Source: a virus. From it: DNA of 42,837 nucleotides. This document shows positions 1-42,837 of the stretch, in pieces; position 1 is the first letter of the stretch; every line of letters begins with the position of its first letter. The DNA lies in IMG/VR virus record IMGVR_UViG_3300020596_000044, positions 1-42,837 of that record; one strand, given 5' to 3'. The notes under the pieces are model-generated. The model ran no database searches and was not told the origin of the DNA. It was given only the letters and a program-made list of their open reading frames with translations. The position numbers and the translations under genes were made by a program.

Positions 1-36
1 TTGCCGATGGTCACGCCGTTGCCGATGGTCACGCCG
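1..36. repeat. Two perfect tandem 18-bp repeats
   Basis: The unit TTGCCGATGGTCACGCCG occurs twice back to back at 1-18 and 19-36. It is in frame with the partial minus-strand gene and encodes Val-Thr-Ile-Gly-Asn-Gly repeats. More copies may lie outside the window. Such units expand and contract by slippage. Confidence 0.9.
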
Positions 37-113
37 TCCCAGACGCATACGTAGTCGCCTACGTACACGGTGACTACCGTTCCATCCGGGTTAGTGTGCT
101 GTATCGTGTGCAT
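1..113 (-). CDS. Partial small protein with HTNPDG and VTIGNG motifs
   Basis: The start is the ATG at 111-113, 7-8 nt after a strong AGGAGGAAC Shine-Dalgarno, and the gene runs off the left edge after 37 codons. The product begins MHTIQHTNPDGTVVTVYVGD and continues into two tandem VTIGNG hexapeptides encoded by an 18-bp repeat. The hexapeptide spacing resembles left-handed beta-helix proteins, but too little is visible to say so. It overlaps the end of the helix-turn-helix gene to its right. A 28-codon ORF at 17537-17623 shares the HTNP-G-x-V-T-x-Y-V-G-D pattern. The function is unknown. Confidence 0.6.
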   Translation of the reverse strand, partial: MHTIQHTNPDGTVVTVYVGDYVCVWDGVTIGNGVTIG

Positions 114-534
114 GTTCTGTTCCTCCTAGGTTGCTGTGGCGGTGTTGGTGATGATCGAGGTATCGGACATTTTTCAAGTCGATGCTGGTGACGTGAGCGA
201 AGACAAGCGCTGCCACCAGATCGAGAACGTCCTGACGCTTTGAGATCGTTGCCGTGCGGTGAAACTCCTCACGGAGGGCGTTCAAGGTGCCGGCGATAGC
301 TTGCTCAAGCTGTAGAAGCCGGTTTGTTTCCTTGGTTCGTGTCGCCTGCTCGACCAGATCGCCCCCGCTCTCAACAAGACTATGCAGGCGAGCTTCGACA
401 GATTTCCGAGGTCGGGCCCCGGCGCGGTAGCGGGAGAGGCTGGCCGCTGACGAGCCAAGTTGCTGGGCAGCGAGAGCGGCGTTGCCCCCGTTCATTTCGA
501 CCAGACGGGTTACCAGTTCGGGAATCGTTCTCAT
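91..534 (-). CDS. Small helix-turn-helix protein
   Basis: A 147-residue protein from the ATG at 534 (MRTIPELVTRL). An ATG 15 nt further up is possible, but the 534 start forms an ATGA overlap with the upstream reading frame. Residues about 15-45 (NAALAAQQLGSSAASLSRYR, then a basic run) look like an XRE/Cro-type helix-turn-helix in which one helix recognises DNA. The rest is predicted helical (many Leu, Glu and Arg) and ends His-rich. It could be a phage regulator. No target is visible. The DNA-binding fold is inferred from pattern only. Confidence 0.6.
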   Translation of the reverse strand: MRTIPELVTRLVEMNGGNAALAAQQLGSSAASLSRYRAGARPRKSVEARLHSLVESGGDLVEQATRTKETNRLLQLEQAIAGTLNALREEFHRTATISKRQDVLDLVAALVFAHVTSIDLKNVRYLDHHQHRHSNLGGTEHAHDTAH

Positions 535-538
535 CCCG

Positions 539-658
539 CTACCTGCCAAACTTTGTAGCCGAGCTTCCGCAAAGTGGCGATGAAGTCGTCAAACACTGCA
601 TGTCCAATGAGGTGAGGTACTCCTCGGGGATTATTTCTGGAGCCGTGTAGACGTACAC
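539..658 (-). CDS. Short GTG-start ORF, possibly a frameshifted small gene
   Basis: A GTG lies 2 nt after the TGA of the gene to the right and opens a 39-codon frame whose first half looks coding (VYVYTAPEIIPEEYLTSLD). Its second half looks poor. From about 600 downward a different frame reads VFDDFIATLRKLGYKVWQV and stops with a TGA overlapping the next ATG at 534 (ATGA). The change in coding quality half-way suggests one gene split by a single-base shift, or two overlapping short peptides. The function is unknown. Confidence 0.3.
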   Translation of the reverse strand: MYVYTAPEIIPEEYLTSLDMQCLTTSSPLCGSSATKFGR

Positions 659-660
659 GA

Positions 661-1023
661 TCAGCTTCCCAGTGGCTTGGAGAACTGCGAGAGATCGATG
701 TTCGCCAAATCCGGGGCAAGCTTGATCGGGGAGGTGGCCTCGTTGTACTTGTTGACGAAGTTCGGCTCGGGCGTGAGGATAAGACCTATTCGGTCGGCCT
801 CAATCGTCGCAGACTTCACCGGGGAGTAGAACGGAAACCCATAGGGGACGATCTGAACCGAGTTCTGCTGGGGAATCGGATGCAGGATCAACCAATCCTT
901 CGTCTTAACGGTCTTCTTAACGTGATCGATTTCCAGAATCTTGGTCATGATCTGGGGCATTCCGTTGAGGAAATCGATTCCTACTACTTTTCCCACGAAA
1001 GGGGCAAGGTCAGAACAAAGCAT
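661..1023 (-). CDS. Uncharacterised 120-residue protein
   Basis: The start is the ATG at 1021-1023, 6-7 nt after GGAGAAG; a longer frame to 1083 would run through the terminator hairpin and is rejected. The protein begins MLCSDLAPFVGKVVGIDF and ends SQFSKPLGS. It alternates hydrophobic and polar residues as in a beta-rich fold and has no motif I recognise. It has its own promoter (1062-1090) and is separated from the upstream gene by a terminator, so it is probably transcribed independently. Confidence 0.7.
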   Translation of the reverse strand: MLCSDLAPFVGKVVGIDFLNGMPQIMTKILEIDHVKKTVKTKDWLILHPIPQQNSVQIVPYGFPFYSPVKSATIEADRIGLILTPEPNFVNKYNEATSPIKLAPDLANIDLSQFSKPLGS

Positions 1024-1035
1024 AATCTTCTCCAA

Positions 1036-1061
1036 ACAAAAAAGGGGCACGAGGCCCCCTT
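1036..1061 (-). terminator. Rho-independent terminator overlapping a promoter
   Basis: On the minus strand AAGGGG (1061-1056) pairs with CCCCTT (1047-1042) around an 8-nt loop, followed by a run of T. It lies just after the gene ending at 1087 and before the gene starting at 1023. Confidence 0.75.
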
Positions 1062-1090
1062 GATGTATCCCACGAGGATTCAAAAATCAA
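1062..1090 (-). promoter_or_regulatory. Candidate early promoter (TTGATT, 17 nt, TACATC)
   Basis: TTGATT at 1090-1085, 17-nt spacer, then GGGATACATC with the -10 hexamer at 1067-1062. The -35 overlaps the TGA stop of the upstream gene. The same bipartite motif occurs at 4203-4230, 22808-22835 and 33163-33190. Transcription would begin inside the 5' arm of the terminator hairpin at 1036-1061, which would stop that hairpin forming in its own transcript. Confidence 0.55.
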
Positions 1091-1812
1091 GCCTGAGGTG
1101 GGGTTTCTACCAAAATGGGCTCGAATACCGCAGCCGGGGTCGGACGACCCGTAACGATCTTCGGCTTGGTTCCCGGCTTGGGACCGGGCTTGCTCTTGAC
1201 CGGAACCTTCTTGGTGAGACGGTCAATCGTGATCTGCTGAGACATCAGGGTCTTCATCAGGTCTTCGTTCTGCTTACGGAGCATTTCCACGACTTCGGTG
1301 TTTCCCGTGGCCTGTACGGGTGCCTCGTTCTGGAATATCTTTGCCTCTTCGAGAGCAATCGGCGACACCGGAACCGGGTCACTAAGAAGGGGCTGGGTCT
1401 GTGAACGGAACGAGTGGTTCTTCTCGGCCTGCTCCTCGGTGGCAACCACAGACTCATCCAGAGTACGACCGAAACCCTTGAAGAAATTCTTCTGGTCCTG
1501 ATTCATATCGGAGAGGTTGTCCGGGAACGTCGAACCAACCCAACGGTTGCCCTTGTTTCCCCAGATGATCTCAAGCCAGTTCTTTCCCGACTTCGAATGG
1601 GTCTGGTTCGCGAGAAGCGTAGCCATTGTGTCGGACTTTTGCGCCACGGGGGACATCGCAAGACGCACCAATTCGTTCGCCTCATCGTAGGGGAGTTGTT
1701 CCAGATTCACAACGAACACATTATTCGTCGCTGCATGGAAACCGAGGACCATTACGGACGCACGGTTATAGGTGGCAAAATGCCGAGTACCCTTGGGAAT
1801 CACATCATTCAT
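1087..1812 (-). CDS. Uncharacterised protein with coiled-coil and basic tail
   Basis: A 241-residue protein. The ATG at 1812 overlaps the upstream stop (TGATG) and follows GAGGAG; a GTG one codon earlier is an alternative. The N-terminal ~80 residues are compact and mixed. Residues ~115-165 are polar and Pro/Gln-rich. Residues ~170-200 (VEMLRKQNEDLMKTLMSQQI) look like a short coiled coil. The C-terminus has a Pro/Lys/Gly-rich tract (KSKPGPKPGTKPK), typical of a nucleic-acid or partner-binding tail. It is the last gene of an operon running from 2545. I do not recognise the family. Confidence 0.75.
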   Translation of the reverse strand: MNDVIPKGTRHFATYNRASVMVLGFHAATNNVFVVNLEQLPYDEANELVRLAMSPVAQKSDTMATLLANQTHSKSGKNWLEIIWGNKGNRWVGSTFPDNLSDMNQDQKNFFKGFGRTLDESVVATEEQAEKNHSFRSQTQPLLSDPVPVSPIALEEAKIFQNEAPVQATGNTEVVEMLRKQNEDLMKTLMSQQITIDRLTKKVPVKSKPGPKPGTKPKIVTGRPTPAAVFEPILVETPPQA

Positions 1813-2099
1813 CACTTCTTCTCCTCTGAAATTTCATTTACTGGTAGATTTGCCGCTGCCTTTTCCGCTTTCCTGATCTCAACCATGGCACCGTCATAGT
1901 TGATACCAGTGGCATCATAAATCGCCCGAACAATCGCATCCCGGGAATTTCCAATAGTCGAAAATTCATGATCCGCAATCGCGGACGATCCATCAAAACG
2001 ACGACACTCGGTCTGGGTCCGCGCCAACAACTGGAGCATCACCACCAGCGGACCCACCTGAATCGTCGTCGGCTTCAATATTGTTTCCGCATCAAACAT
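1812..2099 (-). CDS. Uncharacterised 95-residue protein
   Basis: The start is the ATG at 2099, which overlaps the upstream stop (TGATG) and follows GAGGAG by about 9 nt; the GTG at 2105 is less likely. Sequence: MFDAETILKPTTIQVGPLVV, then a Thr/Cys/Arg segment and a helical, Ala/Glu/Lys-rich C-terminus. No domain is recognised. It is the middle gene of a three-gene translationally coupled operon (2545 to 1087). Confidence 0.7.
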   Translation of the reverse strand: MFDAETILKPTTIQVGPLVVMLQLLARTQTECRRFDGSSAIADHEFSTIGNSRDAIVRAIYDATGINYDGAMVEIRKAEKAAANLPVNEISEEKK

Positions 2100-2545
2100 C
2101 AACACTCTCCTCGTTTTACAATCCGTTTGATCTCCCGAACTACCCCGGAAATATCATCGCTCAGTTTTACACACTGGTATTTATAGACTGATACAATAAA
2201 TTCCCGTACATTTCGTAGTTGTAAATTTAATTGATTTTGATTTTCGGGCATCACGTCGATTCCCAATGCCACGGTTCCCGGGGTGGCGAGGCTCAGGTAG
2301 GAATCCCAATCTGGGGGATTCAGGGAGGGGTTTGAGATGATGAAACATCTCGGCGTATCCCATTTAAGGGCGTTTCGCATGGATTCTTTGGTCATCCGAT
2401 GGGCAGTTTTTCGATCTACAGTACCGTATTGATCAAGGTTCACGTGCATATAGGAACCCGGTTCGAACGCACCGATAAGCTCCCGGATCAGAGTTTTTTT
2501 CAACTCCGTCTCTTCCCCGCGAACGAATACGAATACTTTGTTCAT
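2099..2545 (-). CDS. Uncharacterised 148-residue protein, first gene of a late operon
   Basis: Begins MNKVFVFVRGEETELKKTLI after GAGGAC. The opening strand followed by a helix resembles the start of a nucleotide-binding alpha/beta fold, but there is no Walker A motif. Later hydrophobic segments (RCFIISNPSL, GTVALGIDVM) fit beta strands of such a fold. It has a TAAATA late promoter about 24 nt upstream and a strong terminator behind that, so it heads a separate late transcript with the two genes to its left. The function is unknown. Confidence 0.75.
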   Translation of the reverse strand: MNKVFVFVRGEETELKKTLIRELIGAFEPGSYMHVNLDQYGTVDRKTAHRMTKESMRNALKWDTPRCFIISNPSLNPPDWDSYLSLATPGTVALGIDVMPENQNQLNLQLRNVREFIVSVYKYQCVKLSDDISGVVREIKRIVKRGEC

Positions 2546-2568
2546 CGTGTCCTCAAATTTTCTCCGTC

Positions 2569-2574
2569 TATTTA
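2569..2574 (-). promoter_or_regulatory. Candidate late promoter (CTAAATAG)
   Basis: CTAAATAG on the minus strand matches the core of the T4 late promoter TATAAATA. The predicted transcript would start near 2562 and reach the ATG at 2545 with a short leader containing GAGGAC. Confidence 0.6.
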
Positions 2575-2581
2575 GGGCCGA

Positions 2582-2620
2582 AGAAAAAATTATGCGGAGA
2601 TTAGCGGGCTTAATCTCCGC
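2582..2620 (-). terminator. Strong rho-independent terminator
   Basis: A perfect 10-bp stem GCGGAGATTA / TAATCTCCGC (2620-2611 and 2603-2594 on the minus strand) with a 7-nt loop, followed by ATAATTTTTT. It ends the transcript through the clpS-like gene just before the late promoter at 2569. Confidence 0.9.
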
Positions 2621-2640
2621 AATACCTCAACAGTAGAAAT

Positions 2641-2964
2641 TTATATATCAATCAGGGGTCCGAGACCTTCTAGATCGGGAATGATTTGGAATTCGAGTGG
2701 ATATCCGGCTTTTTCGGCACGTAGCATGGCCCGGAGGACTTTGGTTTCGGCCACGTCTCGGGTGTATGTCCCGATACAAACCTGACCCTTGTCGTGGAGA
2801 ATCCGGAATATCTCGTCCGTTTCGGTTACGGAGAATATTTCCAAGAATAGAGTTTTGGCATATTCCATTGGAGTCACGGTGTCGTTCATCACGTAGACCT
2901 GATACATCCGGGGGTTCACCACGGTGGGGGGTTCCGGCGGAAATAACGGTCCTAGGTCGGGCAT
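2641..2964 (-). CDS. clpS: ClpS-like adaptor of the ClpAP protease
   Basis: A 107-residue protein. Residues ~21-100 match the ClpS core: YQVYVMNDTVTPMEY corresponds to E. coli YKVILVNDDYTPMEF, and the segments ILHDKG and RDVAETKV correspond to AVHYQGK and AEVAETKV. The N-degron pocket residues Asn27-Asp28 and His57 are present, while the second Asp of the DD pair is Thr29. ClpS delivers proteins with bulky N-terminal residues to the ClpA N-domain and blocks ClpA degradation of other substrates. A phage copy could redirect host ClpAP. The ATG overlaps the stop of the metallophosphoesterase (TAATG), so the two are co-translated. It ends just before a strong terminator. Confidence 0.88.
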   Translation of the reverse strand: MPDLGPLFPPEPPTVVNPRMYQVYVMNDTVTPMEYAKTLFLEIFSVTETDEIFRILHDKGQVCIGTYTRDVAETKVLRAMLRAEKAGYPLEFQIIPDLEGLGPLIDI

Positions 2965-4163
2965 TATTTCTTCTTCGGTTTTTCGTCCACGAAGGGAACG
3001 ATTCGAGATGAGTCGGTCATCGGATATAGGGCGTCATAGAACTCGTCGGGTTGCCGGTGATAGACCTTTCCGGCGGCTACCGCCATGGTCATACCCACGG
3101 GAACGTATTCCGCAAGGGCCTGTCGGGATTGCGTATCAACGTGCCAGATACCGAATCCGTTGGCCCATTTCTGACCATCCGTATAGGTGGCATCCCTACG
3201 GTGGCCCGATCCGAACTGATGCCATTCATACGGACCATAGGTGCTGTTGTAGAAATGCTGAACCAAATGGCTGTGATGATGTCCATTCCATCCCGGAATT
3301 CCAAGCAGACGACCGGCGGGGAAATGATGCGCGCATACCGAATTGTAATACGTCTTGTAGTTCCGACGTACTTCTTTTTTGATCCCCGCGTCCGCGTATG
3401 CGCCATTCATATCGGTCTTTGCGATATAGTTAATCTCGTACCGATCAAGACCGAAGAATTTCCGCATGTCCATTCCATGGAGATCGGCCAATAAGGCTTT
3501 CGCCGCCGGAGCAACTTCGGTGAAGAAACGAATCACCCGGGCCTCGTGATTTCCCTCGATCAGGTCAATTTCTGCATCAGGAGCGGCCTCGCGCATCTGT
3601 CGAAAAATCTCCAAACCGGATTTGATTCGACCGGCCACGTCCCACTCGCGGGGATCGTTCGGATATTTTCCGAATTCCGGGCAATCAAAGTGATCCCCGT
3701 TTGAGACGATCACGTCTGGTTTAACCCGCTTGATCGTATCAATCATAACGCGAAGCATAAACGGATCACATTCCGCGTCATGCAAATCATTACAACCGAT
3801 AATGATTCGGTGACGATTGCCAGAATCTTTCCGGTACATCTCGCCATACGAGGTCCGGTCGATCCAAACCTTTCGAAGATTATCCGTTGCCACCGAGCGA
3901 GCAATTGCAGACTTCAATGTCTGCTGGGCACGGGTTTGGATGATTCCCGCTGCGCGACGGAATTCCAAAAAGGTCCCAAATAGTGCCTCGTAGACGACTT
4001 CGGGAATGTTCCCGTTATCACGGTAACGCTTTCGCGTAATCGGAGAGTCTCCAACGGACTCTTGTTCTTTCAGAAGATCATTCAGACATTCTTCTTTCGT
4101 GAAGGATTGATCTCCATATTGGACCTTCGTTCTCGATTTTAATACTACTTTGGATCGGCCCAC
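2964..4163 (-). CDS. Calcineurin-like metallophosphoesterase with N-terminal HNH-repeat DNA-binding domain
   Basis: 399 residues from a GTG preceded by AAGGAG. Residues ~23-73 fit the homing-endonuclease-associated (HNH_repeat) helix-turn-helix: a helix, then PITRKRYRDN, then LFGTFLEFRRAAG. Residues ~118-330 form a two-metal phosphoesterase with D126-x-H128, GDH 156-158, GNHE 204-207, a histidine pair 278-279 and GHHHSH 293-298, all expected metal ligands. Such enzymes cleave phosphodiesters in nucleic acids or nucleotides. The DNA-binding repeat suggests a DNA substrate. It is transcribed from an early-type promoter (4203-4230) and possibly a late one (4249), together with the ClpS gene. The exact substrate is unknown. 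Confidence 0.85.
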   Translation of the reverse strand: MGRSKVVLKSRTKVQYGDQSFTKEECLNDLLKEQESVGDSPITRKRYRDNGNIPEVVYEALFGTFLEFRRAAGIIQTRAQQTLKSAIARSVATDNLRKVWIDRTSYGEMYRKDSGNRHRIIIGCNDLHDAECDPFMLRVMIDTIKRVKPDVIVSNGDHFDCPEFGKYPNDPREWDVAGRIKSGLEIFRQMREAAPDAEIDLIEGNHEARVIRFFTEVAPAAKALLADLHGMDMRKFFGLDRYEINYIAKTDMNGAYADAGIKKEVRRNYKTYYNSVCAHHFPAGRLLGIPGWNGHHHSHLVQHFYNSTYGPYEWHQFGSGHRRDATYTDGQKWANGFGIWHVDTQSRQALAEYVPVGMTMAVAAGKVYHRQPDEFYDALYPMTDSSRIVPFVDEKPKKK

Positions 4164-4202
4164 GAGTTTTCTCCTTAGTCCGAATACACTCTAGTTAGTG
4201 TC

Positions 4203-4230
4203 GATGTATCCCGACAAAACACAAAATCAA
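4203..4230 (-). promoter_or_regulatory. Candidate early promoter (TTGATT, 16 nt, TACATC)
   Basis: TTGATT at 4230-4225, 16-nt spacer, GGGATACATC with its hexamer at 4208-4203. It predicts a leader of about 35 nt with AAGGAG ahead of the GTG at 4163. It is one of four copies of this motif. Confidence 0.6.
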
Positions 4231-4248
4231 GTAGGACCACCACTTCCC

Positions 4249-4254
4249 TATTTA
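4249..4254 (-). promoter_or_regulatory. Candidate late promoter (CTAAATAG)
   Basis: CTAAATAG lies about 20 nt upstream of the early-type promoter of the metallophosphoesterase, giving a tandem late/early arrangement and a leader of about 80 nt for late transcripts. Confidence 0.45.
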
Positions 4255-4264
4255 GTTCGATCAA

Positions 4265-4417
4265 TTATGGTCTCGCGTAAACCGCTTGTGTCTCACAATT
4301 CCAATATAAAAGGTCATTCAGAGGAATCGGTTCCCCCGTGATTGAACACGTCACGGCCCAATTCTCATAGATGCGACGGATGGCCCGATCCCAATCACTC
4401 TTCGGGTTCAGAAGCAT
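4265..4417 (-). CDS. Small uncharacterised protein
   Basis: About 50 residues from the ATG at 4417 (MLLNPKSDWDRAIRRIYENW), which overlaps the end of the neighbouring gene by 23 nt. The frame stays open up to 4522, but a start there would need a 128-nt overlap. Two Cys in CSITGEP and NCETQ and the pattern IYENWAVTCSITGEPIPL suggest a small folded domain, perhaps zinc-binding together with a His or Cys partner that is not obvious. The function is unknown. Confidence 0.55.
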   Translation of the reverse strand: MLLNPKSDWDRAIRRIYENWAVTCSITGEPIPLNDLLYWNCETQAVYARP

Positions 4418-4826
4418 CACGGATTGGATTTCCAACAACAGTTCGGGCGGCCCAGCGACTTCGAACTGGACGGGCAAGAGGATTAGTTTTGCGAGCTTTC
4501 TGGAGACGGATGGCGTTGGCATCTACGGGTTCCTTAGAAGGGGGATTCCGCATCAAACTGTAAATGCGCTCATCCAGTTGTTGAAGGATGGACAAAAATA
4601 TACGCGTGTGTTCGACCCGGCCAATTGCCGCGATCTTGGCTATTTTTTGATTGATCTCGACCTTCATCGTCTGACATTCGGCGATGGTCATTTGCCGAAG
4701 TGTCTTGCGACGAGACAAAATGTCGTCGCGTTCTTGTGCCAACGCCTTGGATAGCACGCCGGTCGTCTGACTAATATCAGACAACCGGTCTCGATCTTTT
4801 TTGGTGAGAAAGATTATCTCATTCAC
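4395..4826 (-). CDS. Uncharacterised helical protein
   Basis: A 143-residue, Lys/Arg/Glu/Gln-rich, largely helical protein (MNEIIFLTKKDRDRLSDISQ) with heptad-like Leu/Ile spacing over ~15-90 that would suit a coiled coil, and a basic Pro-rich tail. The ATG overlaps the upstream stop (ATGA). No family is recognised. Confidence 0.65.
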   Translation of the reverse strand: MNEIIFLTKKDRDRLSDISQTTGVLSKALAQERDDILSRRKTLRQMTIAECQTMKVEINQKIAKIAAIGRVEHTRIFLSILQQLDERIYSLMRNPPSKEPVDANAIRLQKARKTNPLARPVRSRWAARTVVGNPIRDASEPEE

Positions 4827-5197
4827 GAAGTTTCTTTTTCCTTTTTCTCGGACATATCCGAGAAGAACGAGTAGCCCCGAACGGGTTCGCCCTTTTTGTT
4901 CAAGAAGACCATTCCCGTCCTCTGACGCTGAACAGTATTGAACTTATTCATGTTTTCACCCGTAAGAAAGGGCTCCACATAACGGGCGTATTCTAGCGCG
5001 CGTTCGATTTCAATCGCCCCGGCGGGTCCATACTTGACCCCGTCCTTCTCGTATCCATAACCACGTTTTACGTCCGCCTGCTCGGCGTTGATCATGAACG
5101 AGGTGAAATCCATATAGGATGGGTGCCCGTCTTTCTCCCCGAGGGAAATGAAATGATTTGCCCGATTTCTTTCACGATGAATCTGATGTTCGAACAT
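4823..5197 (-). CDS. Uncharacterised 124-residue protein
   Basis: The start is the ATG at 5197 (MFEHQIHRERNRANHFISLG) after AAGAGAT; the frame extends to 5230 but overlaps the upstream gene. Tyr/Phe-rich and Lys/Glu-rich, with no signal peptide. It is coupled to the next gene through ATGA. The function is unknown. Confidence 0.7.
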   Translation of the reverse strand: MFEHQIHRERNRANHFISLGEKDGHPSYMDFTSFMINAEQADVKRGYGYEKDGVKYGPAGAIEIERALEYARYVEPFLTGENMNKFNTVQRQRTGMVFLNKKGEPVRGYSFFSDMSEKKEKETS

Positions 5198-5207
5198 GTA
5201 ATCTCTT

Positions 5208-5906
5208 TTACAGGTTGGTCTTGGTTCCACTGATAACTCTTTTAGTCACCGGATCGACCTTTACGAGGTAGAAATAGGTAACCCCGGAGTCAATAGTTGT
5301 ATACGCGGAGGACGTATATTTCTTAATAATCAACGCCACCGGAGAATTGGTTTTGATGTACGCGTGGCTGATCGACCACAAAACGTCCAATCCGTATTGG
5401 GTACGTGCGGTCCTAAGACCCACATTACAGACCGACAGAACGGGGCTTTCCACTTCCAATGCTACCCGACGCGCGGCATTGAAAACGCCATCAACAGTCG
5501 TGGTAGACGCATTCAGGGCAAGGTTCGATACGTCGAATCCCTTGGAAATAAGAAAATCCGAGATATCGTCCCGGATGGGTCCGTCAATAGCGGCTCGAAC
5601 GGCAACCTCGGACAACCCGGGGGTGAGATGGTTGATGGTCCTGAAATTCAAGTCTAGGGAGAGCGTCAGAGAGGATTCATAAATCCGGGAGTACTGATCC
5701 GCAATGATTGCCGCAATGGCCGTGGCGGGGCTCGCACCGTTAGCCATGACACCCGGCCCGGTGGGATCGAGTCCAGAGTCAGGAACCCAACCACCAGCGC
5801 CACTGATATAGGTTGTAACAAGGGCTCCCGTATAGGTTTCGTCCTGCAAGGGAAGTGTCGTAATGATCCCGGCGACGGTTTGGTCGGTCCACTCTGTCAG
5901 GGTCAT
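5208..5906 (-). CDS. Probable virion-associated protein
   Basis: 232 residues, rich in Thr, Ser, Ala, Val and Gly, with few charged clusters. This composition is typical of phage structural proteins. It starts MTLTEWTDQTVAGIITTLPL and overlaps the upstream gene by ATGA. The C-terminal part (GVTYFYLVKVDPVTKRVISG) looks like a beta strand pair. No specific family is recognised, so the structural role is an inference from composition and neighbours. Confidence 0.65.
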   Translation of the reverse strand: MTLTEWTDQTVAGIITTLPLQDETYTGALVTTYISGAGGWVPDSGLDPTGPGVMANGASPATAIAAIIADQYSRIYESSLTLSLDLNFRTINHLTPGLSEVAVRAAIDGPIRDDISDFLISKGFDVSNLALNASTTTVDGVFNAARRVALEVESPVLSVCNVGLRTARTQYGLDVLWSISHAYIKTNSPVALIIKKYTSSAYTTIDSGVTYFYLVKVDPVTKRVISGTKTNL

Positions 5907-6550
5907 GTCACTGCTCGCATAAGATTCTCAAGAACCATCTTGGCCTTGGCGGACTTCATCTCATCCAATTGATTCGTAATCGCACACAAATCAGTCTCCG
6001 ATTCCACCACGAGACCGCTACGATTGTTCTCGATGATCATTTTCACGTCCGGAATCGCATCGTTGATCTGTTCTATTACTGATTGGAACGAGTTCGGGAG
6101 CATGATCCGAAACGGAAACACAACGACCTTCATTTCACTTCGGGCGGGACGCGAAGCCAATCGGGACAGAATTGGATAATTTGGCTCCTCTTCCATCTCC
6201 TCCTCAGGTTCACCACATCCCGCCAACGAACAATCCTTGGGTGAAATCGATTCGAACGGGTTCTGAACCGGACCACGCTGCGGAAGATTTGGGGTATTCG
6301 CCTGACCCGGACCGGGTGCCATTCCGGGAGCGGCACCCGGCGCACCCGGAGCCGAGGTATTGATCGTGATCGGTCCCATCTGGGCGGGATTCATCCCCTG
6401 CATGGCCTTCTTCAACGCATCAGCCGGATTTATCGCCTGCACAGTTTTGGTTGTCTGTTGGTTCTGTCCCGTCGTGGGCTGAAAAGATACGTCCATCGAG
6501 GTCTCCTTCACCTTGACGCGTCTCCCCGAAGTCTTTTTAGTCTTTGCCAT
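5903..6550 (-). CDS. Uncharacterised protein with disordered Pro/Gly/Met-rich middle
   Basis: 215 residues from the ATG at 6550 after GAGGAACG. Residues 1-20 are strongly basic, ~35-110 are low-complexity Gln/Thr/Pro/Gly/Ala (for example SAPGAPGAAPGMAPGPGQ), then comes an acidic patch with two Cys, and ~135-215 form a compact domain (MKVVVFPFRIMLPNSFQSVI). The pattern of a flexible linker joining a basic tail to a folded domain occurs in virion assembly proteins, but the role is unproven. Confidence 0.65.
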   Translation of the reverse strand: MAKTKKTSGRRVKVKETSMDVSFQPTTGQNQQTTKTVQAINPADALKKAMQGMNPAQMGPITINTSAPGAPGAAPGMAPGPGQANTPNLPQRGPVQNPFESISPKDCSLAGCGEPEEEMEEEPNYPILSRLASRPARSEMKVVVFPFRIMLPNSFQSVIEQINDAIPDVKMIIENNRSGLVVESETDLCAITNQLDEMKSAKAKMVLENLMRAVT

Positions 6551-6560
6551 CACTCGTTCC

Positions 6561-6893
6561 TCAATGAATCGACTCGTTCGAGTAGTCGATGAATTTCACC
6601 ATCATACCGGCAATCACCCTGTTCGAGGGATCAACCACATACAGCATAGGGAGATTATCATCGTTTTCGGGTTCGCCCTCAACAATCCGTCCCCCGACGA
6701 CCCGCTTCAATATCTTTTCGCCCTCTTCTTGAGCGGAACTCACCGCCGCCCCAATTTTGGAAAATACCCCGGTGTCGTATTCGCGTTTTTCGCATTCCTT
6801 ATTCGATTCGTGTTCATCATCCAGCATGATCTCAACCTGAAAATACCCTCGGTGGATTTTCTTCTCCACAAACGCTCCGAAATGATCGAACAT
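6561..6893 (-). CDS. Uncharacterised 110-residue protein
   Basis: The preferred start is the ATG at 6893 (MFDHFGAFVEKKIHRGYFQV) with GAGGG about 11 nt upstream, placed 13 nt after the previous stop. A GTG at 6968 would give 135 residues but overlaps that gene by 62 nt. Acidic overall (DDEHESNKECEKREYD), with a beta-rich end (NLPMLYVVDPSNRVIAGMMV). The function is unknown. Confidence 0.65.
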   Translation of the reverse strand: MFDHFGAFVEKKIHRGYFQVEIMLDDEHESNKECEKREYDTGVFSKIGAAVSSAQEEGEKILKRVVGGRIVEGEPENDDNLPMLYVVDPSNRVIAGMMVKFIDYSNESIH

Positions 6894-6906
6894 CAAAAAC
6901 GATCCC

Positions 6907-7284
6907 TCACTGTAGAACTGCACCAAAACCAGTGCCCACATCCCGCCTAAGTCGTTCGCGGCGGGCACCGACCGTATTCCTTTCCCCTTTCAATGGGGAA
7001 GGCAAGGGACGACGATATCCATCCTGCTTATTCCATGATAGTACGGGCTCTTTTTGACCATGCGGGGAAACCGTGATCGCATTCACCTTGTTGTTCCGGA
7101 GCACGTATATCTCATCCATGCCATGGTTCTGGTTCACCCTCAAAACGAATGGTCGATTGAGCTTATCGTGATCAATCTGACCCTCTCGATTCAACGTTTC
7201 AATGGCTTCCCGACCCCGCTTGGAAATCTTGACCTGTCGCCCCCCAGCCGCGATGACCGGATAAATATTGATAATCGTTCCCAT
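6907..7284 (-). CDS. Uncharacterised protein with an odd, palindrome-encoded tail
   Basis: 125 residues starting MGTIINIYPVIAAGGRQVKI after AGAGG. The first ~90 residues look like an ordinary small alpha/beta protein, including a helix REAIETLNREGQ. The last ~35 (PLPSPLKGERNTVGARRERL onward) change to an Arg-rich composition and begin at a 24-bp palindrome (6979-7002). That tail resembles the translation of palindromic repeat elements, so the original gene may have ended earlier. A late promoter lies upstream at 7303. Confidence 0.65.
   Translation of the reverse strand: MGTIINIYPVIAAGGRQVKISKRGREAIETLNREGQIDHDKLNRPFVLRVNQNHGMDEIYVLRNNKVNAITVSPHGQKEPVLSWNKQDGYRRPLPSPLKGERNTVGARRERLRRDVGTGFGAVLQ
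6979..7002. repeat. 24-bp imperfect palindrome inside a coding tail
   Basis: CCTTTCCCC (6979-6987) faces GGGGAAGG (6995-7002) with one bulged base and a 7-nt loop. It encodes the PLPSPLKGER segment of the gene at 6907-7284. Dispersed bacterial palindromes often read this way. Confidence 0.5.
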
Positions 7285-7302
7285 GAAATAACCTCTGTTG
7301 GG

Positions 7303-7308
7303 TATTTA
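7303..7308 (-). promoter_or_regulatory. Candidate late promoter (CATAAATAC)
   Basis: CATAAATAC lies 19 nt upstream of the ATG at 7284, leaving a short leader with AGAGG. It begins the run of genes from 7284 leftward. Confidence 0.6.
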
Positions 7309-7341
7309 TGTCAAATCGGACGGGGGCTACCCACTCCAAAA

Positions 7342-9282
7342 TCAAGTCTCCTTGAATATTTTCTCAAATGCGTCATCCCACGTCCCCAGCGTGGCCCCCT
7401 TGGAGTACCCGGTTGCCCGGTTCTCAAAGAAATTTGTATGTTCATGACCGCTGATTAAATGATCGACCCACGGCAAGGGGTTCTCTTTCACCCCGTAATT
7501 GGGCTTCATTCCCAATTCAATCAGGCGACGATCACAGATGTATCGGACATATTGTTTTACCTCGGCCACCGCCAATCCCTGAACTCCACCCATTTCAAAG
7601 GCAAGGTCCACGAAGGCATCTTCCATCTCCACCGTGATCCGAGCCGCATCATAAATTTCCGTCTTCATTTGATCGTCCCAGACCTCGGGATTCTCCTGAA
7701 TGAACAGCCGGAATAACTGAATCATGCTCTCACAATGCAGGGATTCATCTCGGACAGACCACGAAACGATCTGCCCCATCCCCTTCATCTTACCAAAACG
7801 GGTAAAATTGAGCAGAATCGCGAAACTCGCGAATAGAGATACGCCTTCGCCGAATGCACTGACTCCGGCGAGGGTCCGGGCGATGGAACGGATATCGTTC
7901 ACATTGAATCCGCTCATGTAGTCGGATTTGTCTTTCATTTCCTTGTACTTGAGGAAAGTCGAATATTCGACTTCGGGCATTCCCACGGTGTCGAGAAGAT
8001 GTGAATATGCCGCGATGTGAACGGTATTTCCCGTGAAGGACACTTTCCCGTTTCGACGGGAGACGAGGTTTTGGGTCGGAACAGACACACAATAAACTTT
8101 CCCCTCGTAGGGGACTTCCTTTCGATGGGGATAGGTTCGCCATACCCGGTCCGAGAACGAGATTACCCAACAATCCTTCATCGTCATCGGATTATCGCCA
8201 TTTGGCAGAATGACTTCGCATATATCGTCGTGGGAACGATTCAATGAGATAGACGCCGCCCGGTAGCCCAAGGACGCAATTGCCTGAACCTTATCAACAG
8301 CGGCACGATTTGTATTATACCAATATCTCCCCTCACTTCCGTCCCACTGTAAGACTTCCTCAATGAACGAGTCCGCCCACCCGGAGGATATCTTGCTCAA
8401 ATCGATCCAATCGAACGTCTTCAACGAATCGATGGCAATCTCTCCCGGAACAGCAAAGGTAATTACGGTTCTTCCCCCTTCTTTGGGTTTCGTCGAATAA
8501 GTAACCCCAGTGTGATCGAGAAGATCGGTCAATCGGGTTATTTTTCGTTCTTTGTGTAGAACAAAATCACAAGTGCGCCATTCTGGATTAGACGATGGAC
8601 AATTCCCTCGCAAGGAACCATCAGCCTGAATCGCAATAAGAAGCCGATCATATTTCGTAAGAGTGGCTCCGTTTCCGCTTCCATAGCCGGAAACGGGATA
8701 AAGATAATTCCTGCCCCATTTTCCTTGATACGACTTCTTTTTGGAAACAACCTGAGACGAGGGATGTTTCAAAATCAAGTCATGATTAGGGGTCACGCAA
8801 ATATCGGTAACCTTATTTTCATAGTGATGCATCAAACCGGAATAATCATAGGAGACAACTCGGGCCGGATTCACGAAAGAAATCGTTTCCGTAGTCATGT
8901 CATATTGGGCGATTTTGTCAGACTTTGTAATGTCAACGACGGATTTCCATCCATTTGATGTCAACAATTCGGTTTTATCATCAAAGCATTCCATATTTGC
9001 GAACGCGGTGAGCATCATTCGAACTTCGGTGGGTTTGAACACCTGCAAATATTTGGACATGTAGCATTCCGAGATGTCCACGTCCATTTGCGTAAACAGT
9101 CGGAAAATCTGCGTGAGCAGGTTCTTCTCCTCCGGAGAGAGGTTCGTCTGCCAGTCCTGCACGTCATCTCCGAGTGGGACCTCCTCGGGAATCCAGTGAA
9201 TTTTTTGCTGAATTTCCCATGCCTGAAAACAAGCGGGGTATTGGTGGGGTTTGTATACGCGACGTGATTCAAGTAGTGACAT
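7342..9282 (-). CDS. nrdB: Ribonucleotide reductase class Ia small subunit, intein-interrupted
   Basis: 646 codons from the ATG at 9282 (MSLLESRRVY) after GGGAG; removing the 321-residue intein leaves a 325-residue R2. R2 houses the diiron centre and tyrosyl radical for reducing ribonucleotides to deoxyribonucleotides. Visible features: the split site reads ME(98) then, after the intein, TVHIAAYSHL, so the iron ligands Glu and His (E. coli E115, H118) are in different exteins and the radical Tyr (E. coli Y122) is the eighth residue counted from E98. The second iron-ligand set appears as GEGVSLF and RDESLHCE. It is downstream of nrdA and a homing endonuclease whose end overlaps its start by 14 nt. 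Confidence 0.96.
   Translation of the reverse strand: MSLLESRRVYKPHQYPACFQAWEIQQKIHWIPEEVPLGDDVQDWQTNLSPEEKNLLTQIFRLFTQMDVDISECYMSKYLQVFKPTEVRMMLTAFANMECFDDKTELLTSNGWKSVVDITKSDKIAQYDMTTETISFVNPARVVSYDYSGLMHHYENKVTDICVTPNHDLILKHPSSQVVSKKKSYQGKWGRNYLYPVSGYGSGNGATLTKYDRLLIAIQADGSLRGNCPSSNPEWRTCDFVLHKERKITRLTDLLDHTGVTYSTKPKEGGRTVITFAVPGEIAIDSLKTFDWIDLSKISSGWADSFIEEVLQWDGSEGRYWYNTNRAAVDKVQAIASLGYRAASISLNRSHDDICEVILPNGDNPMTMKDCWVISFSDRVWRTYPHRKEVPYEGKVYCVSVPTQNLVSRRNGKVSFTGNTVHIAAYSHLLDTVGMPEVEYSTFLKYKEMKDKSDYMSGFNVNDIRSIARTLAGVSAFGEGVSLFASFAILLNFTRFGKMKGMGQIVSWSVRDESLHCESMIQLFRLFIQENPEVWDDQMKTEIYDAARITVEMEDAFVDLAFEMGGVQGLAVAEVKQYVRYICDRRLIELGMKPNYGVKENPLPWVDHLISGHEHTNFFENRATGYSKGATLGTWDDAFEKIFKET
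8026..8988 (-). mobile_element. Intein in nrdB (321 residues) with LAGLIDADG-type domain
   Basis: Begins at Cys99 (CFDDKTELLTSNGW, block A) and ends SFTGN before Thr420. Block B is CVTPNHDLIL, containing T-x-x-H. The C-terminal blocks are KVYCVSV and SRRNGKVSFTGN. The penultimate splicing residue is Gly rather than the usual His, a known variant. The middle carries LLIAIQADGS and FIEEVLQWDGSE, matching the two LAGLIDADG helices, so a homing endonuclease domain is present although the motifs are degenerate. The insertion lies directly after iron ligand E98. Confidence 0.93.
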
Positions 9283-11050
9283 TTTTATTCTCCCATACCC
9301 AACGAGTCTTTCCGCAATCATAGATGCGTTCTGCGCCGATTTGTTGAGTCATTTCTCTTTCAGTACCAGTAAGACCGAAACGCTTCATCAATTTCTCTTT
9401 CCGGAATGTAGATTTATGAAAGCGCGAGTTTTTCCAAACGTATTCATAATCCGGAGCCAATTCTTTATCCTGTTTGAATCCTAGACGTTCATACACGGTT
9501 CCATCGTACCAACGTCGATCTGAAAATGAAATCACCCGGTCGGGGTGTCTCATCTTTATATAGGACGAGAATAAGCGCGAGGCAATTCCGGGATGACGAC
9601 GGTTGTCGCTACAGAATCGGGAAAGTTCCAACTCGGTGTTATTCCGAGAGGGAGAAAATGTCATCACGGACACGAGAGAGGTTTCATCGTATGCCCCGAT
9701 TGCCTCGCTGCGTCCGCGAACCGCTCCGCGAAGATGATATTGTTCTAGGAACCGACTACACTCCGTGGCGGAGACCGGGGAAATCTTGAGAGATCGTGCG
9801 CCGATTCCGGATTCACCATGATTGATCTTATGGCGCAAAATCGATTCCACTATTGGGCGCTTGGTTCGCCATTCATCCTCGTACAGGGTGATGAGTGAAA
9901 TGCCATTCTCCTCACACCGTTCCAATTTACGCTTATGGTAGTGGCGATATTTTCCCCCGGACTCGCTGTGCCAGTATAGCCCGCAATACTCCACAGCCAC
10001 GCGTTTCTCTGGCAGAAACAAATCAAGTTCCATGGGGACGATCAAATCTCGCCGTCTGCGCTCTACTTGTTCACCCAATGATTCCAAGAAGTCTCCGACT
10101 TCCGTTTCCCCCTTGGAGAGACTCACCCCACACGAGGGGCATCCCTGCGGCCTTACATGGTGATCCGGACTTTGGGCGAAGTCCCCGTGTTTCGGACACG
10201 AGATGACAACCGGGGTGGTCGATCCCGTATATCGGACTTTACTATAATCGTATGTTTCTCCATGGACTTGGGTCGATTTTTGAATGAACGACGGGGTATC
10301 CACGACAACCCGGCCCGTGCAAACCGAACATCCGTTTCCGTTCAAATGGGAATTCGGCGTTTGTGAGAAATCCCCATGAATGGGACAGGTAATAATGACC
10401 TTTCGGTTGTTTCGCTCGTAGAAGGTTTTCTCATATGTGTACCGATTCTCGTGCACCAGACGTGCCTTGGTGATGAACGAGCAAGTGTTTGTAGATTCTT
10501 TCCCCGCGCATTGGGGGCATCCGCTCCCGCGCAAATGGATATTCGGGGTTTGATGGAATTCTCCATGCAGGGGACAGGTTATCGTAACCTTCTCGGAGGA
10601 TTTGACGTACTCGGTTCCCCGATAGGCGTATTTGTCTCCGTGTACCAAACGGGCCTTGACGATGAATGAATCAGTGCTCGTTGATTCTTTTCCCGCACAT
10701 CGGGGACACTTGGCCCCCCTACAGTGCGCGTTTGGTCGTTGAAAGAATGATCCATGAATCGGGCACTCTATACGACTGGGCTTGTTCCACGCATAAGAGG
10801 TCCTGTCATATTGATACCGTTCACCGTGGGCTTTCCGCGCCCTGACCACATACTCGTCGAAAGAAACCCGACGCGTATCAGCCGAACATTTGCGGCACCC
10901 GTGACCTTGTAGATGAGAATTCGCGATACACGACCATTCTCCATGGATCGGACATCCCACGATGATCCGATCCCTCAACTGGTTTGCCTTAACCTTGCTG
11001 TAGTCGTATCGCTCGCCGTGAACCGTTTTGAATTTCTCAATCAGATTCAT
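9269..11050 (-). CDS. Free-standing homing endonuclease: five zinc-ribbon repeats plus Vsr-like nuclease
   Basis: 593 residues. Residues ~1-310 hold five ~60-residue DUF723-type repeats, each with CPxHG, a later His and GCxxC, i.e. probable Cys/His zinc sites for DNA recognition, alternating with VHGxxYxY. Residues ~320-410 look like a Vsr/PD-(D/E)XK nuclease: ELDLFLPEKRVAVEYCGLYW followed by H, and later LITLYEDEW. Residues ~420-560 resemble a GNAT-like domain (RSEAIGAYDETSLVSVMTFS). A paralogue lies at 27415-29034. The gene has no clear Shine-Dalgarno, starts right after the preceding TAA, and its end overlaps the nrdB start. It sits between two intein-bearing genes. Confidence 0.85.
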   Translation of the reverse strand: MNLIEKFKTVHGERYDYSKVKANQLRDRIIVGCPIHGEWSCIANSHLQGHGCRKCSADTRRVSFDEYVVRARKAHGERYQYDRTSYAWNKPSRIECPIHGSFFQRPNAHCRGAKCPRCAGKESTSTDSFIVKARLVHGDKYAYRGTEYVKSSEKVTITCPLHGEFHQTPNIHLRGSGCPQCAGKESTNTCSFITKARLVHENRYTYEKTFYERNNRKVIITCPIHGDFSQTPNSHLNGNGCSVCTGRVVVDTPSFIQKSTQVHGETYDYSKVRYTGSTTPVVISCPKHGDFAQSPDHHVRPQGCPSCGVSLSKGETEVGDFLESLGEQVERRRRDLIVPMELDLFLPEKRVAVEYCGLYWHSESGGKYRHYHKRKLERCEENGISLITLYEDEWRTKRPIVESILRHKINHGESGIGARSLKISPVSATECSRFLEQYHLRGAVRGRSEAIGAYDETSLVSVMTFSPSRNNTELELSRFCSDNRRHPGIASRLFSSYIKMRHPDRVISFSDRRWYDGTVYERLGFKQDKELAPDYEYVWKNSRFHKSTFRKEKLMKRFGLTGTEREMTQQIGAERIYDCGKTRWVWENKNVTT

Positions 11051-11167
11051 TTAGGTCTTACGGGTTTTCTCTGTGGGTTCGACTTCGATTTTGACCGAAT
11101 GCAACGACCCGTCTTTATAAATTTTGGTGATATACCGGGCATTTCCGTAGACCGCCGTCTTACTCAT
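11051..11167 (-). CDS. Tiny protein between nrdA and the homing endonuclease
   Basis: 38 residues (MSKTAVYGNARYITKIYKDG ...). The ATG overlaps the stop of the 51-residue ORF upstream (ATGA) and its TAA directly abuts the ATG of the endonuclease. Beta-strand-like N-terminus, Lys/Glu-rich end. Coding is supported by the overlap and composition only. The function is unknown. Confidence 0.55.
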   Translation of the reverse strand: MSKTAVYGNARYITKIYKDGSLHSVKIEVEPTEKTRKT

Positions 11168-11319
11168 GGGTTCCCCATTCGAGGGAATTTCACTGATGGG
11201 ATCATCAATATGAATTCTATCGCATCATTCAAGCTGGGAATTTCGTCGGCGGGCATCGTCATCGTAAACACGAGGGGTCCCACAGGGGAAAATTCCACAC
11301 TAATCATTTTACTCATCAT
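11164..11319 (-). CDS. Tiny protein immediately after nrdA
   Basis: 51 residues (MMSKMISVEFSPVGPLVFTM ...) with GAGGTGAT directly ahead of a double ATG (11319 or 11316). It starts 14 nt after the nrdA stop and is coupled to the next small ORF by ATGA. Met-rich and hydrophobic but without a clear membrane segment. The function is unknown; the strong ribosome-binding site and coupling support translation. Confidence 0.6.
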   Translation of the reverse strand: MMSKMISVEFSPVGPLVFTMTMPADEIPSLNDAIEFILMIPSVKFPRMGNP

Positions 11320-11333
11320 ATCACCTCGTGTCA

Positions 11334-14300
11334 CTATTGACAGCTTTCACAGGCGAGGTATTTATCACTCTCGTTGGACATTTCATTGAGTGCCCGTTCC
11401 AGATCAGTCATGGGCTGCGTCACGTGGGAATCCTCGATGATCTTGACCCGCTCCACCTTCTGACCCACCGCGTGAGCCTGTTTGATGCTGCTCGAACGGC
11501 AGTAATAGAGGGACTTCACCCCTTCGCGCCATGCACGAAAGTGTGCGGAGAGGATGTCGATTTTGCTCGCATCGGGCCGGAAGAACAAGTTGTTCGATGC
11601 GGCTTGATCAATCATTGGGGCTCGATCCGCCGCGTGACGGATAATCCAATCTTGATCGATTTCGGACGCGGTCTTGTAAATCTCCTTCTCCTGTTGGGAT
11701 AGGAATTCCAGATGTTGGACCGATCCGCTCGTCGTGATGATAGAAGTCCACGTAGATTGATCATTCTTGCCGTACTTGTCCAGTACCTTTTCGAGGTATT
11801 CGTTTTTGACCAAGAATGATCCCGAAAGGGTCTTGTGCGTGTATGCGTTGGCGACCATGGGCTCGATTCCCGGGCTTGCTCCCCCGCAGATAATCGAGAT
11901 AGAAGCCGTGGGAGCCACACTGGTCTTGTTCGAGAATCGTTCCACAAAGCCGTGGCGGGCCGCATCCGGACACGCCCCCTTCTCACGGGCGATCACCTTG
12001 GATGCCTCGTCCACACCGGACTTGATGAATTTCCACATGTCCATGTTCCAGCGACGGGCGTTGTCCGAGGCCAGAGGAACTCCCATTCCCTGCAAGAAGG
12101 AATGAAATCCCATCACGCCCAAACCGACCGAGCGTTCTTGAGAGGCAGAGAAATTCGCCTTTTTCAAATCTCGAAACTTGGGATTTTTTCCGGTTTGATG
12201 AATGAAGTCTTCCAGCACGTTATCCAAGAATCTCATCACATCGATCACGAACGTTTTGTTCCCACGCCACTCCTTGTACTTCTCCAAATTCAACGAGGAC
12301 AAGCAACACACCGCAGTACGTTCGGTGTTTGTTGGAAGTACAATTTCTGAGCAATTGTGCACGACCAGACCATTCGCGATAAACGAGTGAGCGTGATCTA
12401 CTATAATATCATAAACGGCTTGTTGCGGTCCCTGTTCAATCGAGACAATTTTATCCTCGAACAATTCACGATACGATCCACGTTTGGTCTGAGCCGAGAT
12501 GAATTCTACAATTTTGGATTGTTTATTTTCGGTAGCGAAACCAATAATATCAACGAACTGATTTCGGTTCCTCTTCCCGATTACCAATTCCCAGTACGGA
12601 AGAGTATCGTACATTTTCCAACTTCCACGACCATCCGGCAACAACGTTTTGGCGTGATCACGCCGTTTGTATATGGCAGAAACGATTCCGAAATTCGCTA
12701 GAAGGGTCTGAGAGGCGGTCAAAATCTCATGAGAAGTTGAGGCCCACCCCTCTTTGTTTCGATTCACGGTACCGTCCGAGGTGAACAGACCTCGGAGGAA
12801 ACCAACGACGGCCTCTCTGGGGGCCACCCAGATGGTTTCTGGAACGGTCTTGGTGCTGGAATATTCCTGAGATACTCCTAGTTGCTTGAAGAATTCGCCC
12901 ACGCGACGATCATACACGATCAAATGACGCGACGAGCCATGATCCTGTACATTAACTTCTATTCCGAACAGATCGAAAATCATTTTTGTAATGATCGGTT
13001 GAAGTTCGAATTCGTTGTTGCCAATGACCCACGAGGCCCAATTCCTCTTGCGGTCGATGTAGCCATCGCCGATGATCCATCCCAGAAGAAAACCCAACTC
13101 CGAACTCCATTCGGTCGGAAATTTAACAGGAGTGTTTTCATACCGGGTTGTCCATATAGCAGAATCAGATTTCCACACCGGAGAGGGAAGTTTTGTTTCG
13201 GTTGACCACATTCCTTCTCCCGATTGAACCATCAAGCGGTCATCAACACACAGGTCTCCAATCTTTTTCCACCCCGTGTTGGTGAGAACGGCATGATCCG
13301 GAGTTCCCGAAACAGTGTATCCGTTTGAAGTCGTAATCTTGGTTACCACCGCATTTTCATTGGTACGTATCACACGCGACGATGCATAAGTGGATACCCC
13401 GAGATCGGCTTCGTGCTGAACGTGCAGTCCGTTGGCGTAACGCCTCGCACTAATTTGGGCATGTTCGAGAGTACGATGATCGGCAGATACAGTGAATTCC
13501 GTCTGATCCTGATAAAGTTTCTCAAGAGTGACGAGACCCCGATTGGTAACAATTCTCGTGTCACCAGTGAGACAGAGGTTGCTGGTAGTCACGGTAAGAC
13601 CATCACGACGATGCCATTCCGGAATCGCCCGATTGACCGTGTCGATGAACAACAAGTAGGGTTCGCCGGTTTCGATTCGTAGTTCAAGGATTTTCAGGAA
13701 CAATCCACGTGCGGAGAGTGAACGGATCACCGCACGAGTCTTCGGTGAACGCAGTTCCCACTGCTCGTCGTTCTCCACAGCTTCCATGAATTTGTCCGTG
13801 ATACAAATTCCATGATGCAAGTTCAAACACTTACGATTGGGATCGCCCCCGGTGGGCTTCCTCATCTGGAGGAATTCTTCGATCTCGGGATGATCAATCT
13901 GCATATACACGGCAGCCGATCCTCTCCTCAAGGAACCTTGGGATACGGCAAGCGTCTGTGCATCCATGGCTTTAATGAACGGGATCACCCCCGATGTCTT
14001 CCCCGAGGTCCCCGCGCGTTCACCCATGGAGCGAACATTACCCCAATAAGTTCCAATACCACCACCCGAACTGGCTAGGCGCATATTCTCTCGGTACACG
14101 TCCCACATGCCATCGAGAGAATCATCAACAGAATTCAAAAAACACGAAATGGCGAGACCACGATCCGTACCACCGTTGGAAAGAATCGGTGTGCTCGGCA
14201 TGAACCACAATTTACTCATGTAATCATAAAGACGCTGCGCGTGGGGAAGATCATCCGCGTACGAGTTCGCGACCCGCGCAAATAATTCCTGATAAGTTTC

Positions 14301-14405
14301 GTCCTTGTACAAGTATCGATCCGTGAGTGTTTCTCTACCAAACTGAGTCAAATTTTCATCGCGAAGATCATCGATGATGATCCCCTTATACTCTCGTCTC
14401 GACAT
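11334..14405 (-). CDS. nrdA: Ribonucleotide reductase class Ia large subunit, intein-interrupted
   Basis: 1023 codons; removal of a 407-residue intein leaves a 616-residue R1. R1 binds the ribonucleotide and carries the catalytic thiyl-radical Cys. Visible: redox Cys88 (AISCFLNSVDDSLDGM), the active-site triad N276-L277-(intein)-Cys685-Ser-Glu687 (E. coli N437, C439, E441), the second redox Cys in TAVCCLSSLNL, radical-relay SLYY, and a C-terminal CESCQ pair for reduction by thioredoxin or glutaredoxin. It is shorter than T4 or E. coli NrdA (about 750-760): the N-terminal ATP-cone is absent, so feedback by dATP may be lost. A perfect TATAAATA late promoter is upstream; nrdB is downstream past two tiny genes and a homing endonuclease. 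Confidence 0.96.
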   Translation of the reverse strand: MSRREYKGIIIDDLRDENLTQFGRETLTDRYLYKDETYQELFARVANSYADDLPHAQRLYDYMSKLWFMPSTPILSNGGTDRGLAISCFLNSVDDSLDGMWDVYRENMRLASSGGGIGTYWGNVRSMGERAGTSGKTSGVIPFIKAMDAQTLAVSQGSLRRGSAAVYMQIDHPEIEEFLQMRKPTGGDPNRKCLNLHHGICITDKFMEAVENDEQWELRSPKTRAVIRSLSARGLFLKILELRIETGEPYLLFIDTVNRAIPEWHRRDGLTVTTSNLCLTGDTRIVTNRGLVTLEKLYQDQTEFTVSADHRTLEHAQISARRYANGLHVQHEADLGVSTYASSRVIRTNENAVVTKITTSNGYTVSGTPDHAVLTNTGWKKIGDLCVDDRLMVQSGEGMWSTETKLPSPVWKSDSAIWTTRYENTPVKFPTEWSSELGFLLGWIIGDGYIDRKRNWASWVIGNNEFELQPIITKMIFDLFGIEVNVQDHGSSRHLIVYDRRVGEFFKQLGVSQEYSSTKTVPETIWVAPREAVVGFLRGLFTSDGTVNRNKEGWASTSHEILTASQTLLANFGIVSAIYKRRDHAKTLLPDGRGSWKMYDTLPYWELVIGKRNRNQFVDIIGFATENKQSKIVEFISAQTKRGSYRELFEDKIVSIEQGPQQAVYDIIVDHAHSFIANGLVVHNCSEIVLPTNTERTAVCCLSSLNLEKYKEWRGNKTFVIDVMRFLDNVLEDFIHQTGKNPKFRDLKKANFSASQERSVGLGVMGFHSFLQGMGVPLASDNARRWNMDMWKFIKSGVDEASKVIAREKGACPDAARHGFVERFSNKTSVAPTASISIICGGASPGIEPMVANAYTHKTLSGSFLVKNEYLEKVLDKYGKNDQSTWTSIITTSGSVQHLEFLSQQEKEIYKTASEIDQDWIIRHAADRAPMIDQAASNNLFFRPDASKIDILSAHFRAWREGVKSLYYCRSSSIKQAHAVGQKVERVKIIEDSHVTQPMTDLERALNEMSNESDKYLACESCQ
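12354..13574 (-). mobile_element. Intein in nrdA (407 residues) with LAGLIDADG endonuclease
   Basis: Runs from Cys278 (CLTGDTRIVTNRGLVTL) to the end FIANGLVVHN, followed by extein Cys685. Block B SGTPDHAVLTNTGWKKIGDL has the T-x-x-H motif. Blocks F/G are VYDIIVDHAHSF and NGLVVHN, with the canonical His-Asn. Two endonuclease helices, LGFLLGWIIGDG and VVGFLRGLFTSDG, carry the acidic residues expected for cutting. The element is visibly richer in A/T than the extein. The +1 extein residue is the catalytic Cys, so the enzyme cannot work until splicing. Confidence 0.96.
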
Positions 14406-14437
14406 GATGTTCGCTTCCTAACAAGGAGTTGACAGGC

Positions 14438-14445
14438 TATTTATA
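14438..14445 (-). promoter_or_regulatory. Late promoter, exact TATAAATA
   Basis: The minus strand reads GTATAAATAG, identical to the T4 late promoter consensus, 32 nt upstream of the nrdA ATG with AGGAAG in the leader. It is the best match in the window. Confidence 0.75.
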
Positions 14446-14497
14446 CGCCCGCCGTGAGTTATCTCATCCCACTATATGTATTGATCTTTTCGGGATT

Positions 14498-15376
14498 TCA
14501 ATCTTCTCGTACACCATCGCTTGATGTTTCTTCTGATGTTTCTTCAAGCAGTTCCGCAAGTTTCTTTCGCTTCTCTTCTGATAAAATTTTGGTCTTCAAT
14601 TCGAACACGATGACTAAATTTCCAACCCGTCCGTTGGCACCGGTCAGTCCCTTTTTGGGAATCACCAAGACCTGATTATTCTGTGCCCCGATGGGGACAT
14701 CGAATTCTTGTTCATCACCCGAGGGGAGAATAAATTTCTTCCGTTTTCCGATGATTGCATCGGTGGATGCGATTTTTCCCCGTACGATCAAATTCAGACC
14801 ATCACACTCGTAAATGCCCTGTGGTGCCGCAACGATGTCGATGAGAAGGTTTCCCACCGATCCGTCTTCGCCCATCGAGCCATCACCCGTGAATACAATT
14901 TGGGTACCTACCGGGGTATTGGGTTCGATCACAATTTTTCTGGACTTGGGAACATAACCCCATCCCCGTGGGGTCCACGAGGGGATCATTCCTTCGAACA
15001 GAAGAGTACCACCACGGAACAGAGTGAAAATCGGAACATGCATGGGAACACGGACGTTACCGCCTTTCTTCCCGACCTCAGTGTGCTGTTGTGAATAGAA
15101 CGCACCTTTCATGATTCCGGACATGATTTCATCGAAGCCGGAATCCCGGAAATGACGCTCCGCGTAATCCTGTGCTTTCTTCTCCCGATCATCTCCATCA
15201 TCGCCGTTGTTCAACCCATTATAGGCGGCGCTGATTTCTTTGTATTTTTCCTCGGTCTCTTTATCATCCGGATTCAAATCCGGATGATATTTCTTGGAGA
15301 GTGCGTGGAATGCTTTTTTGATCTGTGCCGGGGTCGCAGTATTGTCAACACCGAGAATATCGTGATATTTTCCCAT
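14498..15376 (-). CDS. DnaJ/CbpA-type co-chaperone
   Basis: 292 residues from the ATG at 15376 (MGKYHDILGV); a GTG two codons earlier overlaps the upstream stop and is possible. Residues ~1-65 are a J-domain with HPD at 31-33, which stimulates Hsp70 (DnaK) ATPase. Residues ~150-280 are the DnaJ C-terminal substrate-binding beta domains (NTPVGTQIVFTGDGS; LPSGDEQEFDVPIGAQNNQV). There is no CxxCxGxG zinc finger, so it is CbpA-like rather than full DnaJ. It probably recruits host DnaK for virion assembly or replication. It follows the saccharopine dehydrogenase-like gene. Confidence 0.93.
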   Translation of the reverse strand: MGKYHDILGVDNTATPAQIKKAFHALSKKYHPDLNPDDKETEEKYKEISAAYNGLNNGDDGDDREKKAQDYAERHFRDSGFDEIMSGIMKGAFYSQQHTEVGKKGGNVRVPMHVPIFTLFRGGTLLFEGMIPSWTPRGWGYVPKSRKIVIEPNTPVGTQIVFTGDGSMGEDGSVGNLLIDIVAAPQGIYECDGLNLIVRGKIASTDAIIGKRKKFILPSGDEQEFDVPIGAQNNQVLVIPKKGLTGANGRVGNLVIVFELKTKILSEEKRKKLAELLEETSEETSSDGVRED

Positions 15377-15378
15377 GA

Positions 15379-16593
15379 TCACATACTTATGCCGGACCCC
15401 AGCAAGACACTAGGGTTCCCGTACAACCAGTTAAACGGGGATTGTTCGATTCCGTCCGTAATGATGATTTCTTCCTGTGCAAGATATCGGTTAGGAAGAA
15501 GCTTCTTTGCATGAGAATCAATCACCAGAAGGGGACCAAACGCCGTGGTAAGCTGAATCGCCAAAAACGGATTTCGTCCTTGCACAACCCTCGTGTATCG
15601 GGACACTCGGTTTTGTCCACTCGTGTTTCGACCGGAAACTTCAACGTGAATCAATACCCGATCCGCGTCGGTTCCCTCCGCGCGTGAGTCTTTCATGACT
15701 TGAAGAAGCTCTCGCTTACCTCCTTCGGAAACGGTGAACGAGGGAGTTTTGAACGGTCGGTCCAATTCTAGGTCAATTATATCGGGCATGAGAATTTGAT
15801 GAATCATCGCCCAGTGCCCGGGGTATCGAAGGGTTCGGTATTCGAGCGATGTGGGTATTGGAGAAGTCTCTGCGTAGCTCCGGACCATCGTGCCCAGTCC
15901 ACCACTAGTCGCACATGACTCGTAAGTGATGCCCTCGATAACAACGTTTCGGGTTTTTGTGAAATCCGGAACCCGTTCCACACGATTCCAATTTTCGATG
16001 CAGAGATTGTTGTTTGAGTATTCGTTGACCAGACCCTCGGGGCTCCACGTCGGATAGTACCCATAGGGATTATCCACGTTGACCGGAAGAGCACCCACAT
16101 TGATTCTGATCGATTGCAAATTCGGATACACGCGGGCCATATTCGCGGCGATCACCGTGGAGAGACCCGGGGCGAGACCACAATGTGGGGCGATCAAATT
16201 CCCCCGATGCTCTCGATTCATCTTCTCCAACTGCAACGAGCAGGAGAGGTCCTCGGAAATATCCAAATAGTGTCCGCCGATTGACCGAATCCGAGACACC
16301 AAATTGCATACCCGAAACGGATCATACACCGGCATGGTATTCATGAAATACGTTCCGGGTGCAAATTCATGATCTTCCACATAACGAAAACCATCGTATT
16401 GAATAAAGTCTACACGATGGGAAGACACTCCACCATTCACGCTCCGATGAAATATCGGATCAGTGTCGAGTTGCTCCTTCGTGAGGAAGGGATCAACTAG
16501 AACGACATCCCATCCCTCTCGTTCTGCGAAATAGGCTATGGTCTTTCCGATCATCCCACCGCCGAGGACAACGAGTTGCACTAATGGTTTCAT
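15379..16593 (-). CDS. Saccharopine dehydrogenase-like oxidoreductase
   Basis: 404 residues. It begins MKPLVQLVVLGGGMIGKTIA, a Rossmann NAD(P)-binding loop (GGGMIG 11-16), with the acidic strand end VVLVDPF. The segment APHCGLAPGLSTVIAANMAR matches the Lys9/saccharopine reductase substrate domain (DxGxxPGLxN). The family acts in lysine or polyamine-type metabolism by oxidising or forming a secondary amine, though many members have other substrates. It is translationally coupled to the HNH gene upstream (ATGA) and the DnaJ gene downstream. As a metabolic gene inside a phage operon it is a candidate auxiliary metabolic gene. The substrate is unknown. Confidence 0.82.
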   Translation of the reverse strand: MKPLVQLVVLGGGMIGKTIAYFAEREGWDVVLVDPFLTKEQLDTDPIFHRSVNGGVSSHRVDFIQYDGFRYVEDHEFAPGTYFMNTMPVYDPFRVCNLVSRIRSIGGHYLDISEDLSCSLQLEKMNREHRGNLIAPHCGLAPGLSTVIAANMARVYPNLQSIRINVGALPVNVDNPYGYYPTWSPEGLVNEYSNNNLCIENWNRVERVPDFTKTRNVVIEGITYESCATSGGLGTMVRSYAETSPIPTSLEYRTLRYPGHWAMIHQILMPDIIDLELDRPFKTPSFTVSEGGKRELLQVMKDSRAEGTDADRVLIHVEVSGRNTSGQNRVSRYTRVVQGRNPFLAIQLTTAFGPLLVIDSHAKKLLPNRYLAQEEIIITDGIEQSPFNWLYGNPSVLLGSGISM

Positions 16594-17105
16594 GTGATCA
16601 CATTCAGAACGGCGTGTTTCCCGAACAGCTTCATCGCTGCATCGTTGTACACCCGGGCTGCCTTTGCGGGATCATCAACCCCGCCCCTGGGGGTCAAATC
16701 ATAGGTGAGACCCGCAAACTCGATTTGCGCCGTCCAGCGCCCCGCCGTGGCCTGATGAACCCCAATCAGACCCGAAACCCGACCTGTCCATGGATTCAAT
16801 TTCCGTTGAGCCAAATTAGCCCTACGGTTGTTAAGGGTATTCCCATCAATGTGAACCGTGCGGGTGTCGCTGGCGGCCTCAGAGATCACCCTGTGCATTC
16901 GGATAGTTTGCTTACGTCCGCCTATGGAAACCTCCCGAACCGCATGGTAGCGCACGGGAAGGGCTCCTGAGACCCTTTTGAGGGTCCAATTGAACTGGGT
17001 GATGAATTCCTTGTCCTCGCGGTCGATCTGGACCGTCCGGGTGATCTTTTTTCCACTCTCGGGATCGAAACCGGAGATTTGAAACGTGTGAACTGCTGAC
17101 GACAT
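16590..17105 (-). CDS. HNH homing endonuclease with AP2 DNA-binding domain
   Basis: 171 residues from the ATG at 17105 directly after GGAGGACAG; a longer frame to 17150 ignores this site. Residues ~75-115 hold the HNH fold: MHRVISEA, then VHIDGNTLNNRRANL. Residues ~120-165 are an AP2/ERF-type DNA-binding domain (SGLIGVHQATAGRWTAQIEF ... KAARVYNDAAMKLFG). This pairing is typical of phage-borne homing endonucleases. It overlaps the next gene by ATGA, so it is well integrated in the operon. Confidence 0.9.
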   Translation of the reverse strand: MSSAVHTFQISGFDPESGKKITRTVQIDREDKEFITQFNWTLKRVSGALPVRYHAVREVSIGGRKQTIRMHRVISEAASDTRTVHIDGNTLNNRRANLAQRKLNPWTGRVSGLIGVHQATAGRWTAQIEFAGLTYDLTPRGGVDDPAKAARVYNDAAMKLFGKHAVLNVIT

Positions 17106-17160
17106 TCTGTCCTCCAATAGGGTCCGACCTATGTGGGAAAAAATGTTCAACCGGGCAATA

Positions 17161-17532
17161 TCAAACTACACTGGGAGGGATAATCGATCCGGCAATACGG
17201 ACCAGCGTGTTTCCGTAATTTTTCCGGAATCCAAAGCGTTCCAAGAAACGCTGATTCAATTGCTCATTGTCCTCAATGAGTTCAATCGACAGGTTAGAAT
17301 TTAGACCGTCCGCGTCGCAGATGATCGCCTTGAGCATCCCACCGAGGACCATTTGTCGCTGATGGCCGTCAAAGTCCGGAGAACACGCGAATACTTGAAT
17401 CGCCCCTTCTTCGATGTCCGCCCGCGCCACGACCTTGTCGTTCTTTCCCACCACTTCATATCCCGAGGTGAGCAGGGAATACCCCATCTTACGGACGGTC
17501 TCGTTCAGGGTACGGTAAATGCGGAGCTTCAT
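17161..17532 (-). CDS. Small GNAT-like protein
   Basis: 123 residues (MKLRIYRTLNETVRKMGYSL). A beta-rich N-terminus is followed by VLGGMLKAIICDADGLNSNL, then RFLERFGFRKNYGNTLVRI, which resembles the last helix and strand of the GNAT fold (often FLxxxGF). The usual Q/RxxGxG acyl-CoA loop is not clear, so catalysis is doubtful. The ATG follows TAGGAGC, formed by the stop codon of the short upstream ORF. Confidence 0.6.
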   Translation of the reverse strand: MKLRIYRTLNETVRKMGYSLLTSGYEVVGKNDKVVARADIEEGAIQVFACSPDFDGHQRQMVLGGMLKAIICDADGLNSNLSIELIEDNEQLNQRFLERFGFRKNYGNTLVRIAGSIIPPSVV

Positions 17533-17536
17533 GCTC

Positions 17537-17623
17537 CTATTTACGCGCCACCCCGTCGCCGACGTATATCGTTACGATAGACCCACCGGGGTTAGTATGG
17601 GTGGTTGCGGTGGTCGTCTCCAT
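17537..17623 (-). CDS. 28-residue ORF related to the partial gene at the window start
   Basis: Starts at the ATG at 17623 (weak GAG upstream) and ends TAG, the same bases that make the TAGGAG of the next gene. The peptide METTTATTHTNPGGSIVTIY and the next six residues share HTNP-G-x-x-V-T-x-Y-V-G-D with the gene at 1-113. It may be a truncated copy or a genuine mini-protein. Confidence 0.4.
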   Translation of the reverse strand: METTTATTHTNPGGSIVTIYVGDGVARK

Positions 17624-17698
17624 CTCTAGCGGACCTCTCACCGTTAGGACTTCCTGGTTGACCACCGGCCCGTAGTTCGTTCCCTGCCTATCCGGTTA

Positions 17699-17884
17699 TC
17701 ACCCATGATCGCGAACCGTGGAGTGCCGCCAGTCGCGAATGAAATCATGCAGCGATCTTATTTCGTCGTCTGTCGGCCGCTCCGTCAGGGCCAGCAGCAG
17801 GGAACGAGGCTCATCGGCAACGCGGCCGACGCCACGAACGCGGAGAGTGGTGGCGGGATCGTGGCAATCCACCATACGTGCCAT
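17699..17884 (-). CDS. 61-residue uncharacterised protein
   Basis: MARMVDCHDPATTLRVRGVG, then a charged helical end (DDEIRSLHDFIRDWRHS). The ATG overlaps the stop of the topoisomerase subunit (ATGA). About 75 nt to its left hold no convincing ORF. It is more G/C-rich than its neighbours. The function is unknown. Confidence 0.5.
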   Translation of the reverse strand: MARMVDCHDPATTLRVRGVGRVADEPRSLLLALTERPTDDEIRSLHDFIRDWRHSTVRDHG

Positions 17885-19275
17885 CAGAGTGCCTTGATCT
17901 CGTCCACGTAGATTTTCTTCATGCGATCTGGGGACTTTAGAATCGCACGATACTCGGTTTCACGCGTCTTCGACTCGGCGATCTTACTCTTGCACTCGTT
18001 GGGACCCGTTTTGGTCCAACGATGGATCGGCAGACTGGCGAGGCGTTCGATGATATCCTCGTTGATCTCATATCCATGATCGGAAATCAACTCCCGCATG
18101 ACTTCCTTCAACTCATCCTTGTCCTTGATCAGATGCAACATAACGGGAATCGGATCGGACTTGGTGGTTTTTCCACCCTCCAAACACGCCTTGAAAGACT
18201 TCCAGAACAGGGCCTCGTACTCTTCTTGGGCGATGAGTCTCTTGTAACGATCCGGATACAGGGTGAGACGCCATTCCACGAATTGCCGGATAACCTCTTC
18301 CGGTCCCGCAAGTGTGTCCACGCCGTTGTTGGTGAGAACCGTGATATTCTCGGACTGAACCTCTACCAACCCCATACGACGGAGTACGTCCTGATCCTGT
18401 TCATTCGCTCGTAGGGCTCCGGGACAGAACGTAACCTCGACATCAATAGTCTTCTGGGAATTATCCACGAAGTCTTCAATGATCGCAGCTTTTTTCACCC
18501 GCCCCTCGGCATCGAGTTGATCCTCACTGAGGAGAATCATCGTTTCGCGGAGCTTGAGCAAACTCATTCCCGGAAGAACTTCCGTTACCCGATAACGATT
18601 CGCACTGATTTTGGTGATGCGACCACTAATCTCGATCCGCTTCTTGTCCAACGGGGTCACCACAACATCATAGTTCGTATACGAGGGGGTGAGGTCGGTT
18701 TTAATCTTGCCCTTCTCGATGTACTCGATGGTGGATTTCTTGATCTGTTCCAGAGAACGCGGGAATATCGTTGTCGCATATCCGACCGCGATTCCCACCA
18801 CTCCGTTGAGAAGAACCAACGGAAGATGCGGAGCAAACGTGAATGGCATCCGAGCCGATCCATCATAATTCTCCCGCATGGGGAGGATATCGATGTCTTT
18901 GAACAGATGTTCCTCGGCGAATTTACTCTTCTTCACGCTCGTGTAACGTGCGGAGGCAAACCCGTAGGGATCGACCTTGGTTCCGAACGCGCCAATGGGA
19001 TCGAAGAACGTGTGATTGTTCAGGAACGGCGCGGCAATATACGAGATCGTATCCTCGGCGGGGGTATTTCCGTGATTATACAAGAGAGATTCGATCATCG
19101 CTCCTGCGAGACCCGCCGTTTTCTTCTCACTCGCCTTGTCGTGCATCAGCCACAACGCGATTCTCTGCGGAGTTTTCAATCCATCATAAAGAGACGGAAT
19201 CGCCCGTCCGCTCGTGAGCACATGTAATGCATATTCACGAGAGATACGATTGATGTACTGCGAGCTAGACTCCAC
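17884..19275 (-). CDS. 52: T4-type DNA topoisomerase II, DNA-cleaving subunit
   Basis: 463 residues from a GTG after GGGAG. Homologous in layout to T4 gp52 and the N-terminal part of GyrA. The catalytic Tyr111 sits in GFASARYTSVKKS (GyrA AARYTE), forming the 5'-phosphotyrosine during strand passage. Other GyrA-like landmarks are GAFGTKVDPYG, MPFTFAPHLPLVLLNGVVGI and AVGYATTIFP. It works with the ATPase/TOPRIM subunit encoded at 19681-21621 to manage DNA topology in phage replication. It lacks the GyrA C-terminal wrapping domain. An uncharacterised gene separates the two subunits. Confidence 0.94.
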   Translation of the reverse strand: MESSSQYINRISREYALHVLTSGRAIPSLYDGLKTPQRIALWLMHDKASEKKTAGLAGAMIESLLYNHGNTPAEDTISYIAAPFLNNHTFFDPIGAFGTKVDPYGFASARYTSVKKSKFAEEHLFKDIDILPMRENYDGSARMPFTFAPHLPLVLLNGVVGIAVGYATTIFPRSLEQIKKSTIEYIEKGKIKTDLTPSYTNYDVVVTPLDKKRIEISGRITKISANRYRVTEVLPGMSLLKLRETMILLSEDQLDAEGRVKKAAIIEDFVDNSQKTIDVEVTFCPGALRANEQDQDVLRRMGLVEVQSENITVLTNNGVDTLAGPEEVIRQFVEWRLTLYPDRYKRLIAQEEYEALFWKSFKACLEGGKTTKSDPIPVMLHLIKDKDELKEVMRELISDHGYEINEDIIERLASLPIHRWTKTGPNECKSKIAESKTRETEYRAILKSPDRMKKIYVDEIKAL

Positions 19276-19684
19276 TTGTCACTCCCGCTCGTTCCTCTTC
19301 CTGTGCGAGTCTAGTGGCGGCCCACGCCAACAGTTCCCGTGCCTTGAATTCGGCGGGCACATACGGAGCGTACTTCGACAGCGCATATTTGTCCGACCGC
19401 ATCACCATTCCCATCGGAGACGTGCGATCTTTTGAATCGAAACGAATTTTGTTTTTCTTCGTCGTCTGGGGCTCATTTACCGGGAAAACGATGACCGCCT
19501 CATTTGATCCCGAATCCGTGAGTCTCTTGATCGCGGCCTCCATGACGGATTCCATCTCATACACGAGAGGCTTCAACTCGACCACCCCGGGATTGAACTT
19601 GAACTTCTTCCCCGGGTAAGCGGCTTCCAAATCAGCCTTGAGTTTCTCGGCCTCTTCCGTCGTGAGTTTCCTGTCGTCGTTCAT
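19265..19684 (-). CDS. Uncharacterised protein encoded between the topoisomerase subunits
   Basis: 139 residues (MNDDRKLTTEEAEKLKADLE). A charged helical start, then NPGVVELKPLVYEMESVMEA and a hydrophobic strand EAVIVFPVNE. It overlaps both neighbours (4 nt and 11 nt), so it is made together with the topoisomerase. It is not T4 gp60: the TOPRIM domain that gp60 carries is intact in the large subunit here. It could be an accessory factor; that is only inferred from position. Confidence 0.7.
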   Translation of the reverse strand: MNDDRKLTTEEAEKLKADLEAAYPGKKFKFNPGVVELKPLVYEMESVMEAAIKRLTDSGSNEAVIVFPVNEPQTTKKNKIRFDSKDRTSPMGMVMRSDKYALSKYAPYVPAEFKARELLAWAATRLAQEEERAGVTSGV

Positions 19685-21621
19685 TTCGTCCCCACCAATT
19701 TATCCGTTCGCATCCAACCTTTTCGATCATCCGCCCGGGTTTTATTGAAAATCAAATCCAGAACATCCTCGATCTTCCCATCATCCGTGATCGGAATCAG
19801 ATTGGGTTTCTCCAATGCGTGTTCCCAGTCCCCCGGAAACAACGAGCCCAAACCTTTCGCCCGGTATGCAGACCAGCCCTTGTACTTGGCAAGATTGGTC
19901 GAGTACTCCTCGTAATCCTCGGCATAGATGAATTTGATCTCCTTGCCCCGGGTAAGACGAATGAACGGGGTTTGGAACCGATACAGCACGGGTTTCTTCG
20001 GATTGAACATTTCCGGCCAGAACCGGTAAAAGAAATTCACCAACAGCGCCGCAATGTTCTTTCCGTCCTCATCCTCGTCGGTGGCGATGAAAATCTTCCC
20101 GTATCGAAGACGACGTTCCATAAATTGTTCACTTGTGCGAACACCCACGGCGGACATGATCTGGTTCAATACTCGGTCCGCGACAACTTGAGCGGGGGTC
20201 ATACCCCAGACGTTGGCGATCTTTCCCAACAGGGGAAGGTATCCATGGACCTTGGGATTTCGAACCGCCGGAAAATGCCCCTTCGCGGAGTCACCCTCGA
20301 ATAGAAACAGAATACGATCCTCAGCCTTGCGTCCGGTGGCATCAATCAGGCGTGCCATTTTTTGGCGCATCAACCGATCTTCGTCCTGTTTGGTCTGTCG
20401 GTTCTCCTTCTTGCCCAGCCGTTCGACGATTCGGTCAATAACGGACTGAACCCACTCAGGGTTTCTCCTCAAGAACGAACGCACGTCCGATTCATGAAAT
20501 CCGGCACGCACAGAGGCGGCTACGTCCGAGATCAACCTCGTCTTCGACTGTGCATCGAAATTCGGCCCGTGCATGGTGGTGTTATTCCAGATCATCACCC
20601 CGGGCGAGATCATCTGGCGGGTCACATTAGCGCCCTTGACCTCCTTTTGAACCCGTTTCTCGATCTCTTCCACCGCCACCGCGTAGAATAGACGCTTAAA
20701 TTCGTCCATATGTTTACCCCCGTCGAAGGCGGGGATATTATTGACGAGAGAATGATCGATCTCACCACCATCGGGAACGAAGTTTCCCACCACGTAGAAG
20801 CGCGAGTGGAAAGTCTCATGATCGATCTGAATCGTTGCACACGGAGAAGTGGCAAAATACGTGGACTTGATCGTGTCCACGTTGGTCGATGGCTGCAACC
20901 GTTCCCCATTGTAAATGATTTTGATCTTGGGATTGATCACCGCAAGGTCCCACACGCGTTCACGAACGAACGCCTCGGGGAGAACCATTTTCTTGTACAC
21001 CTTGGCCGAGGGCTTGAACCGGACCATCGAACCAGAACGATTCTTGTTCCCCCTGATCACATGGGGACCCTTGGTCTTGCTGATTTCCTTGCCGTCCTTT
21101 ATCGCCTCGTCCCAACGCTGGGTGAGATTCTTCGGACTGTTCTTGTCCTGCGTGCCGTCACGGTCAATTTCGATCTCGAACCACTCGGAGGTGAAATTGA
21201 CAATTGCCGCCCCGATACCGTTCGCGCCACCAACTTGTTCTCGCTCATCGAAATTACGACCAGAGAGTGTCTGACTCATCATGTACGATGCGGCAGGACC
21301 CTTACCCACGGCGGGAATCTCATGGATGGGCATTCCCCGGCCATTGTCATGGACGGAAAAAATCATCGTCTTGGCATCGTACGTCACCGTGAGGGTATCA
21401 CCATGGCTATGTCCGGTGATCTCGTCCAAGGCATTGTCGAGAATCTCACGCAGGTAGGTCCACAGCGCAGGAACCCACGTGTGTTCCCGAATGGCGAATT
21501 CCTTTCCGTCGAAACCAACGATTTTTTGTGTGTGCAATTCGCGCGCACCGAAATACATTTCCGTACGCAATCGAGCGTGCTCAACCGGAGTCAGCGTGCG
21601 AGCGGTTTCTTTCTTCGCCAT
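19681..21621 (-). CDS. 39: T4-type DNA topoisomerase II, ATPase and TOPRIM subunit
   Basis: 646 residues from the ATG at 21621 (MAKKETARTL), overlapping the stop of a 53-residue gene (TAATG). The GHKL ATPase has E59-x3-N63 (REILDNALDE) and DNGRGMP at 92-98. The TOPRIM domain has E442-G443-D444-S445 and TDEDEDG at 514-520. These bind ATP and the Mg2+ used for cleavage. Unlike T4 itself, where gp39 and gp60 split this polypeptide, it is one continuous chain, as in GyrB/ParE and many T4 relatives. Confidence 0.95.
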   Translation of the reverse strand: MAKKETARTLTPVEHARLRTEMYFGARELHTQKIVGFDGKEFAIREHTWVPALWTYLREILDNALDEITGHSHGDTLTVTYDAKTMIFSVHDNGRGMPIHEIPAVGKGPAASYMMSQTLSGRNFDEREQVGGANGIGAAIVNFTSEWFEIEIDRDGTQDKNSPKNLTQRWDEAIKDGKEISKTKGPHVIRGNKNRSGSMVRFKPSAKVYKKMVLPEAFVRERVWDLAVINPKIKIIYNGERLQPSTNVDTIKSTYFATSPCATIQIDHETFHSRFYVVGNFVPDGGEIDHSLVNNIPAFDGGKHMDEFKRLFYAVAVEEIEKRVQKEVKGANVTRQMISPGVMIWNNTTMHGPNFDAQSKTRLISDVAASVRAGFHESDVRSFLRRNPEWVQSVIDRIVERLGKKENRQTKQDEDRLMRQKMARLIDATGRKAEDRILFLFEGDSAKGHFPAVRNPKVHGYLPLLGKIANVWGMTPAQVVADRVLNQIMSAVGVRTSEQFMERRLRYGKIFIATDEDEDGKNIAALLVNFFYRFWPEMFNPKKPVLYRFQTPFIRLTRGKEIKFIYAEDYEEYSTNLAKYKGWSAYRAKGLGSLFPGDWEHALEKPNLIPITDDGKIEDVLDLIFNKTRADDRKGWMRTDKLVGTK

Positions 21622-21782
21622 TAGGCGTCTCGATACACGGTGAAATCCGCGAGAGACACCCATTGCTCCGAAATAACCTCTTCATCCAACATGAGGGCCA
21701 GTCTCGGCCCAATGTATGGATCAGTCAGAAGTTGTACCGAGAGATGACTTTTGAGAAATGCTTTAAGATCGTCTTCGGTCAT
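21621..21782 (-). CDS. 53-residue acidic protein between RNase H and topoisomerase genes
   Basis: MTEDDLKAFLKSHLSVQLLT and on to FTVYRDA, ending TAA. The start overlaps the RNase H stop (ATGA) and the stop overlaps the topoisomerase ATG (TAATG), which fits a translated gene between them. Mostly helical by appearance. The function is unknown. Confidence 0.7.
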   Translation of the reverse strand: MTEDDLKAFLKSHLSVQLLTDPYIGPRLALMLDEEVISEQWVSLADFTVYRDA

Positions 21783-22801
21783 TTTCCACTCTTGTAGGGC
21801 CGACTCAGTAACGGAACAATCATGGACGAATTCTGGCTAACTCGTTCCAGACGATACTTACCACAAAGCTTCTGAAAGTACACGGCAACCATTTTCCGTT
21901 GTTCCTTCACGGTCTCGCGGTCGATCACATCATCCATATACTTTATAACATCCTCGGGCTGATATGTCAAATCAATCAAAGACTTATTGAATTCGATGCG
22001 ATCTCCGACTCGAACTTTATTATCGCCCCATTCCTCATTCAGGAAATTGTTCCAGTCAAGTGCGTTCCCGGATTCCCGAGCCGCGAACGCGTTTCTCATC
22101 TTAGTCGTACTCACCCGGGGATACGCAGACTTGATATTGTCGGAGATGTCGCCACGAACGCATTTCTCGAACAGTTCCCACTTTGGGTCGAACATTTCCG
22201 GTTCGCCGGTTTTTTTGTCCAACTTGATCCGCCACGTTTCGCCATATCGGTCAATCGTTTCGGAATCACGACCGGGACGCCGTCCATCTTGATAGAACAC
22301 CCCGTAATGAGTGTACATGGTATCACTAAGCGGATTAAACAGTTCGACGTTTTCACAGACAAGCTGCTTGAAGTCCCCATCGGCGGAGATGATGACATGA
22401 TCGGATTTCTCATCCGAGTGACGCTGAACCCACCGAGCAATAAAATCATCAGCCTCTATACCAAATTCCTCCAACACGGTCACGTTGGTGTAGTTTTTAA
22501 GGAATGCTCCGAGTTCACGCATGACCCGCTTGGTGGCCTCGTGCTTCTCGATATCCTCGGGGGTCACATCCCGATTTTTGCGATTCGCCTTATACTCGGG
22601 ATAAATTTCTTTACGCCACGAGTACGCATCCATACAAATCACCGCATGATCCGCCTTGAATTTGTTAAACGCTTTTCGCATTGAGTTGAAGACAATCGTC
22701 ATGGTCATACTGACGTACTCATCAATATTTTCATACTGATTCACGACGTGCTTAGCTCGCTGAATAAGGTTATTGTAATCGACCAAACAATATCTTGTCA
22801 T
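21779..22801 (-). CDS. rnh: T4 RNase H-type 5'-3' exonuclease (FEN family)
   Basis: 340 residues from the ATG at 22801 (MTRYCLVDYNN); an ATG at 22810 lies inside the promoter -10 element. The 5'-nuclease acidic cluster is visible: Asp8 in LVDYNN, CMDAYSWRKEIYPEYKANR, EEFGIEADDF and SADGDFKQL. These bind two Mg2+. The enzyme removes RNA primers and flaps from lagging-strand fragments. There is no Shine-Dalgarno, and the promoter at 22808-22835 predicts transcription start at or beside the ATG, so the message may be leaderless. Confidence 0.9.
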   Translation of the reverse strand: MTRYCLVDYNNLIQRAKHVVNQYENIDEYVSMTMTIVFNSMRKAFNKFKADHAVICMDAYSWRKEIYPEYKANRKNRDVTPEDIEKHEATKRVMRELGAFLKNYTNVTVLEEFGIEADDFIARWVQRHSDEKSDHVIISADGDFKQLVCENVELFNPLSDTMYTHYGVFYQDGRRPGRDSETIDRYGETWRIKLDKKTGEPEMFDPKWELFEKCVRGDISDNIKSAYPRVSTTKMRNAFAARESGNALDWNNFLNEEWGDNKVRVGDRIEFNKSLIDLTYQPEDVIKYMDDVIDRETVKEQRKMVAVYFQKLCGKYRLERVSQNSSMIVPLLSRPYKSGK

Positions 22802-22807
22802 ACAGGA

Positions 22808-22835
22808 CATGTATCCTAGATTATCAACAAATCAA
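22808..22835 (-). promoter_or_regulatory. Candidate early promoter (TTGATT, 16 nt, TACATG), leaderless
   Basis: TTGATT at 22835-22830, 16 nt, then GGATACATG with the hexamer at 22813-22808. Six nt separate the hexamer from the ATG at 22801, about the normal distance to transcription start. Confidence 0.6.
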
Positions 22836-22839
22836 GGAT

Positions 22840-23541
22840 TTAGCCGTTTCGTCGTTTTACTTCCCCATGCTTGGTCTTGGGATTCCACGCTTTCCCCGGC
22901 TTGGGGTGAGCCAATCTTTGTTCTTTCGGCTTGCTCGCGGCGGCCTGTTCGTTCTTCAACCGGATGACTTTCTCCACGAATGTATACAGTTGGGTCAGGA
23001 ACTTCATCTGAGGATCGTCGTAGGTACCGAGTTGATCTTCCCCACTACTACTCAAGGGGTCTTTCATGTTCAGATTCGCAATCATATTGCGCGTCAGATT
23101 ACGAGTCTGCGAGAGTTCGGAGTTGTCCATGGCAAAAATCGCCATCGGATTCGTCTTCGATCCGGGTTTATGATTCCAATCCTTCACGTACTGGTCGGAC
23201 TGCATGGTCGTAATCAAATAGTCGTCGATTTTCGTCTTGAGCGTCTTGTCCCATTCTTGTTGAGCCGCGCCCTTGTCGGGGTCCTGAACGGGATCGGTTC
23301 CGGGACCACCGCCCATATCCCCGCCGCCCATCATACCACCACCGCCCATTCCGCCCATACCACCCATGCCGCCGTCCATTCCCATGGGGTCCATCTTGGG
23401 GTCATCAAGGTCTTTACCGTCCTTATCGGGTTCGAGATCACCAACGGTTTTCTCACCCGGGCCAGTATTATCCCCGGACTTCTTGGCGATATCCTCTAAT
23501 TCTTTGTCGATCTGACTCGCCTGTAATTCGAACAATTTCAT
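22840..23541 (-). CDS. Uncharacterised protein with Met-Gly low-complexity tract
   Basis: 233 residues. A short helical N-terminus (MKLFELQASQIDKELEDIAK) is followed by an acidic linker, a Gly/Met repeat at ~53-80 (GGMGGMGGMGGGGMMGGG) and a folded C-terminal half (~95-200) ending in a basic tail (KPKEQRLAHPKPGKAWNPK). The amphipathic N-terminal peptide is reminiscent of capsid-targeting peptides on T4 internal proteins, but cleavage and packaging are unproven. A late promoter lies upstream (23566), which fits a virion or assembly protein. Confidence 0.7.
   Translation of the reverse strand: MKLFELQASQIDKELEDIAKKSGDNTGPGEKTVGDLEPDKDGKDLDDPKMDPMGMDGGMGGMGGMGGGGMMGGGDMGGGPGTDPVQDPDKGAAQQEWDKTLKTKIDDYLITTMQSDQYVKDWNHKPGSKTNPMAIFAMDNSELSQTRNLTRNMIANLNMKDPLSSSGEDQLGTYDDPQMKFLTQLYTFVEKVIRLKNEQAAASKPKEQRLAHPKPGKAWNPKTKHGEVKRRNG
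23302..23385 (-). repeat. Codon-level Gly-Met repeat tract
   Basis: Imperfect GGC/GGT-ATG repeats encode alternating Gly and Met (residues ~53-80 of the surrounding gene). Confidence 0.8.
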
Positions 23542-23565
23542 GCCGGGAACTCCTGCTCTACCGGG

Positions 23566-23571
23566 TATTTA
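23566..23571 (-). promoter_or_regulatory. Candidate late promoter (ACTAAATAC)
   Basis: The TAAATA core lies 25 nt upstream of the ATG at 23541, with GCAGGAG in the leader. Confidence 0.6.
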
Positions 23572-23591
23572 GTCGAAAAGGGGTTGTTTCC

Positions 23592-24359
23592 CTAATGTGT
23601 TAGGAAATATGCAAACTCACGTGTTGAGAATTGTTCCCGATCAGAGTGAAACATCTCGACCATCTTCAACGCGGCTTCTTCATACCGGAGCAATTCGTCA
23701 TGATTCATTATGATAGTCTGGACCTGTGCCTTTTTGTTATATTCGGGATTCGGGCGTATTCCGATCATGATCACACCCTGTCGAATCGGCTCCACATCGG
23801 GAAACATCCAATTATGCGCCATCGAGTACATCGCACACTGTGCCTTGTACGTCTCGACGAAATCCCCGGGTTTCCAATAAATGCTGGTTTTGTAATCAAG
23901 CACGGTGGGGAGGTTATTATAACGACAGACGAGGTCGGTACGGCCCGCGTAGAGGTTTTCCAGATGTAGCGCGACTTCTACGCCCCAGATTTCCCTCACC
24001 TTGGAGAGCCCCATCAGGCGCATTATCGTGAACATCTCTTTCGCGATCTGCTCATACTCGGGATCATTCGCCGGAACGTACTCGACGCCTAGGACGTACG
24101 CCTCCATCCGATTATGCGTATAGGTCCCGATTGTGGTGGCTTCTAGGGTTTTTCGCTTCGCCTCGACCTCACCCACACGTTCTCGCCACGCATCGATCCC
24201 GGGCTTTGGAAGGGAACCCAGAATCGTCGTCACCGACCATGCGGGTCCAGTGGGGGTGAAATACTGACGCTGCCCCGTCTCGGAATTCGTCTCCGCACGC
24301 AACTCCGGATATGGAATATCCGTCCGAAACTTAAATCGCGGGTTCAAGAACCGCCTCAC
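23592..24359 (-). CDS. PD-(D/E)XK nuclease, RecB/Cas4-like
   Basis: 255 residues from a GTG that overlaps the upstream gene by 29 nt. The motif set of the RecB-type nuclease fold is visible: His82 (GTYTHNRMEAY), Glu128 in WGVEVAL, Asp142 in AGRTDLVCRY, and Asp155-Tyr-Lys157 in TVLDYKTS. Q183 in YKAQCAMYSM fits the QxxxY motif IV. Such enzymes degrade or process DNA ends. T4 relatives encode similar single-domain nucleases. There are no four conserved Cys as in Cas4. The role is probably recombination or host-DNA degradation. Confidence 0.85.
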   Translation of the reverse strand: MRRFLNPRFKFRTDIPYPELRAETNSETGQRQYFTPTGPAWSVTTILGSLPKPGIDAWRERVGEVEAKRKTLEATTIGTYTHNRMEAYVLGVEYVPANDPEYEQIAKEMFTIMRLMGLSKVREIWGVEVALHLENLYAGRTDLVCRYNNLPTVLDYKTSIYWKPGDFVETYKAQCAMYSMAHNWMFPDVEPIRQGVIMIGIRPNPEYNKKAQVQTIIMNHDELLRYEEAALKMVEMFHSDREQFSTREFAYFLTH

Positions 24360-24618
24360 GGTTCGGCGCAGCTTCAGCCAATTTCTTCAGAAGTTCCGCT
24401 TTCTGCCGCTCACAGAATTGGATATAATCCAACTTACGCGATTTCGTGTGTTCCTTGGTCTGCCAAGTTTCACTTCGATCTCCACGCCGGGATAGACTCG
24501 TCCGTGGCGTGGTGGACACAACCAGTCCTCCAACCCGAGCATTACGGGCACGGATTCGCTCCTCCAACATGGCAACACGGGCAGGGCTGTTTCGTTTCGG
24601 GGTATGTTCGGGATTCAT
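24331..24618 (-). CDS. Uncharacterised basic protein
   Basis: 95 residues from the ATG at 24618 after AAGGAG. Very Arg/Lys-rich (RVAMLEERIRARNARVGG; RKLDYIQFCERQKAELLKKL) and helical; probably binds nucleic acid or a partner. It is coupled to the PD-(D/E)XK nuclease downstream, suggesting a shared task. Confidence 0.65.
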   Translation of the reverse strand: MNPEHTPKRNSPARVAMLEERIRARNARVGGLVVSTTPRTSLSRRGDRSETWQTKEHTKSRKLDYIQFCERQKAELLKKLAEAAPNREAVLEPAI

Positions 24619-24680
24619 AGAATTCTCCTTCCAAGACAACATCTATGTTGCTTTCTAGTGAGAATAATCAACGGCTATTT

Positions 24681-25043
24681 TTACCAGCGCAAACCCCAGT
24701 TAATTCTGTTGTTGTTGGAATCCCGGGCACGGGTAATCGTATATCCAAGACGAACGAAATAGGCCATCACGACATTCATCCGATCACGTGATGCCTTGAC
24801 CGCATCAACAGAGAGGTTCAATCCCGCGAATGCATCATAATAGGAACTCGTTCCCGATCCATCGTAGTTGTCGTAATTCGTCATCGTGGTCGCGGCGGTG
24901 ACCGTCGCGGTCAACAAACCACCGGCTGCGGCAGTCGCGATTGCCAAACGCAACGCGTTGATTTCGCTAAGAATGACAACGTTCCCGGAACCCCCACCGA
25001 AGGCGATTTCGCGGGCCGTTCTGGCATCATAGAAACCGTCCAT
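24681..25043 (-). CDS. Probable virion protein
   Basis: 120 residues, Ala/Thr/Gly-rich N-terminal half, then KASRDRMNVVMAYFVRLGYT and a tail RINWGLRW. The closing pattern 'RLGYTITR...INWxxxW' recurs at the end of short structural proteins in T4-like marine phages as I recall it. It is preceded by GAGGATAGACGAGG and lies next to other structural-type genes. Confidence 0.6.
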   Translation of the reverse strand: MDGFYDARTAREIAFGGGSGNVVILSEINALRLAIATAAAGGLLTATVTAATTMTNYDNYDGSGTSSYYDAFAGLNLSVDAVKASRDRMNVVMAYFVRLGYTITRARDSNNNRINWGLRW

Positions 25044-25055
25044 CCTCGTCTATCC

Positions 25056-26174
25056 TCAGAGAGGCTTCATAGCCCGTTCGTCTTTTGCGTGATCCAAGGG
25101 AACACCCGCAAGATCGTCAATCGCGGGATCACCCATCGGATCACCCATGGCCTGATCCGGACTCATTCCGTCATCCATGCCGTCCATGTCCATGCCATCT
25201 TTGCTGGTGCTGGCCTGAACCTTGGCACGAATCTGACCCAACTGGGCCTTGACGCTGGTCAAAGCCTGTGCGGCCTGATTCACGGCGGTCTGCCATGCCT
25301 GCTCGATCTCCGCTCCGGTCTCCGCGCCAATGCTCGTGCTCGCCTTCGCGGATGCTTCAATTCCCGCAGCGGACAATTTGGCAACACCAGAGACCATCGA
25401 ATCAACCGAGTCTTCCATGTCGGTGACGGCAGTGATCAACTCATACTTGCTCATGTCGTCTTCGTTCAACTTCTTCATGATGCTGTTGAAGCGACCCTGC
25501 ATCATAGCCATTTCCGCAATACGCATATTCGTCTGCTCCTCAATCATTGTCTCGACACGGTACGGGGTACGGGCTTCCCACGGCCAAACACCGTCCCAAC
25601 GGGAATCACAATACTTCTCAATCTCGTCCAAGGCATCCGCCGTGGACTCACGCAAATGCTGAATCGTAATCGTCTCCAGCGCATCGGCACGACCATTCGC
25701 AGTCTCCACATAGATGCGATGGAAATCCTCAGGTGATCCAAAACGAATCACCTCAATCGCCTTCTGCACCGGAAGGGCTTCCTTGAAATCCACCCAAACC
25801 GAAGGACCCGACTCGGTTACAATAGCGCGCTTCCCAACTAGGTTGTTGTTGATCTCCATCACATCCTGATAAACACACTGGCCCTCGATCAACTGCTCGG
25901 CAGCTTCACGGGCCTTGCGAATCTCCAACGCAACCTTGATCCCCTCGATCATTACCACGCGGGCCATGTACTTGGGATCGTTCAACCAACTCCCGTATTG
26001 GGCGACCCGCTTCGTACGCTGCTGGTCCTCACGGAGCTTCGTGATCAACCGCGTGAGACGCTCGGGGGTTCTACCCACGTACGAGTTGAGGTTGATCGAC
26101 CTGTCATAATCACGCATTTCGTGTGCGATACGATCAAGTCGCTCTTCGGATGTTTCACGTAAGAAAGAGAGCAT
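25056..26174 (-). CDS. Probable structural or scaffold-type protein with acidic Met-rich tail
   Basis: 372 residues. N-terminal ~1-110 is helical and highly charged (MLSFLRETSEERLDRIAHEM), ~115-200 is mixed, ~210-310 is strongly helical with Ala/Gln/Ser heptads (GIEASAKASTSIGAETGAEI), and the last ~50 residues are Asp/Met/Gly-rich (DGMDMDGMDDGMSPDQAMGD). This resembles scaffold or core proteins in shape, not portal proteins. A late promoter lies at 26212. The assignment is an inference from composition and context. Confidence 0.6.
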   Translation of the reverse strand: MLSFLRETSEERLDRIAHEMRDYDRSINLNSYVGRTPERLTRLITKLREDQQRTKRVAQYGSWLNDPKYMARVVMIEGIKVALEIRKAREAAEQLIEGQCVYQDVMEINNNLVGKRAIVTESGPSVWVDFKEALPVQKAIEVIRFGSPEDFHRIYVETANGRADALETITIQHLRESTADALDEIEKYCDSRWDGVWPWEARTPYRVETMIEEQTNMRIAEMAMMQGRFNSIMKKLNEDDMSKYELITAVTDMEDSVDSMVSGVAKLSAAGIEASAKASTSIGAETGAEIEQAWQTAVNQAAQALTSVKAQLGQIRAKVQASTSKDGMDMDGMDDGMSPDQAMGDPMGDPAIDDLAGVPLDHAKDERAMKPL

Positions 26175-26211
26175 CTGATGCCAACCCCTAATAATCCCGG
26201 TAATTCGTTAT

Positions 26212-26217
26212 TATTTA
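26212..26217 (-). promoter_or_regulatory. Candidate late promoter (GGTAAATAA)
   Basis: The TAAATA core lies 38 nt upstream of the ATG at 26174. A weak 6-bp inverted repeat (CGGTAA/TTACCG) surrounds it. Confidence 0.5.
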
Positions 26218-26236
26218 CCGAAAAACCGGAATACCC

Positions 26237-27001
26237 TCATAGACCGAGTTTGATGTTAATTTGAGCAATCTCGCTCATCACCTTTTTGTACCCGGCCTTG
26301 TTGGACTCTTTCAGAACTCGGGCCTGCTTGGCGAGGTCAAACCGACGCTGATCCATTTCCATCATGGTTTTGGCCTTGTCCTTCTTCCCCATATTGAGAT
26401 ACTCACACGCCATGGTGGCGGCCTCTTCAAGCCGAAAAGTATGCGGAATTTCCACCCCCCGATCCTCATCCTGAACCTTCCACACCGGGATTTGAGCCCC
26501 ACTGGAGGCGGATTTCGCCATCATATCAATTACCGTCCATGATCCAGACCGAGCCTGGATGGGCTTGATGAAATCATCACCCTCGTCCTCATCCACCCGG
26601 GAACGCCCCCGAGGCTCCTCTTCCTCCTCGTCGAACCCCTCATCCATATTTCCGCCCTTACCCGCGATCCGAGCCATGCCCGCACGGGTGATCGCGGCCC
26701 GCTTCCCCGTGAACGGATTAATATCCCCGTCCTCGGTGATCTCGGCGATTCGTTCCATCACGGTCAGGGTCCGCTCATTCTCCCTGAGAGTGTTCCGATA
26801 CATAATATCCGCACCCTCACCCTCCACCGCCCGAACATTCCGATTCCGCCACGATTGATCAATAAGCCCGCCATTCTGCAAGGGCTGAACCCCCTCATCA
26901 ATGATCCGAGCATCCTCGGCCCTATTGATCGGTCGCTGCGGCGCAGAATTAATCGCAGCAGTCGCCTCCGAATCCATCCCAAGCCAATCTTCATTCGACA
27001 T
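26237..27001 (-). CDS. Uncharacterised, probably virion-related protein
   Basis: 254 residues starting MSNEDWLGMDSEATAAINSA; AGGAGA precedes by 7 nt, and an out-of-frame ATG closer by is rejected. A disordered, acidic middle (~115-145, DEGFDEEEEEPRGRSRVDED) separates two ordered halves. The C-terminal half is helical (AATMACEYLNMGKKDKAKTM). It is transcribed with 27012-27434. The function is unknown. Confidence 0.6.
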   Translation of the reverse strand: MSNEDWLGMDSEATAAINSAPQRPINRAEDARIIDEGVQPLQNGGLIDQSWRNRNVRAVEGEGADIMYRNTLRENERTLTVMERIAEITEDGDINPFTGKRAAITRAGMARIAGKGGNMDEGFDEEEEEPRGRSRVDEDEGDDFIKPIQARSGSWTVIDMMAKSASSGAQIPVWKVQDEDRGVEIPHTFRLEEAATMACEYLNMGKKDKAKTMMEMDQRRFDLAKQARVLKESNKAGYKKVMSEIAQINIKLGL

Positions 27002-27011
27002 GCATAATCTC

Positions 27012-27434
27012 CTAGAACTTCGAAATGATACGAACTCGGTCTACCCCGAGGTCCAAATCGTTCTGTTCATATTTATGCTCGCGGATAACCGGGGTCTTCA
27101 TTTTCACAGTTCGTTGTTCGAGAACGTTGGAGGATTTGGAGATTTTCAGCACCAGTGTGCTCGGGGATGAGGATTTGATCTGCACCGAGGTGCTGATCCG
27201 ACCGATCCAATCCCGAATCAGGTTCTTCACCTGAGGGATATTCGAGGAATTATTGACCGAGCTTTCCAACCCGGCGAATTGAATAACCAACTCGGTGGGG
27301 GTTTCATGGAGAAGCTTGATATAGACGTGGTCCATCGTGGTCATATCCGGGGCGAGCTTCAACAGGTCTTCCTCGCGATTCTTCCGAACCCGGTCCCAAC
27401 CCTTTTTGATCAAATCAAACGTGAGTAATGCCAC
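27012..27434 (-). CDS. Uncharacterised 140-residue protein under a late promoter
   Basis: Starts at a GTG (MALLTFDLIKKGWDRVRKNR) after GGAGAGGG. A helical start, then a Ser/Val/Ile-rich beta part. Its ribosome-binding site and late promoter (27453) both lie inside the 3' end of the homing endonuclease gene, which overlaps it by 20 nt. The function is unknown; late expression suggests virion assembly. Confidence 0.65.
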   Translation of the reverse strand: MALLTFDLIKKGWDRVRKNREEDLLKLAPDMTTMDHVYIKLLHETPTELVIQFAGLESSVNNSSNIPQVKNLIRDWIGRISTSVQIKSSSPSTLVLKISKSSNVLEQRTVKMKTPVIREHKYEQNDLDLGVDRVRIISKF

Positions 27435-29034
27435 TTAGAATTCCCTCTCCGGTATTTACGGGTTTCGCTTCCCACACCCACCGGGCTTTCCCGGCGTCGT
27501 AGAAACGAGAATAACCCGCCGCTATTGTACGATTTCGCTCGGTTCCTTCTCCGAGGAATATCTGTTTCCGAAATCTAGATTTATGATTTCGCCGTGGGTG
27601 AGTATCGCTCAGTCGGATATATGTGTAATCTTGTGCCACTCGGCCATTATAAGTGAACCCTCCGAATTTATAAGATTCCCCACTAAACCAACGTAAATCG
27701 GCAAACGTCACCACACTGGTAGGATTATGTTGTTTTCGAAACATCATAAACAGTTTCGAAAACAATCCCGGTCGGGTCTTGTAATCACTGGCATATCGGC
27801 GAAGTTCCCAATCGTATTGAGATTGTCGGGTTGGTTTACTCATTACCATCACTCCGACCAATACAGTTCCTTCGTATGCTCCGTAATGAATACCAGTGCA
27901 TCCTCCTTGTAGATGGTTTTTATCGAGAAATGAATTTCCCAGTCCTCGGTCTATTTTTTGAATTATCAAATTTCTTCCACCAACTCCTTTTTCCGCAAAT
28001 CCCAATGCATATCGGATTATTCGCTCACAAATAGGTCTTTTGTCTCGCCATTCATCTTCCGCAATCTGGACAAGACGGATACCCGCCTTCTTTGCTCTTT
28101 CATATTTTTCTCGATGGTATCCCGGAGAAAGAACTCGCCCCATACAGGGAGGAATTACATGAAACGCAAACCCGTGATACTCGATTCCGATATTCTTATC
28201 CGGGACCCATACATCAATTTCCAACCCATCCAGTGCCATTCGGTCGTCGGATTTACATTTTACTCCAAGAGATTGGACATATTCATAAATCTCTCGTTGT
28301 CCTTTGCTAATTTTACAAGTCGGACACCCGCTCCCACGAAGATGGTTGTCTGCGAGTTGTTCAAACATCCCGTGGGTGGGACACTTCAACGACACATTAG
28401 TTTTTGCATTTTCGTATTCAACGCCCTCGTATCCATAGCGGACACCGTGGGTCTTCTTAGCCGCATCAATAAATTCAGAAGTATCCATACGGACCGATCC
28501 CCCACACTTCGGACATCCCTGTCCCGAAATATGTTTTCCCGAGGTTTGCCAAAAATCTCCATGAATCAGACAGGTTATCAAAACCTTGACGCCGGAGGTT
28601 TTATATTCAACCCGTTCATAATTATATCGATCACCGTGGATACGCTTGGCCGATTCTAAGAAATCCGTTTGATTTTTTTTAGTCGTTCCGCCACAGCGGG
28701 GACATCCCTGACCAATGAGATGCTTCTTGGGGGTTTGTTCAAACTCGCCGTGTATAGGACAAACGATGACGATCTTAGTTTTCTTCGTAAGATACACGCT
28801 CTTGTCATATCTATAACGGTCACCGTGCCGAATTCTAGCCTGATTGATAAATTCACCAACATCAATTCGTTTCTTCCCCACACACGCGGGACAACCCTGC
28901 CCATTACGATGATGGTGAATTGATTTCCAAAAAACTCCATGAATGGGACAAACTATTTCAAGTTTTTTTCCCACGCGACCACGATAGGTATAACGGTTAT
29001 CGTGAATTTTCAGAAATTCTTCTATGCTATCCAT
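27415..29034 (-). CDS. Free-standing homing endonuclease: four zinc-ribbon repeats plus Vsr-like nuclease
   Basis: 539 residues from the ATG at 29034 (MDSIEEFLKIHDNRYTYRGR). Four ~60-residue DUF723-type repeats (each CPxHG ... H ... GCPxC; repeat 3 has CLIHG) fill ~1-250. A Vsr/PD-(D/E)XK-like core follows at ~265-360 (LEIDVWVPDKNIGIEYHGFA and LVQIAEDEW). A GNAT-like region follows at ~375-500 (GIHYGAYEGTVLVGVMVMSK). It is a diverged paralogue of the gene at 9269-11050; both end in (G)KxRWVWExK. The gene is visibly A/T-richer than its neighbours, and two terminators separate it from the gene upstream. There is no strong Shine-Dalgarno. Confidence 0.85.
   Translation of the reverse strand: MDSIEEFLKIHDNRYTYRGRVGKKLEIVCPIHGVFWKSIHHHRNGQGCPACVGKKRIDVGEFINQARIRHGDRYRYDKSVYLTKKTKIVIVCPIHGEFEQTPKKHLIGQGCPRCGGTTKKNQTDFLESAKRIHGDRYNYERVEYKTSGVKVLITCLIHGDFWQTSGKHISGQGCPKCGGSVRMDTSEFIDAAKKTHGVRYGYEGVEYENAKTNVSLKCPTHGMFEQLADNHLRGSGCPTCKISKGQREIYEYVQSLGVKCKSDDRMALDGLEIDVWVPDKNIGIEYHGFAFHVIPPCMGRVLSPGYHREKYERAKKAGIRLVQIAEDEWRDKRPICERIIRYALGFAEKGVGGRNLIIQKIDRGLGNSFLDKNHLQGGCTGIHYGAYEGTVLVGVMVMSKPTRQSQYDWELRRYASDYKTRPGLFSKLFMMFRKQHNPTSVVTFADLRWFSGESYKFGGFTYNGRVAQDYTYIRLSDTHPRRNHKSRFRKQIFLGEGTERNRTIAAGYSRFYDAGKARWVWEAKPVNTGEGILSGITHV
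27453..27458 (-). promoter_or_regulatory. Candidate late promoter inside the homing endonuclease 3' end
   Basis: CGTAAATAC lies 19 nt upstream of the GTG at 27434 and within the last codons of the endonuclease gene, so the downstream virion-type gene keeps its own late promoter. Confidence 0.6.
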
Positions 29035-29064
29035 AATGGTCCCTTTGGTACCAATTACATACAA

Positions 29065-29084
29065 AAATGATGACCGAAGTCATC
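29065..29084 (-). terminator. Small terminator with UUCG loop
   Basis: On the minus strand GATGAC-TTCG-GTCATC followed by ATTTTT. It lies about 30 nt upstream of the homing endonuclease ATG and downstream of the larger terminator at 29127-29159. Confidence 0.75.
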
Positions 29085-29126
29085 CTTTATTTGCTTATAG
29101 TACCCACGTACACAACACCAAAATAC

Positions 29127-29159
29127 AAAAAGGGGCGGACCAATGGTCCGCCCCTTTTT
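29127..29159. terminator. Very strong, symmetric terminator
   Basis: A 10-bp G/C-rich stem GGGGCGGACC/GGTCCGCCCC (29132-29141, 29145-29154), 3-nt loop, flanked by A5 and T5 that extend the pairing to 15 bp. It can work in both directions. It follows the virion-type gene 29183-29797. Confidence 0.95.
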
Positions 29160-29182
29160 CACTAAGTAGTTGTAAACACTTA

Positions 29183-29797
29183 TTAAACAGTGCCCAAAAA
29201 TGAAATCGTCAACCCGCTCGCATGGGTTGCATCGACTCCGCCGTCGAGTTCAAGAGCACCCGCCGTGGTGGTGCCATCCGGAAGCACAATCGCGCCGCCG
29301 CCGCTTAGGGTTCCGAAAGGTCCGGTCGTCCCACCATCGTAAGAGACCGTGCTCAGCGTGCCGAGCAGGGCCAAGAGACCATTCTTGGTCTTCACCGAAG
29401 ACATTCCACCAATGCCGATGACATCAACGATGTCCGCGACGGTGTGGGCTGCCGTGCTCGGGGTTGCCGTGTGGTCGTCGTTGTAGAACGCACCCATGCG
29501 CTCCTGTTCGAACACAACGTGCAAAGCACCAGCGGCGTTCGCTGCGGAGTCGGCTTCCACCGAGAACCCAACAATCGGAGCATACGCAGACAGGGCCATA
29601 CGGACCAAGCTGGCACGAAGCTGAGCAAGGTTCTGAGCGGCAGTCGGTGCAGTCGTAAGGCGACCGTACTGGGGGTACTGAGCCTCATTGCCCTCAAGGA
29701 ACAGGAACAGGTCGGCAGCAGTTGCACCAGTGTTTCCCTGAACGCGGAAACGGACGTGGCGGTTGGTGTTAGTTGCACCAGAATCATAACGAGACAT
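29183..29797 (-). CDS. Probable abundant virion protein
   Basis: 204 residues (MSRYDSGATNTNRHVRFRVQ), rich in Ala, Gly, Thr, Ser and Leu with few Lys and no Cys. The end is a Gly/Thr-rich beta region (GGGAIVLPDGTTTAGALELD). It is a single-gene unit: late promoter at 29894, ~90-nt leader, good GAGG, and a very strong terminator just after the stop. This arrangement is typical of a highly made capsid, decoration or tail protein. I do not recognise the family. Confidence 0.7.
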   Translation of the reverse strand: MSRYDSGATNTNRHVRFRVQGNTGATAADLFLFLEGNEAQYPQYGRLTTAPTAAQNLAQLRASLVRMALSAYAPIVGFSVEADSAANAAGALHVVFEQERMGAFYNDDHTATPSTAAHTVADIVDVIGIGGMSSVKTKNGLLALLGTLSTVSYDGGTTGPFGTLSGGGAIVLPDGTTTAGALELDGGVDATHASGLTISFLGTV

Positions 29798-29893
29798 TTT
29801 ATTTAATCCTCAAGAAAATCCCTTGAACAGCCCACGTCATTAAATCGGTGGTGTCGCGGGACCGGGAGGGAACCGCACGACTTCTGTCAGTAT

Positions 29894-29899
29894 TATTTA
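29894..29899 (-). promoter_or_regulatory. Candidate late promoter with long leader
   Basis: GGTAAATAATAC about 100 nt upstream of the ATG at 29797. The leader contains a 13-codon ATG ORF (29799-29840) that stops one base before the gene's ATG. Confidence 0.55.
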
Positions 29900-29926
29900 C
29901 CGACCGGGTACAAATTGAATGTAATT

Positions 29927-30229
29927 TTACTCGTTTCCGGGGGTTTTTTCCCGGGCGTCGCGTTCGGCTCGTTGGAGGACTCTTCGGAATTTCTTGAAGT
30001 CGGCATCTTTGACCGCTCTGAGCCAGTTCATCATGAGGCGACGGTATTCATCTTCGTTGGGGTATTCCTCTCGAAGCATGTTCAGGAACATGATCGCACT
30101 ATTGAAGGCGGTTTCCGCTCTGATCTCAACCGTTTTGGGACGCAGGATGGATTGGAGCAATCCCAGATTCACCTTTGGACCCCTATCGATCACAAGGGAT
30201 TCGGGAACCTCATCAAACTCTATATCCAT
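29927..30229 (-). CDS. Uncharacterised 100-residue helical protein under a hairpin switch
   Basis: MDIEFDEVPESLVIDRGPKV, then helices (AFNSAIMFLNMLREEYPNED; YRRLMMNWLRAVKDADFKKF) and a basic end. No family recognised. Its GGGAGG ribosome-binding site is the 3' arm of a perfect 10-bp hairpin with a late promoter in the loop (30230-30268), predicting translation only from late transcripts. That would fit a late assembly or lysis role. Confidence 0.7.
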   Translation of the reverse strand: MDIEFDEVPESLVIDRGPKVNLGLLQSILRPKTVEIRAETAFNSAIMFLNMLREEYPNEDEYRRLMMNWLRAVKDADFKKFRRVLQRAERDAREKTPGNE

Positions 30230-30268
30230 TAACGCCTCCCTACTCCTCTATTTAGTAAGGAGGCGTTA
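30230..30268 (-). promoter_or_regulatory. Ribosome-binding-site hairpin with late promoter in its loop
   Basis: On the minus strand TAACGCCTCC (30268-30259) pairs perfectly with GGAGGCGTTA (30239-30230), the second arm ending one base before the ATG at 30229. The 19-nt loop holds CTAAATAG (core 30254-30249). Read-through RNA would hide GGAGG; RNA started at the late promoter lacks the first arm and leaves it free. T4 genes e, soc and 49 use this logic. Confidence 0.7.
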
Positions 30269-30277
30269 GTGAAGTGC

Positions 30278-30643
30278 TCATTTTTCCAAATGCTTGGTCA
30301 TGTTGTATTCGCGAGAATCGTACCGGTCCATTTTCCCCGCCCGGTTCAGGCAGAGGAATTGCCGTTTGATCCGTTCGGGAAGCTTCTGGAATACGGCGGG
30401 GTCCATTGTGATTCCCAGCGCCATTAGGAGTTCTACCACGTCCAAAAGGGTAATCAAATCGGGGTGTTCCGGCACGTAGAAGTACTTTTCCACGAAGCGG
30501 CCTTCGCGGACGCCGATCTCGGCGGGTCCCACCGATGGGGGGACATCCTCCGTCATACGGGGCTGGCTCAACGTCTGTTGCGACATCTCTGCCGGTTTGG
30601 GTGTGGGGGCCGCTTTCTTCTCGATTTTCGGGGGATCAAACAT
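30278..30643 (-). CDS. Uncharacterised protein coupled to the replicative helicase
   Basis: 121 residues from the ATG at 30643, overlapping the helicase stop (TGATG). Residues 1-40 are Pro/Lys/Ala-rich and probably disordered; ~50-115 form a compact domain (FYVPEHPDLITLLDVVELLM; LPERIKRQFLCLNRAGKMDR). Its position suggests a helicase or primase partner, but there is no motif to confirm this. Confidence 0.65.
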   Translation of the reverse strand: MFDPPKIEKKAAPTPKPAEMSQQTLSQPRMTEDVPPSVGPAEIGVREGRFVEKYFYVPEHPDLITLLDVVELLMALGITMDPAVFQKLPERIKRQFLCLNRAGKMDRYDSREYNMTKHLEK

Positions 30644-32157
30644 CACACTCTCGCTTTTCTCTTTATGCCCATCGCGGTCATTCGCGATGCCAACGGGGAT
30701 TCTGCCGCCATGGCTCCCATCTCGACCATTTCCTTCGCAACCGGATCACGTTGAATTCTGCTTCGTTGTTTCCGGCCAAATATCTTAGGATTTTGTTCCT
30801 CGAACAATTCACGGTCTTCGGGTCGATTGTATTGTTTCTGCGATGCCTGATCCCAATACATGGGAATCGCCGCATTGATCGCACCTGAGTTTCGGGTTTT
30901 CTTCACGTGCCACCAAATCATCGAGTTGAGTTCATCGTCCTCGTTTCGTTTACCGATGAGGAGCAAATCCGCCGTGTTGATCTTGTGGGTACCGCCCGAG
31001 ACATTGCCCCTGTGGGCTTCTTTTTCCTTGTCCGAGCCTTTGGTCTGCTGCGAGGCGCTCCACAGAATGAGATCATTCGTGTGGGTGAAATCGTATACTT
31101 CTTGGGCGATTTCCGCATCACGCACACTGATATTGTCGCGGGCGATTTTATCGTTGGTGGGACTCATCACGTCGAGGTAATCGATTGCCATACAGCGAAT
31201 CTTGCAATTCTCTCGAAACTGTAGTTCGTGGAAATGCGCGTCAATCTTGCTCATGGTGGTTCCCTGAATCGGGAACCGTTTCACAAAGATGCGTCCACCG
31301 CCCTGTTTTTTCAGATCGAACATTTTCAGATCGACCTGATCCATCTGGGACCACAAACCCCGGATGTTCAATTCGGTCATGATTGCGATCATGCGCTGGT
31401 GGGTCATTTCTTCCGAGTTTTCCAGCGTGTAGTAGACCACGTCTTCCTTGTGCATGGTCGAGTAGTTGATCAACGCGTTGACCATCATGATCGACTTTCC
31501 GTCGCCGGTTCCCGCAGACATGATGTTGAAACTCGGACGGGTCACGCCCCCTCCGAGAGCTTCGTCCAAGAACGCGAATCCCGTACGGATACCCTGAGAT
31601 TCCTTGGCCTTCGCCAACTTCGGTTTATAATCACGATACACCTCCGATCCCAGATCGGTGGTCATGGAAATTCGTGATAGTTCCTGCATCCGTTGGTGCA
31701 GGATCGCCATTTCCTCCACCGTACGGGGTTCACCCCCGCGTTGGGATTGATCATCGACCGCGTCCGAGAGGAAATCGTTCAATGAGTTGTCCCGGCAGAA
31801 TGCCTCAACTTCGTCGGCGATGAACCTCATCACCTGTGGTTCGTGCGCGTCCGATGGACGATCCAGTTCCACGCCGGTCTTCCCACGGATTGCGAGTTGC
31901 GAGGGGAGGGACTTATGGGTGGTGAAATATTCGAGAAGGAACTTCGCGACCTCACCATGGTTCCCCGAGAACCAAGCCGACTTTAACAGGGGTTTTGCAC
32001 GAACGTATAGGTTCGGGTTCGCGGCCAAGTAAGAAAGAATCATCTCTTCTTTATTCGCGGTCAGCGATAGAGTTTTCTTTACCGAGAACGTCTCTTTCGC
32101 TTCGGGGTCCGAGTGGGCCTCCCCGGCGAGTTCGGAAACGTCGAAATCTTCCGTCAT
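30643..32157 (-). CDS. 41: Replicative DNA helicase, DnaB/T4 gp41 type
   Basis: 504 residues. The N-terminal ~180 residues are the helical collar; the C-terminal RecA-like domain has Walker A AGTGDGKS 215-222 (Lys221), the DnaB catalytic Glu in TLENSEE (~246), Walker B MAIDYLD (Asp326) and the motif WSASQQTKGS. It unwinds the lagging-strand template 5'-3' as a hexamer and binds the primase made by the gene overlapping its start (ATGA). It is preceded by primase and followed by a small coupled gene. Confidence 0.95.
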   Translation of the reverse strand: MTEDFDVSELAGEAHSDPEAKETFSVKKTLSLTANKEEMILSYLAANPNLYVRAKPLLKSAWFSGNHGEVAKFLLEYFTTHKSLPSQLAIRGKTGVELDRPSDAHEPQVMRFIADEVEAFCRDNSLNDFLSDAVDDQSQRGGEPRTVEEMAILHQRMQELSRISMTTDLGSEVYRDYKPKLAKAKESQGIRTGFAFLDEALGGGVTRPSFNIMSAGTGDGKSIMMVNALINYSTMHKEDVVYYTLENSEEMTHQRMIAIMTELNIRGLWSQMDQVDLKMFDLKKQGGGRIFVKRFPIQGTTMSKIDAHFHELQFRENCKIRCMAIDYLDVMSPTNDKIARDNISVRDAEIAQEVYDFTHTNDLILWSASQQTKGSDKEKEAHRGNVSGGTHKINTADLLLIGKRNEDDELNSMIWWHVKKTRNSGAINAAIPMYWDQASQKQYNRPEDRELFEEQNPKIFGRKQRSRIQRDPVAKEMVEMGAMAAESPLASRMTAMGIKRKARV

Positions 32158-33155
32158 CGATTACCGACCATCACATTTTTCTTAATGACGAGTTCGGCCA
32201 TTTTGTAGTTGAGTGTCATGGAATTCATTAGGATTGTCGCGACTTTCAAGCATCCCATTTCCTGCATGGCTTCACCGACATCCTTGTACGGCCAATTCGG
32301 TGTGCTCACGGGCCACTGTTCCTGTTCCGCCAAATTCAAATAGGGTTTCCACTCCTCCCCTTTGTAGTCGGGAATGAGGATTGGCGTTTTATCCGAGACT
32401 TTGAGGAAGTTGATCTGCTTCGCGGTGAGACGATTCGCTCTCGTCGCCGTCCCACTCAGGGGGATTGCACTCATCGGAGATTCCATCACAAACACATACT
32501 TTCCCCCGAGAGTTCGTATCCGGTGCTGATCGAACAGATAGTCCGACGCGGCAGTTTGCACGAAACGTCCCGGATCGGCTCCCTTAACCCTGATGTCTCG
32601 TCCCATGTATCCCACCACACGGTCGTGATGAAAAAACGGGATGATCAGTTTCGTGGGCATCTCCGGGGACCACCAGAAGCGACTCTCGTAGTCCGGATAT
32701 AGGTAAAAATCTCCACGGGAGAACAAATATTCCACCACGGGCACAACACGTTGACCGAACTTTTCCAACGCAGTCATGAGTGGAAACGATCCCCCGGGCA
32801 GGGTCACTGAATCGAATTTGGTTGTAATTTCGACCGAGTCGATCCGTTCGGTATTCGAGACTATCTGTTCCTTGAGGGGAATCGCTCGGAGACTTCCCCC
32901 GAGGAGGAAGTACAATCGTTTCACCCGACCAACAAGGCCGTTGCCGGGTTCCCACCCCGTGGGGGATTCGTTATATTCGCAGCCCCCATTATAACAAAAA
33001 AAGCGAAATCCTCCAGTCGCGGTAGGAGCAAATCCACCCCGCTTGCGTTGATCTCCACAAGCGGGGCAGTTGATATTATGAAAACCCCGAGCGGAGTAAT
33101 GCGGACGTGACATCACGGCTCGCATGAATTCGGTCAGGATGGCGGTCTCACTCAT
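32154..33155 (-). CDS. 61: DNA primase, T4 gp61 type
   Basis: 333 residues. A zinc-binding N-terminus (C30-P-A-C33 and C54, C59) reads template; a TOPRIM-like core has Glu225 in VFVMESPMSA and acidic residues in LIPDYKGEEW. It makes RNA primers for lagging-strand synthesis with the helicase encoded immediately downstream. The ATG at 33155 has no Shine-Dalgarno, and a promoter -10 element ends 7 nt upstream, so its mRNA is a candidate leaderless message. Confidence 0.9.
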   Translation of the reverse strand: MSETAILTEFMRAVMSRPHYSARGFHNINCPACGDQRKRGGFAPTATGGFRFFCYNGGCEYNESPTGWEPGNGLVGRVKRLYFLLGGSLRAIPLKEQIVSNTERIDSVEITTKFDSVTLPGGSFPLMTALEKFGQRVVPVVEYLFSRGDFYLYPDYESRFWWSPEMPTKLIIPFFHHDRVVGYMGRDIRVKGADPGRFVQTAASDYLFDQHRIRTLGGKYVFVMESPMSAIPLSGTATRANRLTAKQINFLKVSDKTPILIPDYKGEEWKPYLNLAEQEQWPVSTPNWPYKDVGEAMQEMGCLKVATILMNSMTLNYKMAELVIKKNVMVGNR

Positions 33156-33162
33156 ACTTGAT

Positions 33163-33190
33163 CAGGTATCCCAAATGGGAACCAAATCAA
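33163..33190 (-). promoter_or_regulatory. Candidate early promoter (TTGATT, 16 nt, TACCTG), leaderless
   Basis: TTGATT at 33190-33185 overlaps the TGA of the upstream gene; 16 nt later GGGATACCTG with its hexamer at 33168-33163. The predicted start of transcription coincides with the primase ATG (33155) or lies next to it. Confidence 0.6.
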
Positions 33191-33663
33191 GAGGCGACGT
33201 TTTTTCCAATCGTGATGTGATAATGGAAGTCTTTCCACACCCCGTTCCAAAATCTACCCGAGGGTAATCCCAAACGAGAACGAATGTCCTTCGCGACGGG
33301 GACATGACAATTCACGTGATAGAACAGCACATCTCCGCGATGGGTGGACTGATTCCCAATATGAATGGTGTTGTTATAGAAGATTTCGACGATTTCACCA
33401 TCCCTGTATTTCCACTCCTCGGGGATTTCAGGAATTTCCCCACGGATCAACGTGCAATGATCGTGGAACGCCGGGGCGAACAGATCGGTTCTCCGGACGG
33501 GTTCGTATTCCCACCAGTGATTATGATACTGCCACCGCAAATACCCACATAGGCCCGGGGTAAGCTCGATCACGCACCACCACTCCCGGCGTTTCTTCAT
33601 TTTCCCACGATCCGGATCGTATTTGATCCGTCCCACGGTCCTCAAGGGATATTCGGTTGACAT
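33187..33663 (-). CDS. 2H phosphoesterase-like protein
   Basis: 158 residues. Two H-x-T motifs, His69-Cys-Thr71 (FHDHCTLIRG) and His149-Ile-Thr151 (FHYHITIGK), 80 residues apart, each followed by a hydrophobic residue, match the twin catalytic motifs of 2H phosphoesterases (LigT/ThpR-like enzymes and the anti-CBASS nuclease Acb1). Such enzymes open 2',3'-cyclic phosphates or cleave cyclic oligonucleotides. The N-terminal ~60 residues are Arg/Trp/Tyr-rich. The neighbour across a divergent promoter encodes a cREC protein, also linked to cyclic phosphates. The substrate is unknown; recognition is by motif only. Confidence 0.55.
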   Translation of the reverse strand: MSTEYPLRTVGRIKYDPDRGKMKKRREWWCVIELTPGLCGYLRWQYHNHWWEYEPVRRTDLFAPAFHDHCTLIRGEIPEIPEEWKYRDGEIVEIFYNNTIHIGNQSTHRGDVLFYHVNCHVPVAKDIRSRLGLPSGRFWNGVWKDFHYHITIGKNVAS

Positions 33664-33679
33664 TTCGTTTCATTTCCAT

Positions 33680-33696
33680 TATTCTACACCAGAATA
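33680..33696. promoter_or_regulatory. Inverted repeat in the divergent promoter region
   Basis: TATTCT-ACACC-AGAATA between the two divergent genes. It overlaps A/T-rich -10-like sequences on both strands (TAGTAT on plus, TAGAAT on minus) and could be an operator. Confidence 0.4.
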
Positions 33697-33710
33697 GTAT
33701 ATTTTTCACT

Positions 33711-33756
33711 GTGTCAATGCAAGTCTATTTGGAGGTGTCAATGCAAGTCTATTTGG
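33711..33756 (+). repeat. Tandem duplication covering a start codon
   Basis: GTGTCAATGCAAGTCTATTT plus GG (22 bp) occurs at 33711-33732 and 33735-33756, period 24. Both copies carry an in-frame ATG. The joint supplies GGAGG ahead of the second one. Confidence 0.95.
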
Positions 33757-34085
33757 ACGACATGAGAGACCCTCCGGGGAATCCTCACGATTGGATCGTA
33801 CTGCGCTCGTTCTACGAACTCGTGGGTTTCGTTCACGAAACAGGTTTGTTTCCGATTCGCCTGATCTCGTTCGATCACGATTTGGGTGATTCATACGGAC
33901 GACCCCTCAAGACGGGATACGATGCGGCGGTATGGCTGACGGAATTTTCCGAGGACGATTTCTGTCCTGATTTCCAATATCAGATTCATTCTTCGAATCC
34001 GGTCGGACGCGAGAATATCCGACAGCTTATGAATCGTCACTTCGAACGCACCCGAGGTGAAACCGCTTCTCGCGAAAAACTCTAG
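33741..34085 (+). CDS. cREC-type cyclic-phosphate-processing receiver domain protein
   Basis: 114 residues from the second ATG (33741), which has GGAGG; an in-frame ATG at 33717 lacks one. MQVYLDDMRDP provides the acidic Asp6-Asp7, and LISFDHDLGD provides Asp45-His46-Asp47; then GYDAAVWL. This matches the receiver-like family annotated as cyclic-phosphate processing (cREC), small proteins common in phages and predicted to act on RNA cyclic-phosphate ends. It is divergent from the 2H phosphoesterase-like gene and converges on the gene at 34082 with stops overlapping. Confidence 0.75.
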   Translation: MQVYLDDMRDPPGNPHDWIVLRSFYELVGFVHETGLFPIRLISFDHDLGDSYGRPLKTGYDAAVWLTEFSEDDFCPDFQYQIHSSNPVGRENIRQLMNRHFERTRGETASREKL

Positions 34086-34468
34086 CCCCCGGTATCCGGA
34101 GGCACGAAGCAGAGCACTTTCTTAGTGTACTCATTATAGCAGAGGTGTCCATTTGGGCCACCCTGCTCGGGGTTTCGTTCTCGGATAATACGATCATCCG
34201 GAATATCAATCCACCGGGTTTCCTTCGGGAACCACGCCCTCCAGCTTCCGTTTTTAATTTCCGCAGGCACGGGTTCACAATCCCCGACTTCGCCCCCGTC
34301 TGGGGTTTTCACCCGGGCGTTGCAGCAGCCCATTGAGGAATTGGGTTGCATCCACTTCATGTAGAAATCTTGATGCAATGGATGATGAGGCGTCGCCGCG
34401 TTTTCCGCCCGCAACGGTGTTCCGAGAATCAACAAAAGTGAAATTACCAGTCCGATGAATCCGCGCAT
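34082..34468 (-). CDS. Exported Cys-rich protein, alphaproteobacterial type
   Basis: 128 residues from the ATG at 34468 (MRGFIGLVISLLLILGTPLR), a classical signal peptide cleaved probably after AENA. The mature part has paired Cys in SSMGCCNARV, GDCEPVPAEI, GHLCYNEY and VLCFVPPDTGG. The sequence of W, CC, DCxPV, W, LC and CFVPP recalls small periplasmic proteins of unknown function common in rhizobia and relatives. It is co-translated with the DUF4326 gene (25-nt overlap). Possible envelope or superinfection role; unproven. Confidence 0.7.
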   Translation of the reverse strand: MRGFIGLVISLLLILGTPLRAENAATPHHPLHQDFYMKWMQPNSSMGCCNARVKTPDGGEVGDCEPVPAEIKNGSWRAWFPKETRWIDIPDDRIIRERNPEQGGPNGHLCYNEYTKKVLCFVPPDTGG

Positions 34469-34737
34469 GTAAGTTTCTCCCCGTTTAGCACGAAATAGTT
34501 CTCTCCATGACAGGTCAGGGGATGGCACCAGCAGCCCAAGTCTTTACCCTTCAATTCATCCAGAGCGGCCATCAGCCTAGGCTGAGTGGGCACCCAGAGG
34601 CGGTGTTGTTCAATCACCTCCTCCCGTGTGCCATGGATTCCGATGATAAAGGGGTTTCCCCATTTTGTCCGTCGATCAATCCGGACGTAATTCTCCCTTG
34701 GGGGGATTTCACGTCTCAGATTGATCAATCTCGGCAT
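34444..34737 (-). CDS. DUF4326 family protein
   Basis: 97 residues. The family pattern is clear: YVRIDRRTKWGNPFIIG near the N-terminus, a helix with LMAALDELKGKDLGCWC, then P-x-x-CHGE. The Cys and His at the end suggest a metal site. Function in the family is unknown; members are widespread in phages and bacteria. Confidence 0.85.
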   Translation of the reverse strand: MPRLINLRREIPPRENYVRIDRRTKWGNPFIIGIHGTREEVIEQHRLWVPTQPRLMAALDELKGKDLGCWCHPLTCHGENYFVLNGEKLTCADSSDW

Positions 34738-34740
34738 TAC

Positions 34741-35301
34741 TTACAGTCTCCCACTCGGGTATCGAGGATTTTCAAACAACGGGGGTTTCGTCACCTCGTT
34801 GGGGAGTCCATAAAACACATGTTGGCCGATTTCGCCGATTCTCGGATATCGCCACCCCGGGCGGATCGATTTGGCGTGGAAAAACATACTGTTCTGGGTG
34901 AAATCCCAACTGCGATAGTCGGACCTCTGCGATAACTCGTGAACCGCATGAGCGACCCTCAGGGCCTCTTCCCATTGATCACGATTATCCGGAACCAACG
35001 AGGCCCGTGCGGTCCAATCATACTGGCGTGAGGGTTTCGTCTGCCACACCGCTGAACAGATCGTATTGGGGAATTCTTTGGAGAGTGTGCGATTGATCGT
35101 GACAAGTGCGACGGCAAGCCTCCCCTCAAGGGGCTCGGATTTGGATTCATAGAACACCGCACACGCAAGACATCCGGGTTGGTCCCCCTTGGCCTTGATT
35201 GCATGACAGTTCGGCTTAGGCGTGTGTAAGACTGGGTATTGGGCGTACGCGTGGGTGCTCCATAGCAGCACGACGAGTGCGAGTATTACCTTGCGAATCA
35301 T
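34741..35301 (-). CDS. SleB/CwlJ-type cell-wall hydrolase with signal peptide
   Basis: 186 residues. MIRKVILALVVLLWSTHAYA is a signal peptide or signal-anchor. The rest matches the Hydrolase_2 fold: LACAVFYESKSEPLEGRLAV (catalytic Glu in the FYES region), VALVTINR, CSAVWQTK, QYDWT and SMFFHAKSIRPGW. These enzymes cut peptidoglycan. Export through the Sec system could make it a membrane-released lysin or a virion/host-wall remodelling enzyme. It heads the three-gene cassette; GGAGG lies ahead of the ATG. Confidence 0.88.
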   Translation of the reverse strand: MIRKVILALVVLLWSTHAYAQYPVLHTPKPNCHAIKAKGDQPGCLACAVFYESKSEPLEGRLAVALVTINRTLSKEFPNTICSAVWQTKPSRQYDWTARASLVPDNRDQWEEALRVAHAVHELSQRSDYRSWDFTQNSMFFHAKSIRPGWRYPRIGEIGQHVFYGLPNEVTKPPLFENPRYPSGRL

Positions 35302-35406
35302 CAGTTTACCTCCGTTCTATTCAGACTTGTCCATTCTTCCCGGCGTGTCAACCCCGGGGCGACTCTGCTGCAAAATCAAACACTTAGAATTTCATCCACG
35401 TCAACG

Positions 35407-35412
35407 TAAATA
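35407..35412 (+). promoter_or_regulatory. Candidate late promoter on the plus strand (CGTAAATAA)
   Basis: The TAAATA core lies 24 nt upstream of the GTG at 35437, with GGAG in the leader. It is the only clear plus-strand copy and precedes the only virion-like plus-strand gene. Confidence 0.6.
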
Positions 35413-35436
35413 AATCACATGACGGAGAATAATTGA

Positions 35437-35931
35437 GTGAGCGGCAGAATAATCTACAACGTCTCATATGAGATTCCTCTCGTTCGCGTGGGGGTTCCGG
35501 GACGACAGAATCGTGCCAGCGACGGGGTTCTTCGTATTACCCCGGGAATGACCGAGATCATGGAATTCTGGTTCGGCAACCATGATGGGATGCCAATCAC
35601 GCTCGTCCCGTTCAAGGTCAAGCTGGTGTTCTGGAAGAACATCTCCACCGAGAGTCAGGCACGGGTGATCGGCGGCGGTACCACAGATATCGTATTCGCG
35701 AAAGAAGCCGAAGTGCTGGATCCCTATGAGGGCAAGACCCTCGTTATGCTTTCTCAAACAGATACAACTCAGATCGGCTCACGCGGTGGGCCGAATTTAT
35801 GTTGGTCACTCTTCATGATCAATTCCTCCAACGAGGTATTCCCCGCGTTGTGTAGTTCTAATGGTTCACGGTTTGGATCGGTAATCCTCGATCAGGGTAT
35901 ACCCACCGCCGAGATGGTTCTTACGGCATAA
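35437..35931 (+). CDS. Probable virion protein with Ig-like beta domain
   Basis: 164 residues from a GTG (MSGRIIYNVSYEIPLVRVGV) with GGAGAAT upstream. Beta-rich: GVLRITPGMTEIMEFWFGNH and VPFKVKLVFWKN resemble the first domain of baseplate or fibre-attached proteins (BppU-like), in which a 'G-x-T' strand opens an Ig-like fold. It ends SVILDQGIPTAEMVLTA. Late promoter upstream. The family is not certain. Confidence 0.6.
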   Translation: MSGRIIYNVSYEIPLVRVGVPGRQNRASDGVLRITPGMTEIMEFWFGNHDGMPITLVPFKVKLVFWKNISTESQARVIGGGTTDIVFAKEAEVLDPYEGKTLVMLSQTDTTQIGSRGGPNLCWSLFMINSSNEVFPALCSSNGSRFGSVILDQGIPTAEMVLTA

Positions 35932-35933
35932 AA

Positions 35934-36326
35934 ATGGAGATAGATTTGGAAATCGAGAAACAGATGAAAGAGACCAGAACCAAGTCTCCTTTTCTGACTT
36001 ATTTACTGATGGCGACCGGAGAAATCCGGGTAGGGATCGTCCAGAACGAGACCCAGCGACATATCAACTTCTATGACCTGTCCAAGATTCGGGAAACCGG
36101 ACAACAGAAAAAATTCATGGAATTCGGAGACAAATGGTGGTGGGAGTCGGGTAAATCGATTCCCATCAATTTTTTCATCGGCATTCCGTTTGATGAGTTT
36201 CAAGAATCCCTCGTGGGGCTTTCGAAGAAGTCGGTGGATCAGGTGATCGGCCCCTCGTTCAGTTTGTCCGCGCTGTACATGAAGAGGATCAAAAAGCGTC
36301 GTATCGAGATTTTCGCGCACGCTTGA
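35934..36326 (+). CDS. Uncharacterised protein, T4-like phage type
   Basis: 130 residues (MEIDLEIEKQMKETRTKSPF). Core: GEIRVGIVQNETQRHINFYD, KFGD-like FGDKWWWES, SIPINFF and a basic end MKRIKKRRIEIFA. I recall similar small proteins of this layout in T4-like phages but no assigned function. It starts 2 nt after the upstream stop, so it is in the same message. Confidence 0.65.
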   Translation: MEIDLEIEKQMKETRTKSPFLTYLLMATGEIRVGIVQNETQRHINFYDLSKIRETGQQKKFMEFGDKWWWESGKSIPINFFIGIPFDEFQESLVGLSKKSVDQVIGPSFSLSALYMKRIKKRRIEIFAHA

Positions 36327-36351
36327 CATTGTTGATTTTATCCAGTATGAA
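36323..36351 (+). promoter_or_regulatory. Candidate host-type sigma70 promoter
   Basis: TTGACA (36323-36328, overlapping the upstream TGA), 17-nt spacer, TATGAA (36346-36351). It would drive the small gene at 36378. Confidence 0.5.
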
Positions 36352-36377
36352 GGTTTCCTAATTTTGGAGGAAATCAC

Positions 36378-36572
36378 ATGCCTTATCGATTTGTAACTTC
36401 GTTACCCGTCGAGTACACGGTGAAGTATTTCGAGATCAAGGCTTCGCTCGAACTCGTCCATAATGATCAAATAGATGGTCTCAACGATGATGAGAAAACC
36501 GCTCTCATCCAGAGTTTGGAGGCCGACCTCGGAGAGTTCCGAAGGCGTATCAGGAGTTTGGTTGGTCCCTAA
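36378..36572 (+). CDS. 64-residue uncharacterised protein
   Basis: MPYRFVTSLPVEYTVKYFEI, then an acidic helical stretch (NDDEKTALIQSLEADLGEF) and a basic end. TTGGAGGAAATCAC gives an excellent ribosome-binding site. It probably has its own sigma70-type promoter. It converges with the DnaE-like gene; the 47 nt between them show no terminator. The function is unknown. Confidence 0.7.
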   Translation: MPYRFVTSLPVEYTVKYFEIKASLELVHNDQIDGLNDDEKTALIQSLEADLGEFRRRIRSLVGP

Positions 36573-36619
36573 ACGTGGCGTCGATTCGTCGGGGGCGAGG
36601 CATGAACTACGGCATGGGA

Positions 36620-37213
36620 TCAGGACAATTCTAACGCAATAACCTTGGCATGGAGGGACACAAGCAATCCATAGGCCAAGGAATGCGACTTCTTGAACGC
36701 GAACCCCTCGTCCGTCTTGGTCCATATTTCGGACAGGATGGTTTCCCACGGCTTCCCCACGAGGTGTTTTTTGGCCGGTCTGATCATCGCGATCAATACG
36801 GCAAGATCACCCACGGACTTTGGGGGATGCCTCTTCACGACCTTGTAATAGCCGCCTAGGTGGACCAAACTGGACGTGGTCACATCCTCGATGTAGAACC
36901 GGGGATCGAGGTACCAGTCCCAATCGGTTTCCATCTCCATGAGCGCATCTAACTCGACGGGGATCAAATCCGCATAGACCCGGTTGTACAGGATATCCAT
37001 TTTCATGAATCCCCGTTCCTCCGCGTCCTTATAGGGGAACACGGCCAACCGGGTATCGGGATCACTCGGTATATTCTGCAAGTACATTCCGGTTTCGTGC
37101 TTGATCAACCGGGTTTTATCCGAGGCGAGCAGACTGGCCCCGATTCCCCGAGGGAACAGGTTTAGGACCGCGTCTCGGTCACCCACATCCAGATCGACAT
37201 CAGGCAGACTCAT
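36620..37213 (-). CDS. Small protein with DNA polymerase III alpha (DnaE) palm motifs
   Basis: 197 residues from the ATG at 37213 (a longer frame needs a TTG). DnaE motifs appear in order: PDVDLDVGDRDAVL (E. coli PDFDVDFCMEKRDQVI), KHETGMYLQNIP (KHAGGVVIAP), RGFMKMDILYN (AGLVKFDFLGL), VVKRHPPKSVGDLAVLIAMIRPAKK (in two parts, matching [20 protein letters not shown]) and FAFKKSHSLAYGLL (YGFNKSHSAAYALV). Catalytic Asp7, Asp9 and Asp73 align with D401, D403 and D555. The PHP, finger and C-terminal parts of DnaE (~1160 residues) are missing. It may be a miniature or decayed C-family polymerase-like protein; activity is unknown. It overlaps the Zn-finger gene by 14 nt. Confidence 0.7.
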   Translation of the reverse strand: MSLPDVDLDVGDRDAVLNLFPRGIGASLLASDKTRLIKHETGMYLQNIPSDPDTRLAVFPYKDAEERGFMKMDILYNRVYADLIPVELDALMEMETDWDWYLDPRFYIEDVTTSSLVHLGGYYKVVKRHPPKSVGDLAVLIAMIRPAKKHLVGKPWETILSEIWTKTDEGFAFKKSHSLAYGLLVSLHAKVIALELS

Positions 37214-37895
37214 TAAACAGTCTTTCGCATTCCACGCGGACCAAATCAAGTGACTTGGTTTCCCGAGTGACCTTGTCGATCCAATGAGAGGCGTTGAGGA
37301 AATCGTCCATCTCGTACATCAAATCCTGCGTGAACCGGGGAATAAGCTGATCCTCCGATCCCCTATGTCCGAACAGAACCCACGGCAGCAGCCGATTCTC
37401 CCGTATCATCTCCAACGCGAGCACTGGGGGAACGTATTTGAAGAAGTCCTTCTTCGGGAGATTGTTATCGCGGCACCATTGGGTGACATTCTTATGGGTG
37501 ATATCCACTTGAGCGACCGGGTCTTCGTGGTTTCTCATCCATTCCCGGAAGTTGTTCAGATTGTATCCGTGGGTCCACCGCGAGGCACGGCACTTGGTCT
37601 CGATCAACCAATCCACATATCGGACATTGCTTACGAGATAGTTGAGACGACAAAACTCGGCCAGCCGCATGAACAGCTTATACTCACGGACTTTCTGGAA
37701 TTCCTCCACCGAGGAGTCCCGCTTCCTTTTCACGAGCTTCTTCATCCAGTAGTTATAGAGCCGATTCGCCAAAACCGTGTTGATGTTGTTCCTCGCCAAG
37801 AACCGACGCTTCGACTCACACGCGTGCTTTTCGTACCACGGCTTGCGCGTGAACGATCTCTCACAATACGGGCAGCGGAAGTTTTTTTCGATCAT
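37200..37895 (-). CDS. C2H2 zinc-finger protein
   Basis: 231 residues. A classical finger at the N-terminus (FRCPYCERSFTRKPWYEKHA followed by C) binds zinc through Cys, Cys, His and Cys/His. The rest is Arg/Lys/Trp/Tyr-rich and helical (RLAEFCRLNYLVSNVRYVDW). Probably nucleic-acid binding. It lies between a possible clamp-loader-like gene and the DnaE-like gene, with overlaps on both sides, so a replication or repair role is plausible. Confidence 0.7.
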   Translation of the reverse strand: MIEKNFRCPYCERSFTRKPWYEKHACESKRRFLARNNINTVLANRLYNYWMKKLVKRKRDSSVEEFQKVREYKLFMRLAEFCRLNYLVSNVRYVDWLIETKCRASRWTHGYNLNNFREWMRNHEDPVAQVDITHKNVTQWCRDNNLPKKDFFKYVPPVLALEMIRENRLLPWVLFGHRGSEDQLIPRFTQDLMYEMDDFLNASHWIDKVTRETKSLDLVRVECERLFNESA

Positions 37896-38374
37896 AGGAG
37901 TTTCTCGATCTTGGTGAGGTCTTCTTTTTGATATCCAAGGCTCTTACATAGATCAAGAATCTCCTCCGGACTAGCCCCCTTTAGGAATAGCTTGGTTTCC
38001 TCGGGTTTCGCATCGGGGTAGATTTCCAACACCATCGCGGTCAGGGGATCGACCTTCTTTATCCCCTTGGGCCGGGTAAATCGGTGTTTCATGGGATGGC
38101 CCGTCCCGCACGCGGCGAGAAGCTTGGCTCTCATCCGGGGGTTCGTTTTGAGATTCCCCCAGAGTTCGTTGGCGGTGTCATCGAACTTCTCGATCATCCC
38201 CCGATGACCACTCTCGGTCACCCCACCGGTCATCCACTGGGGAATGAGCCAACCGACTTGGGTTTCGAACTCTTTGAGCATTTCGGGATCATCCGACAAT
38301 TGATCATACACGGTGAAGTCCCGAAGATCGAGATGTTTCAGGATCAGGAACAGGTCTATCTGGGGCTTCGCCAT
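37892..38374 (-). CDS. Uncharacterised protein, possibly clamp-loader small subunit-like
   Basis: 160 residues (MAKPQIDLFLILKHLDLRDF), entirely helical by appearance: IPQWMTGGVTESGHRGMIEK, ANELWGNLKTNPRMRAKLLA, then CGTGHPMKHRFTRPKG and a C-terminal EEILDLCKSLGY. The order of a 'PxxM', 'N-x-x-W/L', Arg/Lys-rich 'RF' and 'EEI' segments recalls gp62-type clamp-loader small subunits of T4-like phages, but identity is too low to be sure. Coupled to the zinc-finger gene by ATGA. Confidence 0.5.
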   Translation of the reverse strand: MAKPQIDLFLILKHLDLRDFTVYDQLSDDPEMLKEFETQVGWLIPQWMTGGVTESGHRGMIEKFDDTANELWGNLKTNPRMRAKLLAACGTGHPMKHRFTRPKGIKKVDPLTAMVLEIYPDAKPEETKLFLKGASPEEILDLCKSLGYQKEDLTKIEKLL

Positions 38375-38375
38375 G

Positions 38376-38882
38376 TTACCAGATGTCCGACGAGGGTAAA
38401 TGAACGTCGTGCTTGTTGGTGGAAAAGATCACACAACTCGGCTTATCCCCGGCGGATGAGTTGTTCGCGAGAAGCGGCACCACAATCATGTCCTTCTCGG
38501 ACATCACCGGACAGGACCAATTAAGACTGGGATAAATCGCCGGAAGGCGAGTCGAGACTCTCATGGTCAAGTAATCCGGCATGAAACTACTGATCGGGTT
38601 GAACGCGAACACGATGTGATCATTCCGATTGATCTCTTCCAAGGGAATCGTCTGCACGTTCTCATAGTCCGAACACAAGATTCTCCAGTGCAACGGAACC
38701 ACACAGGTGTAGTCCCCAATATCCAAAGAAATCGCGGGACACGTGTATTCTTCAATCGCCGTCAACGTACGATGAAAGAAGTCGGGTTCCTGATAATCCT
38801 CGAACGAGAGTACCCAATACCGAGTCTCTCGATTGATCTGGTCCGTGTTGAGGATTCGATTGTCCGCACTCAAAATATACAT
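38376..38882 (-). CDS. Uncharacterised protein downstream of uvsW
   Basis: 168 residues (MYILSADNRILNTDQINRET). Contains RYWVLSFEDYQEPDFFHRTL, ISLDIGDYTCVVPLHWRILC and VPLLANNSSAGDKPSCVIFS. Beta-rich with four conserved-looking Cys. Similar proteins occur next to replication genes in T4-like phages as far as I recall; no function is known to me. The ATG overlaps the uvsW stop (TGATG). Confidence 0.7.
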   Translation of the reverse strand: MYILSADNRILNTDQINRETRYWVLSFEDYQEPDFFHRTLTAIEEYTCPAISLDIGDYTCVVPLHWRILCSDYENVQTIPLEEINRNDHIVFAFNPISSFMPDYLTMRVSTRLPAIYPSLNWSCPVMSEKDMIVVPLLANNSSAGDKPSCVIFSTNKHDVHLPSSDIW

Positions 38883-40321
38883 CAGTACCCTATCTTGGTC
38901 TCGTCGTATTGCTGCTTCGCCTTCCGATATAGTCTTTGACGTTCCTTCGCGTGAGACGCGCTGAATCCATCATTTGAGTGGAAATCCCAAATCTCAACGT
39001 GGGTCTTTTCCCCTTCTTTTCTCAATCCTCGTCCAATGACCTGCATGATCTTCACGAACTGTTTCCCGAGTTCGATAGGAATCACATTCGCCAGTAGGGG
39101 AATATCAATGCCGACCGCCGCGATGCCATCGGTACATATCAACGTCCCCTGTTCGTAGCCATTGAATTCCCGGAACACCTCGTCTCGGATTTTCGCATTC
39201 ACGTCACCATCCATATAGATAGACCCGGGAATAGACCTTTCAAGAGTTTTTCCAAATTCTTTGCGTGAAACGAGGACCAGACTGGGACCGGTTTGGGAAA
39301 TTATCTGAATCATATCCGCAATAACACGGACCCGTTCCTCATTCCCCATCATCCATTTGAGATCGTCATCCCACGTGCGTTCGTCGTTGGTTCTCGTATA
39401 GTACTTCCATTCCTTTTGGGATTTGTCATCGATCTCGATTTGATGAATGATGGATTGAGCCAGAACGCCGCGTTTTTGCAACTTCCAAGCGGGCAACTCA
39501 AACATCACAGGGCCGAGAACGGATTTAATTTGTTTCTGGAACAAAACACTCTCGGGCAGCGATCCCGTACAACCGTACCGGAACGGGACGTTTTTACCCG
39601 ATCCAGACAGAATAGAGTCTAATGTCTTCCCAGAGACTCCTTGGCATTCGTCTACAATCACGCATACGACGCCCTCCATGAGTTCTTCATAGTGATCAAG
39701 ACTTTGCCATGTCGATAGGGTGACTTGCTTTCTATCATGCTCCCCACCGTACCAAATTCCTGCGTCGATTCCGGCATCTCGAAAGGTCGAACGCGTCTGC
39801 AAGGCGAGTTGAATCGTAGGGACGATGACAACCACGTAACCGAAAGGGGCATATTTCTTCGCGATGGTTGCACACGTAATCGATTTTCCACCGGCGGTCG
39901 CGAGTTCCATTATGCCTCCCCCGGCCTGTAGAGAGGTATTCACCGCCTCTACCTGATAGTCACGGAGGACAACGGGCTTGCCGTTTTTGGCCCAGAATAG
40001 CCCCTCATGGACGTTCTCATCCACGAGGGTGATCTGTTCCGCGATATGAGACCAATCCTTGCGTTTGTCCACGAGGTTGACCCCGTATCCGGCCTTCTCC
40101 AGTATGGGAAGAATATCCGGCAAATGTCCCAATCGGGTTTTTCCCGATTCGGTCATCAAACAGATGGTACCATCCCACCATCCCATTTTGTATTTGGGCA
40201 TGAACCGGTATCCCGTCACATAGTGGGTGAGGTGATCTCTGATTTTCTTTGTCGTATCTGGATTAACACCCCCGATAAGGATATTCACTTCATCGAGGAT
40301 TGTGATCTTAGCGGTTCGCAT
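38882..40321 (-). CDS. uvsW: UvsW-type SF2 helicase
   Basis: 479 residues. An N-terminal ~110-residue DNA-binding domain (YRFMPKYKMGWWDGTICLMT) precedes the motor: LRDYQ (Q-motif region), Walker A ATAGGKS 141-147, VPTIQLA, DECQ 224-227, GCTGSLP, CTDGIAAVGIDIP and motif VI QVIGRGLRK 427-435. In T4, UvsW unwinds R-loops and Holliday junctions, switching replication from origin to recombination mode. It is in one operon with uvsX. Confidence 0.94.
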   Translation of the reverse strand: MRTAKITILDEVNILIGGVNPDTTKKIRDHLTHYVTGYRFMPKYKMGWWDGTICLMTESGKTRLGHLPDILPILEKAGYGVNLVDKRKDWSHIAEQITLVDENVHEGLFWAKNGKPVVLRDYQVEAVNTSLQAGGGIMELATAGGKSITCATIAKKYAPFGYVVVIVPTIQLALQTRSTFRDAGIDAGIWYGGEHDRKQVTLSTWQSLDHYEELMEGVVCVIVDECQGVSGKTLDSILSGSGKNVPFRYGCTGSLPESVLFQKQIKSVLGPVMFELPAWKLQKRGVLAQSIIHQIEIDDKSQKEWKYYTRTNDERTWDDDLKWMMGNEERVRVIADMIQIISQTGPSLVLVSRKEFGKTLERSIPGSIYMDGDVNAKIRDEVFREFNGYEQGTLICTDGIAAVGIDIPLLANVIPIELGKQFVKIMQVIGRGLRKEGEKTHVEIWDFHSNDGFSASHAKERQRLYRKAKQQYDETKIGY

Positions 40322-40928
40322 ACTTTTGGATCGTCAATCGAGCTTCTAGCAACCATTCCGCGCCGGAATTCACATAATGATTGTAATGAACCCACTGCAT
40401 CCAATTCCGGGCCGCGTCAATGTCTTTATCCGTGATTCCGATCATCTCCAAATACTCGATCCCGTGCTGGGGAAACATGCACATGAGTTCCGCACAACCC
40501 ATACGACGATCATACTGATGGAAATCCGGAGAGAGTTTCACGAATGGGAAATTGAATCGGTTACAGATCACCCCGAACAGACGATCCTCGATCTCGGAAT
40601 ATCCCTTGAACACGCGTTCCTTCAAGGGATGAAGAAGGTCCAACATGTACGCCTCGGTGGCATCGTGCCATATCGCCTGCTCCCGAAATTCCTCGGGAAC
40701 CAGTTTGGACAAAAGTAGAGAATGAGTGGCGACCGTGATCGGCCATTCTCCATGACCAATGAATCGGTTGATCGATCCAATCCCTTGGGCGATGTCCCGA
40801 ACGTCAACATCCTGAGGTCGGGGATCGGTGATCCAGAATAGTTTTCCGTGAGTGGTGAGAATCGCAGTTCGTGGATCACGACCACCGGCCAAGAATTGTA
40901 GTTTCTCCTTGATGACTTCTCTACTCAT
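40308..40928 (-). CDS. HD-domain phosphohydrolase (YfbR-like)
   Basis: 206 residues from the ATG at 40928 (MSREVIKEKLQFLAGG) with GGGAGAC upstream, overlapping the previous stop. The HD signature is His69 (ATHSLLLSKLV), His88-Asp89 (AIWHDATEAY) and Asp97 (LLHPLK region), with spacing like 5'-deoxynucleotidase YfbR and related nucleotide hydrolases. It may adjust dNMP pools or hydrolyse signalling nucleotides. It lies inside the uvsX-uvsW operon. Confidence 0.85.
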   Translation of the reverse strand: MSREVIKEKLQFLAGGRDPRTAILTTHGKLFWITDPRPQDVDVRDIAQGIGSINRFIGHGEWPITVATHSLLLSKLVPEEFREQAIWHDATEAYMLDLLHPLKERVFKGYSEIEDRLFGVICNRFNFPFVKLSPDFHQYDRRMGCAELMCMFPQHGIEYLEMIGITDKDIDAARNWMQWVHYNHYVNSGAEWLLEARLTIQKYANR

Positions 40929-41571
40929 TAAGGGTCTCCCGCGTGGGATCAACCCACACCTCTTCGAGACCGGCTTCCCGGATCGTGGTGATTTTGGCAA
41001 TCATCACGGAACGGGTAGTGAATCCGTTCATAATATTTCCGAGTTGATTCTCCGCGTTCGCGAAACGCCGTACGTAGAGAGTCAAATCCGCAATCTCATC
41101 ATCTGCCTCGGCCCACTTTCCGGCCTCGGTGACTTTCAATGCCCCGTGTTGGCGAATCGCCTCTGGATCATTCATGAGCCATTTCACCTTGCGGGCCTTT
41201 TGGATGTTCAACGCCTCTTCCAGATATTTTCTAACCTGCGAGGCATCGACGTGAACACCACCGTATAAGGTCTGCAACCCCGGGGTCTCCTGCGCGAGTA
41301 AGAGCAGATTCCCCACGGCGGTCGCGTGTTGATGTGCATTCTCCACGACGATACGATAGTAGTTCAGGGCTTCTTCGAATTTTTGATATCGGGTGGCGTC
41401 CCAATTAGTCCCCCGAGTTACGATTTCGTAATACCGGTGGATCATCAGTTTATTGTCGGCCTCCGCAGATTTGACCAATTCCGGCCATACCGTGGTGGAG
41501 GTCGGAGATGATCTCCCCGACCCCTTTTTCTGATAGGTTGCCTTCAACCGTGATAGGGCATCACTCGCCAT
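40921..41571 (-). CDS. Uncharacterised protein after uvsX, possible recombination mediator
   Basis: 216 residues, nearly all helical (MASDALSRLKATYQKKGSGR; then YYEIVTRGTNWDATRYQKFE). The C-terminal ~60 residues (DEIADLTLYVRRFANAENQL ... MIAKITTIREAGLEEVWV) could correspond to the C-terminal helix region of UvsY, the T4 loader of UvsX, but it is longer than UvsY (137 residues) and the match is weak. Overlap with uvsX (11 nt) implies co-production. Confidence 0.6.
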   Translation of the reverse strand: MASDALSRLKATYQKKGSGRSSPTSTTVWPELVKSAEADNKLMIHRYYEIVTRGTNWDATRYQKFEEALNYYRIVVENAHQHATAVGNLLLLAQETPGLQTLYGGVHVDASQVRKYLEEALNIQKARKVKWLMNDPEAIRQHGALKVTEAGKWAEADDEIADLTLYVRRFANAENQLGNIMNGFTTRSVMIAKITTIREAGLEEVWVDPTRETLNE

Positions 41572-42775
41572 CTTCCGGACCCTCTTGTTCGGGAACCACT
41601 ACTGCGGGCTTGGACGAATCCTTCAAGGACACATCGGGCTGCATCGTCTTCATGATGCTGTCCACATGATCGCGATATTCAGCCTTGCGGAATTTCACGA
41701 CCTTCTTGTCCAAGTTCGTGTACTGGTACCATCCGGCACTCTCCGTGGTGAGAGCGCCTTCGGACATCATCACGTCGAACAGTCCCGAGTAGGGATCAAT
41801 ACCCGTAAGATACGGAATTTGGATATTGATCTTCTCGTATGGCTTGCTCGCCCGGGACTTGATGTTTTCGGCGATACAAGTGATACCGATGGCCTTACCA
41901 CCACCCCCGCTGGAATTCTTCGCGTACTTCTTCTTCAAGTCCGCTGTCATTTTCTCCGAGAGATTTTTGTAGTGGGTGACCACTTCTTGATCTTCCGAAT
42001 CGTTGTTCCCAAGCTTCGCCTTGGTCAACAAGAGGCAACCCGAGGCCGCGTAGAGCATCTTGTGACCACCCGTGGTCTTATGCTTGGGACCATATTCCTC
42101 TTGGGAGTCCATGATATGCTGCACGCCGATTGTCAGAATTGGCAATCCAGAAGTCATATGCACGCAGTCGATGATGATCTGTCCGATCATCTGGATACGC
42201 AGACCACGATCAAACTTCTGCTCGCCCTTTTCGGCGGCTTCCATTTGATTCGGCGTATTCATCATTGCCCACGAGTCCACAACGAGGACCATCGGAGGAT
42301 ATTCTTGGCCCTCTTCCTGAGCCGAGCGGTATTCCTGACAGATGTCGGACAGGATCGACCGCGCATCCTGCGTTGTACCCGCACGAACGTAATGAAAACC
42401 CTCATCGTTGATATCGACCCCGGCGTTAGTAAGCCATTCCTTACCCGCATCCTGATCGTTCGCCTTTTCCACGTCTACCCAGACGACGTGAGCCCCGTGA
42501 GCCTTCTGGCACCGACCCGCAACCGTAGCCGCGAGATAGCTCTTGCCGCTACCGGAATCTCCGTAAAAAATGTACTTCCGACCGAACAGAAGTCCTCGGT
42601 CGAAACGACCGGACATGATTCGATTCAACGCGTAATTACCCAAATCGGCCCAGATGTTGACGTTGGAAAATCCAACCGCAAACGTGGGGGACTTGATCGT
42701 CTTGAATGCCTTGTCGAGGTTCGCAGAGAATTTCTTTCCGAACGAGGACGCGACTGGTGATTTTGCTTTTGCCAT
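41561..42775 (-). CDS. uvsX: UvsX recombinase (RecA family)
   Basis: 404 residues from the ATG at 42775 after GGAG. Walker A GDSGSGKS at 72-79 (Lys78), catalytic Glu103 in VDVEKANDQD, Walker B VLVVDSW (Asp167). Then HKTTGGHKMLYAASGCLLLT and GGGGKAIG as in the DNA-binding loops. It forms filaments on ssDNA and drives strand exchange for repair and recombination-dependent replication. It is the first gene of the long operon through to 36620 and has a 9-bp hairpin in its leader. Confidence 0.95.
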   Translation of the reverse strand: MAKAKSPVASSFGKKFSANLDKAFKTIKSPTFAVGFSNVNIWADLGNYALNRIMSGRFDRGLLFGRKYIFYGDSGSGKSYLAATVAGRCQKAHGAHVVWVDVEKANDQDAGKEWLTNAGVDINDEGFHYVRAGTTQDARSILSDICQEYRSAQEEGQEYPPMVLVVDSWAMMNTPNQMEAAEKGEQKFDRGLRIQMIGQIIIDCVHMTSGLPILTIGVQHIMDSQEEYGPKHKTTGGHKMLYAASGCLLLTKAKLGNNDSEDQEVVTHYKNLSEKMTADLKKKYAKNSSGGGGKAIGITCIAENIKSRASKPYEKINIQIPYLTGIDPYSGLFDVMMSEGALTTESAGWYQYTNLDKKVVKFRKAEYRDHVDSIMKTMQPDVSLKDSSKPAVVVPEQEGPEDGE

Positions 42776-42798
42776 GATTGATTACTCCGAAAGTGAGT

Positions 42799-42821
42799 GG
42801 GGAGGGAACTTGTCCCTCCCC
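42799..42821 (-). promoter_or_regulatory. Perfect 9-bp hairpin in the uvsX leader
   Basis: GGGGAGGGA (42821-42813 on minus) pairs with TCCCTCCCC (42807-42799), 5-nt loop CAAGT. No T-run follows, so it is not a standard terminator. It lies ~24 nt upstream of the uvsX ATG and leaves GGAG free. It may protect the mRNA 5' end or be the remnant of an upstream terminator. Confidence 0.6.
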
Positions 42822-42837
42822 AGTTCCCTTAGGCCGC

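Follow-up and report, generated by a model that had tools for sequence, protein, structure and literature searches.

Ribonucleotide reductase (RNR) inteins related to those described here are known from several systems. The NrdB of Aquifex aeolicus carries a LAGLIDADG intein between two iron ligands; its splicing and the activity of the resulting enzyme have been demonstrated, and the presence of the intein during maturation led to more iron loading (PMC8772380). The AceL NrdHF intein (6zgq), also from an RNR beta subunit, is a class 3 split intein that has a Cys at C2:4 and neither a C2:13 His nor a penultimate His (PMC7891396). In the SPbeta group, the intein of bnrdE lies in the large subunit, and the beta-subunit gene of SPbeta contains a group I intron, not an intein (PMC3653736). 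Inteins in both NrdA and NrdB were reported in 2020 for the Pectobacterium phage vB_PatM_CB7 (CB7), and the parts of that report drawn on here do not map them to catalytic residues (PMC7344957).

Here we examined an RNR operon in IMGVR_UViG_3300020596_000044, a single metagenomic virus record from IMG/VR. The window is the whole stretch analysed, 42,837 nt in length, and no near DNA relatives were found among cultured phages for its positions 1–25000. It is highly probable that both RNR subunit genes in the window contain full-length LAGLIDADG inteins, selfish mobile elements that each arrived by ordinary homing at one of two hot spots. This reading draws on the observed positions of the inserts, their motifs, the fold of the NrdB intein, intact catalytic acids, homologues at the same sites and empty alleles.

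The RNR operon and its two inteins

Both subunit genes lie on the minus strand, nrdA at 11334–14405 (1023 aa) and nrdB at 7342–9282, and both are open and in frame. The likely start of nrdB is the ATG at 9282 (MSLLESRR), and the open frame extends upstream to another ATG at 9321. NrdA has the hallmarks of a class I RNR, namely the radical Cys in SNLC.EI, a second redox Cys, a C-terminal Cys pair and a YY pair, and NrdB has the E-x-x-H metal motifs and the Tyr. Domain profile searches of the NrdA N-extein gave no match to an N-terminal ATP-cone. The rest of the contig (14498–42775, minus strand) encodes a DnaJ-like protein, a saccharopine-dehydrogenase-like protein, two topoisomerase II subunits, a 5′-3′ exonuclease, a primase, a DnaB-like helicase, a UvsW-like helicase and a UvsX-like recombinase; these make up a T4-like replication set within a fragment of 42.8 kb.

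The initial annotation had placed a 407-residue intein between L277 and Cys685 of NrdA, and re-deriving the junctions (TTSNL/CLTGD...GLVVHN/CSEIV, with a slash marking a splice junction here and below) returned the same boundaries to the residue. The N-extein (277 aa, 13575–14405, minus strand) is that of a class I RNR large subunit, the intein (407 aa, C278–N684) occupies 12354–13574 on the minus strand, coordinates that were re-translated and matched, and the C-extein (339 aa plus stop, 11334–12353, minus strand) starts at the catalytic Cys and ends in CESCQ. The SNLC(S/T)EI sequence of NrdA aligns with the SNLCTEI or SNLCSEI motif of solved class I alpha subunits, in agreement with the earlier assignment of the Cys following the intein as the thiyl-radical residue, the equivalent of E. 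coli C439. The insert has the features of a class 1 intein, with Cys1 at C278, TPDH in block B, a terminal VVHN and a Cys at +1. It scored above the cut-off for Pfam Intein_splicing (1.4e-18) and LAGLIDADG_3 (1.8e-17), and the NCBIfam intein_Nterm match (2e-11), also above cut-off, begins exactly at residue 278 of NrdA. Both LAGLIDADG catalytic acids are kept, D170 in GDG and D267 in SDG (intein numbering). Since the radical Cys is also the +1 residue, the enzyme's own thiyl-radical Cys would double as the splicing nucleophile under the standard class 1 mechanism.

In NrdB, a 321-residue intein had been proposed between Glu98 and Thr420, two residues before His422, and this too proved exact. 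All parts are on the minus strand: the N-extein (98 aa, 8989–9282) ends on the iron ligand Glu98, the intein (321 aa, C99–N419 counted from the ATG at 9282) covers 8026–8988, and the C-extein (227 aa plus stop, 7342–8025) starts with TVH, whose His is an iron ligand. The junctions are FANME/CFDDK...VSFTGN/TVHIAAY; in spliced numbering the insertion point falls after Glu98 and before Thr99, two residues ahead of the ligand His101, and METVH (Glu98, His101) aligns with the first E-x-x-H metal motif of the solved subunits. Class 1 features are again present, with Cys1 at C99, TPNH in block B, TGN/T at the end and a Thr at +1. The insert fell below the Pfam Intein_splicing cut-off (15.7 vs 35.8 bits); full-length homologues with 31–55% identity occupy the same site elsewhere, and the AlphaFold2 model of the insert (pLDDT 91) has a Hint fold with an inserted LAGLIDADG endonuclease, for which the best Foldseek matches in the PDB were the intein-borne homing endonucleases TliVMA, PI-PfuI and PI-SceI (hits including 7qsu and 1dq3). 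The LAGLIDADG acids are present at D123 and D216 (intein numbering).

The NrdB intein matches AceL NrdHF by profile and by fold. Like it, the window's intein has a Cys at C2:4 (Cys300, intein residue), the class 3 branch position, and lacks both the C2:13 His and the penultimate His; it differs from AceL NrdHF in having Cys1, the class 1 nucleophile, and a LAGLIDADG domain in cis. The penultimate residue is Gly instead of His in all 97 full-length family members, which likewise all have Cys1, and 88 of the 97 have a Cys at C2:4, in a sample that was partly selected on the Cys1 and C2:4 positions. Class 3 was considered for the NrdB intein and rejected because Cys1 is present; compared with the WCT triplet, it has Leu at N3:12, Cys at C2:4 and Thr at C1:5.

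After translation each intein would excise itself, in NrdB with Thr99, between two iron ligands, as the likely +1 nucleophile, and splicing would yield a 616-aa alpha subunit and a 325-aa beta subunit. Computed from the ORFs, these lengths are exactly those predicted beforehand. The initial annotation also held that both subunits are inactive until spliced. Both inserts do sit at catalytic residues, so an active enzyme should need both splicing events, but the claim calls for a caveat on metal binding: the Aquifex NrdB intein raised iron loading during maturation (PMC8772380), and for this reason the NrdB precursor in the window may not be inert towards metal.

Empty and occupied sites in other genomes

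Comparison with intein-free alleles, which had been expected to bear on the junctions, upheld them, as relatives run uninterrupted through both sites. Among the fetched loci, the alignment was uninterrupted across the intein site in 100 NrdA loci and 110 NrdB loci, and across both in 82. So many empty alleles fit gain at a conserved site, not ancestral insertion.

In viral contigs, searching with either intein as a single protein gave no hits, and alignments were needed. At the NrdA/E site SNL/C, homologous inteins are present in SPbeta, Brochothrix A9 and staphylococcal (Sepi) SPbeta-like phages; these differ from the window's in sharing 23–27% identity with it (tblastn) and in having class Ib NrdE as host protein. 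The same site holds a different intein lineage in CB7, in the Pectobacterium phage PhiTE and in the IMG/VR contig L185. The NrdA inteins of PhiTE and L185 are 37% identical to each other and give only partial, weak matches to the window's.

At the NrdB site (E/T or E/C), inteins occur in PhiTE, PcCB7V and CB7 (Certrevirus) and in the IMG/VR contigs L178–L183 and L186, with those of L178–L181 being 50–55% identical to the window's. NrdA is intein-free in L178, L180, L182, L183, L186 and PcCB7V and partial in L181, and among the contigs every complete nrdA is uninterrupted except that of L179. In most phages that have it, the NrdB-site intein is accompanied by an intact NrdA, so the two inteins are not inherited as a pair. 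Elsewhere, the wider family has NrdB inteins at the Asp ligand in L185, and on or beside E-x-x-H motifs in L175, L177, L184, L203, L213 and L299–L303. The Aquifex intein lies in the second of these motifs (Leu229/Cys230), whereas the window's lies in the first. L299 is a contig from an uncultured Anaplasmataceae MAG that could be host or phage; its NrdB is 64% identical to the window's over the N-terminal part and has a 35% identical intein at the second E-x-x-H motif.

Origin and mobility

In the intein tree, a site-specific clade (8 rows, support 100/99) unites the window's NrdB intein with the IMG/VR ones and PhiTE's is placed elsewhere, so the NrdB site was probably invaded at least twice. 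Two or more intein lineages appear to have colonised each of the NrdA and NrdB sites. Mapped onto the NrdB extein tree, inteins have a patchy distribution with four changes, at least two of them forced by well-supported branches. GC3 is 49% in both inteins and 56–65% in the exteins, which is consistent with a foreign origin; base composition in 500-base windows showed only a slight break at the inteins, and GC3 was clearer. Compared with the window, L179 is 55% identical in the NrdB intein and 40% in the extein, and L181 is 51% and 61% identical, respectively. From these identities, conflict between intein and extein trees was anticipated; it was tried as proof of horizontal transfer in the E98-site clade and was set aside, since the AU test gave no support (p-AU 0.53). 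Joint or vertical descent with losses is therefore possible in this clade, and horizontal transfer within it is only likely.

A 593-aa nuclease ORF (9269–11050, minus strand), absent from the initial annotation, lies between nrdA and nrdB and consists of treble-clef repeats, a Vsr-like nuclease and a C-terminal GNAT domain. Its stop falls just inside the start of nrdB in a tight overlap. Between nrdA and this ORF are two small overlapping ORFs (~51 and ~38 aa, ~11051–11319, minus strand), the second of which stops at the nuclease start (TAAATG). The nuclease ORF matches the mobile intron protein 3r3p by profile (1.6e-7) and PHROG 559/3339, and its core has the Vsr-like (EDxHD) pattern, with D343, E354, H361 and E393 invariant in 18 aligned sequences. 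Among solved folds, its C-terminal domain is nearest to Mom (8bv8), a DNA-modifying protein of phage Mu, and R419, H439, R478, D511 and R513 are invariant in this part, suggesting that it is functional. A paralogue with treble-clef repeats, a Vsr-like nuclease and a C-terminal domain is located at 27415–29064 (minus strand), away from the RNR genes. Phage annotations label the family as homing endonucleases, and nuclease–Mom fusions have been proposed to be restriction-like (PMC7824862); the two paralogous ORFs could be either homing endonucleases or nuclease-plus-modification pairs.

The position of this ORF between both genes, its overlap with nrdB and its family of nucleases raise the idea of collaborative homing, in which the nuclease would cleave RNR alleles without inteins and both inteins would travel along with the repair tract, and free-standing nucleases offer a precedent for this with introns (PMC10448857, PMC2814812). 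We consider this improbable, as both inteins keep their own LAGLIDADG acids and the paralogue lies elsewhere on the contig. Furthermore, the 82 other loci where the nuclease ORF has relatives all lacked RNR genes within the flanks fetched, and the ORF is absent from every other intein-bearing RNR locus in our sample. With no other locus pairing the two, a role for the ORF in intein mobility is unsupported and we do not tie it to the inteins. It is less of a stretch, though still unlikely, that the inteins are decaying, with splicing persisting, one or both endonuclease domains dead and inheritance being vertical. The E98-site clade trees do not reject vertical inheritance (p-AU 0.53), and the same-site intein of L186 is shortened (250 aa) and without much of the endonuclease domain, so decay does occur; the inteins in the window, however, have full-length domains with both catalytic acids in each, and the confident fold of the NrdB intein and the patchy distribution also argue against decay.

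The two inteins might instead form a coordinated conditional switch, with splicing held back by redox or metal conditions in the host and released together, timing the dNTP supply. Both splice junctions are on catalytic residues, both inteins begin with Cys, the +1 residue in NrdA is the radical Cys, and in Aquifex iron loading rose with an intein in the other metal motif of NrdB (PMC8772380). This nonetheless seems very improbable to us given that the two inteins are from different families with no shared regulatory motif seen, that most NrdB-site phages have an intein-free NrdA and the pair is not co-inherited, and that conservation fully explains the choice of sites. We would give equally little credence to a more specific version, where the NrdB intein, having class 1 and class 3 nucleophiles, splices by a dual redox- or iron-sensitive route and, coupled with NrdA, has the subunits mature together, gating the dNTP supply.

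Ordinary homing at two hot spots is the explanation we prefer. During co-infection each endonuclease would cut intein-free alleles at the DNA encoding an invariant active-site motif, and repair would copy the intein in. Conservation of such a motif across RNRs would make it a favoured target, as would the loss of a working enzyme whenever an intein is removed imperfectly. The inteins would be different elements with separate arrivals, and finding both in one operon would be a coincidence between two hot spots, for which PhiTE and CB7 offer a parallel.

Double occupancy

The initial annotation had called inteins in both subunits of one operon less common, which overstates their rarity. In addition to the two Pectobacterium phages, L179 is double, with an intein at the same NrdB site that is 55% identical to the window's and a 143-aa mini-intein in NrdA (9654–11786, plus strand) one residue after the radical Cys (SNIC/C...GN/TEI); its nrdB adjoins the intein-bearing nrdA. 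L185 (4556–9719, plus strand) has inteins at SNL/C of NrdA and at the Asp iron-ligand site of NrdB (TQTD/C), making this Asp position the third NrdB metal site taken by the same intein family. Tenacibaculum phage PTm1 has one in NrdA near the first active-site Cys and one in NrdB at the second E-x-x-H motif.

The sampled NrdB inteins occupy metal-ligand motifs, being the Asp in L185, the first E-x-x-H in the window and the second E-x-x-H in Aquificota and phages, and the sampled NrdA inteins sit directly at the radical Cys. Inteins as a rule cluster at invariant catalytic codons, and the window adds a clean case of this; a two-intein operon is also a convenient system for asking whether the order or speed of splicing limits RNR assembly.

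PhiTE and CB7 have inteins at the very same two sites as the window, one in each subunit, with the junctions QSNL/C...Q/CMEI in NrdA and WAFSE/C...GN/TIHSRS in NrdB. They differ from it in that their NrdB exteins are only ~21% identical and their NrdB intein 31–33% identical to the window's, their NrdA intein is of another lineage with no clear full-length match to that of the window, and their nrdA and nrdB also carry HNH introns. The intein pair is uncommon, yet it has been reached repeatedly and unlinked, and the window operon adds a well-formed instance of a double-intein arrangement already known, in which both sites are known hot spots.
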